Source: Piper betle (lineage: Eukaryota; Streptophyta; Magnoliopsida; Piperales; Piperaceae). From it: a stretch of 64,000 nt of DNA. Positions 1 to 64,000 of the stretch are shown in pieces. The translations under genes were made by a program, and so were the position numbers. The DNA is taken from assembly GCA_033002965.1 (NCBI GenBank), contig JAURVB010012658.1:142501-206500 (forward strand), written 5' to 3'. The notes below the pieces were generated by a model, which was not told the DNA's origin, made no database searches, and was given only the letters and a program-made list of their open reading frames with translations. The number at the start of each line of letters is the position of its first letter. The first letter of the stretch is position 1.

Positions 1-730
1 ATATTATCTTAGTCGTGGGTAGATAATATTTTTGTCTCAACTTTGATTTTGATCGTTTGATTATAAGAACGATCCAGATTTAATAAAAAAAATAAAAAAA
101 TAAAAAATAAAATACCCTCATCACTATTTTTTTAATACGTAGTCAATAATAATATTTATTTATAATTTTAAATATATTTTGAATAAATAAATAATATTAT
201 GTATATTATTATATTATATTATCAAGTCAAATTTTAGTCAAGTTAGAAATCGATTTTGAGTCGAATTCGAATTATAACTAAGTCAAGTCGAGTTATATAT
301 ATTGCCTTTCTCAAGCTCGACTCCTCTCGGAGGATTCGAGTTCGAGTTCGAACATTTAAATATCGTTAAAATAAATTGAACATCAAATAATGCTCACAAG
401 TTAGTTCAATTTATTTATGCTCACGAGCTAGCTCAATCAATTAAATAAACAACCCTACTTATATATGCTTTGGGATCAATCCCCCTCCCCCGTTTGCATG
501 ATCATGATCATGATCAATGCTTTGTTGTTCACCTTCGGCATTGAAACTAATACACATCTTGGGTGTCTCCAACTCTGCGTGGCATGAATTGCTCAATTAG
601 TGGTTTAACTTCATCATATTGTGTGAATGGCTTCGGTTCTAAGTTATTGTGCCATCATTTTTTAAGGGAGAAATAAAGTTAAAGTAAACCTTTTTAGTTA
701 GCTTACATGAGTTGCACACTTAATTTGAAC
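1..730. other. AT-rich intergenic DNA, no gene seen
   Basis: AT-rich sequence without a convincing reading frame. Around 236-350 it contains short scattered GAGTCGA/TCGAGTT motifs of the same flavour as the duplicated block at 40411-40970, so it may be an old relic of that repeat. Nothing else can be supported. Confidence 0.5.
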
Positions 731-738
731 ATTTTTAG
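731..738. repeat. hAT target site duplication, left copy
   Basis: ATTTTTAG directly precedes the left terminal inverted repeat. It is repeated exactly at 8302-8309 after the right end. Confidence 0.88.
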
Positions 739-905
739 TAAGGGTGGGCATCAGTCAAACGGACGTCAAATAAGTTATTGTCTACGTCCATCCGAAATTT
801 TGTCAGACAAAACTTATCCAACCAAGTTAATGCCCGACTTGTCCATTGGGCTCAGATAATATTTGTGGACAGTCCGAAATTATACATTAATTACTAACCC
901 TAACC

Positions 906-978
906 CTACTTACTAACATAATCTGCTGCCGCCGCCGGCCTCCCTCACCCTCCCCGGCCATCCCCTGACCTCCCTGCG
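906..978 (+). repeat. C-rich CCCTCC-like block, left part
   Basis: A pyrimidine-rich low-complexity tract of CCTCCC-like units. It resumes at 6911 on the other side of the inserted LTR unit, so it was one block of the hAT interior before the insertion. Confidence 0.6.
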
Positions 979-1667
979 TGTAAAACCCGTGACTTGAGTC
1001 AGGGTTTTACGTTACCGAACCAATCAGTTCAACCGTTGGTTCGAGTCGAGTCAGTTTCATGAACCGCGTACTGAGTCGAGGCCAGCCGTGAGTTATGAGC
1101 GATGAGAGTCAGGTGTACCTAAATATATGATGATAAGGTCGAGAAGATGGTGAGGAATGAGTTATCATAATATATGAAAGTATGCAGTATTTTTTTCTTT
1201 TTATATGTTTGATCGTACAAATAGTTTTAGACCGAATAACGAATTAGGACGCATTGGATTATATTCGGGTGGGTTATTAGTTATAGAGCATGCTATTTGG
1301 ATGTTGCTGTGTTTGTTTTATTTTATGGGATTTTTTCATATTTTTCTAGATTTTTTTAAGGATTTATTACGAACTAGTTATTATTTTGACTTGAGTACGA
1401 AGCGAGTCAATACTTATTTACAAGTTTGCCATTGGGGTGTTTTTCTCCCCCTTACACTTCCCCCTCCTAAAACCCTCGCCACCCACTGTGGTTGTCGCCG
1501 CCGCCGCTGCCGACGCCGCACTGCCACCGATCAACGCTGCCCCGCCTCGCCGTGCCATTGCCGTACCGCCACGACCCACCCCGGCCACCGTCTTGCCGCC
1601 ACAACGCTGGAATCGCCCCACAAGCTGTGATGCTCCCCTTATCGATTCGCCCCCGTCCGAGCCGCGT

Positions 1668-4600
1668 TGTAACACCCCAATCCGGTTTACTCTCAACCCG
1701 GACCGGAACTGTTACAAAGGATCGAACTAATCGTAAACCGATTAAGTTGGCTGACCCAAAACCTAAACGACTACGACATAACCCTCTCGACGTCTCAAGA
1801 TGGAGCACGCCGCTAATGCGCAACAATATATGAATGAGATACAAACCTTAACAGGATACTACGTAAATGTCATGATAATAACTACACACCAAAATAATTA
1901 ACATAGCAACAAAATTCATAAAACTAGGAAATAAACGGACAGAACCTCCCCTAAAAGTGCAATAAGGGGATGACCTATTAGAATACGACACAATATAATA
2001 TATATATATAAAACAATAATTTATATCACAATAGACTTCAAATCATCCATACATATTGTAATTGGGTCTAGCCCACCTGCAATCTCATACTCAGCCCATT
2101 TGATTTCTTTTCATTTCAGAATAGCACATCATTACAGCCTTTCTCAAAACATTTCCACGCATTTCTAAAATAAGGCATACAAGCCTCACAAACACATGCA
2201 TAAATACTAATATATAAATCTACGACAAAAGCCAATCACATCACATCTTACGCAAAAGTCGGCGCGGCACCAGGTATGTGTGTGCAATGCAAGCGCTACT
2301 CCTTCGTCAAAGCCAGCATACGCCATTCATCATTCTCACCTACATATAGTAGAAAAACGTCAGCAACGGGTGTCACTGGTCCGGAAATAACTAATATAAA
2401 ACTAGAACATGAGAGCAAACTCTCATGGAAAGCAAACCATCATATATATCTTCCTCAAGAACTCTCATAAGGGCAACTACAGACGAGCTGTCGAGCAGCT
2501 GACTCAACAGCATCCCGATCTATCTGGTACTGTGCCACTCACAACACTTCTTTTTCAGTACTTCACGTAAAACTTTTATCCTAAGCCCTCTTCGAACCTC
2601 CATATTACTCCTGGCCTTAAGCACGTAGACCGAGCACTCTCAGGCAGTCGCCTTTAGTACCCTTTGAACCACAAGTCCGGACATGCGCTGTACTAAACAG
2701 TACCCGTAAACCTCCACGTCCTCCGGGTGTGAGGAACTCAAACGCGGATTTGTCAGGATCCCTCGGGAATGGAACAGTCCGCTGGCACTAATCCAGAGCC
2801 CACTTTGACTAGCACGACATCCGCTCATGGTATGTGCAGTCGACTCATCTTCTCTTGTCTCACTGAAAACTCGATAAAACTATTTATAGGGTTGGGTCGG
2901 GATTTATTATAATAGGCCCGAAGGCAACTTGTGGTGGATCTTATTTTCGAAAACAAACTCGAGGGATCTCATCCTCTAGGGTTATTAATTCCGAAAACCA
3001 TCGACCAGGTGACCCGTGTTAGGTGGGGTCCAATAAATCATCCACCTGACACGTCCTACAATCAATAAATCAAATCACCGATAGAATAGAGCGATAAAAC
3101 CTAAGAAGCATGTCCTAACGAACCTGTCAGAAGCTCCAAGCGCAGTCTCGTGCCTAGACGACGAGCTCCTGCAACGAACCTACATGAACATAACTATTTA
3201 CTAACGCCCATACATATATGATGTACACCTATATCACTAATATATCCACATGCATACAATCATCTAATCAAACATGACAATCATCTCAACAATCACACTA
3301 AATCTCTAATTGTCAAGCAAGTTAATAATTTTATCATTTCATATGTTACTTATTACCTAGCACTTTTAATTCCAATTTCAAAGCATACCTATTCTAATTA
3401 GGTGACAATGGTTTAATCAATTTAATCTGTTTAACTTAATGCTAGCATGCAAAACCTAATTCACACAAATTCATAAATTAACTAGTTAACAAGCATTTAA
3501 TTAACTATTCAATGGTTTACTAACAATTTCATTACTAAGCATTCACATCATACAACACAATTTACGCTAATCATCACATGTTTATCATAATCACGATTAA
3601 TTAAACAAAAATCATGAAGTTAATAAAATTAATTCTAATATGCTACTATGACCACAACATGTATGTAATAATTCTAAAAAAAAGGGAAGAACCACCTCGC
3701 GATCGGCACTGAAATCGGTGCCGATGGACGAAGGCGGTGAAGGCGAGTTGGCGGTTTTCCGGTGACTGTGCCGGTGGTTTTCCGGCAGCTCCGGTGGTTT
3801 TCCGGTGACTGCTCCAGCAAGGCAATCGGAGGTAGGGGTTAGCACCGTCTCGGTGAGCTGGACCCAATGGTGGTGACGACAAAGGTAGCCGCAGCGGTGA
3901 TGCCACTGACGGCGGCGTCGAGTGCGGTTGGGGCGGTCGGCCGCTCCAATTAGACCCACGGTCGGCCTCGACGGCGGTGCTAAGTAGGGGGAAAGGTAGG
4001 GGAAGTTGAGGGGAGAAGCTCCGACGTCATGGCGGCGGCAGTCCGGCAGAGACGGTGGCGGAATCGTGTCGGGAACTGAGGGAAATCGAGGGAGATTTCC
4101 GACGTCGCGACGGCTGGACGGTGGCCGGGAGTGGTCGAGGCGGCAAGGCGACGGCACGGCCGGGCTGGGCGACATCGATCGGCGGCCAGGTGGTGTCGAC
4201 AGCGGTGGCAAGGTGAAGAAAAGTGTCGGGGTTTGGGGAGGAAGATGAGAAGTATAGGGTGGTGGCAAAGTTGTAAATAAGACTTGACTCGACACCGGCT
4301 CGAGTCAAGAATGATAACGGACTCGGAATAAATCCTAGAAAAATCCAAAAAAATTGGGAAAAATCCCATAAAATCAAACAAAATATCACAACATCCAAAT
4401 GACATACCGTATAACTAATAACCCACACGAATACTATCTAACGCGTCCTAAGGTGTTATTCGGCCTAAACTAATTCTACGGTCACAACATAAAAATAAAA
4501 TAAAATTATCAACTATATACTCTCATATCTACTGATAACTCAGTCTGCTGATGCATATCTGACGCTATCACCGATACTTGGGTATGCATAAACCCTCATA

Positions 4601-4721
4601 GCACGTGCGCACAGTCGGCCTCGGCCCCGCACATGTGTTCTGAAAGCTAAACCGACTCAAACTACGGTCAAACCAACCGGCTAACGACTATAAAACCCTG
4701 ACTCGAGTCGTGGATTTTACA
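1668..4721 (+). mobile_element. Solo-LTR-like unit, family A copy 2, nested in copy 1
   Basis: It starts with TGTAACACCCC at 1668 and ends with GGATTTTACA at 4721, giving 3054 bp, close to the net length of copy 1. It is inserted in the GC-rich part of copy 1 in the opposite orientation: sequence on either side (up to 1667, from 4722) is continuous with copy 1. The flanking 5-mers CGCGT and CGCGC agree at four of five positions. A TATA-like tract lies near 2880. The GC-rich stretch 3700-4250 gives several overlapping open frames on both strands, which I treat as composition artefacts. Confidence 0.75.
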
Positions 4722-5199
4722 CGCGCCGCCACCACCGTGACCCCAATGACCACCCCCTTGACCTCCCTGACATTTCCCCCTTACCTAGCGCCGCCGTCGA
4801 AGCCAGCCGTGGGCCTGATCGGAGCGACCAACCGCACCAACTGAACTCGACGCCGCCGCCACAGCTGTCCTTGCCGTCACCACCATTGGGATGAGCTCAC
4901 CGAGCCAGTGCTAACCTTACCCCCGATTGCCCCGCTAAAATAATTACCAGAAAACCGCCGGGACAGTCGTCGGAAAACCGCCGAAAGTCGCCGAAAAATT
5001 GGATTCACCCAAATTTGTTAGAAATCACCTAATTTTCCACCGAATCCCTCCGATTGAACCCTATCGAACTTCGGATGTCATACGGTGCTGAATTCGAGCC
5101 ATGAATCCCGTGAGGTATAATTTATTTTAACTTAATTATTTAAAAGTATTGATTATTAGAATTGCTTGCTAGGATTGGTAAATTGCGTATTATAATTAC

Positions 5200-5200
<1 letters not shown>

Positions 5201-5234
<34 letters not shown>
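5201..5234. repeat. TA microsatellite
   Basis: A run of TA dinucleotides inside LTR-like copy 1. Confidence 0.9.
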
Positions 5235-5238
<4 letters not shown>

Positions 5239-6910
5239 GAATTGATTAAGGATAAAATATGAAATTTGTTTGATTAAGTGGTGTTAAAAAATGGAGGCTA
5301 AGAAACTAATTAGGGTAACTAGGTAATGATCATGATCTAATGCAAACTAGCCTAAGTAGATTTGCTAGAATTAATATAGGTTGATGTGTGTTGATTGATG
5401 CGTGATGGTTGCATGTGTGATATAGGATGTATGATTGCATCATGAGCGGGCGTTAGTATTTAGTTTGGATGTGTAGATACGGAGTAAGAGTTCGCCGCCT
5501 AGGCACGAGGACATGCTTGGAGCTTCTACTAGGTCCGTTTAGGACTTGTTCTCTGTTTTACGCTATCCTATTGTGTATTTGATTTATTATGTGCAGGACG
5601 AGTTAAGTGGCATTTTATCGGATCGCACTTGACTTGGGCCATTTAGCCGACAGTTTTGTTCGGATTAATAACCCTCGAGGATGAGATCCCTCGAGTCAGT
5701 TTTCGAAATTAAGATCCACCGCAAGTTGCCTTCGGGCCTAATGTATAAATCCCAACCCAGGCCTATATATGTATAGTTTTTTGCATTTTTGGTAAGAGAT
5801 GGAATGAGGGTTACTGACGGCCACGCCTTCAGATAGGGCGTGTGCTCGGAAGAGCGGGCTCTGGAGCTAGGGAGAACCCACTTCGTTCCCGAAAGATCCG
5901 GACAACTCCACCTTTGAGTTCCTCAAACCTGGAGAAGTGTGGAGGTTTACGGGTACTGCAATGCAGCGTATGTCTAGACTTGTGGTTTAAAAGGTACTAA
6001 AGGCGACTGCCTGAGAGTGTTCGGCCTTCGTGCTCAAGGCCAGGAGTAATATGGAAGGTGTAGAGGGCAAAAAGGAATGAGATTTGATGCAAGAAGCGAT
6101 AGAGAAATGGCCAAAGTATGAGAATGAGAAAGAAAGGGGGACACTGTCGACCCGATGGCGACGGCTCCCATATGTGCCCTGATGAGAGTTCTTAAGGAAG
6201 TATATAGTTTTCATTCAACAGGAGAGTTTGCTCTCCTGTGCCAGATTGATATTAGTTATTTTTCGGGCCGGTAACACTCGTTACTGACGGTTTTTCTATA
6301 TATATGTAGGTGGGAAATGCGAGGGATGAAAGCTATCGGGACTGTGGAGGAGCAGCACAGAACCGCACACACATGTACCTGCCACTTGTAATGTATAATG
6401 ATGGTGTGTTAATGCTGTGTGAATGATAATTAGAATGTTTGCCTTGATAAATTGCTTCTTATGAGATGAGCGGATAATTGTGAATGAGGAGGGAACTTTG
6501 GAGTTCAGACTCGGCTCAGATGAAAACAAATGAGATAATGACAGAATGCCACAGTAGATTGTTATATTTATCATATTTTGATAAAATGTTTATATACCCT
6601 TGTCGTGGACAGGTTGGCCCTTATTGCACTTTTAGGGAAAATTTCATCCGTTTTTTCGTAGTAATATATATATTCTTTTGATTTCTCATTTATTATTTTG
6701 TCTTGTCTTTACTTGCATGTCATGGCATGCATGTATGACTCTGTTAGAACCCAATTGTTCTCATTCATGCATTTCATGTTTGCATCTCCATCTTGAGACA
6801 CCGAGGGTAGATCCGGGTCGGCTTAACCGAATCCAGTAGATTAGCGAACGGTTTCGTTGCCGGTGACATTTCTGGGTCGGTTCAGGGGTGAGCCGAAATG
6901 GGGTGTTACA

Positions 6911-7235
6911 CCACGGCCCTTTGTCGCTGCACTCCCCGCGACCCTCTGTCACTGCCCTCCCTGTCCTCCCTCAACCTCCCTCTGCCCTTCGCCATCCTCC
7001 CCCGACCTCCACCTCCCCTCCCCCGCCCTCCCCCACCCTCCGCCGCCCTCCCCCTTCCTACTGTCACCGCCCTCCCCCGACCTCCCCTGCCCTCCTCTCA
7101 CCTCTGCCGCCCTCCCCTTTCCTCCTGTCGCCGCCCTACCCTGCCCTCCGCCACTGCCTCTACTCTGCCGCCGCCTGCCCTATTGGACCGCTGCGCTCTG
7201 CCTCCACCAGACCACCGCTCTTTGCCGCCGTAGGT
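6911..7235 (+). repeat. C-rich CCCTCC/CCGCC low-complexity block, right part
   Basis: About 320 bases built from irregular CCCTCC, CCACC and CCGCC units. All three forward frames are open and give proline/serine/leucine-rich products, which is expected from composition alone. No start context or homology supports a protein. The block lies inside the hAT element. Confidence 0.6.
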
Positions 7236-7559
7236 ATAAGATTTCTCCTCTGTTTTGAATCAACACAAGTAATACTTGATTATTTTGATGACGCCATGCA
7301 TAATGCTGATTATTTTATATTTTAAAAATACTTATAAGGTTAATAATTATTAAGTTAATAATTATTTATAATTGAATATAATGAAAAAATTATGCTAGCA
7401 AAATTGTGTAGCATTTGAATTATAAAAAATTGTGCAATTGTTTGGTGAAGGAAACTTGCATCTTGGAGGGAATAGGTACTAAATGCAAATTGATATTTTT
7501 TTAGAGATGGATCATGTACATTTCTTTACTAAATGTAAATGAGCAAAGTGGAGGTGGAA

Positions 7560-8065
7560 AAGATAGAAAAAAATCGATTGCTAAAAAGGAGAATCTATGG
7601 ATGGTTCATTATCAAAAAGAGGAAAATGTCATCCGATATATGAGCTTATTTTGATAGAAAATATGAGAAGAATGAAACATCTGTTATTTGTCATTACTGT
7701 GAAAAAATTTTGAGGGAGCAGGAAGTTATAGAACTACTTATTTATAGAGGCATGTTGAAGGGAAATGTCATAATTTCAAAATGAAGAGGACAAAAAACAT
7801 AAGTGGTGATATTGGGCAACAAATTTTCAAGATGAGAGTGAAAAAAATAGAGAATATAAAATAGAAGTTTGGAAATTTGATAAAAGAAAGAGTAGATTAT
7901 AGTTGGCCGAGGCAATTATCTTATATAAGTATTCATTTTCAATTGTGAAACATAATGGATTTAGAAGGTGGGTTAGTAACTTGTAACCATAGTTTGATGG
8001 TTTTTCGGAGAACAATTACAAGAGATTATTTTCGAATTTATGAAAAGGAGAAAAAAATATGTAAC
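7560..8065 (+). pseudogene. hAT transposase remnant (BED zinc finger and start of core)
   Basis: Several frames together recover a plant RICESLEEPER-type hAT transposase start. There is a BED finger with a WAYFDR-like aromatic region near 7640, CHYCEKIL for the cysteine pair, and RHVEGKCHNF for the His/Cys half, with a stop just before RHV. Further on comes a segment resembling the conserved region that begins F-D-x-x-x-S-R and continues LAEAIILYKYSFSIVKHNGF. A shift of frame then gives RRTITRDYFRIYEKEKK, which matches the family's R-x-T-x-x-x-D-x-x-x-x-Y-E-K-E-K stretch. At least two frameshifts and several stops are present, and the catalytic and dimerisation domains are missing. This is a dead relic of the element that encloses it. 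Confidence 0.72.
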
Positions 8066-8301
8066 TTGCAACCACAATTTTATTGTATATTATGTTTTTT
8101 AATTTTCATAAAATATAATATTAGTATTAAAAATGTTAAAGGCATTATTTTATTAATATAAAATATTGGACATTCGGTCGGACAAAAAAATATCCATATT
8201 TAACTTTTTTTAATTTGGTTAAATTTGGTCTGATATATTCACTTGGACATGCTTTGGACGTCGGTCAAACACGGACATTCGAACATCCATGCCCACCCCT
8301 A

Positions 8302-8309
8302 ATTTTTAG
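8302..8309. repeat. hAT target site duplication, right copy
   Basis: ATTTTTAG directly follows the right terminal inverted repeat and is identical to 731-738. Confidence 0.88.
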
Positions 8310-8653
8310 GGAGTCATATAAAAAAATATTTATTATGTATATTAAAGGTAAAATGCATAAATAAGAAGTTGATAAAATTGTATTTTCTATTGACATTATT
8401 ATGACTTATTTTTAAATTTTTTTAAAAATGTACTAGTTTAAAGAATATTGGAAATTTATTTTTATTATAATTATTTTGATAATTAAGATGAAAGAGTTAG
8501 AAATATTAGATTAAATTAAAATTTTATAATTACTTTTATTATTTGTTTGTCTATTTATCTAAGTAGATTTTGAGTAGTGTGCCACTAAATTGCTTTAAAA
8601 TAGAGGTGTAGTTTCTACAAACTATATGAAATGTAATTCATATATCTCATATA

Positions 8654-8656
<3 letters not shown>

Positions 8657-8717
<61 letters not shown>
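8657..8717. repeat. AT microsatellite
   Basis: About thirty AT dinucleotides, 430 bp beyond the 3' end of the kinase gene that follows. Confidence 0.95.
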
Positions 8718-8722
<5 letters not shown>

Positions 8723-9147
8723 CTCTGTTTTTAATAGTGGTATTGAAAAAAGAAAGAAAGAATTTGTTTATGCCCACTTACAGGACCAATTATTCCGTAA
8801 ACAGCAAGGTAAGATAAATATGGTCACTCCTCTGTGCTGGGACTTAACTCTAGTTTTCTCTCGCAGCGAAAAAGTAAGAAATGAGAGTTTGTCGCTTGGA
8901 GAACCTGACGAATGACATGCAGTATTTGATTTGAAGCAGGGATCAAATAGCAACTTTCATTTCTGTCTTCTCCTTCCCATGTTCTCTAGAATCTCTACGG
9001 CGCTTTCATTCTCAACTTTGGGGTAAATCTACTACAATAATGCCTTGAGAGCCACGTCTCAATGGCATCTCTTTGAACATGTAAAGATGGTCGAGCTTCT
9101 CCTAGTGGCAACACCGTATACATCTCATAAGCTCCAGAAATGCGTAA

Positions 9148-12167
<3,020 letters not shown>

Positions 12168-12207
12168 GATGGGCTAATCAATGGAAGAAGAATCAACAAC
12201 AAGATAT

Positions 12208-12234
12208 GAAGAAGAAGAAGAAGAAGAAGAAGAA
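12208..12234. repeat. GAA trinucleotide repeat in the CDPK 5' leader
   Basis: About nine GAA units (TTC on the gene strand), 41 bases upstream of the kinase start codon. Pyrimidine-rich TTC tracts are common in plant 5' UTRs. Confidence 0.85.
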
Positions 12235-13113
12235 AGGATGGTAAATGGATGAATGGTAATTGACGGATTGGAGGAGATGGAGAATGGGTCAAATTGAAGG
12301 GGAAATTTTGATATGTTTGATGGAGAGGGAATGTAGGGAGGAATTTGAACCAAGGAGCGGAACGGAAAGGGGAGGTTGGGAGGAGTTGGCGGGAAGTTTC
12401 GACTGTTTTTTTATTGTCTTCTCTCTAAGTTTTGTACCAAGATAATGGGATTTGATTAGGATGAGCTGTAAGGATATGAGAAGATGTTATTATATTACAT
12501 AAATGGAACCGCTCTGATCAGCATACCTAAGCCGAAGATAATCTCTGATTCTTTTCATATCCAGCCAACCATTTAGAATATTTAATTTCATTGGTAACAT
12601 TACACGTGCAGAATCTATCGTCCCGTCTTTTGCTTACCAATCTACACTTGGTACAAGCTCATCTATATTCTTGTGGAACGGTTGCAGGCGTTGAAACAAC
12701 TGATAATTCTCTTGGGCAGGGCATATTTTTGGTAGTACACCTATTATCGGTTGAACAAGGGAAAGTTTCTGTTGCGGGCAGTTTTGTGCTTTTGATAAAT
12801 AGACGTTTAAGGGAGTTGGTTAACCGGTGGGACGAGCTGGATGCATCTATTACTGACCGAGAAGGCCATTTCAGTTAGAGGTAGATATTTGAGATGCTCG
12901 TGAGGGGGAAGTTAACAAGAGATTAGTTGCGCTCTCTCTCAAAGCTGGCACCAAAAAAGATTAATGGCTTCCTCGCCTGGCTTGTCATAGACCATCGCCG
13001 TAGAGGATAAACATAGTACAAGGAAAATGTAACTGTTAATTAACGAGATCAATTGGGTAAATGGATGATTATTATTGTTAAAATATTTTATTGAGCAGAT
13101 GATAGTTCGTCGC
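12235..13113. other. Intergenic region between CDPK and tRNA-Ala
   Basis: This should hold the kinase promoter (minus strand) and the tRNA upstream region. Short open frames are present, none with recognisable homology. No repeat is apparent. Confidence 0.4.
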
Positions 13114-13186
13114 GGGGGTGTAGCTCATATGGTAGAGCGCTCGCTTCGCATGCGAGAGGCACGGGGTTCGATTCCCCGCACCTCCA
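13114..13186 (+). tRNA. tRNA-Ala(CGC): tRNA-Ala (anticodon CGC)
   Basis: 73 nt fold into a full cloverleaf. The acceptor stem GGGGGTG pairs with CACCTCC and includes a G-T pair. The A box TAGCTCATATGG and B box GGTTCGATTCC lie at normal spacing. The anticodon arm CTCGC-TTCGCAT-GCGAG places CGC in the anticodon, decoding alanine GCG codons. No intron and no encoded CCA, as expected for a nuclear gene. A short T run near 13195 could end Pol III transcription. Confidence 0.96.
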
Positions 13187-15564
13187 TTCATTCCATTTTG
13201 GGGGATACTAATTGTGGTTTATGTCCGCGCTTTACAGCCTTGTCATTTTTTAGTCACGCATATGAGGTTTTTTTTATGCTACACCCACCTTGCGGTTTAT
13301 GTCGGCAGCCTTGTCATTTCATAGTCCCATATATATACTCACGGATATGAGTTTTTTTTAATGTTACATCAGCAGCCTCGTCATTTCCACAAACAAAACC
13401 ATAGCTTACATGACTTTCTACATCATTTGTAATTAACCAACAGTGCAAACTTCGCTTTCTGGGCAGCTTTGGTTTGGCCGCATCTCCATCAATTTGCTTT
13501 GCTATAAATGAAATCCTTCAGACGAGGTCGGTGGTTATCTACCCATCCAGCCAGTAAGATCAGATGCATGCACCAAACGCAAAATGCCAATACCAGATGT
13601 TGGCTGCATCGGAGGAATCCGTACAGGTTCATTCACAACTTCGACGTGGCCTGATCCTGATCATCCAACTTGGCCGCCGCCTCGTTACGCCGAGGACCAC
13701 CTTTTTACACTTTCGCACGTTTTCCCAGCTTGTGTCTAATTGTCTATCAGTCCGGCATGATAAGAGTGACAAGATGAACGGCATTAATGCATGTTTCGTT
13801 CGCTCCCTTGCGTAGACTTGTTGGCCATTCAGTTCATTAATTCTCACACCTGCTTCTTCTCCTACTTAAACTGAGGGGCCAAAAATGTTCTTGAGCAGTC
13901 GAAGAAGACTCGATCGATGGAAGCGGCGACTGCCTCATCCTTCCGCGGTCAAATTTGAGTGCTAGCCATGGTTGGAATAAGAAGAGAAGTCATGTCCCAT
14001 ACATAAGACAAGATCAAGGAGCGTCTTCTGCTTCTCGTTTTGCCCCCAAGATATTATATATATTTTTTCTTCCTTCAAATCTTCAAAACGTAGTCATCGA
14101 GAAAAAAATAGTTTATATGCGTAAAATATGACATTATAAACTAGTTACTTTGGAAAAAATCGCAGTAGTCATCCGATTTGTTTTATTGGCTAGGAATTTG
14201 GTGGAGCAATACATCAAATTCGTTGTAGTATTTGTAAAATTAGTTTAAATTCTTTTAAATAGAAGAGATTAATTTAATCATTACAATTAAATTATAAATC
14301 TCTAGCCACAAATATTATAATAAGTATTACAATAAATCTCTAGCCACAAATATGTAATTACCATTAAAGACTAATGGGCATTTAAGTTATGACGATCAGA
14401 TGATTAATTTACGAAATTTTAATTTTTAGCCCTTAGAAATGTAACTCTTAATATAATGTACTCACTCGTGATCACACTCATATTTGCTTACCCAACCTAC
14501 ACAAAGAATGTTGAGAATTATCAACTATCTTTCTTTTTTTTTCTAAAGTAATGATTAATTATCTTTGAGAGGAGGAGAGATGGGTTGGGATTGAGGTGCA
14601 ACGGAGAGAGATTTATAGAACTTAGATTAGGGTCTTAGGATGTTTTTCTTTTCAAAGTATGTGGGGCCAACATTGGTGGAAGTGTTGACTGTGGCCCACA
14701 GATGGTCCAACGCAAGGAAGAGTAATTTGGCTTTAGCGTACAGGGCATGGCCATAGTCAAGTAAACTTCATTATCTCTGTCAAGTGTACATTAATCGAAC
14801 ATAGTAACACACTCAAAGGCTATTTTGAATTTAATTATAGCTGGGGCCACACCAGACTGGACTACAAATTTTTTTGATTTTGAAAGAGATTGACCCGCAA
14901 TTGAACTTATGACTTTGTTAAATGTTTTGGATAATTTAGGGAAAGAAGAAAATAAAAATCTTCAAAGTAAAATTTGTGAGGATGGGCTGCGTCCTGCCGT
15001 CATCCACATAACGTCATCCGGCGGCCGATTGGACCACGACACCCTTTTCGTCCTACTCAATTGTATGTGTACGTCCCTTCTGTGCACACACTTTCAATTA
15101 TTATATTTTTATTTTTTAACGATATGTTTTGGATAAATGCCTCCCCCAAAGGTACAAAATTTATCACAATTACTCCTTCACACCTCCCCGCATCCGTAAG
15201 GACGCGAGAACAGACAAACAAAAAGATATATTAATTAGCTTAAAGATCAAATCAATATATTGATTTACTACATTTTATAATATTATTTTTTATTAACAAT
15301 TTATTAGGTAAGAAATTAAATTTATATTTAAATCACCGATGGAGAGTTCGGGACTTTTTTCCATGATTTTCCCAGTTCTGTTATGTGTGGACCATACATG
15401 ATCATGCATAAATATCAGTAAACGAACCGCGGAATATATTTTGCTAATAATCAGAGTATCTATTGGAAGTAAAAAGATACAAAGAGGTAAAGATGGGAAT
15501 GTAGCCAATTTGCTTAACATTCACCCCATGAATGAATAGACCTTCCAGCCTTGCCCCCAGCTCC
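13187..15564. other. Intergenic region, no gene supported
   Basis: Only short, overlapping open frames occur and none resembles a known protein. 13200-13380 contains two diverged copies of a GCGGTTTATGTCSGC-like phrase with flanking similarity, suggesting a small local duplication. The last few hundred bases should contain the promoter of the VQ gene. Confidence 0.4.
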
Positions 15565-15571
15565 TATATAA
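15565..15571 (+). promoter_or_regulatory. TATA box of the VQ-motif gene
   Basis: TATATAA about 150 bases before the start codon, in an otherwise TATA-poor stretch. An upstream open frame that spans this box is therefore probably promoter and leader, not coding. Confidence 0.65.
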
Positions 15572-15715
15572 CCTCAATCTGCTGCTGTTGTCTGCTGCTA
15601 CTCTACCTTATCCTAGTATTCTCCTTCCTGGAAGCCAGCTCTTCCGTTAACCCTGCTCAATCTTCTTCTTCTTTAATCTACTCCACTATCCCCAGTTTTC
15701 TCTTTAGTGGACAGA

Positions 15716-16162
15716 ATGATCAGGGCTGCCCAAAATAAGAAGGCCTCCAAGCTCCCAAAGGCCAAAAGTAAGAGGCAGCAGCAGCCGCTCAAGGTTGTGT
15801 ACATCTCCAACCCCGTGAGGGTCAATACCAGCGCCTCCCAGTTCATGGCCCTCGTTCAGAAACTCACCGGCCAGGATTCCGACATCGCGAATTTCTCCGC
15901 CTTACCGGAGAACGTGGCGGTGGCCAGTGTTAATGATAACTTAAAAGAGGCTCCCGCGCGGCCACCGTCTACCGTATTGGATGTTCATGATAATAAGTGG
16001 CGGCAAGATGGTTTTGATATTGATCGGCAACCATATGGACCTGTTGATGATTTAGAAGAAGTGTTTTCCTCAAATTATTGGGAGAACTTGGGCGGCTTTG
16101 GGCCATGTTGTTCTTCATTGTGCTATGAACCTCACTTTGATATGCTTCTTCAGCAGCCTTGA
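15716..16162 (+). CDS. VQ-motif protein, sigma-factor-binding (SIB) type
   Basis: Intronless gene of 148 residues. Plant VQ proteins bind WRKY transcription factors; the SIB1/SIB2 type also binds plastid sigma factors and is dually targeted. Seen here: a basic N-terminus (KKASKLPKAKSKR), the SIB-like lead-in KVVYISNPVRV, and the VQ motif FMALVQKLTG at residues 43-52. An acidic, Trp/Phe-rich C-terminus (DDLEEVFSSNYWENLGGFG) follows. I take the ATG at 15716: the frame is open upstream to a GTG at 15707, but no ATG precedes. A TATA box lies 150 bases upstream. Such genes are usually defence- or stress-induced; no specific element was identified here. SIB-type assignment rests on the lead-in plus VQ motif and is likely but not certain. 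Confidence 0.85.
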   Translation: MIRAAQNKKASKLPKAKSKRQQQPLKVVYISNPVRVNTSASQFMALVQKLTGQDSDIANFSALPENVAVASVNDNLKEAPARPPSTVLDVHDNKWRQDGFDIDRQPYGPVDDLEEVFSSNYWENLGGFGPCCSSLCYEPHFDMLLQQP

Positions 16163-17179
16163 TGGATGTTTTACTTACAGCGCTTTGTGGGGTTGTCTAT
16201 CCTACATGTCTTTGCAATTTTTAGTTAATAACCAGCTGCTTTCTCTTGTTTTCCTTTGATCCTGCAAATAATTTGGATGTATGAAAATTGTTTTGGTGGA
16301 TTTCGTTGCCAATTTATTTTGTGGTTCGGGCCCATCCAATTCCTAATTTTGATTAAAATAAATTTCATTTTAAGAAAATTAAATTTTGTTTGGCTCTATT
16401 AAGTGCAAATTACTTAAGTTTGAATGATTTATTAAATAGAATCGGTTTCGTTTGAAAGTATTTGATATAGAATCAGATTTTTTTTTGACATTGAAATGAT
16501 GAGTTCCTTATAAATAGAGGCATTCACCAGTCATCTATATCATCCAAAAGAGACAACATTTTAAGTTTTCCTGTGGAATTTGAGTGCTAAATTCCGGGGA
16601 TTTAGGTTGTGAAATCTAAATCATTTCCATCTACTACGTACTATATTAGGTACAAATCCCTAATTGTTTTTCTTTTATGTATCATTTAATGATCTACCGT
16701 TTGATTTATTATGTTGAAAAATTAAAGTTAGCTTGAGAAATTGTAAATAAGCCATATTGGCAATGTATTTTGATGTAAATTTTAAGTAAACAGTGTTTAA
16801 CTAGTAATGGGTCAAATTATATGAAGGTTGCTCTCACAGATCCAACTTTCTTTCTTATTCTTAAATGAAAAAGAAATAGTTGCTTTTATAAGGTATATTT
16901 TTTCACAAAAAGGTGTACTTCTTAGTTGTAACCCTTAAGAGATGTTACTTATTAATTTCTCTTTTTATGGTTACATGGAAGGGCTCTTTACATGTTATTT
17001 TTTCCCTTCTGTTTAAAATTTTATGTTATAGAAGAGAGCAAAATTACATAATAATATATATAGGCATGAGAGGAGATTTATATAATAGGCTTAAAGGTAA
17101 TTTACAATGGACCGTGTTTTCAAAATCAGACTTTGTGGGTCTTATTATCAAGCGTTATTAATTACAGAAATAAAATACG
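16163..17179. other. VQ gene 3' region and AT-rich intergenic DNA
   Basis: The 3' UTR of the VQ gene should lie in the first few hundred bases. The rest is AT-rich without a supported feature. Confidence 0.4.
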
Positions 17180-19515
17180 TTTAAATAACCCGTGTTAGGT
17201 AGGATTCAATAAAGCAATCACTTAACACGTCTTGCGATCTAAAAATCAAATCAACAATAGAGTATATTGATAAAAAGTAAGTAGAGTCTTAACGGGCATG
17301 TGGTCTAAGTTCCAAACGTGATGTTTTTTACAGCCAGCTTAGACTCTGAAACCTATATTAAACCCCATTACTAAACAAAATACTGACATCTCTATATGAT
17401 ACATGTTCATGGTGTGTGCTTACATCGTTAGTATAATATATGTTCATGCTGTATGCTTACATCCTCAGTATATCATAATAAAGAAGACTACTAAATAAAC
17501 ATACAACTAAATATACTGTATGTAAATCGAGATATAATAAAGAAAATAACTAATAAAATAAATAAATAAATACGTACACTCATGAATATTAGATAAGTAA
17601 TAAATACATGAAAATAATCAATACCTTAATTATAAAATAATAATAACATAACTATATAAATACACGGCTAAATACAAGTAAATATCACATATACTCGTGT
17701 TAGTAAACATATAAATAAATAAATAAATAAATACATAATCATTCAATAAATAAATAAATATTTAATTTTAATTAATCATGAATAATAATATCATAGTCAT
17801 ACAATACAAGAATACATAATTAAATACAAATAAATAATAACCTACATGCGAACAAACAAATAAATAAAAATAAATAAATAAACATAATTTAGTAAACATA
17901 AAGAAGACTAATATTAATAAGTAAATATATCATTATTAATAATAAATAATCATATAAACATACATTATAATCAATAAATATACGAATAATAAGAAATGAA
18001 TAATAATAAATAAATAAATAAATAAAATAATAAATAAATAAATAATCACAACATCTAACCATGTTAAATCATGTGAATATATGTCTAAACTAATGTAAGG
18101 GTTTTTGAATTATCAAAAACAATTGAAAATAGACGAAAATGAGCTGCACCAAACCAAACGAGCTAAACCAGATTGAGTCGAATGGGCTGAACCAACTCGG
18201 TTTGCATTAACTAGAAAATGGGCTGGGTTGATTGAGCAAAAATGAGCATGGATTGGTGGACTCAGACACAGGTTGGGGGTTGGTGGACAAGATCAGGCTG
18301 GCAGACGCAAACGCGAGCAGGTGGGCGCAACATGGGTAAACAGGCGTGAACACTGGCAAATAGGCCTCCCGCCAAAAAAATGTCAACAGCGGGGTGACTG
18401 GGGTGGCCTCTGGTTGGGATTGACGGCCCTGACGATAAGGAAGACGATGGTGGTGGCAATCAGTTGAGTTTGGCCGCTGGTTGGCTAGAAAACGGCCGAA
18501 AATGGGCAAAATCGACGTCAGGGGCAGCGGCAATCGGGACCACGATTGTGATCATGGGTGGTCTCAAAATGAAGCTCTCGATGAATGTAATTTGTATGGG
18601 AGGTCGGACTGGCTAGAGGTGGTTTGTTGGCATTGGAAAATGGCCCAATAGGGTGGCGGCGACGACGAAACTGGCTACAAAAACTTCATCCCCGGTGGCG
18701 ACTACGGCGGCGTTGGTGGTAGTGAGTGGTAGAAACAGAAAGCTGGCCACGAGATGGTTCTAGTGGTGTCAGTCCAATGGCCGGGGGCGAGCCGGAGACT
18801 TGTTGGCGATGAGCCAAAGTTGCTATGGCGCAAGGGGTGTAAATCATGAAAATCATGGGAAATCTTTGGAAATAACGTGGTGAAGATAGGGCTGATGTGG
18901 ACGGCCCAAATTTCGCCACGTGGCATGATTTGAACGTCTAATAACTCACGGCTTAGTGGGACCTACTTATGGGTATATACAATATACATATGGACGAAAA
19001 GGTCGGATCGAGGCCTTTCAAAGTCATAACTAACTCAAGTCCTAAAAGTAACTTTATAGGCAAGAATTGAGCTATGAAGGCTAAGTGGGCCTTGAATCAT
19101 CGACTCAATCAGGTGAAAACCTATGAATCAATCAAGCTGGGCCTAGAGGGACACAATCCGATGATCTAAAATCCCTATGATGCACGTAAATGAGATACCC
19201 TCAAAATCTCAAACAAATACTTAACGTTGCAATGGCCTAAATCTAGGCATACAACCCTAGCTAACTCATAAAAAATCATTTAGTATACCTCGAGTATACG
19301 ATGTTAACTCATACTCTTCTGTAGCCTATTTCAAGCTATCATATGTATGTCAGACATATTAAGCCACCATAACATGCTCGTACGACTATCTGAGCCCCAT
19401 ACTCATGATCCGAAAACTGGTCTGGCTTGATCTCACTTAAATTGACTCAAATTAGCTCAAACCGGGCAAAAATATTAATTGAGTAAAACCCTAACCAGAA
19501 GCTGGGTTTTATAGC
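17180..19515 (+). mobile_element. LTR-like family A, copy 3a (5'-truncated)
   Basis: Begins at a phrase shared with 3013 onward (ACCCGTGTTAGG) in the middle of the family unit. It runs through the AT-rich and GC-rich sections to a terminal palindrome at 19483-19513 like that of copies 1 and 2. The 5' part of the unit is missing. The inner AT section has expanded into AAATA-like repeats (17500-18050). Confidence 0.6.
17690..18050. repeat. AAATA/AATA low-complexity array
   Basis: Dense irregular repeats of AATA, AAATA and TAAATAAA units inside LTR-like copy 3a. Confidence 0.75.
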
Positions 19516-21560
19516 TGACCTTCCTGTTGAATGAAAACACCATTACTCTTCCTCATAGAACTCTCCATAAGAGTAATAACTAGAAACTGTTAACCTAGTG
19601 CGACAACATCCATTTTCTATCTCATCCTCATTCATTGGCCACTTTAAACTATCCCTTGCATGGGAAAATCATTATCTTTCCTTTCATCCTTCTACATCCT
19701 CTGTACCACTCTTGGTCTTAAGTATAGAGGCCTAGTACTCTTAGGAATGTGCATCCAATACCCATTGAAACCATAAATTTAGACATGCGCTACATAGCAA
19801 TACCTGTAAAACTCTACACTTCTCCTGGTTTGAGGAATTCAAAAGTGGGTTATCAGGATCCCTTGGGAATGGAATGGTTGCTTACCAACTTCAGAGCCCG
19901 CTTTGACAAACACACGCCTATCTTAAGACGCGATCGTCGGTTTTACCCATCTCATATCAATGAAAACGCAAAAGCTACATATACCTATGCCTAGGTAGGG
20001 ATTTTAATATAATGGGTGAGCTTGATCTGAGTCCCGAAAATAAACTCAAGGGATCTCATCCTCAAAGGTTATTAATCCGAAAATTTCATACAACTAGATG
20101 GCCAGTGCGGAGTTGGATATAATAAATCTATCACTCAACATGTTCGCTTACATGTTAAAATAAAACACGACAGAGTATAGAAGTCAAACCAGAAATGAGT
20201 CATAAATGGACCTGGTAGAAGCTCAATCGTGTTTACGCGCCAATGCGGCAAACTCCTACTCTTTACCTACATGTCAAACTAAAAGCTAATGTCCGCTTAT
20301 GATGGATTCACATATCCTATACCACACACACATCAAAACATACTGACATCAATCCCATATAAGTTTTCCCTACATTACGTTGCATTAGGTTATGATACTT
20401 ACTTAGTTTACCTAATTAGTTCCTTAGCGTTTGTTTTAATATAATTTAATCAAGTAATTCATATTTTTATTTACAATAAAAATATCTAACACATTAATTC
20501 ATCAATCCTAACATGTTGTGCTAATAATTATCACCTTTAAGTAATTAAATTAGAGTTAATTATACCTCATGTCATCGACAATCAGCGATGGTTAGGGTTT
20601 CGTCATGTGGCTCGAGACTCAAATTCGGCACTTGGCGGCGTCCGAAGTTCAATTGGGTTTGACTGGATGAATTTGATGGAAGATCCGGTGAATTTCATCT
20701 ATCCAACAACTTTTGGCAACTTTCCGGCGATTTCTGGTGACTTTTCTTGGAAGGCAATCGGGGTTATGGGTCGGCACAGGTTCAGTGAGTTCTACCTAAT
20801 GGTGGTGGCAGTGAGGACGACAACAGTGGCAAAGACCGTCGGCCACGGCGACTAGCCGGCTGGGATCGGTTGATCATCCGATTGGACCTCAGCGGCGGCA
20901 ATGGGTATGAGAGAAATGGTCGGGGGTCGAAGGGAGTGGAGTCGGTGGTGGAATGGCGTCGTGAAGCGTGGCGTGATCTCGCAGCGATTCGGTGTCGTGG
21001 AGAGTGAGCAGTGGCTGGGGGCGCTCAGGGCTGCACGATGACAAAACGACGGGGCTCGGCGGTGTTGATCGACGGTGGTGCAGCGATCAGAGGCGGCGTA
21101 GGCAGCAAATACCTGGGCGGGGGTGGGTGGCGATCGGGGTTTGGGGGAGAAAAGGCCAGGGAGAGTTCTCGCGGGCAATCTCGTAAACAAAAGTTGACTC
21201 GACTTCGACTCAAATAAAAAATAATAACTAATTTGTAATAAATCCCAAAAAAATACAAAAAATAGGGGGAAATCTCATAAAATAACAAGCCATTCAAACT
21301 ACCTTAGATTGCATTCTAATGCATTATTTGGCTTAAAGATAATTTTACAATCAAATACATGAAAAAAATTGCATACTGTCATAAACTTTGATAACTCATT
21401 TCTCATCATCTTTATGATATTATCATCATATACTCAGGTATACCTGACTTTCATTACTCATAACTCACGGCTGACCTCGACTCAACACGCGATTCATGAA
21501 ACTTACTCGACTCGAACCGATGATTGAACAGATTGGTTCACTGATGTAAAACTTTGACTT
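19516..21560 (+). mobile_element. LTR-like family A, copy 3b (5'-truncated)
   Basis: Starts at CTTCCTGTTGAATGAAAAC, matching the same phrase at about 63519 in copy 4. It then passes through the shared ACATGCGCT.., CCCGAAAATAA and GC-rich sections and ends near 21555 with GATGTAAAAC. Head-to-tail arrangement with copy 3a suggests recombination or partial deletion between neighbouring units. Confidence 0.58.
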
Positions 21561-22253
21561 CAATCACATGGTGTTTAAAGAGGATCATCGAGCTTCATTG
21601 GTTACTGCTATTGGGACTCACTATTGGGTGTGATTGAGCAGTGCCGAGACTCCGAGTGATGGTGATCAAACATCGGTTCCGAGCATAGCTACCGGCAGTA
21701 CACTATCAAATATCAACGAAGCAAGGTTGAGTAGTACTGAGCGTATTGACAACTAAATATCGAGCGTACCAAGAACTAGTGAACGAGTAGTATCGGGAAG
21801 CCTACATGAAAGTGCTAGGTGTGAGCGAGCAGTAAACATTGGTATACCAGGATTTGGTTGAGGTTTCCTATTGACACTAGTAATTCTAGCGGTAAAGGAT
21901 TTATCAGTATTCTTGGGTGAGTTGTGTGTTGGTGACTTAGGGATTTTCTTGGATGACTTGGACACGGACAAAGCTTTAAGGGAGAAGTTTAGATGGACAC
22001 GTGGACATAGAGGACACAAATTTTGAGGTGAGCTAGGATTTGTGATCAAGTTGGTTGTGGTGGAGTCGGAACCAAGACCAAACCCTAAAAGTGCGATTGC
22101 ATATTAGGGTTTGAGGTTTGGTTGACTTGGGGAGTTTTGTTGAGTCAAGGAACTCAACCACATGGCCAAGATGCACCAAGGGAGAGTTTGGTATTGAATG
22201 ACGTGATGGAAAGAGTTAGAGTAGAACTTTACTTTCTCATTAGCCGACTTGAT
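21561..22253. other. Unassigned DNA before the Copia relic
   Basis: No coding or repeat feature can be supported. It is probably older retroelement-derived sequence. Confidence 0.35.
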
Positions 22254-22384
22254 GTTGGTGTTGGGTTGTCCCTCCTCTGTAAATACATGAAATTGTAACC
22301 CTATTTTGGGCAAAAACTAACATTTTGCAGATTGGTTAATTGAAAAGAATAAAAGAAATGTATGATTCTTAGAAGACCATATAC

Positions 22385-23459
22385 ATGGAGCAACCAGAGG
22401 GTTTTGAAGTCAGAGGAAAGGAACAGATGGTATGTAGACTAAAAAATAGTTTGTATGGTTTGAAGCAAGTTTATAGACAATGGTACAAAAAGTTTGATTC
22501 TTTTATGGAACAGAATGGGTGCGAGAAATCTGTTTTTATCACTGTGCGTTCATCAAGAGATTTGATGATGGTGACTTTATTATTTTGTTGCTTTATGTGG
22601 ATGATATGTTGATTGTAGGACATGAGGGAGCCAAAATTGCAAGTTTAAAGAAGAACTTGAATAAATCCTTTACAATAAAGGATTTGGGACCGGAAAAGTA
22701 AATCTTGGGGATGTCCATTTGGAGTGACAGGGAGATAGAAAACTTTGGGTGTCACAGGAAAAGTATATAGAAAAGGTACTTGAAAAATTCAACGTGAAAG
22801 ATGTAAAACCGGTTGGAGTTCCACTTGGGAGTTACTTCAAGTTGAAGAAAAGTGACTTAAGTGAAACATAGATGGAGGAAATAAGAAAGGTTCCTTATGC
22901 TTCTGTAATTAGGAGTCACTTCAAGGCCAAATATAGCGTATGCAGTTGGAATGGTTAGCAGACATTTAGAAAACCTGAGCAAAGAATATTGGCAACCAGT
23001 TAAATGGATAATGAGTACTTGAGAGGTATATCCAAAATGTGTTTATGTTTTAGAAGTGATAAACCTTTATTGGTTGCATACACTGATGCATACATGGCAA
23101 GTGACTTGGAGACAAGAAGGTCAACATCTGGGTTTGTTGTTAATTTTACTAATGGAGTTGTGTCTTGGCAGTCTAGGTTGCAAAAGTGTGTTGCATTATC
23201 CACAACTGAAGTAGAATTTATTGCTGCTATATAAGCTTGCAAGGAGATACTGTGGACGAAGAGATTTTTGAATGAAATTTGTATTAAACAGGAGAGATAC
23301 ATTGTATACTGTGATTGCCAGAGTGCAATTTACCTGAGTAAGAATTCAAGTTTTCAATTAAGGAGCAAGCACATTGACGCGAGATATCACTCGATAGGAG
23401 ATGTGTTGGAAAGTAAATATCTTGAGTTAACAAAAATTCATACTGCAAGGAATGTTTAA
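22385..23459 (+). pseudogene. Copia pol remnant: reverse transcriptase and RNase H
   Basis: Broken frames read in order EQPEGFEV...CRLKNSLYGLKQ (reverse transcriptase), then after a frameshift LLYVDDMLIVG with the catalytic YVDD, then FTIKDLGP. RNase H follows with VAYTDAYMASD..STSGFVV and CVALSTTEVEFIAA. The last part contains YCDCQSAIYLSKN, RSKHIDARYH and the C-terminal KIHT phrase. At least three stops or frameshifts make it non-functional. It belongs to the Copia element that surrounds it. Confidence 0.9.
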
Positions 23460-23578
23460 GATATGATGACAATAAGTTGTGTCAAAGGAAAACATATTTA
23501 TTGCAGATTGGAGCGGGCATGGATGAAGCTTCCCATGTTGGCTAGAGGTATTTTATGGAGTTGGGAAGGGGAGGTTTG

Positions 23579-24104
23579 TTGAGTTATCCCTCTTCCGTAA
23601 ATACATGAAATTGCAACCCTATTTTGGACAACAACCAAGATTTTGCAGATTTGGTTACTTAAAAGGAACAAAAGCAACGTATAACGTTTTTTCTTTGGTT
23701 GTTTGGTTTTGGAGAAAAACTGCTGCTGCTGCAAAGGGAGAAAGAAAATTGTATGGATTGAAGAAATGTGAATGTTTTGTTGAGATTCGTTTGCAATCAT
23801 CAATGGTAATTTCACCAAGTTTTTATTTGTAATATGTAATTATTTATTTTCTTTCTTAGCTAATACCAATTTTGTAGAAAGTATAGTAAATTAGTATTGG
23901 GGAGTTTGTTCTCTTATAGAATTGTTCTGTATCAAACTTGTGATATAATGAATTTGATCTGGTCATTAGCCCTGTGGTTTTCCCCCAAATTTGGGGTTTT
24001 TCAGGTAAAATTATTTTGTGTGATCTCTTTATTTGTTTGATACTTCTCATCCTTATGTGTTGAAATATAAGATTTGTATTTAGCTTGTTTGGCTAATCCC
24101 AACA
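23579..24104 (+). repeat. Copia 3' LTR
   Basis: 526 bp, TGTTGAG...CCCAACA, directly after a polypurine tract and followed by the target duplication GTTGG. Confidence 0.85.
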
Positions 24105-26094
24105 GTTGGAGTGCGATTAGAACTCTAAGATGGATAAATATATAAAGGTTATTCTTGTAGAGTTGAACACGAACTCTCTAAAGGGGATTTTCAGATAAGA
24201 GATAAATGGGAGATAACTTTGATTAAGAGAAGGAGATGAGTTGAAGTTGCTATGGTCGATTCTTCATGTTGAAGGATTGAAACTTTATATAAGTGATTAT
24301 CTACTTAGATCAAGGTATACCTTTATATTATACAACTTGTTTGCTATTCTTATTGAGTTGAATTGCATGTAAATAAGATTATTCTGAGGGATAACAACTT
24401 GAGGTTGTATTGGTGAAGATTATTGTGAGTAGGTATTGTTCATTGTCTTTATAATTTTTCTTACCGAAGAGAGGCTTAGTTGTGGGGTTTGCATGCCTAC
24501 GATAAGTAATCAATAAAGTTTGATTGCTTGTAATCTTTTATTTTATTAAGTAGAATTAAAGTTGGGAAAGGTCCCATAAAGTTGATATTGTCGACGTTCT
24601 TATTTGATTAGTGCAAAGTATAAAATATTAGGTGGATTTAAGGTTTTTATATAATAGAATAGGGGTATTTGGTTGGGACGTTATGCTATATTTATTTGGT
24701 GAATTTGCATGCATATTACGATGTGTTGATATTATTGAGAGAGATTAGGTTGTGAATTATCATCGGCCGTAAACCTCATATTATTTGTGATAGCAATCAA
24801 GTGCAATATAAGTTTGCTTATTGTTACCGAATTGCTTTTGTAATTATCATAGTATTGTGATTTGTTATGTTACTTGTGAAAGACTAAGTATTTTTTTTGA
24901 GAGATGTTTGATTTCTCACCCCTCATGGTAGAGAATACAATTCTCCCACCTTGGGGTGGGCTTTGGTCGAGAATGGTATGGGTAAATGGTGAATACTGAT
25001 TCCCTCTTCCCCTTTTAAGTTCAATAACCCAAAAATTAATTTCCCCTGCTTCAAATCTATTGCTCTCAATAACACCATTCGCCGGCCCGAATTATTTGAA
25101 CAAAATAGGCCATCAGCACGGGCAAAGCACCAGAAAGAGAGGAGTAAAAATAAAAAAATTACCCTCGTCTTTTAGTTGGTTTTTGTTCTTCAAAAATAGG
25201 GTGCGGCCAAGTGATGCTCGTCTAGGGAAAAATAGAGTGGACGCTGGTTGGGAGGAGGGCAGGGGTGTTTGTGTCTCTCTCTATACATATAATCATTCAA
25301 ATTGTTTTGTGTCTCACTCTATACCCCTTCGCACCCCCTCCCCTCCCTCACCTTCTTTGCACCGCCGTACATTTCTCCCTTCTATTATTTCTACCGTCCC
25401 CATTGTCCAGCTCCGATTATTGTTTTGATTCTCTTTCTAATGTTTTAATGATTTTTTTAATGTTTTTAATTCCATGATAACGTATGAATTTAGATTGATA
25501 TTACAATGATCTGTTTAATTGCGTCGTCTACTTGTTAGTTTTAATGTGTTCTAAGTGTTACTCCTTTTAGTGCTCCTTAGCTGAATGAGTACTCGTATAA
25601 ACCAACTTGGAAATCTATTCCACGTAGCTCTTCCCTCGAATGGATGAAGCTGCTGGAGCCGGCGCTGGATATGACGGAGCGGGCAATCGTGTCACCAGAA
25701 GCCGAGGAGTCACACATGGAGGCGGCCGAGTCCGAGACTCGTGCCCTGTGCGATGCCCGACCCGTCTCATCATCTGTTGTTGACAATGCAGGCGAAGGGC
25801 TTGGAATATCGAGGCAAGTGTTCCATCTAAACCGTCTCGTACCTCCGATGCCTCTTATCACGGACAACACTAGCAAAATGTTCAGGTGCTACGAATTTTC
25901 TTATTTAATATTAAGCTGATAGGATGTATGATGCTTCGTACATTTCAGTATAAAATGTTAACCTTGTATCATCGTCCTGTTTGAGAGATTAATTATTGGA
26001 ATTATCATCCTTAGGAATGCATTTATGTACAAATATTGTTTGTGCTGTAGTGGGGCTAAAGTAGAGGATGCTTCTGGCGCAGATTTTGACTCTT
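24105..26094. other. Unassigned DNA between the Copia and gypsy relics
   Basis: No gene recognised. An open frame at 25644-25919 with an acidic product could be the N-terminal part of the gypsy gag relic that follows. 25320-25400 is C/T-rich. Confidence 0.35.
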
Positions 26095-26590
26095 ATGGTT
26101 GACTTCACCCATGTAGACCAAACTCAAATTTGCGATCCCGAGTTTCGCGGGTCTCGTAATTCTAAGGCCTTTTTGGATTGGCTGTGAGTTATAAAATATT
26201 TTTTTATGACCGGTAAGGTGACTTGTGGTGATCTAAGTTTAAGGTTTCTGAACTTGGTGGCATGCTTTCGTTAATCGGCGGTTATAAATGGGCGAGCCTC
26301 TCAGTGAGGAGTGGCATGCGATTAAAAGGGAGAGGAGAAATGCTTTTCTACCTTATCGCTATGAGCAACAGTTGCATGTTAAGTGGCTGAGATTGTGACA
26401 CAGTGTAGTATGACAGCCGACTAATATATTGAGGTTTATAATTTGGTGTCCCGAAATGAAGTTTCTCATTTACTTAAAATTGACTACCAGTTATATTTTA
26501 GGTCTACGCTCTAATTTGCAGGAGAAATTACATGGGTTTTACTTTGCTTCGTTGGCTTATCGAATTATGGATCTTGCTCAGTATTCTTGA
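26095..26590 (+). pseudogene. Ty3/gypsy gag relic
   Basis: Translated in several frames, the stretch recovers a retrotransposon gag core. DPEFRGSRNSKAFLDWL near the start matches the common gypsy DPxxFLDWL region. WHAIKRERRNAFLPYRYEQQ matches W-x-x-M-x-x-x-x-x-x-F-L-P-x-x-Y. GLRSNLQEKLHGFYFASLAY lies near 26500. Stops and frameshifts separate these blocks. No LTR can be assigned, although family A units nearby are candidates. Confidence 0.65.
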
Positions 26591-27801
26591 GTGCTCCAGA
26601 ACTCGTTGACGAGTTCTTTTTCAACCGGGGAGTCTTGATGCTGGACATTTATTAGCCTTTTATAAGATTTATATTATTTCCTTTTTAGGGATTTATTCGT
26701 AATTTTAAAAAATTATTGTAAAGATATTTTAGGAATATTTTATTAGGATTTTTTATCATTTCTGATAAATAAGTAGTCTTCTATTGTACCGTCGTTAACT
26801 TGTGATAGATTACTGAATTGACTGCGTGTGTTTTTCAGGTTCTTTCTTTCTACGATTTTTCATGTATTTTATTCTCTCATTTTGATTTTATTTCTTTCTC
26901 TTTGAAATTCCATCAATTTTATCCATTTAAGAGTTTGACTATTTTCTAAATTGCTAGTTATCCCTGCTGCATATTGCATTGGTTCCACCGGAACCAGAAT
27001 CGGAACTCGAATGGATGGTGCCTATGGTTAGTTTCATTTTGAGTAAAAAATGGGATTTTGTGATGAGAATATTGTAAAAACTGCGTTGAAAATCCATCAA
27101 TCTCTATTGCTTCGTATATACGCCTAGTTGGAAAAAAGAGATCAGTACAAACTTCTTTTTTTTTTTTTTTGGGGAATGATCAGTACAAACTTTTATGCAA
27201 TGTCTGTTGGGATGAACAAGCAAGAGCAGGACATCCCAGGTATGGCTTCCCTAGTTGGGTCCGTCTTACGTTGATTTCGTTGAAGGGGATGCTGAAAACG
27301 TCGTTGACAACGTAGTACTGCAGCAAGCGGCTCACAGGAGCTCGTTTCCGATCCTCCAACCTCACAAACCTGCTCAAAGTTGTACCAAACTTGAGATGCA
27401 TGTCACAAAGGGAAGAAGCCAAACAACGACAAAGTCGTATGTGTCTTGTGATGATTGATATGAATGCATGATTCAAGTCACAACTAATAATTTTAAAAAA
27501 TGAAAGCTTTGTGAAAACCCACGTTCAGAAAGAGAGCAAGAGAGACCTGGTGACGGAGGAATGCTCGTGGGTAGGAAGAAAAGAGAGGAGGAGATGGAAG
27601 CGATCCAGAGACGGTTGCCATCGGGAGATGTCCACCATCATCCTCCGAACGCCTCTCACCATCGCTGAACCAGTCGGAAATTGGAGAAAGGAAACAAAAT
27701 GATTCCCCGTTGAAGAAAGAGTACGTAGTAAACGACAAAGAGGAGAGCATATATTAAAAAGGTTGCTCCTCTACGGTATATGCTTCAACGCAGACACGAC
27801 G
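26591..27801. other. Upstream region of L2HGDH, no gene supported
   Basis: AT-rich to about 27100, with a T run near 27155. A minus-strand open frame at 27180-27476 (98 codons) has no recognised homology. The final 100-200 bases are GC-rich leader of the downstream gene. Confidence 0.35.
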
Positions 27802-29932
27802 ATGAGAATCGCGTACGCTGGAGGGGCCTGCGGCCGTGTGTGGTCGCAAAGGTCGAAACTTTGGAGTGGCGGCGGGGGAGGAGGAGTGGCGAGGGAGAGG
27901 GCGGACTGCGTGGTGATCGGGGCCGGGGTGGTGGGGGCCGCGGTGGCGAGGGAGGCGGCGAGGCGGGGGGAGGGATGTGCTGTTGGTGGAGGCCGGGCCG
28001 ACGTTCGGGACGGCCACCAGTTCTCGCAACAGCGAGGTCGTCCATGCCGGCATCTACTATCCTCCCTCTTCTCTCAAGGTGACTCCATGCCATCTCTTTG
28101 CACATGCCCCAGAAAAGTAGAAAACTGCTTTTGGAATCATTTCGTTCTTGTAGCATCTAAGGTGTTGTATCACCTTCATTGTAACTGTTTCTCTTTTTTT
28201 CCTGCTAACAAATTTGTGTGTGTGTGTGTGTGTGTGTTTTTTTTTTTTCAACTTTTTAGGCTAGTCTGTGTGTGAGGGGGAGAGAATTGTTGTACAAGTA
28301 CTGTCTGGATTGTGGAATTTGGCACAAGAAGGTTGGGAAGTTAATTGTGGCCACCAGCGATGGGGAAGTAGCGAGATTGGAAGAATATATGAAGCGTGGG
28401 ACTGAGAATGGGGTGGAGGATCTGAGAATGTTGGAGGGCTTTGAAGCCATGAAGATGGAACCCGAACTAAAATGTGTCAAAGCTCTGTTTTCCCCTCATA
28501 CGGGAATCGTGGATAGTCATTCTCTGATGCTTTCGCTGTTGGTATGCCACTGCAAATAACTCCTTGCACATCAGTTTCGGAATGAAAACTCTAGTAGGAC
28601 ATAGTTGTGAATCTCATTTATGGTTGAGACCAGGCCAGAATTTAATCTCTTTTATGCATGTTTAGATTTTGGTACACCAAAAGGGAATTTTAATCTCATA
28701 CAACAGGTTTACTATTGATAATGTGATGTGGAAGCAGGGCCAAGCAGAGAGCTGTGGAACAACCATTTCTTACAATTCAACTGTTACTGGTGGGCATGTT
28801 GAAGACAACGTTGTACACCTGCATGTCTGTGACAGTTCACAACTTACAAATTGCACAGAACCGGCCTCTGCATTGGAGGCACAACTTGTACTAATTCCCA
28901 AACTTGTGATAAACTGCGGGGGTTTGGCTGCTCCATCTATTGCAAGAAGATTATCTGGCTTAAACAGGTGTAAAATTCCACAGGCCTACTTTGCTCGAGG
29001 TTGCTACTTCATCTTGTCTAAAACTGGGGAGTCTCCGTTCAAGCGTTTAATATATCCACTCCCAGAGGAAGGTGGCGTTGGTGTTCACGTGACCTTAGAC
29101 ATGGATGGCAAAGTTAGGTTTGGTCCAGATGTTGAGTGGATAGATGGTCCAGATGATGACTTCTCAAAATTCTTCAACAGGTTTGTGATCTTTGTGTATC
29201 ATTCTTACCATTGTCATCTTCTTGGTTTCACAATAAATTTGGTTGGTAGATGTAGAAGATATTGATTTCATCATGAAGCAGTACAGTTGAACAAACAATG
29301 TTGATCTGAGAATAGAGAACCCTTTTCATGATTGTTACAAGAACAAAAGGCATTAGAACATTTCTGTCGAAGTTGATTAATTGTAACTAGTTTCCTGGTG
29401 TAGTAGTAATACTTGCTTCTTTCTGTAGATTTGACTATACAGTGCGAGAAAGCCGAGGGAACAGATTCTATGCAGAAATAAGGAAGTACTATCCCAATCT
29501 AAGGAACGAATCTCTGTTACCCGGATATGCTGGGATCAGGCCGAAGGTTTCAGGTCCTGGGCAGCCTCCCGTGGATTTTCTCATACAGGTAATATCATCT
29601 CACAAAATTTCATGTTTATTAATATGTGTTTATCCAACTGCTAGCTATTTATTTTTTCTTCATCTTTAGTTAGCAAATATATAATATATAATCAAACCTT
29701 AAACTATTAGTTTCAACAAAATTATGAGATGTGCGTCTATGGCCACCATTTGTTCGACTGTATAATTAGCTTCAAAATTAATATTATCGTAGTCATTCTT
29801 ATGGTCGTCCTTACGCAGGGAGAAGATGTTCATGGCGTCCAAGGACTTGTTAACTTATTTGGGATAGAATCGCCGGGTCTGACCTCTAGTTTGGCAATTG
29901 CTGAATATATTGCAGCAAAATATTTGAACTGA
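27802..29932 (+). CDS. L2HGDH: L-2-hydroxyglutarate dehydrogenase, mitochondrial
   Basis: FAD-dependent enzyme that oxidises L-2-hydroxyglutarate to 2-oxoglutarate in mitochondria, a metabolite-repair step. Five exons: 27802-28078, 28260-28541, 28738-29180, 29429-29588, 29819-29932, giving about 424 residues. An Arg-rich start fits a targeting peptide. [16 protein letters not shown] is the Rossmann FAD-binding motif. [42 protein letters not shown] and the end [20 protein letters not shown] are characteristic of the family. One extra G in the run 27964-27969 (exon 1) throws the frame off just after the FAD motif. Removing it restores the family sequence to the end of the exon, so I read it as an assembly error. 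Residues after the targeting region otherwise follow the plant enzyme closely. Confidence 0.92.
28213..28250. repeat. TG microsatellite followed by poly-T at an intron acceptor
   Basis: About eleven TG units then a T run, ending ten bases before the exon 2 acceptor of L2HGDH. It forms the polypyrimidine tract. Confidence 0.9.
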
Positions 29933-30638
29933 TGCTTATTTATGTACATCCATTGATTCAGCTTGATCTATAATTGAATCCATTAATTCCTCGATGATGC
30001 TAATGTTGGTTGCCTTCCAGAATGTGGAGAACATCAATGCGATGCATTCATTTCAATGGAATTAATTCCAGTTTGATTTTCTGGTGACAATGAAGGTTCC
30101 AATCTTAAAATGAGGGCGACAATGAGCTCAAAAGCTGGTAAAGATTATCAAAATATATAGCAGCAGGATAATCAAGCTCAGATGCCTCTGTGCTGCAGAA
30201 GTTCTACTTTCATATTGCATACCAAGAAACAGGGCGACATAGATACAAGAGCTGATGAATCATCAAAAACGATTTGTTCATGGATGACTTCATTAAAAAG
30301 TATGATAAAAGTTCATTACATTATCCATGGGTACCATCAAAATCATGATAGGCTAACGCCCAGTAGATGGTGTATACTGCATGTACATAAGTATGTACTT
30401 CCCCTACATGAACATTTAGATGCAACGCTGCAATGTTGGCAACTCCCAACCTCTATAGGGGGAAATAATTTTCTGGCTCTCGGCTATTGTACTTCGGACA
30501 AATACACAATGGCCCAGTTCTCTTCAACTCCCAATATTGTCCCTTAAAGTCATGAGCAAAGGCAACATTTAACTCAACCTTCATCTTTCGAAACAACCGG
30601 GGTTTCGAAGAGATCAGGTGCAATCCCATAATTTGGTT
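29933..30638. other. Gap between L2HGDH and the RNC1 pseudogene (tail to tail)
   Basis: It should contain the 3' UTR of L2HGDH. No other feature is seen. A 121-codon open frame at 30182-30547 has no recognised homology. Confidence 0.4.
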
Positions 30639-32926
30639 TCAAACTGGTTGAACTTGTTCCAGGTCAAAGGCCTCAAACATCAATCTTTCCTACTTCAGGT
30701 TCCCATAGCTTGCCCATGAATGGCCTGCCGAACCGCGGTTGTAGCTCGATTTCTCATTCGCTGATTATGTTCATAAGTGTCTTGAACCTTCTCACCATAG
30801 ATTATGTAGTGATGCAGGTGTTTTATCTCTCAAGTGACGCCTACAGAACTTGTTCATCAGGATACGTCGATGTCTTTCCTGTAATTATCTCCCAGGGGCA
30901 TCCAAATGTTTCATTAATAAACGTTCAGCCATAACAAGATCCTGTGCATCTCTGAGAAGTGTTAGTTTCACATTTTCTTTTTACAAACTTTGTCAGAATG
31001 CATATAATGCAGCATTCCTGAATTGACCAATGGATGGAGAAGGACCAACATATATTTGTTCTTGCTACATACATATACTATAGACTAATTAAGTCTAAAA
31101 CAAAGCACGTAGTTTGTCTTCCAACAGGTTGCCCATTAGAAAACCTACAAGGAACCAAATAAAATAAAGCTAAAAACGATAAGTGCCTGTATTTTCTGGC
31201 CGGCATATTCCAGTCGTTCCAGGCAAAACCGAGGATGTTCAAATTTGTGCTTGGATGGGTGTAAAAAACACAGCTGTGATGGAATACAAAATGTTGTGGA
31301 TCATTAAAAAGAGGAACTTATAGTAAGGTGTTTGAATACTTGGATGGCAATTAGGAACATTGGTCAAATGATCGAGTACAGCAAACTAAAAGCAGCATTT
31401 CACCTCGATGGAAAACTAATCACAATTAATTACCTGCAGCCCAAGTCCTAGTTCAATGTTCCTTACATCTATCTCGGGAATTCTATCAGTCATTTGCAAT
31501 GGGTAGCAAGTGCTTGCATCACTTTAGGTTTGCTATCATAGCCCCATATGTTTCCTCTAAAATGATGCATTCCTGGAGGAACACATGCTCTAAAAAGATG
31601 AGCAAAAAGTGCATCTGGCGGTGGCTGCAATGCCCCAAGTATTTACCATAAGATATAAAATATAAACACAATTTCAAACCCTTCAACATATGAAGGATTC
31701 CATGAGGCTGGAGAATTACTCCGCATAGAAATAGACAAAAATAAACGCAAAATGTCTTTTCTAAAACAAAGAACAACTGAAGAAAGGAAAAATACAGCTA
31801 TTTGTAAATTTGACACTGTTCACTAAATAAATCAAATCTTATGTGCCCATTTCTCAAGTATTCTATTTCTTTTCATGTGAAAATTTCAAATTTGTTGTTT
31901 CTATCAAATTAACACCCCAAACCACAGGAGCTAACCTTGTAAGCAGCCATATCTTGCCAACTAAGCTGTCTGCCTTCAAATTCCACAGACACATAATCAA
32001 CATCTTCAAGTTGTCTTCTCAACTTTGGTTGGCAGCTTTCATCTTCAGGATCCATTCCGAACGTCTCGAAAAGAACACGCTAAACTTCTGGCATACCACC
32101 TTTTCCGTTTCAATCAATGAAAAACAATGACAACAACAAATAATTAGGCACATGTAAGTAACTGTCGACAATTCTACTCCGAATCAAGAATAACAATAGA
32201 AGCATATTTCATCCAATACAGGTTCGACGAGCAGAAGCATCCCCACAACGATACTCAGTTTTCGATACAATTATAGTTGCTAACAAAAACACTAAAAAAG
32301 GGGGTGGTTGGTTAGGAGAGAGATGTTGGAAACCTTTAAAAACACTTACTTTGAAGGAGGCTCCCGCTCCTTCCTTATCAACTTGTTTATGCCATCAAAG
32401 GGGAAAACCAAATTGTGCAAGCTGGCGGCTTTGAACAATTTGGGCAAGAATCTCTTCCCAATCAACGCATACACCCTCTCCCTCATCGGACCCGGCGACT
32501 CCCGAGGGTACTCTGCAGAGAATACTCCGCGAAAGCAAGCCCCAGCACGAGCTACCCCAGAAACCAGAGCCTCGACTGCCCATTCCGCACATGCTTGGCG
32601 TTCGTCCGCTCGCAGTTGGCGTGCTGGTTCTGGAACGCCAAGTACAAGAGAACGTCAAAATGCTTGGCCGGGTTGTCGTCGGCAAGGCGGTCGGAGGGCT
32701 CGAGCGGGTACCCGAACGCCTGCTTGGCCTCCAAGAGGTAGTCGTCGATCCACGTCCGGACCGTCCGGTCGGCGTTGTTGAGGCAGGAGCTGAGGAACGG
32801 GAACTGCTTCAGCGACAACTGGGGCCTGTTCAAGAACCGCTCGGCGAGCTTGGCGTCGTCGAGCGGCGGCCGGAGTATGAACTTCTTCGGCGGGGAATAT
32901 TTCCTGCTCCCAGCCGGCGTTGACAA
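30639..32926 (-). pseudogene. RNC1-like RNase III-domain protein, decayed copy with introns
   Basis: RNC1 is a chloroplast group II intron splicing factor with two degenerate RNase III domains. Matching blocks in order on the minus strand: PPLDDAKLAERFLNRPQLSLKQFPFLSSCL and HFDVLLYLAFQNQHANCERT (32870-32620); SPGPMRERVYALIGK and AASLHNLVFPFD (32520-32390), with a GTAAGT donor near 32354; GMPEV.RVLFETFGMDP to SWQDMAAYK (32090-31937); DALFAHLFRACVPPGMH and RNIELGLGLQ (31630-31438); LCFLHPSKHKFEHPRF (31250-31200); DLVMAERLLMKHLDAPG near 30920; and RLMFEAFDLEQVQP ending at 30639. Breaks: stop codons after WFLG and after MPEV, a stop after DAPGR, several one-base shifts, no ATG or transit peptide, and part of one exon missing. 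Introns are kept, so it arose by DNA duplication rather than reverse transcription. Exon limits are approximate. Confidence 0.8.
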
Positions 32927-33520
32927 ATATCAATAAACTTCTACTTTTTTCTTTTTTTCTGTTACTTGGGAAGAGTTGTTTTGGTTAAAAGAATAAAACT
33001 CTGTTTTTTGCCGTGTGATGATCATATCAAATACATAACCAAAGTGAATTAGATAAATAAATGCTGTGATTCGATGGAGAGCAAAAATGATTTTGTACAT
33101 TCGATTAATAACTACAAACAATCAGGCTTTTGTTTTTGTCTAGCTTCTAATGAGCTTGTAATGAGGAGACGTTTTAAAGCAGATTTCCGGGAAGATTTTA
33201 GGCACTCCGAGCCATCAAGGGTATTTAGGCACCACCTGGAACATCTTCAATTAAGCTTCTAACCATTACAATCCAACACCGTTTACACCAGAACTACGAT
33301 AAAAGAGCAGCGGATTGTAATAAGTTGCTCCCCTAATAGAGGCAAATAAGAAAATTTTTTCCCCAACATGATAGTGGCAAATAAGATTACGAAACAGCGA
33401 CACTGAGCAACTTAATTACACAGACGTAGTTGGATCACCTAACCCTAAAATCATTTCCTCCACCCGAACAACAAGCCAGTGGCAACCATCAACAAATGAC
33501 CAACCGACTACATGAAACTC
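32927..33520. other. Intergenic region, no feature seen
   Basis: AT-rich sequence between the RNC1 pseudogene and LSM6. It probably includes the LSM6 3' UTR next to 33520. Confidence 0.4.
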
Positions 33521-36008
33521 TTATGCACCCTCCGCCAATGTCCTCTTGGATGTACTGATGTAAAGAACTGCAAAGAGGAAAGGGAAAGTTCTCAGGTCCA
33601 AACTAATGTCACACATGCGCAGCATAATATCCCTGTGTCTGTCTGTGTTACATTACAAACAAATAGACATGATTGTAAAATACCATTATTCCCGCGGATA
33701 AAAGCATCCCCATATTTGTTTTTGAGCTGACCATTGACGTACTCTTCAGTTTGCTCCATGGCTATATTCATATATCCATCTAAACAAGCTAATATGCCTG
33801 CACGTTTGGTATACAAAAGGCACCATTAGCTGACTGCACTCATACAACTTTCCAATAAAAAATATCCTACTCTGACAGGTTAAATAACATTCTGATCTCA
33901 ACAATTACAGCCAGAGATGTAGAAACATGACCAAAAATATAAACCATAAATAAACAGCTTTGAGTCGTTTAAACAGGAAATACTCAATTGATTTAAATAG
34001 ATTTTCCTGACTTACGTTCAATCATAAGCTTTGAAAACTATTAGTCCAAGATAGTTGACCCTGTGCTATATTTTTCATTCTCAGAAGTATCAACTGAACT
34101 TCTTTGCATAAAATGCTGCCAACAATCATGAATCAAGTAGATGATGCATGCAGTATTTACTTCACACATAACTTTTAGCGCTTCAAGAATGAGACAAAGC
34201 ACAAAAGATGTGTTTCAATGTGAAGTGTGATTTCAGTCTGGTCCAACTTTTCACGGTTTAGAACTAAAAGGAGTGCCTACTAGACATACCTGTCACATTT
34301 TAGTCTTCACACAGTAAAATAACTGACTTTTGTTTGCATTAGTAGAATAGCTAGTTTTAACAATTCATCTTTCGGTGGAGAAGGTCCAACATTCCCAAAC
34401 CACTGAAGTTCTAACTTCAAGATCCAGTCACAATCTACCTCCACAAACAAATTTTGTAGGCCTCATATCCACTCAGTGATTACATTTTTTATTCTCATAT
34501 TTTCATTTATGTGTAAAATTGATTTTTTAGAAAAAATATATTCAGTTAATACGTAACAAAAAAAAATTACACTAATATGAAATCTACAATGCTCCAATGC
34601 GGAAAGAAAAGGAACTAGAATTTTTCACTGACACAGAGATGACCTTAATGGATCAACGTTTCATAAGTGCACCACAAAGTTTACACCTAATAGAATTTTC
34701 AGATAAAATTAACATCAAAATAAAAATTCATTGCAAAATCAGGATGTACGAGCAAAGGATCTTATGAAAAATATTATTCCATGTCAGATATTGGCACCAA
34801 GAAAAATAAACAAGCATGCACACAAAAAAATCGAGGGAAGCAACAAAATCCAAAATTTTTCATTAGCACTTCTTCGATGGCAAAACAATTGCAACTATTG
34901 GTTGTATGGGCTTGTAACACATCGGCCAAATATATATATTGGTAGCGAGGCGCAGTCACACCAATATATTATTATTTGGGGTATGGAGTTTTAGTTAATT
35001 TGGTGGGACCCACTAGGATTACTAAGTCAAGCCCTTATCGTGTAGTTGGAGATTTGCTCAGGCACGTTCTCTCTATATCTTCTTTCTCTCTTCACTGATA
35101 AGGGGTGACCCTCGTCAATTTTTTTTTCTTTCGGTGGAGTTCTCTATTGCTTGACTTAGTGATTCCAACAGGGAGATCCTTGCGGGAGGAATTAAAAGTT
35201 TCCATCCCAAATAGGTATTTATTGACTTTGATTTATATATCTTAATTTGTATCTTGTTGATTTCAGGTTGACCAAATTAGAAGCCTGGTATGTTAATATC
35301 TACATATTCCTTTCTTGACTTTTCTTTTACCTTTACTTGTTTATTTCGTCTTGGTATTTGGTTTCTGGATGTACGTATGTTACCTTACTTGATATGTCTT
35401 TATTCTGTGATCAAGAGCCTTAATTCTAGTGCTTGATCTAGTAGTCTCTCCGGTAATTAATTGTGTAGGTCATCTCGTAGTTTTCTCCTGGTCTGTCCAT
35501 GTACTTGAACCTGTGTCTACTTTGTTATATAGAACTAGTTCCGTATATTTAGAATCCATTACCTTGGCTATATACTTTGTATGTAATCATTTTATTATAT
35601 GAGATGTATATGGAAGTGAAGGTACAGCAAATGATATTTTGTCCGATTTAATTTTCTTTCTTCTTATTTAATTTATTTAATTGATATTTCATATACAATT
35701 ATATTGTTTTATTATTATTATTATATTATTATTATTATGATTATTGTGAAATCAATTTTGATTGTGCAGTAGTGCGCAGCTATACGTTGTCTGGTAATTT
35801 GGGTTCATGAATGTTAAAGGAAATAAGAAAAAAGATTAAGAAGACATACAATTACAAAAATAAAAACTATTTGAAAAATGAGAAAAATAGGAAGAAGAAC
35901 CTCGGTAGTCGACGCCGGAGTTGAGCTTAACGACGACAGGGCGGCCGCGGATGGCCTTGAGGAAGTCAGAGGGGTCTTGGCCGTGACTCCTGCCGCCTTC
36001 TCACTCAT
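33521..36008 (-). CDS. LSM6: Sm-like protein LSM6 of the LSM1-7 and LSM2-8 rings
   Basis: LSM6 is a subunit of the heptameric rings that bind U6 snRNA (nuclear LSM2-8) or promote mRNA decapping (cytoplasmic LSM1-7). Three exons: 36008-35901, 33797-33684, 33567-33521, for 89 residues. The protein reads MSEKAAGVTAKTP, then FLKAIRGRPVVVKLNSGVDYRG (Sm1), GILACLDGYMNIAMEQTEEY, YGDAFIRGNNVLYIST (Sm2) and ends KRTLAEGA. It is nearly identical to other plant LSM6. Exon 1 is one base short at the G run 35971-35974 (C on the gene strand), between KTP and SDF; adding one base gives the expected TPSDFLK. Intron 1 is 2.1 kb, long for this gene, and may contain an old insertion. Confidence 0.93.
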
Positions 36009-36724
36009 CTTCTTCCTTCCTCTCCTCTCGTCTCTTCTCTTCTCCCTCCCCGCTTGCCTCTAGGGTTTAGTAGCCGCCCCGCAGTGTAAAGCCCATCAGA
36101 GCACAAACAGAACAACCGCCAACGACCAGTGCCCGCGCCAGCCCACCTCCTGTTTATTACCCGTTTATCCGTTTTCCGTAGACCCGAATCTTATAGCCAC
36201 TCTTTTAAGCGGCGCCATCCATGCTGGGCTGGGCTGGGCTTATCGGAAATTTCAACATGAATGAACGAATATAATATAATAATGGTTATTAGTGAACAAT
36301 GAGACTCCGAATTGATTGAATTCATTCGTTAACGAGATTAACGATACATTCCCAGCCAGTGATTCTACTGTAGATTATATTGTGTATATTGTATGTCCTG
36401 GGGAAAAAATCTACTATGTGTTTGCTTGTTGCTATTTTCTAATTGTTATTACACAAAGTCGAAATTATCAAATACAAGTGAAAATTATTTACTTCCTTAA
36501 TACTCAGAGATATAATATTTGCATCTCCGTTCAGGGGAGAAAGTCAACGGTTGATGAGGTAAATAATTGGAAAACACGAATTAGATAATTTGGGTTGATG
36601 AGGTAAATAATTGAAAAGCGAGTGGCATTTATTCAATGGATGCCCTCTCCCCCACTCTGTGCAGTTAGCTGGTTCGATCGCCATTTTCCGACCGCCCTCG
36701 CCGCCTCCCTTTTCCTGGCGGCCG

Positions 36725-39330
36725 ATGGGTAACGTCACCGGAAGGGAGGGCGACGCCGGCGCCGGAAGCGGCGAAGACCCCGCCGCCGATTCTGAGACCG
36801 ACTCTGGATTTCTCGACGACGGCGGGGCCGGCAGAGGCAGCTTCGGCGGCGCTCGCCGGGGTCGCGCGGCATCACTCGGGTACATGGGCGGTTCTCCGCC
36901 GGACAGCCCCGGCCGGTCCCGGTCGCCCCTCATGTTCTCTCCACAGGTGTTTTTTTTGTTTATTTTGCAGACGTTAGACATTTTTTTTGTTTTTGTTAGC
37001 AGATGGAAATTTATGTTGTTTTTTGTTGTTGGTGACGATAAATCGCTAAAGTAGTGGCGGTTGTTGTTGATCTGTTTGTTATTTGTGTATATTATTTGCT
37101 GTATTTTGAAGAGATCTGGTGAATCTCAATGTATGTTCTGCTAATTTGTAGCTGTTTAACATTATTATTAGTCGAGATCTATTGTACAAACTGTTAATGC
37201 GAGTTTGTGCACATTTGATGATGGTTTTGTTGCATACGATTATCTTCTAATCAGCAATGGATACGTGGCCAGCAGGGCCCCGAAATTGTGATTTGAACTT
37301 TTTTGAATCATCAAGAAGATGCATTTTGGCACCTTAATTACATGAAAATGCTTATGTACTTGGCATCGCGATTATCTTGTTCATACTTGTGACATTCTGC
37401 GAAGCCAAAGCTAAAACATTATCTTCCTAACTTAACTAAAACGCTTGATTCTCTCTTTACAATTGCTTGATATCTGATTTCTCTGTTTGTTTGTTTTTTA
37501 AACTGGGATTCTTTTTTGCATATATGGCTAACAGAGGAACTTTAATCCTTGCATTTGTAGATTCCTGTTGCTCCTCTGCACAGGCCAGCGGATGTTCCTC
37601 TAATGTTTAACGAAGTCTGGATGGAGGAACCTGGACTTCCCGAATCACCACAAGAGGAAGGAATCCCTACTCTGATTACTTGGAATTACGGGGGCAATGA
37701 AGTTCTGCTGGAGGGATCTTGGGATAATTGGGCTTCGAGGTTTATAGAATTCTCTCTATATATCTTGCTCTACTCCTTAACAAACAACACGGATTCCAAC
37801 ATTCCATTTTAAATGATATGAGTGTTGGTTTATTCTCCGTTATTTGTGTGTGACCTTTGTCTTCAGTGTTTAAGCCTTTAAGCGCACTACACTAACTAGG
37901 AGGCAAATTTTTCTTTTATATATGGATAAGTAGAACTAGAATTATCATATTAGTTTTGGTGTTCTAGCCTTCTGAGGACATGACCGTAAGTAGGTTGTAA
38001 AGTTTTTTTTTTTAATTTCATATTCTTTTATATGAATTAGTAGACTAGAATTTCCATTTTTGCAATAAAATCTGTCTCTGGCACAGAATGATCTTCACGA
38101 GTTCAGCTCAATAGTATTTTATGGAAAATTCAAAATATATGAGAATACTTACAGATATCTTTAGAGGAGGAGATGAATTTCTATTTATTTATTTATTATT
38201 ATTATTATTAAAAAATTGATTGTGGGTGCCATATGAAAATGGATTTTCGTTACTTGTTAGTGGAGAAGTCACATTTTTGCTTCATTTGACTAATGAAAAT
38301 TGGCTTTTATTGTTTCTTTGATTTATCAGGAGGGCCCTGCAAAGATCAGGCAACGATTTCTCTATTATGATTGTTCTTGCTTCTGGAGTCTATGAGTACA
38401 GGTTCATTGTGGATGGCGAATGGAAATACATTCATGATCTTCCTCACTTGACAGATGAAGGGGGAATACTAATAACCTTCTTGATGTTCATGTATGTATC
38501 CATTGGCTTATACATATGTTTTTTTATTTACTTCTATTATTCTATTATCTTCTAGGATTATATTATTAAATATAAGTCTTTAAACAGTTGGTGTTGGTGG
38601 AGAGAGTGATCCCAATGGGGAAATACACCTACAGCATTACCATTGTAGTTTTCTATTTTACCATAGTTCTTTCTTTCTCAATGTTTGGGTGAATGGGAGA
38701 AGAAGCCACCCATACAGCTCCCATAATAACCTTAGATGATTTTTCCCATTTAACTTTGAAATTCAAGTTTTCAATTTATAGCTAACTTCTAACTGGGGGA
38801 TCTTCTATCAAATGGACAATATGTATCCTCAGGTTTTCTTATGTGGCCATTCCTGTTGGTTCAGTAATGTTTTTGTGCTGCTGGATCGTAATACTTGATT
38901 GGAGTAGCCTACCAGTGGAAATTGTTAATTCATAGACAAATGTTACGCAACTTTGAAAGAACCATTCTTATTGAGTCTATGTATAACCTCTAATTTATAG
39001 TGGCCTCTACATTTGCAGAATTACATACCTGAAAATTTAGAAAGTGTCTCAGAGTTTGAGGCTCCACCCTCACCAGACTCCAGTTATGGTCAGCCTTTTC
39101 CAGCGGATGAAGACTTCACAAAGGAACCACCTGTTGTTCCTCCTCAGCTTCACATGACTGTTTTAGGAGTTCAGGACACAGAAACTGCTGCCAAGCCCTA
39201 TCATGTCGTCCTAAACCACCTGTTTATTGAAAAGGGATCTGCTCCTCAATCACTGGTTGGTCTTGGTACAACTTACCGGTTTCAGTCCAAGTACACAAAT
39301 TTAGTTCTCTACAAACCTTTAAGAAAGTGA
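36725..39330 (+). CDS. KINB: SnRK1 kinase complex beta subunit (AKIN-beta)
   Basis: Scaffold subunit of the SnRK1 (AMPK/SNF1) energy-sensing kinase, joining the catalytic alpha and the regulatory gamma subunits. Four exons: 36725-36946, 37561-37739, 38330-38491, 39019-39330; about 291 residues. It starts MGNVTGRE, a typical N-myristoylation site that would place the complex at membranes. A Ser/Pro-rich stretch [18 protein letters not shown] follows. The carbohydrate-binding (CBM48/KIS) domain includes [22 protein letters not shown] and [14 protein letters not shown]. The C-terminal AMPKBI domain includes [24 protein letters not shown] and [12 protein letters not shown], ending [10 protein letters not shown]. 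Exon 3 lacks one base in the G run 38460-38464. With it restored the reading is [13 protein letters not shown] and the exon phases close. Domain content matches KINB1/KINB2 rather than the short KINB3. Confidence 0.93.
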
Positions 39331-40289
39331 TCCACAGTTCACTATTGTACAGAAGGCTCTGTAGTGGCATGGCACATATAGACCGCAGTCCTCACAACTT
39401 TTGGATTGTCTACTTGCAGAGAGTCTGTTTTACGAGTGTCAAAGCAATGCAGCCTCTTCGTTTTCTGGGTGTGAGTGGTACCGAGAAGAAATTTTTGCAA
39501 TCTGGCCTTTCTTTTCTACCTTCTAAGTGCGAAGGCTTACTGTTTTTATTATTACTATTTTTTTTGGGGTTCATTATCTTCATTTTTGGTGCTCATGTGC
39601 CCCAACAATTTTTCTTTTACTTGTACAAGAAGATTAGTGTTTGCCGGTGATACGCGTAGGAGCAACTTGCCGCGCTGTCTGTCTCACCTGTCACGCAACA
39701 TCTTCCTGTGCTCCTGACTTCTATCTTAATGATCTTGACTTTCTTAGACATCGTCTTCCTCGGCCATACTTGATAAATTTTGATTATATAAGTCGTCTTG
39801 TTTTCTCCGCTGTGGAAGAGCTTTGGACCTGTACGACGTGTTGTGTATCAGCTATAGCTTTCTGTCTGTTTGCGAGGTTACTTCTGCTTCAATGTTAGAA
39901 TGGAGGTTTTGCGGGTGTGCGACAACGGTCGTAGCCGGATGATTGTTTGCATGCTGTGTTTTTGGGCTCGAAGTGTATTGCGAGTAAATGTGGGATGAAT
40001 GTATTTCAGGCGAAAATCGATTCATGTCTCTTTTTTAATGACTAAATTACTATAATGATATAGTTGCGTACATGAAAAATCAATGCACATGTGCTTACAC
40101 AAAAGGAAACCTCAAAATGCCGCCCGATTCAAATGTAAAACCCTTGAGATCACCCAAGCACGTATATTTTTAAGATGCATCTGAATTATTTTACTAAAAA
40201 ATGAAGGCCGAATTCAATAAAAAAGCTATGGGCCGGTGAAGGTGGGGACTTGGATTATTATGTGTTGGAAAATATTAATTTGGTGTGTA
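39331..40289. other. 3' region of the SnRK1 beta gene
   Basis: It probably includes the 3' UTR. Short open frames around 39330-39900 show no homology. Confidence 0.4.
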
Positions 40290-40740
40290 TTTAATCATTA
40301 TTATGTGTTGGAAAATGTCGATTAGGTGTATTTGAAATATACACTACAATAATTATGTAGGTTGGAAAATTAAATTTTTTTTGTATATTAGTATGTTATA
40401 TGGGAAATTGGGAATAGTAAATGTCTGTTGAGTGTATACTAAGTCGAATCGAGTCAAATTACGAATCAATTTGATTCACGAGTCGAACTTCTCTCGAGTC
40501 TACTTGAATCGAGTTTTATTGAACTTGGGACTGACTCACATAGAAACAAGTCGATTCAATTTAATAATTTCGAGTTATCAAGTCGGGTTATTTTATTATT
40601 GAGTTCGAGTTTAGCCGAGCCGAGTTCTTAAAACTCGCGAGTTAATTCAAAAAATTCCAATCTTCCAACCTGTATAATTATTATAATGTATATTTTCAAT
40701 ACACCTAATTGATATTTTCTAACACATAATAATGATTAAA
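40290..40740. mobile_element. Foldback/MITE-like element
   Basis: Two arms of about 80 bp, 40290-40370 and 40661-40740, are inverted copies of each other. Each carries the phrase ATTATGTGTTGGAAAAT.. or its complement, with about 85% identity by eye. The 290-bp centre is the first copy of a block repeated directly after the element. No clear target duplication was found. Confidence 0.65.
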
Positions 40741-40970
40741 TTGAGAATAGTAAACGTTTGCTGAGTTTATGTTGAGTCGAATCGAGTCTAGTTACGAATT
40801 AATTTGATTCATGAGTCTAATTTCTCTTGGATCAACTCGAATCGAGTTTTAATAAACTTGGGACTGACTCACATAGAAACAAATCGATTTAATTTAATAA
40901 TTTTAAATTATCAAGTCGAGTTATTTTATCGTTGAGTTCAAATTTACCCGAGGAGAATTCTTAAAAATTG
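40411..40970. repeat. Two direct copies of a ~230-bp GAGTCGAATCGAGTC-rich block
   Basis: 40411-40640 and 40743-40970 align along their whole length (GAATAGTAAA..., TCGAATCGAGT..., ACTTGGGACTGACTCACATA, ...), roughly 85% identical by eye. The first copy sits between the arms of the foldback element, the second directly after it. Related GAGTCGA phrases occur near the window start. Confidence 0.75.
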
Positions 40971-41110
40971 ACTTAACTAAGTCAGGAAGAACCCTAATTC
41001 GACCGTAGAAACATAAAAAAATTGAAGAAAATTGAAGAAAGACTTGGCGTCCGATTCGATGATTAGTGGATTGGATTTGGACCCAACGCTTTTGTCTTCC
41101 CTCCTTCGGC

Positions 41111-41117
41111 TATATAA
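41111..41117 (+). promoter_or_regulatory. TATA box of the calmodulin gene
   Basis: TATATAA 145-150 bases before the calmodulin ATG, at a distance normal for a plant gene with a leader of about 110-120 nt. Confidence 0.7.
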
Positions 41118-41261
41118 GTCTATCATTATCGTTATTATAACTGCACCACCATCGCCGCCGCCTGCACCTCTTCACCGGCGAACCGCCCAGTCTCCGCCGC
41201 CTTCCGATCCTCCGGCCGACTTGCTGACCAACCTCCTCTCACCGCTTTTGTGGGAGAAGAA

Positions 41262-43075
41262 ATGGCGGATCAGCTGACCGACGACCAGATCTCCGAGTTC
41301 AAGGAGGCCTTCAGTCTTTTTGACAAGGACGGCGATGGTCTGCTTCTTTTGTTCCTTCTTCTTCATATGCTCTAGCTATAACTTTGCCCAATCGGATCTT
41401 ACACTGCTGCTTTGTTTTTTGTGCATCTATTTTTCTCAGATTTGTAGCTGCGTTAAGGTTGGAAATCGTCCTTAACAGTGGTTGAATTTTTATTACCTAT
41501 ATTGGTCGATTTGCTGTCTGTTTCTGTTTGGTTATGGACTCTGAGCGCGATGCTGTCTGGTGCTGTCTGATATTGGTTGAAATGATTGTGTTATGGTTAC
41601 TAGTTTTTTGCTGTCTGATGCTGGTTGCTTCATGCCATACCTTGATCTGTCCTAATTGCCTGTTTTATGGGTTCAATTTTTCGTGTTTTTGTTCGATTAA
41701 ATGAGTGCGGCTGGTGGCTCACATATAGAAATCATTGTATTCTGTTTTGTTTAGTAGCTTGTGCTCTCTGATGCATGTTGCTTCATACAACAATAACCTT
41801 TTCTGTTTGAATTGTTGCATATGGTGTGTGAGATCTGTGCTTGCTTCTTGCGATCATGTCATCATTTCTTGCTTGTTGAATATGATCAGTTTATATGTCT
41901 GTCGCCCAATGAAGGGAGGAGGGATGTAAATATTTTCCTGTTAGATTGCCCGATTCTTGTTTTATATTCATTTCCTGTTAAATTTTGGGAAGAATGTGAA
42001 TATCGGTATCAAGTCTTTATCCCATGTACAGGATTTCGGAAGATTATGTACTGTAGCTTTGCAGTCTTTGGTCTGCAAGTATATGTTTGTTGAAATGGTT
42101 TTCTGAGCTTACCATTTAATGCCTTTTTGGATCTGAAAGATGTGCCATCAACTTAATGTGCAACACAAAATTTACTTCTGCGGACTTTGTCTACTGTGGT
42201 TTTAGCCACTTCTTACGTACATTAAGCGTATGCCTCCGGCTTTCTCTGACTTTGAGTCATGTGAGAAGTACGTGTCTGAAAATTGGGATGGTGGCTGTCA
42301 CCCCATTTACCACAATCTCGACTCCTTGATGAATGATTTGAATAATTCTAGACACAATGCCCTTTTTTTCTTTTTGTACTTTTACTGCTGTCTTACTAAT
42401 GTCAAAGGCATACTTCTAGATTCTCTGTTCAGTAATTAATCCCTTTTGATAAATGTGTACTAGTAATTGCTGGAGTTACACAAGTGTTTGTAATTGCATT
42501 CTTTGTGTTAAGTTTTAATTGGTTTTGATTTATTTGAAATGGCAGGTTATGTTTCTCATTGCATTCCACGTGTTCAGCTTTGATTGTTTTTAAGTTTATT
42601 TGAGTATTTTTGCGGGCCATTTAATTTATATTTTTGTGTGTTTTAAATTATGTCAATAGCTAAGATTTTCAACATGGATTACATCAAAATTTGAATTGTA
42701 GGTTGTATCACGACCAAGGAATTGGGCACCGTTATGCGATCCCTTGGGCAGAACCCAACTGAGGCTGAGCTCCAGGACATGATTAATGAGGTGGATGCTG
42801 ATGGAAATGGTACCATTGACTTTCCTGAGTTCCTGAACCTGATGGCTCGTAAGATGAAAGATACTGATTCTGAGGAGGAGCTCAAGGAGGCATTCCGGGT
42901 GTTTGACAAAGACCAGAATGGTTTCATTTCTGCTGCTGAGCTTCGCCATGTCATGACAAATCTAGGCGAGAAGCTCACTGATGAAGAAGTTGATGAAATG
43001 ATTAGGGAAGCAGATGTTGATGGTGATGGACAGATCAACTACGATGAGTTTGTTAAAGTTATGATGGCCAAGTGA
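41262..43075 (+). CDS. CAM: Calmodulin
   Basis: Universal calcium sensor with two lobes of paired EF-hands. Two exons, 41262-41337 and 42702-43075, give 149 residues with no defect. The first exon ends inside the first EF loop (DKDGDG / C), the conserved intron position of plant calmodulin genes. The loops read [36 protein letters not shown] and [12 protein letters not shown]. The start [17 protein letters not shown] and end FVKVMMAK are those of the canonical plant isoform. The intron is 1364 bp. A TATA box lies upstream. Calmodulin itself is distinct from the CDPK at 9-12 kb, although both respond to calcium. Confidence 0.98.
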
Positions 43076-45259
43076 GGAGCCTTTCCTTATTTAACTTATC
43101 ACAATAAGTAAAAAAAGAAGGAAAACCATTACGGCAGGGAATATTAGTATGATGCATTTCATTCATCGGTAACTATATTTTCAGGTTCCGAAGAATGTCT
43201 GAATTGGTTTGGAGTATGCCATGCATGTCATTTCATGATTGCCTGTCTCTTTCTGATACTTTGCATTCTGATGTGTATTTTTTGCTTTCGTGTTCTATTT
43301 ATTATCCTTTCCGGATTGTTTTAAATTTAGCTCCTTTTAACTTTATATGAATTTTGGACACGGAATGACTTAGTTTATGTGGTGTTCGTATGGATGACAA
43401 ATATGATGTGTCTGTTGTATGTTATACCTGCACGGTTATGACTTATGCCTGAATTGCATAGGATGGTGTACCGTTTGCTTGACATCGTTATTTTGCCCTC
43501 ATTTTTGTTACTTTGAAGCTGCAAGATTTTAGAATTTTGTATATATTATCGTCATGGTCTCTACTGTCATATGCTGAAAACATGTGACGAGGATGGCGGC
43601 TCTCAATTGGGTATAGAGGATGATCAAGGGTATTATAAAGGCGACGTTCTTAGTTTTCACCGAACCCTCTTGACTGGTTGATTAAAAAAACTAGTGTTAG
43701 AACTTGGAATCCGTTTTTTATATTTCAGCTTGGCCATGGGCTCAGAGATTATTGCTAAAGGAGAAGCTTGCCAATAGATTCTTTGAAGAAAAACGGTTTT
43801 GTCAGAGGCCCTGATGGGAGAATGAGAGAGAGGCTTATAAATTTCTAGGCCAACGCAGGCATTATCATTGAATTTGCAAATTGCTACACTGCGGAGAAGG
43901 TTCCACAATTAGGAATCTAGGAAGCAGACCAGAAACCGCGTCTAGTTCGCGGAGAAAAAACATGCCTTACTGCTTTTAAGACTTTGTGAAAATGTGGGAT
44001 GCTGCTGGCCACTGGTAGTGGAGGTTCAAAAGGTTGTAGAATAAACAGAGCGCCTTGCTGTTCCGCATCTAGTCCTGTCATGGGATAAAAAATCGTCCAG
44101 AAGCCGAATCTAGAAAAGGAGCATCAGATGCTCCAAAGAGTTTGACCAATAAAGAAGATATTCCCATTCATCTGATGCCCGCATTATCTCCTAAAAAATG
44201 CGTCTCGGTGAAAAATAAAGTAGAAAAGAATGTAAGAGGCAGGATGAATGACTGGGTTTATCATTCATCAAAAAAATGAAGGCAAAACATCATTCTCCTC
44301 GATGCCCGATGGAAGTGTACTTCCTTCCTGTTGTTCGCCCTTGCCCCTCCCTATTGTTTCGGGCCATATTCAACCATTCTGCGGTCATCCAATGCAACTT
44401 CCACGCCGAAACTTAAAACGATATAATAAGCCATAAGATTAGTGCTTGCTAAAATGTAAAAATTGGCAAGCAAATTATTAAGTCTAACTTCTGTCATTAT
44501 TTTTCTGCACATATTAAACTCTGTATTTTGATTGATTCTGCTTTAGAACTCCGCATTAGCTGATCAAGTAGTTTTTTATTTATGTTCAATTCTCAGAGCT
44601 AGTACAATGTTTCCAATATCGCCTCTACAATTCATTGGATCTATCTATATTTGATCTTTGCTACGACTCCAACTGCAAAAGCTGCTTCGCTTTGGGCATC
44701 GAGCAGCTGTTGATGCAACCATGGAATACATTTTGTAATCTTTGTTTATCTTCTTTTTGTAGGCGGCAGCAAAGAAGGATGGAGGAGAAGCACAGTGAAC
44801 CTGCTTCCTACAAAGAGGGCAAGAAACGAACTCGCAAACGCTGTCTCATCCTCTAAGAAAGAAGTCCAGAGCTCAGACTGCACAAGAATGGTATTTTAAT
44901 CAATAACATACATATGTGAAAAAAAATGTCCTTCAAGTTATTTTAAATGAAAATAAGGGGGTTTGGCTTCTTAACAAGTGCACAAGAATGTGAATATTCA
45001 TTCATCATGGATATCTGTACAAATATATAAATCTGTTAAAAATGAAAAAAGGTGAAAGACAATGCAAGAACAATATTATCCACAATTCCGGCCATTGTGT
45101 GTCCTCGGTCCTATGGCGACTGAATGTGAGACAGCAATGAAAACTGTGAGTGCTGTTGCAAACAGAAATAAAGGAAACAAATACATAAACAAAAAAACAC
45201 TCAAAAGGAGAAGAAAAAGAACAATTTGTACTCTTGATTAAAGGAATGCCATCTTTCCT
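43076..45259. other. Calmodulin 3' region and unassigned DNA
   Basis: The calmodulin 3' UTR should occupy the first few hundred bases. The remainder has no supported gene; short frames near 44248 and 44635 lack recognised homology. Confidence 0.4.
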
Positions 45260-46638
45260 TCAGCTTTGCTCTTGCATGTCGTCTTCTGCCTTCCAAACAT
45301 CTTTAAGGCTACCTGACAGCTTTTTATAAAACTGGACATTAACAGGTAATCACATTAATTAGAATTCAATTAAGAGGATTGCTATGTGACTACAGGTTAT
45401 ACTTCTCCCCATTTTTCGTTAGCTCGACTACAAAAGCAAGACAAACAATTCTTAACCATCTCATATTCATTTCTTCTAATGAAACTGGTTCGGTTACAAT
45501 TTTGTATGTGCAAAATTTTAGTACATTTTCTCATGTTTAAGATTCTTCGGGTGAATCAATAAATGGAGTCTCATACCAAAAATTTGGAATGAGGTATACT
45601 GTATAAGAACTGTTACCTTATGATACTCTAGAGTGTCTCCTTTGGCTTTCTGCACTTTGATTATATGGAGAGTGATAATTGATATATATTACTATTCTCA
45701 AACTTAATACCTGTGTGGCAACATTTAAGTTTCCTTTCCTTCCTGCTTTCAAATTTTCCAGCCTCATCTGAGCAGAACAAGGTTGATACATAAAAGATTT
45801 GTGTTACAGTGTCTATTTTTTGGTGCTACTTTGGATGAGTTGTGCTTGCTATTTTTAGTTGACTTACTGCTACCTTGTAATTTTTCTTGTGAACATCATA
45901 ACCAAGAGGTTTGGCAGCTTCTTCGATTTTGGTTAGGATCTCGTCGGCAGCACATCTTGAAGTGAACCTTGTTTTCCTCTTGAATTCCTGCTGCAGGAAG
46001 AAATCCGTGCTCAAGAAATGCTGACTTCATAAAAATATCATGGGTACAGTTGTTAAGTATTGACAGTAATTGAACATAATTGAAAATGATGTTTCTACAA
46101 AATGAACGTGTTCTTCTAACAAGTTGCTTAGATTCAATCCCTGCAACGTCGAAATTAATTCAAAAGCATTCATTGCCGCCGGCCGTTCTTCCCTACTTTC
46201 CATTACATGGTGTTCCTGCTCCAAGGTAATTAATGTATTACATGGTGTTCCTGCTCCAAGATAACATATTTAAGTTTTTGCTCAGTACGGCAAGAGCAAG
46301 TATTACTAGGCTGCCTTCTGAATCCTTGAAGACAGCATCAATGTCATCAAGGTTGGTATTGTGAATTTCCTCAAATACAAGACGCTGGAATCCTTTTCTA
46401 AACCATTCATCCTCTACAATTTCTGGGATGGTTAGCATGATAAAGCTGGTGCAGCTCCCATATCCATAGTTCATCCATGGATATAAATATATCATAAACG
46501 AAATAAAATATTACACGAAGACCAAAAAGCTTAACACAATACTCAGAACTTTTGAAGCTAAAAATAAGAGGAAGACCAAAATTTGAGATTTACTTACTGT
46601 CATGGGATGAATTTCGATGCACCTAAAGAAAGCCAAGA

Positions 46639-47119
46639 TGGGCAGGCCTATGGGCCCCTAAAAGAGACTTGAAAGAGGTTTCGCAGACTTTTTTAAATCC
46701 AAAGCTAATTCAAAGAATAAGGGTTTTCCATTAACCTTTATATAAGTCACCAATCACCTCCAAACATAATGTGGGATAAATCGACCAATTCTCCCCTCAC
46801 ACGTCATACCACCCGAATCATCTTCCCCTCACCACATATTAGGTTCACATGTTATAGTGAAGTTCTAGGAGATACCAATTCAGGCTGACTACCATCCCAA
46901 TTATCTTTCTCTTACCACATGCTAGGTCTACATATTATAGTGAAGTACCACGAGACTCTAATTTAGGCTAACCCAGGCTCTGATACCATTGTTGGACCTT
47001 ATGGGCCCCCCAAACGGGACTTGAAACAGGTTTTATAGGTCTTTCTTAATCTAAAAACTAGTTAAAGAAATAAAACTTTCTCATTAGCATATATATAAGT
47101 CACCAGTCACCTCCAAACA
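46639..47119 (-). mobile_element. TRIM (miniature LTR element) A
   Basis: Two direct repeats, 46639-46766 and 46990-47119, about 130 bp each, run from TGTTTGGAGG to CCAACA on the minus strand. Next to the inner side of the 5' repeat is a perfect tRNA-iMet primer site, TGGTATCAGAGCC. The 223-bp middle has no coding capacity. Element size, LTR size and primer site define a TRIM. I found no matching target duplication (CAAGA versus TAATG), so an edge may have been deleted. It occupies the place of a missing CIPK exon. Confidence 0.78.
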
Positions 47120-47362
47120 TAATGAACTGCCCACTTGAAATCTACAAGTATGCAGATGTATTTGGAATGAATAAGAAATGTGAAAAAGTGGCCGGAAAAC
47201 CGAGGGAATCTGGAACTTGGGATGCACTGCTTGCTTTTATACAGGTTCACAAAACTATAATCATTGAAGGGCAAGTAACCAGCAAGCAATACAAATAAAA
47301 TGACTCCACACGACCACAAATCTGCGGTTGCTCCATCATAACCTCGGTCTTTAAGCACCTAA

Positions 47363-47842
47363 TATGAGATCTCTTAATTTCGCCCCACATTTAATACCTA
47401 CTGGGATATGATCTTGTTGAATAAACTATAAATCTTTAACTTAGTTAACCACTTTTGAAGAAATTATTTAGCCCATTATATTGCACTTTGGGTTGAGTCG
47501 TTACAAATGGTACCAGAGCAACATGGTTTCATATTAGATGGTGGGCTAGACTAGGGACGTTGGCTAGGCTAACAATCACAGGCCAAAGAAGGTTGTCGGC
47601 TGAGGCTAGCAACGGGCTAAGGGTAAGAATTTCGGGAACAAAATTTTCTAAGGTGGGTGGATTGTGAGATCCCTCAACTTAGTCCCATATTTAATACCTA
47701 CTGGGATAAGATCCACTTTATAAGTGGGAATGGATTATAAATCTTTAACTTAGTTAACCACTTTTGAAAAAATAATTTAAGTTAATCACTTTTGAAAAAA
47801 TGATTTAACCTATTACATTGTACTTTGGGCTTGGTCGTTACA
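47363..47842 (+). mobile_element. TRIM (miniature LTR element) B at a CIPK splice acceptor
   Basis: 480 bp in all. The 5' LTR is 47363-47505 and the 3' LTR is 47663-47842, both running TRTGAGATC...CGTTACA. A primer site TGGTACCAGAGC follows the 5' LTR directly (one mismatch to the tRNA-iMet complement). A purine tract GGTGGGTGGAT precedes the 3' LTR. A perfect 5-bp duplication CCTAA lies at 47358-47362 and 47843-47847. The 5' LTR lacks about 37 bp present in the 3' copy. No protein is encoded. Confidence 0.88.
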
Positions 47843-47850
47843 CCTAATCT

Positions 47851-47962
47851 CAAGAAAATATATAACTCAACCATGTTAGTGAAAAAACCTGAAAATATGG
47901 TTCTTATCTCAACAAAATAGGTAACTCAACCATGTTAGCGAAAAAACCTGAAAATATGGTTG
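47851..47962. repeat. Local tandem duplication (~57 bp, two copies)
   Basis: The phrase AACTCAACCATGTTAG.GAAAAAACCTGAAAATATGGTT occurs twice in tandem within a CIPK intron. Confidence 0.8.
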
Positions 47963-48421
47963 GGAAGTTCATACAGAATAAGCACCTCTGGAGCAACATA
48001 ATTAGGAGTTCCACAAGCTGTATGAAGTAATCCATCACCTTGTAGCGCGATGCCAGAGCAATAGGCAAAGCAAACGTTTTCTTATTTGATGTTTATGAAA
48101 TAGTTATCACAATTGAAGAGAGAATGGAGAGAAGTCTCGCAAGAATTGAACCTTTACAACTTTTGAGGTTTAAAGGTCAAATTACCCTGACTTGCCAGAA
48201 AGCCCAGTAACAGAATTTAACAGCTCAAACTACAATTTGGGAAGGCAATTACCCTGAACAAATTTTCTGGCTGCACTTAAGCAAGAAAAATCTAAAGTGG
48301 GTTTTCACTCAACCCTCAAGAAAAGATGGTTTAACATGAGGAATATTGTGACATGCGAAAAGAAGCAAAAGCAAAGTTCCTTCAAGTCACGGTGATATAT
48401 GCCTATGCTATGACAATAATC

Positions 48422-49825
48422 CAAGGAATTTCCTAATTATATGTGTATTCCTCTTATTGACAAGATCAGATCTAAGATCCAATGATGAAAATAATATCTA
48501 CTATCTTATGTCAACCGCTTCAAACTTTTAAAATCCATCCCCAATGACATATCTCACTGTTGAACATCCACCTTCAAAAGCATGTTTGAAAGCTCATTAC
48601 TAAATTATTTTCTTCGTTCTTGTGGAAATGGAATATTGATGCCAAAGGCTTCTACAATGTTAGTTAGATGTGGATTTGTAAGTTTTTATTAGAAGACGGT
48701 CTTGGTATCCAAAATATTTCTGAGGTTAACAAAGTTAGATTAGCAAAATTATTTTAGGAAGTGTTAACAAATAAAAATAGTTTGTGGGGGAAGTGGATTT
48801 ATAGATTTTTTTACATAGTAGATCTAAATAGAATGTGTGCACAAATTGCGGGTCTTATACTTGAAACAACATTCTTTCCTTAAGAGAAAAAATAGTTCAT
48901 GGTTGTTTTTATAAAATTGGCAATAGTATAAACACATTCATTTGGCTTAACCTTTGGCTTAATTATTGTCCCCTCATCGAAAGACTTGGTCATCAGACAA
49001 TTATAAATCTTGGGGGAAAACCTTCCACATTATATCTCAATCCATCGTTCAGGTTGGCCCTCACCTCTGCCACTACGAGCGTAGAAAAAACTCTAAACTT
49101 TTTAAATGAGAATAATCCTTTCTTATTTCATGTGGATGATAGCATAGGGTGGTTATTTTCTACAAAAAAAAAAATTCTTTCAAGTGCATTTGGAATTTCT
49201 TAAGACTTCCTTATCTAAGGGTGTCATGACGTCCTCTTATTTAGTCAAAATACTAGACAAACCGACATGCATTTATTGTTTGGTTGGTTATGTTAAATGA
49301 AATTTTAACTCAAGAAAAATTTTAAAATAAAAGACTTTATTTCGCTAATAGATGTTCTTTTTGTGAAGCCTGCCTAGAAGATAAAGACCAATCATTCTTT
49401 GAATGCTCTTATAGTGAACAAGTTTAGAAACTAATCTTTTAAAAAATATCACATACTTCATCAAGTCAACTCTTTCGATGAAGAAATAAATTAATTTCTT
49501 ATCTTTTGTTTGTAAAACAAGCATACATGTTTCCTCCTAAAACCTTTTTTTGCTGCTTACATCTCTTTTATTAAGTATGAGCAAAACAAAAAAATTTTTA
49601 GAGATCTCAAAATGCACTGTAGACCGTTAATTATATCTATTATTCCTCAAGTACAATTTACTTTAGAAATCCTAAATTACGAATAGAGAATTATTAATTA
49701 TTATGATTTTCTTCTAAATTTTTGGATGTAACTTTGTAAAAATTCTTTGGAGTTTTTTTTATATTTCTTTGCCTATTGAGGGTTATTGAAATGAAATTTT
49801 ATTTTATTAAAAAAATAAAATAAAA
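48422..49825 (+). mobile_element. 5'-truncated L1-type LINE inserted in a CIPK exon
   Basis: It ends in an A-rich tail (about 49800-49825) and is flanked by a 7-bp duplication AATAATC (48415-48421 and 49826-49832). Joining the flanks restores the CIPK codons for VDYCHS. Interrupted plus-strand frames recover the region after the L1 reverse transcriptase (EDGLGIQNISEVNKVRLAKL, LTNKNSLWGKWIYRF) and the zinc-binding RVT domain (RCSFCEACLEDKDQSFFECS). The reverse transcriptase and endonuclease are absent, as usual for 5' truncation. Confidence 0.83.
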
Positions 49826-50570
49826 AATAATCAACCTCATTTATAAGCTGTTGGAAGTATCTTCTCCCTTCGTCTTCTCTCATCCGCCCAAGGTTAACCT
49901 TTCACATATAATACAAAGTCATATGCAATCGGCACATTTTCACTGTTTCAAGTACTACAATCTAGTGCCTCACTAGTGACCATGCAAAAACATGGTAATC
50001 GTCAACGGAAATGAAGCAGAAAGGAGTGACGCGAAAAGGAAAACAAAAGAGTTAAATTAGCTCACAATTTTGTCAAAAAGCTCGCCGCCTGTAACAAAGT
50101 CTAGGACGATATAGATCTTCGTCTTGCTTCCCATCACCTAAAGCAAATATGTCAATTCGGAAGAGCAGAAAATGTAAAGTCTCAAAATATAAGCTTTTTT
50201 CTCAACTGGCTTCATTGTTTAATTAGGATTACCTCATACAGGCGAACCACATTTGGATGCTTGATCAGCTTCGTTGTAGCAACTTCACGTTTTATCTGCA
50301 TTCAGTAAGCAAGAAACAGAAATTATCAGACTGATTTCAATAAGAGCCCGGTCTATGATAAGTACAAAATAGTAATTGAATGAATCAAGAGGAATGAATA
50401 TTGGAGACCTGCTCAACCAATTTGTGCTGGAGAACTTTGTCTTTGTGAAGAATCTTGAGAGCCACATGTTCTTCGGTCTCCACATTTTCTGCAAACCTGA
50501 CCTTTGCCAATGCTCCCTCTCCGATCGTCCTGCCAAGTTCACATCTACCCACTCGACGCTTCGCCTTCAT

Positions 50571-52843
50571 CGAATCAATCAACCCTTACCGGAATCGACT
50601 GGTTTGTTATAACAACTGTTCGAAATTAGATGAGTAATTTCCCAAAATCAAAGCAGAGCAGTAGCAACTAGCAATGCCCCAAGCTAATGTAGAAATCATT
50701 AATGATGCTCTTAAGGGAACGAAATTTTTGGATGACAAGACGTTGCACTATTTGAAGGCTCTGTCCACACGACCTAGATATAGCTTACCTGAAGCTCAGA
50801 ACTCCTCCTTCACAAGAACCCAATTTCCCAATTGATTTTTTACACTAAAAGCAAGTTGATGCAACAAAGAAAACAGCTCAAATACGTAGTGCAAGTGGTC
50901 AGTGGAAACGGCAGAGAGATGATGGCTTTGAGGCGAGACCGCTTCCGATCATGAATAGAATTAGGCGCTTCGTGGGACTGGTAATAAAGACGGGAAAGAC
51001 TAATGGAGGCAATGGCAGGTTCAGAAATGTGAGGGAACGTGGTCCATTCATGTTGTAGCAATGATCCATCGCTTCCATTGGAGGGTAACGGTGAATGGGA
51101 AGAACTGCACCTTGGCCTACCATACCATCTCATCCCATAATATTAAGACAAGCCCTCCCCATTTCTCATTACCTTCCTTTTTGTAAATGTCATCATCCCT
51201 GATTTTGACAAGAATCTGATCAACACATGAAATGGTACGTCTTCAAAGGTTGGTTGCTAATAGATACGTACAGAGTTTGATTCTTCCAGAAAGATGGTAA
51301 TAACTAGTTTTTACTTCAAAAATGCCATGATGGCAACAGCGAGATCATGACTGATCAGCAAGGATCTAATATATGTTTTTCGAATTTCCACCTGGGTTGA
51401 TGTTCTGTACATCTCCAAACTGCCATATTCCACGTGATTTGAAGTTTCCATGCATGAATTCTATCTTATCCACACTAACCTATTTGCTTCCTCAGTTTTG
51501 GCCACGTCTATCAGAAATCGAAATTCCTTTTTCATTACGGAAGTACGGAGACTAGTTTTCTGAAGACTCGACAGACTGCATGGAAGAAGAACACCACAAC
51601 GGCTTCGCAAACGTTCATCGTCAAGTCATGGCAGATCATTAGTAGAGCAACACTAAATTTGTGTCGGGAAAAGATAATCCTAATACAAGTGATCATTTCC
51701 GTTTTCACTTTTCAGTGGTATTTGTGTACTTGTTGGGAACCACATCACGGCGATGGTAAACTGTTTTCAGTACCATTGCTGGTGATTGTCTTATATAGAT
51801 GGACGCCGTTAATTATAATCAACGCAGAATGACTAGTTTTTCCAAAACAACGAACCCCATGTCCCTAAGACGACAGCAAAAAAAATTTTTAAAAAAAAAA
51901 CCGCATGCAGTGAATATATTGCATCCTACACGTAGGAATTCTTATACAAAGAAAGAAAAAAATAATTGGAATGATAATTAGTTGTCAGTGGCCCCGTCAC
52001 CTGCCGAAAAATAAAACCAGTAAGATCTACGGCCCAAGTCATTTTCAGCGGAGGAATTAGTGTGAACCTCTGAATGCTATCCCAGATACACTCCAATTCC
52101 CATTCTCACTCACATTTCGTTTTCTAATGCAGTCAACAAAGGAAGCTACGCTAAAGCATATACTCCAATATTCCCATATCTCAATTCTTGTCACTCTTGA
52201 GTGAGACCTAGATGTGCCTGAACTTCAGACCTTACTCATCGACCACATGTTTCAACTCAACTTGCAGGGGAGGTCACAATACCACGAAGGTAACAACTAA
52301 CAAACAAGACAGGTTTACAAGTCGATTTGGGGCGTAAAACAAATCAAACAGGCCAGGGGCTTGGCGTTTTGCATCCCATCGACTTGAAAGAGGCAGATCA
52401 GATGGTATCGTCCTAGTACGTCTTCTCATGTTTAATGATGAATTTCTTTTTTGTGGCCGCCAGTCATTACAGATCTAATGCCGCTAACGTTATTCACAAT
52501 TATCTTATATCCTAGTAGAACTGATTTCTTGTGGAAAATTTTCTCTCTCAGAACACATTGTGGAGATACCAACAACATAGAAAATGAAAAGCAAGGGTAA
52601 GCGGAGTGGTCAATCTCCTGCAAAAAGATATACCGAGAATGCACCACCGCTGATATAACTTCAAAATGGTAAAAGGAAAAAAATTTTCTTTGTTATTCAC
52701 AGCTTTCCCACCTGTTGGAGCTTGAATTTTGAGCACGTAAACAATAAACGACCTTCAAAAAAGTTTACACCCACCAAAATCAAACGTTGGCAATTTAGAA
52801 CACCCCAACAAGCCAGGTACTTCTTGTCCCCCGATCACATGAA
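50571..52843. other. Intergenic region between the CIPK pseudogene and CSN2
   Basis: No gene, RNA or clear repeat could be supported. The last part should hold the 3' UTR of CSN2. Confidence 0.4.
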
Positions 52844-55800
52844 TTAACCTATTCTGTTGGAAATTGTTTGGTAAAGAGACTGCAGCTGGGTATTCCACTT
52901 ATCCATTGCAGTATATTTTTTCATCCCCTTTGACCTGAAGAATTCCACAGTAACATAAACAATTCATCAAATGATATAAGCTAAAAAAATTTATTACAAA
53001 TATTAAAATTTCACTGAGGTTAACCTGTCACTGCGTTCTAAAAGCCGATTCACTTGATCAATGTGCCCATGAATGCGGTTATCTAATATCAGGGAAACAA
53101 GAAGCGACTCCACGTCTTTCTCAGGCACATTAAGCTCCTGTTTTTGAATTCAATTAGAAAACGGCTTACTTGAAAGCTCAACACAGACATAAGCAAACCT
53201 AAACATAATGTGAAAACACTTATGACCAATCACCTTTGATATAAAAGGGATGTGAATTCTTGTGTAAGGTTTTATAAGCTTCAGCAAGACTTGAGTTCTA
53301 ATATTTTTTAACAAATCTTCGATGTAATTGCGGATGAATGGGTCGTCCATAATAGTTCTTCTATTGCTCTGCATCAGCATTGCATGATATCAGCAAATTA
53401 CAAAAAAAATGGGAAAGGAAAATATTAAGATTTGAGGTAAGTTTTCACAAGATTTAAACCTTTAAAATTTTCTCAAATTCCAAAATCTCATTTCTTTGAT
53501 ATGCAGCTATGAGATTTGTCATGGCCAAGATCTCTGGATCATTTTTGTATCTGCCACCCAAAACAGCTTTCTGTAACCAAAATCTTGATGACTGGTCACA
53601 TACTGCTTGAATTTATAGAATGTAACTTACGGTTTTGCCTCTTGTCCATCAAAAGGATTCACTCCAGATTCCATCAGCATGTTCGCCAGAACCAAGTACC
53701 TGTTAAATATGGATAATAGAACACAGAGTAAGAAAAGAAAACATAAGTGGTAAAAAAAGTTGCTAATTGGCAATGGCACAAAGGAATTTGCAACTATCTT
53801 TTTTGCATACAATAACGGTCAGTTCCTAAAAAGTCCATACTTGAGGCACTGAATCCGGCGCTGATTTCCAGCTTCATCATAATTTTTGAAAGCCTCAAAA
53901 AAGTCAGTGGCTGCTTCTTCCCATTGGCGCTCTGCCATATGCATCTTACCACCACATTCATGGATTATCCCCATGATTCGTGGATGGGGGATTGCAGATT
54001 TGATTGACAGTGCTTTCTGGTACAGTTGCTGTAACAAGCCATCGAAATGGGAAACTTCATAAAAATGAGCATTGGGATCCGCAAAAAGGTATTGAGGAAA
54101 AAGGAAGTCTAGCAAAATATGCACCCTTCATAAAGACATCATCAGGGTATACACCCTTCATAAAGACATCATCAGGGATGATGTAGCGCATTTAATGTTA
54201 GAAAAGAAAGAGAAGTGACGACAGAAAAAGTAAAAAAAAACAAGCAGTTCAACAAGAGGACTTGTGAATCAAAAATTTTTTGCCGGACACATTAACTGAA
54301 CTAGCTTTTTCATCTTTGTTATTCTAATAAAAAGAAAACAAACCTTCAACTTTTTGTTATTCTTTGTTTCAGTGTACATCTGGATTTCAATAGCGTAAAC
54401 TTCCAGAAGTTGTGTGCCTTTCTTCTGATCATCTGTTCCATCTTCTCTTCGACAAGATTTGTGAAGCTCTTTTAAAATCTAAAATGCAAAGCACAAAAGC
54501 ATATTCCATAAATCAGTAAATGAGTTTCCTTCAGAGAAGATTTGTTTAGAGAATCCATTGACTACCTTATTCATCCGACCATATTCCCCGATGTCAAACC
54601 ATATCTTGCATAATTTTAAGTTTGTCTTAAACCACAGTCTCTACAAATGTACAAATTAGTAGTAAGAGAGAGCCATATTTAAATAGAAAAGACCTGTGAC
54701 TTCTGCAAATGGTAATTAGACGCTCTAACCTCGTTCTTTGCTTCTTCAAGAGCCTTCAAAGTTGTCAAATAAAATTCCTGAAGGAGATCAAAATTCTGAC
54801 TTGCAGACCCAGAAACATAGTCCATTATGTTGTTTATACACTTCTCACTGTAGTTGCGTGTTACGGCTGATTTAATGTATGTTAGCATTTCCCTGTAGGC
54901 TTCCATCATTTCTTTAAACTTCCCCAACCGGTAATAGAGCTTGACAGTCTGTTTCAGTGCTTTGAATCCCCTACAAGGACAAGATGTGTAAAAAACACAA
55001 AACAAAGGTAAATTCTTGCAGTTACTATCAACAGCTCATATTTGAGGGCTAGGCAAAGTTTCAACCGTCAATCACCTAGCATATAATAAATACATATCTA
55101 GTAATCTCATAAAATCACATGCTAACAAGCAATCAGAGCTAAAATGACAGAAGAAGCAAACCTATTGCCAATCCTTATCTTTAACCAAAAATAAACTCAA
55201 GCAAGATAAGTCTAGATAGCCACACATTTTCACGTAGATAGCAGACCAAAAACTAATAAAACCAGATGACTAAGTGCCACTGCCCGTGGCCTTGGATCAA
55301 GTCAAAAAAGTCCCAAGTTCTAAGTTCATTTTCCCTTTCTTTCTTAAGCCAAAATAACAAGGAACGTGGAATAAATAACAATTGAAATGACAGAAACAAT
55401 TTTAATCATTCAAACTATCATGTTAAGTAACAAAACCTTTGAAATCATAAACTACCAGTATATTTCAGAATCAAGTACAAAATAACCAGCCAGTAAAGGA
55501 AATCTACTTCTTCCAACTCATACATGACCGTACACATGCCAAATAAGACTCATTACCTGACAAGTCAAAATGATGAGCATAACAGTATTAAAACTTCCCT
55601 GTGTCAATTTCAGAAGGGCGGCCTCATTTACAAACAAAAGAAGACAATACATGAAGCATTTTTAGGCTCACATATGTTCTCTGTGTTACATGTTTCCACA
55701 ATATCATACGACAATAATTACAGCTATGCAACCTAGAATTGTAGTGCTCACCACTCTGCTTTCTCAGGTTCCATTCGTACAACTTCATCAAAACCAGTAA

Positions 55801-56924
55801 GTGCCCCTTTTGGATCAGTTTCGACCATACCTGCAAAGGCAATCATTTAAAAGTTCAACCAGTCTAGAGACTCAAGACCTATAGCAATCACAAAGGAGAA
55901 TATAAAGAACAAGAGGGAGGATGGTACACTTATATGTTATAATGCTCATACTAGCATTTTGTCCACAACGAAGGAAAAACGTGAGAAACGGACTTATACA
56001 AGAAAAACCTCCCACAAAAGATGCCTACATCATTAATGAAACTCAACGCGTTAATCCATGTAGAGAACTGCAGAATGAATTATTATGGTTTCCTAATTAT
56101 AAATTGTTCCATATTTTTAACTCTTAATGTGAATTTTAGGGGGTCATAAAGTGTACGAACAGTAAAAAGTCACCATCTAAGAACTGTCACTCAGCCTGTT
56201 CATAATGCAACATGAGTGTTCAATGCCCTAAAGGCTTGTAAGTATCTGCATTTTGATATAATGAGGCATATATGCAAGTGCAACATTCGAATAACAAAAG
56301 ATGGCCACATTCAAAGTTGAAACAAATGCAAACCTCGAATAACGTCCGCTAAATCAGCTGCTTCAAACAGAAGAACGATGAAGAAAGAGCTTGAATTAGC
56401 GACTAATAAAAAAGGAGACCAATAAGCTTACCTTTTGAGTTATAGTACTGATTTTCAATATCAACATCCTGTTCCTCAGGTTCCTCGTCCGAGTACTCGA
56501 ATCCATAGTCCTCCATATCAGCATCTTAACAAGGTGTAACAAAAATTAAATGAGATATCCACTCTTAAAAAGTAACGAGTACACAAAGGCATGCAGAGAG
56601 TAAGAACTGTATTTCTCAGGAGTACATCATCACCAAGCACATCCCATCAATCAAACATACAATAATGCCAACAGAAAGCAACACATAAAAGTTCGATAAC
56701 AACAAGTGCCAAATCCTGTCATAAAAAACCAGCCAATATCCAGAACAATACGAAACAATCGAACAGTTCACAACAATACTATTAAATCTCGGAGGGCATA
56801 AGACCCTATCGAGCAGCAGTAGGAGTATCAGTATAACTAGCAAAAACCCTAACGACGACAAAGCTTAAAAAAAGAAGAAGGAATAAGGGGTGGAATAGCG
56901 ACCAAATTTCTTACCAGAACCCAT
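52844..56924 (-). CDS. CSN2: COP9 signalosome subunit 2
   Basis: PCI-domain subunit of the COP9 signalosome, which removes NEDD8/RUB from cullins; in plants it is needed for light and hormone signalling. Twelve exons: 56924-56915, 56524-56432, 55830-55752, 54970-54730, 54640-54566, 54478-54344, 54028-53841, 53699-53631, 53550-53460, 53368-53234, 53137-53025, 52934-52844. Phases close perfectly to 439 residues, the usual plant length. It starts [20 protein letters not shown], an acidic tail whose first exon has only ten coding bases. TPR-like helices follow ([32 protein letters not shown]). The PCI domain comes next ([35 protein letters not shown]). The end is [11 protein letters not shown]. 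No frameshift or stop was seen. Confidence 0.96.
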
Positions 56925-58337
56925 GACTGCCTTCTCCGATTATACCGAGCCAAAAGTTCCCAAAAAATCGCAAAAAAAAAAAAGAAAACAGGGGGCAATC
57001 GAAAGGAGCTAGTTGTGGGAGGAAGGAGGAAACGAAAATGGCGATGGAAGTGGCAGATTCGGGAACAGGGTTTCGGATTCCGGTGGTGGACAAGGGGAGA
57101 GACAGCTCCGAGGAGGCTCAACTGTGTGTATATTACAGTATACAAGGCCGCCGGCGCGAGGAAGAAGGGCGTGGAGGCTTATATGGGCTTGGTAGATCTA
57201 GCTTCCACTAGGTGGGGATATTGGGCCCTTCGTCGCCGCTCGGGCCCATATGCAATCTGGGCATTGTTTTTTTTTTTCTAGCATCTTATATATTCTCCGT
57301 GCCACGTGTCACAGTGGTACATATTTGATATATCTTATACAGAAATTAATATAAATTCAACCATAATTTTAAATATCTTACCAGAAGCCATACCTGATTT
57401 TTTTGCCGATATATGATATTACATTGGATTTGGCGATGATAATAATAATAATAAATAATATACATGTCTTATTTTATATCTTAAATTTTCAATCTTTTTA
57501 AGGTCTATCGGATAAGGGACAATGCCATAAATTGCCTGCGCCACTGTCCTGGCCTGATTACGGGCACAAGTTACAAACATGATTACATATTTATGTATCA
57601 TACATATAACAAAATTAACCTTTATAACGTCAAAAATCCTTTGATTATATAATTTCGTTTTTTATCTACCCGGTGCAAAATACCAGGATGGCACATCATT
57701 ATATTAATCATCTCGGCTCATTGCAATTAATCATCTCTAGAAAGGCATTTTCATCCTTTCCTGCTTTCCATTCTATTGGAATAATGATTTTGCCATTGAT
57801 AAACGCACTTATTGGCTTATCATCTAACTTGCCATGCGAGGATTCCACGTTGATCACCCCCGGAAAGTGTCCCATAGCTGGAAGCTGTGACCCTCTAATC
57901 CGTTCTAAGGGAACTTAATTGACCAACTTCTATTGTAATCACAAAAGTTAAACTATATTCAATAATAAGACTAATGATTCTTTTATTAGCGAAAAATACT
58001 AAAATCTTGAAATTAAACAACTCCCCCTCTTACTTTTGCAAATCGTTGATTTTTGCAAGTGTTTGGTTGATTGCCTCTTGAGGTCATTCTTCCTGGTAGA
58101 GTAAGAAAAAATTTAATTATACAGAAATGTTATTATTGATAGATTCATGAAAACCTCATCATGTCAGCAAGTGGGCAAACTGTCTACAAGATTTTGCCCT
58201 TGGAATGTAGAATGTATTGGTGGCACATGTTTCGGCATAAAATAAAATAAAAATACCCACAAAGTTTTTCTAGTTTGAACAAAGAGCCCCGGACAAAGAG
58301 CGGGCAGCAAGAGTTTTCTTTCGAAAGGCTAATATGA
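56925..58337. other. CSN2 promoter and intergenic DNA
   Basis: The CSN2 leader and promoter (minus strand) should lie at 56925-57300. Further on, nothing is supported up to the LYR-protein gene. Confidence 0.45.
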
Positions 58338-59263
58338 TCAAGATTGATAAACATCAGGAAGGCGAAGTCCAACACTAGCAGCAGAATTGGAGAGAGTCCT
58401 CATCATCTCATCTGTTCTGTCTACACCAATGTTATAAGAGAAAAGAAGCCCTGTACACAAATTCCAGTTGAACTTTTTAGACTCAAAAAATTAAGCTTAA
58501 AGTAAATTTCGTCCTACAAATTAAAGATCACTTCCTTATTTCCCTATATATAAATTCCATGCTACAGATCACTTCCATATTTCCCTATATCCTTAAAAAA
58601 ATTAAGCTTAAAGTAAATTTCGTTCTACAAATTAAAGATCACTTCCCTATTTCCTTATATATAAATTTCATGCTACAAATTAAGGTTCACTTCATTATTT
58701 CCTTATATTCTTTAAGCGTTAACCATAAACACAAGTGCATAAACATGCATTATTTTATTGCCAAATAAAGATATAGAAGAATACTGGTCGAGCAAAATCC
58801 CCTCTAAAATTATTTTATTTCTTATTGTAATAACTAATATGCACACATAATCTTCTAACTGAAACCTAAAGTGATTCATGTTCTCGGCATAGCTTAATGA
58901 CATGTTGAAAGAAACATCGTTATGTTGGTGGAGTGGATTCACTTTTGAAAATTTCATGTTTTTAATTCATCCGAGGGTCAAAAAGCACAAGTTTAAACAA
59001 CAAATATTAAAGTATTCTATCTGACTGCGAGCCAGGCCGCATACCTTGTGATGTTGCACGCCGTTGACCTGATAAGTGTAGTACCGGGCGAGCTTCAACT
59101 TGTACTTAGCAATTTCTGGATCATTCAGATTTAGATTCTTGCGGAATTCCCCAGTTACATAACTTTTGAAATGAGCTTTGCTGCCATCAACACCAATATG
59201 CTTACTAATGGCTTTTAGAAGACGACGATAAATAGTCAAACCTTCTGCAGCTTCCAAGCTCAT
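58338..59263 (-). CDS. LYR-motif protein, LYRM9-like
   Basis: Small mitochondrial-type LYR protein; the family binds acyl-carrier protein and assists assembly of respiratory or Fe-S proteins, but the role of this member is not established. Two exons, 59263-59045 and 58450-58338, about 110 residues. The start MSLEAAEGLTIYRRLLKAI carries the LYR-like motif IYRRLLK at residues 11-17. KAHFKSYVTGEFRKN follows, and exon 2 reads LLFSYNIGVDRTDEM...SAASVGLRLPDVYQS. This matches the plant LYRM9-like protein at full length. Joining the obvious GT and AG sites leaves the frame one base short; a fourth G at the acceptor-side run 58449-58451 would repair it. The intron contains a tandem repeat. An LTR retroelement sits 316 bp upstream of the ATG. 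Confidence 0.83.
58486..58710. repeat. Tandem repeat, two ~110-bp units in the LYR gene intron
   Basis: Two units beginning AAAAAATTAAGCTTAAAGTA. Each contains two diverged half-units with the phrase ACAAATTAAAGATCACTTCC, so the block looks like an older dimer that duplicated. Confidence 0.82.
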
Positions 59264-59579
59264 GTCAAAGACTTATTTTGGTCCAAACAACTAAACAGTA
59301 ATCTGTATCCATCAACAAAAAGCAATACATACAAAATTAGTACTTCAAACCCAATATTAAATCTCAATAAACTCATACCAATCAGTAATATAAATACAAG
59401 AAGAATAATCATAACGAAGTTGTGAAAAAATATCCACAAAACAAACAACTTCACACACATTGGTTAAGCCTACAACTCGAACCATCACGACTGTGGCAAA
59501 AATTTTTGACCCACCAACCAGAGAAAACAACTTAAATGAACATTTATAGAAATAGCAGGATTTAACCCACAAGTAGAGT

Positions 59580-60012
59580 GGTAGGATTTTCCTCACCAAG
59601 GTCGACGATGACCTCTTTCCCCTTAGTTCCTTGCTTGTTCCCCTGCTTGGCTGGTGCCATGGAGGAGACGATTGGCCTGGAATCTGAAGGGAGTTGGAGA
59701 AATAGTTGAGATGATGGAGGATGGGACAGTGGTTAAACCCTGCTCCCAGGAAGGATCTCCCTAGAAAATAGGAAGAAGAACAAAGAACAAAGATAAGAAG
59801 AAAACAAAGATTTAATTCATCAAAAGTCATGTCCTTTACAATCAGTCTCTCCCCCTTATATAGCCACACTTCCTAGTTTTCCCCCATTACAATTTATTCT
59901 CATTATTCACCTCGAATTCATCCTTACAATTTATTCTCATTATTCACCTCGAATTCATGGATCTCGCAATGCCCCGTAACGCCCTTTCGTTCTACTCACT
60001 TTATTCATACCA
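59580..60012 (-). repeat. 3' LTR of the AspAT-carrying retroelement
   Basis: 433 bp, nearly identical to the 5' LTR; a short duplication CTGGA-like near 59675 accounts for most of the length difference. It duplicates the promoter and gag start codon and points toward the LYR gene on the same strand. Confidence 0.9.
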
Positions 60013-61603
60013 TTACCCTCCCCTTTACAAGAACCTTGTCCCCAAGGTTGTACAGATTACGAATTACGAGGAAGTATCCGCCATTGGAGTAGTATAAGGT
60101 AAGAAATTGGTACAGGAATAACAGCTGGCCAAGGCGCGACGAAATGCCATGCTTCAAAGCCAATGCATTAATCCCAGCAGCAATAGACGTGCACTTGTTT
60201 GATCCCAAGTGGCCCCCAATCTGCTGAATGCCACAAGTACCAAGCTTGGCCTTAGAAGTTAAAGATGCAGAAATAACAGCAATAACAAGAACAGAGGGCA
60301 ATGTTTGCTCCCAGGATAGAGGAGACCCTAGTTTCTCAAGGTTTTCTCTAAAAGCAGACCGCATTCCAATTATCCGGTCAGCCATGTCCTTCACCTCCTT
60401 GAGCCACAAACTCTTCAGGTCAGGATCACCAAGTATTGTAGAGACAATAAGAGCACCATGAATTGGTGGATTGCTATACATAGGCCTAGCTAATTGCTGC
60501 AACTGAATCTTCACAGCTACAGCTTTCTTGTCATCTTCACAGAGAACACTGAGGCAACCTACTCTTTGACCATAAAGGCCCATATTTGTGGCATATGATT
60601 GAGCGCATCCAATTAAATGGCCATCTTCAAGAAAGATACGAATGGCTTTTGCATCTCTCTCCGGATCACCACTTGCAAAACCTTGGTATGCCATGTCAAA
60701 GAAGGCAAAATGATTCTTCACCTTGAACTGGTATGACATCTCTCTCCACTGTTCTTCTGTTGGATCTACTCCAGTAGGATTGTGTGCACATGCATGAAGC
60801 AAGAAGAAGGAACCATTTGGTGCATTCTTGATATCATCCATCATTGAAGCAAAATCTAGCCCTCTTGTCTCCGGATGATAGTAATGGAAAGTTCTTTGGG
60901 GCACCTGAGCATCTCTCCAAATATTATGATGGTTGGCCCAAGTTGGCACTGGTATGTAGATCTGGGAATCAGGAATGAAGCGCTTCTGAAAATCAGCAAA
61001 GAGTCGGCATGCACCAGTTCCAGAAAGTGCTTGCACCGCTGCAATTCTTTTATCCTTAATTAGGTGAGAGTTATCCCCATATGCCAGCTTCAATGTTTCC
61101 TCTACCATTGCTAGACTCCCACCCATCGGATGATACTCCATATTCTTATGTCCGGCGATCCGCCTCTCGGCTTCCCGGACGCACTCAAAAACAACCGGCT
61201 TCCCATCGTCATCCCGGTACGTTTGCGGAATCCTTCCTCCCGACATCCTTGCCTGTTCTTCCCTTTGGGTGTTTCTTCGACTATCTTGCCATTGATCATC
61301 AATATCCAACCCAACAGGAACCCTCATATGAGGTGTCCCAACTCCCTCACGATTATCCAGATTCCCCCTATCCTCAACCCTCGATTGCAGTAACAATTCG
61401 AGTTTTGCAGAAATTTCAGCAACAGCAGTAATCAAGTAATCCTGAATCTGTTTAATGTGAGATAATTCAATCGAGTTTGGTGATGGATTCGTACCTCCCT
61501 CGCCTTGCTCTGATGCCAAATTGGTAGGATTTTCCTCACCAAGGTCGACGATGACCTCTTTCCCCTTAGTTCCTTGCTTGTTCCCCTGCTTGGCTGGTGC
61601 CAT
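60005..61603 (-). CDS. Chimeric gag-aspartate aminotransferase open frame of the retroelement
   Basis: 532 codons from the ATG at 61603 (an in-frame ATG at 61621 is also possible). The frame is open further up to 61807, but that part overlaps the LTR TATA box. Part 1 (about 128 residues) is gag-like: MAPAKQGNKQGTKGKEVIVD, then a coiled-coil-like stretch IQDYLITAVAEISAKLELLL. Part 2 (61219-60308, 304 residues) is plant mitochondrial-type aspartate aminotransferase from YRDDDGKPVVFECVREAE to LGSPLSWE, without any intron. It keeps HACAHNPTGVD, FDMAYQGFASGD and GLYGQRVG. The PLP-binding lysine of SYAKNMGLYG is threonine here (codon at 60589-60587, AAA to ACA). The N-terminal targeting region and C-terminal domain with the substrate-binding arginine are missing. 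Part 3 (about 100 residues) is 3' retroelement sequence ending NLGDKVLVKG. It cannot be an active transaminase; whether it is translated is unknown. Confidence 0.9.
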   Translation of the reverse strand: MAPAKQGNKQGTKGKEVIVDLGEENPTNLASEQGEGGTNPSPNSIELSHIKQIQDYLITAVAEISAKLELLLQSRVEDRGNLDNREGVGTPHMRVPVGLDIDDQWQDSRRNTQREEQARMSGGRIPQTYRDDDGKPVVFECVREAERRIAGHKNMEYHPMGGSLAMVEETLKLAYGDNSHLIKDKRIAAVQALSGTGACRLFADFQKRFIPDSQIYIPVPTWANHHNIWRDAQVPQRTFHYYHPETRGLDFASMMDDIKNAPNGSFFLLHACAHNPTGVDPTEEQWREMSYQFKVKNHFAFFDMAYQGFASGDPERDAKAIRIFLEDGHLIGCAQSYATNMGLYGQRVGCLSVLCEDDKKAVAVKIQLQQLARPMYSNPPIHGALIVSTILGDPDLKSLWLKEVKDMADRIIGMRSAFRENLEKLGSPLSWEQTLPSVLVIAVISASLTSKAKLGTCGIQQIGGHLGSNKCTSIAAGINALALKHGISSRLGQLLFLYQFLTLYYSNGGYFLVIRNLYNLGDKVLVKGRVMV

Positions 61604-61950
61604 GGAGGAGACGATTGGCATCTGAAGGGAGTTGGAGAAATGGTTGAGATGATGGAGGATGGGACAGTGGTTAAACCCTGCTCCCAGGAAGGATCTCCCT
61701 AGAAAATAGGAAGAAGAACAAAGAACAAAGATAAGAAGAAAACAAAGATTTAATTCATCAAAAGTCATGTCCTTTACAATCAGTCTCTCCCCCTTATATA
61801 GCCACACTTCCTAGTTTTCCCCCATTACAATTTATTCTCATTATTCACCTCGAATTCATCCTTACAATTTATTCTCATTATTCACCTCGAATTCATGGAT
61901 CTCGCAATGCCCCGTAACGCCCTTTCGTTCTACTCACTTTATTCATACCA
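61522..61950 (-). repeat. 5' LTR of the AspAT-carrying retroelement
   Basis: 429 bp, TGGTATG...CCTACCA on the minus strand. It contains a TATA box at 61794-61800 and the first codons of gag, so the reading frame crosses from LTR into the primer-site region. Confidence 0.9.
61794..61800 (-). promoter_or_regulatory. LTR promoter TATA box
   Basis: TATATAA in the context GGCTATATAAGGGGG on the minus strand, about 190 bases before the probable gag ATG. The equivalent box in the 3' LTR lies near 59859-59865. Confidence 0.7.
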
Positions 61951-62906
61951 TAGAGAAAGCCTCCATAAAGTAAAAGAAGAAAACGTAATGAAGAATAGAT
62001 TTGCATTTCCACAATAGTATCTCCGATGCCAAATATTTCTTGGAGTCTGTATCCCGCATTTCATCATACAACTAATGTGCAATAAATCTACAGGTGCCCT
62101 AGTGTCACAGGGTCACACTTAGGGTCAAATTTTCTGCCCAAAAGCTCCCCGTGCGGTGTATTTCCCTCCTGAAAATACCCAGCCCTCACCTCATACGCAG
62201 CAAATGACCGCTACACAAAGCGCACACTGATCGCAATGCAGGCACCAACACACCCGGTACCGGTATCTGATCAGAGTCAAGGCTTATACCAACACCCGGC
62301 TATCGCTCACCGCTACCTACTCGGACAAACTCACGATCACCAAGTCTCGGCACTACGCGTCCCTCATACCGGTCACCCACTTCCTCCCGGTACCGACTAG
62401 ACCTCGGAATCACCAGTCCAGTCTTTGGTAGCCAAATACGACGCGACACCACAAGATTACAGGAACTCTTCCCAACCTCTATTCCAACAATATGAATATA
62501 AGAATACAAGTATCTACACCCTAGACTACTTGCAAGTCATGGACATGCAAACCCCACGACTTGACCTCTCGACCCTCACTCGACAGGCCTAACCCTTCGA
62601 CCCTAGGAGCACAAAGACATCGAACAATACAAGAAGAAACCCTGGCATAAGAGCAGAACCTGACAACTCCGACAGTCCCCCCTTACTCGACCAAGGTGGC
62701 TCTCCTCCACCGAGAGCCCACTCCTCCTTTTCTCTGCTCTTGTTGTTCTCCCACTCTCTCTGCTCTCCACAAAGAATGGCGACCCCTTTTTATAGAAGTC
62801 CCTGGCTAATGTGCAGCACGTCACCACTTTGATCCTCACCGTCCAAGGCTCTGATCAACGGCTCCAATTTGGCCAGCAATGACATCGACTCCATCACCGT
62901 TGGATC
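61951..62906. other. Unassigned DNA upstream of the retroelement
   Basis: Before the retroelement inserted, this joined directly to 59579, so its first part is probably distal promoter of the LYR gene. 62090-62890 is C-rich with GGTACCGG-like phrases and resembles LTR or retroelement sequence, but no partner copy occurs in the window. Confidence 0.4.
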
Positions 62907-64000
62907 TGTAACACCCCGTTTCGGCTCACCCGTGAACCGACCCGGAAATGTCACCGGCGACCGAACCGTTCGCTAATCTACTGGGTTCGGTTAAGCCGAC
63001 CCGGATTTGCCCTCGGCGTCTCAAGATGGAGATGCAAACATGAAATGCATGGATGAGATGTGTGGGTTCTAACATAGTCCTACATGCATGCTATGATGTA
63101 CAAGCAAAGACAAGACAAAATAATAAATGAAAAACCAAAAGAAAATATATACTATTTTATAAAAATACGGTAACACATAATAATCTACCCTGACATTCAA
63201 CCATTATCTCATTCATTTTTACCTGAGCCGAGTCTGTACTCCAAGGCTCCCTACTCATTCATATTTATCAGTTCGTTTCATAACAAGTAATTCACTCAAG
63301 CAAACACATCAAAATTATCGTTTACATAACAATAACACACCATCATATACGTTACACGCGGCAGGTACATGTGTGCGCGGTTCCGTGCTGCTCCTCCGCA
63401 GTCCCGACAGCTTTCATCCTTCGCATTTCTCACCTACATATATATAGAAAAACCGTCAGTAACGAGTGTTACCAGCCCGGAAAATAACTAATATAAAACT
63501 GGCACAGGAGAGCAAACTCTCCTGTTGAATGAAAACCATATACTTCCTCAAGAACTCTCATCAGGGCACATACGGGAGCCGTCGCCCTCGGGTCGACAGC
63601 GTCCCCCTATCTTTCACATTCTCATGCCTCGGCCATTTCTCTATTGCTTCTCGCGTCAAATCTCGTTCCTTTCTGCCCTCTGCACCTTCCATATTACTCC
63701 TGGCCTTGAGCACGAAGGCCGAGTACTCTCAGGCAGTCGCCTTCAGTACCCTTTGAAACCACAAGTCTAGACATGCGCTGCAATGCAGTACCCGTGAACC
63801 TCCACACTTCTCCGGGTTTGAGGAACTCAAAGGTGGAGTTGTCAGGATCCCTCGAGAATGAAACGGCCCGCACACCATTCCAGAGCCCACTGTCGACACA
63901 CACGTGCCCACTCGCGTAGCACGGTAGTCGGATTTCCCTCATTCAGTCTCTCACAAAAACACGAAAACTATACATATATATAGGTCTGGGTTGGGATTTA
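62907..64000 (+). mobile_element. LTR-like family A, copy 4 (runs off the window)
   Basis: Starts TGTAACACCCCGTTTCGG at 62907 and follows copy 1 (minus strand of 6910-5750) closely. Shared phrases include TCTCCTGTTGAATGAAAACC, CTCCTGGCCTTGAGCACGAAGG and AACCTCCACACTTCTCC. It ends the window near a TATATATAGG promoter-like motif at about 63975. It is the best-preserved copy of the 5' half, and small open frames at 63525-63770 are shared with copy 1 as a consequence of this similarity. Confidence 0.75.

What the first reader, a model, noticed from the sequence alone, without database searches (positions are those of the whole stretch)
59580..61950. LTR retroelement that captured and fused a host aspartate aminotransferase cDNA
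An LTR-bounded unit with a perfect 5-bp duplication carries 304 codons of intronless mitochondrial-type aspartate aminotransferase, in frame between a gag-like start and the retroelement 3' end. Plant aspartate aminotransferase genes have many introns, so the insert came from spliced mRNA by template switching during reverse transcription. Gene capture by plant LTR elements is known (for example Bs1 in maize), but I know of no described aspartate aminotransferase case. Nearly identical LTRs point to a recent insertion.
Basis: partly seen in the sequence, partly recalled or inferred. Interest (0 to 1): 0.88.

Follow-up and report, generated by a model that had tools for sequence, protein, structure and literature searches.

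The report
Retrotransposon spreading a stolen host enzyme gene
In this plant genome a small LTR retrotransposon carries an intron-free, truncated piece of the host's mitochondrial aspartate aminotransferase gene, likely picked up from spliced mRNA by template switching during reverse transcription, and near-identical copies sit at about 33 places, so that the host gene, the likely recipient element and both junctions can still be recognised.

Summary
In detail: 59579-61950 is a complete LTR element with a perfect TAGAG duplication, and 304 intronless aminotransferase codons are fused in frame to a gag leader. It is one member of a young family. The assembly (527 Mb, unnamed plant) holds 34 full-length copies of the 912-nt insert at about 33 loci, plus the parental gene, where six introns interrupt the same stretch. 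A pol-less GAG-protease element with the same leader and 3' tail is the likely recipient. Gene and recipient share 3 nt at one junction and 5 nt at the other, as expected of two template switches. The five copies with "type B" LTRs are nearest the gene; type A copies, the window's among them, carry mosaics of type B and type A leader sequence, so the captured unit later exchanged LTRs. The insert looks like a passenger: synonymous, replacement and stop changes do not differ significantly from neutral expectation. 18 of 32 comparable copies, the window's included, have lost the cofactor lysine, and both ends of the enzyme are missing. Gene capture by plant LTR elements is known (Bs1, maize surveys, TRIMs); this is a new, unusually complete and amplified case. 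Neither an autonomous helper nor RNA evidence was obtained.

The parts
59574..59578 (.). target-site duplication TAGAG, left copy
61951..61955 (.). target-site duplication TAGAG, right copy
61522..61950 (-). 5' LTR, type A, 429 nt, TGGTA...TACCA ends
59579..60012 (-). 3' LTR, type A, 434 nt; differs from the 5' LTR by 1 transition and a 5-nt indel
61503..61518 (-). probable primer-binding site TGGCATCAGAGCAAGG, 3 nt after the 5' LTR (likeness to plant initiator-Met tRNA sites is recalled, not tested)
   Evidence: sequence
60016..60026 (-). polypurine tract AAAGGGGAGGG, 3 nt before the 3' LTR
   Evidence: sequence
60005..61603 (-). fused open frame, 532 aa: gag leader (starting inside the LTR) - AspAT - element 3' end, stop included
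61220..61521 (-). 5' internal region / gag leader; in the window a mosaic of type A and type B GAG-element sequence
60308..61219 (-). captured mitochondrial aspartate aminotransferase sequence without introns, 304 codons, parts of 7 exons; cofactor lysine replaced by Thr (SYAT)
60013..60307 (-). element 3' tail shared with pol-less GAG-protease elements

Best explanation
This is a non-autonomous LTR retrotransposon, likely of Ty3/gypsy type, that carries 304 intron-free codons of the host's mitochondrial aspartate aminotransferase, likely acquired when reverse transcriptase switched from a pol-less GAG-protease element's RNA to the enzyme's spliced mRNA and back, and that would be moved by proteins supplied from other elements. 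Shown by calls: the LTR element; the fused frame; absence of the six introns; the parental gene; GAG-protease elements with the same 5' leader and 3' tail; 3-nt (AGC) and 5-nt (GAGCA) overlaps at the junctions; 34 full-length copies; type B copies nearest the gene; A/B mosaics in the leader; loss of the lysine in 18 of 32 copies; a change spectrum not significantly different from neutral. Inferred: that the switches happened during minus-strand synthesis in a mixed particle; that the LTR exchange also came from co-packaged RNAs; that a helper supplies reverse transcriptase and integrase; that the aminotransferase part is a passenger without enzymatic role.
For: Own genome: 34 full-length copies of the insert at 97-100% and one gene with seven exon blocks. 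Six introns (1485, 111, 95, 124, 178, 268 bp as computed) lie in the gene and none in the insert. In 12 of 12 GAG-protease copies looked at (L066-L077) the leader runs on past the capture point without AspAT, and the shared tail starts at the other junction. Overlaps: GCAAGC/GGAGCGTACC and TGGGAGCA/CGAGCAAACA. Differences from the gene over 912 sites: type B copies 6, 7, 8, 10 and 12; type A copies 12-21 without L041; window 18. Perfect 5-bp duplications in 22 of 34 copies (21 loci) and 0-5 substitutions in the 23 type A LTR pairs that aligned cleanly. Of the 34 copies only L018/L019 share flanks with each other (at least one flank piece over 150 nt for 34 of 34, both for 29). GAG elements with type A LTRs exist and the leader mosaics are seen.
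Against: No autonomous helper was identified; the searches meant to find it did not complete. No RNA evidence. Overlaps of 3 and 5 nt are short and do not by themselves prove template switching. 12 of 34 copies have no verified target-site duplication (contig ends, truncation, a tandem, three mismatches, and the five type B copies). One type B copy (L034, 12 differences) is no nearer the gene than the nearest type A copies. An intronless genomic AspAT copy could have been the template instead of the mRNA; the matches outside the gene all lie in this element family, but that search scored only 40 of 41 candidates and is a lower bound.
Confidence: 0.87

Rival explanations
1. A LINE-made processed pseudogene of the AspAT gene formed first, and the element took it up at the DNA level by gene conversion or by insertion and deletion.
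For: It would also explain the missing introns; that LINEs can make retrocopies is recalled.
Against: Of the 45 matches none is an intronless copy outside the element family, as read. The insert lacks both ends of the coding sequence and shows no poly(A), and it stands in place of about 1.7 kb of gag-protease between points with short overlaps.
Confidence: 0.08
2. The fused gag-AspAT protein has been domesticated or is useful to the element, and is kept by selection.
For: The insert is open in 28 of 34 copies and the fusion runs from the leader start into the tail in 21 of 34. Synonymous changes are above expectation though not significantly: 20 against 14.4 among all 63 changes (P 0.065), 17 against 13.1 among the 58 polymorphic ones (P 0.14), 10 against 6.6 among the 29 shared ones (P 0.09).
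Against: Replacement changes (39 against 45.0, P 0.06) and stops (4 against 3.7) do not depart significantly from neutrality, and the comparison with the gene includes changes on the constrained gene's own branch. The cofactor lysine is lost in 18 of 32 copies and the next residue changed in 7; the largest subgroup is the one without the lysine. Stretches equivalent to both ends of the enzyme are missing.
Confidence: 0.06
3. The copy number and LTR mosaics are assembly artefacts from collapsed or mis-joined repeats.
For: The assembly is in 11,211 contigs; L018 and L019 are the same site on two contigs; L041-L043 are full of indels; three copies have unequal flanking 5-mers.
Against: 21 loci carry a perfect 5-bp duplication, 20 different sequences, and apart from L018/L019 no flanks match between copies. 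Several mosaic patterns recur in more than one copy.
Confidence: 0.04

Closest known systems
Bs1 retroelement of maize
   Same: An LTR element that carries pieces of host genes, with a chimeric frame (PMC13317346, section 4 read; that Bs1 lacks a working pol is recalled).
   Different: Bs1 holds parts of three genes (ATPase, xylan endohydrolase, beta-1,3-glucanase); its chimeric gene is said there to be transcribed, translated and potentially involved in reproduction. Here one gene, many young copies, a likely recipient element and the gene identified, and no clear sign of selection.
Gene-fragment-bearing LTR retrotransposons of maize B73 (PMC2774510, passages read)
   Same: Same class of event: 425 intact elements from at least 189 independent captures; their role is stated to be unknown.
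   Different: That averages about two elements per capture; here a single capture has 34 full-length copies. The passages read do not treat junction overlaps or recipient elements.
TRIM elements with captured exons (PMC4717578, passages read)
   Same: Small non-autonomous LTR elements with exon-only inserts and 5-bp TSDs; 30 elements of 7 subfamilies, nearly all with two or more copies.
   Different: TRIMs are miniature elements without gag (recalled); here a gag leader is fused in frame to 304 codons and the likely recipient is a GAG-protease element.
TR-GAG elements (name and definition recalled; the phrase occurs in 18 papers, seen as a listing only)
   Same: The likely recipient has LTRs and gag, and no reverse transcriptase or integrase was seen in the parts read.
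   Different: It also keeps a protease domain; whether it meets the formal definition was not tested.
BARE-2 and Veju (PMC13317346, section 4 read)
   Same: Abnormal template switching brought foreign sequence into an LTR element or its LTR.
   Different: There the partner was another retroelement or an unknown DNA; here first a host mRNA, later another element subtype.

Membership tests
LTR retrotransposon | two near-identical direct LTRs with TG...CA ends | tested here: met
LTR retrotransposon | target-site duplication | tested here: met
   TAGAG in the window; 22 of 34 copies verified
LTR retrotransposon | primer-binding site and polypurine tract in place | tested here: inconclusive
   Both are seen in the sequence; the matching tRNA was recalled, not searched
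Ty3/gypsy superfamily (through the likely recipient) | Ty3-type capsid and protease domains | tested here: met
   Retrotrans_gag, Ty3_capsid, RVP_2 in L057 and L058; these domains are absent from the window copy itself
Ty3/gypsy superfamily (through the likely recipient) | order protease-RT-RNaseH-integrase | tested here: inconclusive
   pol is missing from the copies seen; searches for an autonomous relative did not complete
gene-capturing LTR element | host coding sequence without introns between the LTRs, with the parental gene present | tested here: met
aspartate aminotransferase (active enzyme) | PLP-binding lysine (role recalled) and both ends of the chain | tested here: not met
   SYAT instead of SYAK in the window; the match covers chain residues 37-346 of 407
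TRIM | no coding gag (definition recalled) | tested here: not met
   gag leader frame kept and fused

The most novel reading that the evidence does not exclude
The stolen sequence shields the element: 598 of the 892 21-base words of the window's insert still match the parental aminotransferase gene perfectly, so small-RNA silencing of this family would also strike an essential host mRNA, and the host must tolerate it. This would explain why this pol-less unit rose to dozens of copies, with nothing but the sequence identity, not the protein, being useful.
Probability: 0.06. Interest if true: 0.85.

Novelty: new member of a known kind. Interest (0 to 1): 0.5.

Why it matters
In the surveys read here, captures by LTR elements average only a few copies and the mechanism is inferred. 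Here the source gene, a likely recipient element, both junctions, basal copies, later LTR exchanges and the loss of the catalytic residue can all be read from one genome. That makes the template-switching model of gene capture, and the question of what lets such a unit amplify, directly testable with long-read RNA and particle cDNA.

Tried and rejected
Helper element: searches with gag-leader DNA, a polypurine-region pattern and the GAG-protease protein did not complete, so the helper stays unidentified. Homologues of the gag leader in the protein collection: 96 candidates, none with E <= 0.001. Pfam on leader and tail: no family. A second captured gene in the tail was considered and dropped, because the same tail ends GAG-protease elements. 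Selection on the insert was tested and not significantly supported (32 of 34 copies used, L032 and L041 dropped for indels). The tree still contained L041, whose misaligned indels inflate its branch, and separates the rest poorly; I use the site table and counts, not the tree. A regex for flanks picked wrong LTR starts in many copies; TSDs come. LTR pairs not used in the 0-5 count: L041 (17 of 427), L042 (33 of 401, a degraded relative outside the 34), L037 (5' LTR mostly deleted) and the type B pairs, whose LTR was taken one base too long: L030 3 of 397, L033 11 of 402, L034 13 of 402; L028 and L031 have rearranged or cut LTRs. In one search the last columns, at the junction, are misaligned and mean nothing.

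Literature: search listings. AspAT with 'LTR retrotransposon' and 'captured' gave 3 papers, none about this by title and start of abstract; 'aminotransferase' with 'LTR retrotransposon' and 'gene capture' gave 0. That no AspAT case is in print is claimed only for those two searches of that library. The 2010 Bs1 paper was not held.

Full report
What is there. The window holds a 2372-bp LTR element at 59579-61950 with its coding strand minus. The LTRs (429 and 434 nt) differ by one transition and a 5-nt indel; TAGAG flanks both ends. After the 5' LTR comes ATT and then TGGCATCAGAGCAAGG, which resembles the initiator-Met tRNA sites of plant elements (recalled); AAAGGGGAGGG lies 3 nt before the 3' LTR. 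A frame starts at an ATG inside the LTR (61603) and runs 532 codons, the stop ending at 60005. Its middle, 60308-61219, is aspartate aminotransferase (Pfam E 3.5e-69; best solved matches are mitochondrial enzymes; plant enzymes, many named mitochondrial, at up to 88% identity among the 120 hits listed of 7865).

Source gene. Search of the window's own assembly (G000, 527 Mb, 11,211 contigs) found one split match, C1139 (L046), with seven exon blocks at 95-99%. The six introns (1485, 111, 95, 124, 178 and 268 bp as computed; intron 4 reads GT...AG after a one-base shift) are missing from the insert. The window insert differs from the joined exons at 18 of 912 sites, without gaps. The insert is therefore copied from spliced RNA, directly or through an intermediate.

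Family. One search lists 45 matches: 34 full-length copies (97-100%, window included), two degraded relatives (L042, L043), two partial copies (L044, L045) and seven exon blocks of the gene. The 5' junction pattern occurs 36 times with at most 2 mismatches (the 34 and the two partial copies) and 0 times reversed. I fetched all 34 plus the degraded and partial copies. Most show LTR-leader-AspAT-tail-LTR. At least one flank piece over 150 nt was available for 34 of 34 copies and both for 29; between copies only L018 and L019 share flanks, hence about 33 loci. L023 counts with less certainty, as its one flank piece follows a tandem unit. L034 and L041 have flanks that resemble each other within the locus. 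Of 34 copies, 22 (21 loci) have a perfect 5-bp duplication, 20 different sequences. The other 12 were cut by contig ends (L012, L039), truncated (L020), in a tandem at a contig end (L023), mismatched (L024, L038, L041), or of type B with unresolved ends (five). In 23 copies both type A LTRs aligned cleanly: 10 pairs have 0 substitutions, 8 have 1, five have 3-5; excluded pairs are listed under Tried and rejected.

Likely recipient. The 3' tail also occurs without AspAT: 12 of the 40 scored matches. These (L048, L049 and ten more) carry gag, a zinc-knuckle-like motif seen by eye and a protease, followed directly by the tail; no reverse transcriptase or integrase was seen in the 1.4-1.5 kb read upstream of the tail (Pfam on two of them). 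Their leader runs straight through the capture point in 12 of 12 (L066-L077). Comparing insert, gene and recipient gives overlaps of AGC at the 5' junction and GAGCA at the 3' junction. Minus-strand synthesis switching from element RNA to AspAT mRNA at GAGCA and back at AGC would give this product (inference).

Order of events. Five copies (L028, L030, L031, L033, L034) have type B LTRs, about 68% like the window's over part of the length; L028's are rearranged and L031's 3' LTR is cut. They differ from the gene at 6, 7, 8, 10 and 12 of 912 sites, against 12-21 for type A copies without L041. They keep the gene state at codon 11 and the lysine, and their leader follows the type B element's. 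Type A copies have a leader that is a patchwork of type B and type A sequence, from almost pure B (L023, L029) to almost pure A (L018), the window between (19 of 34 copies compared, against one GAG element per type). GAG elements with type A LTRs exist: five contigs show LTR pairs 2255-2256 bp apart without AspAT, and the one sampled, C10052, contains gag 92.7% like the type B element over 601 bases. So capture most likely happened in a type B element, and exchanges with type A elements followed, by the differing patterns more than once (inference). Whether by co-packaging or gene conversion is not decided.

Function. In 32 inserts (L032 and L041 dropped for indels) 63 distinct changes against the gene are 20 synonymous, 39 replacement, 4 stop; the neutral expectation is 14.4, 45.0, 3.7, and the departures are not significant (P 0.065 and 0.06 for the first two). 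The slight synonymous excess leaves room for weak constraint. The lysine of the SYAK motif, which aligns with lysine in the solved enzymes (its role in binding PLP is recalled), is threonine in 18 of 32, and the next residue is changed in 7. The insert lacks about 36 residues at the start and about 60 at the end relative to the 407-residue chain. An active enzyme is not expected. That the insert is still open in 28 of 34 copies and the fusion runs on in 21 of 34 is explained by youth (inference).

Comparison. Capture of host exons by plant LTR elements is established: Bs1 (PMC13317346, section 4 read), 425 elements from at least 189 captures in maize (PMC2774510, passages read), TRIMs with exon-only inserts (PMC4717578, passages read). 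The present family is a new member of that kind. What stands out is the amplification of one capture, the gene and likely recipient side by side, and LTR exchange afterwards.

Noticed in passing
window 58970-59263 (minus): A LYR-family protein frame (Complex1_LYR, E 9e-9) starts about 316 bp downstream of the element's 3' LTR on the same strand, so the insertion may lie in that gene's promoter region.
   Followed up: partly
L048, L049, L056-L065: A GAG-protease family without pol; ten copies are 98.6-99.9% identical to L048 over about 1.4 kb, so it is itself non-autonomous and recently amplified.
   Followed up: partly
L011, L015, L018, L019: LTR pairs with 0-1 substitutions but 17, 37, 20 and 20 gap columns; the LTR holds a tandem-like repeat of about 37 nt (by eye). 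The two LTRs of one insertion should be equal at birth.
   Followed up: no
L023 (C9912:1-4100): Tandem arrangement LTR-internal-LTR-leader.
   Followed up: no
L018 and L019 (C10907, C4367): The same insertion with the same flanks on two contigs: probable duplicate haplotype in the assembly.
   Followed up: partly
L041, L042, L043: Indel-rich relatives of the insert with 16-17 stops each: older copies or poor sequence.
   Followed up: no
window 61503-61603: The coding frame begins inside the LTR and reads through the probable primer-binding site.
   Followed up: partly
L028 (C8912:32900-38900): A type B copy whose LTRs are rearranged: only the first 140 bases match directly, with an inverted 91-base piece beyond the 3' one.
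   Followed up: partly
window 976-6910, 17040-21567 and 62907-64000: Diverged direct and inverted repeats of about 250-950 bp (67-89% identity) near both window ends.
   Followed up: no
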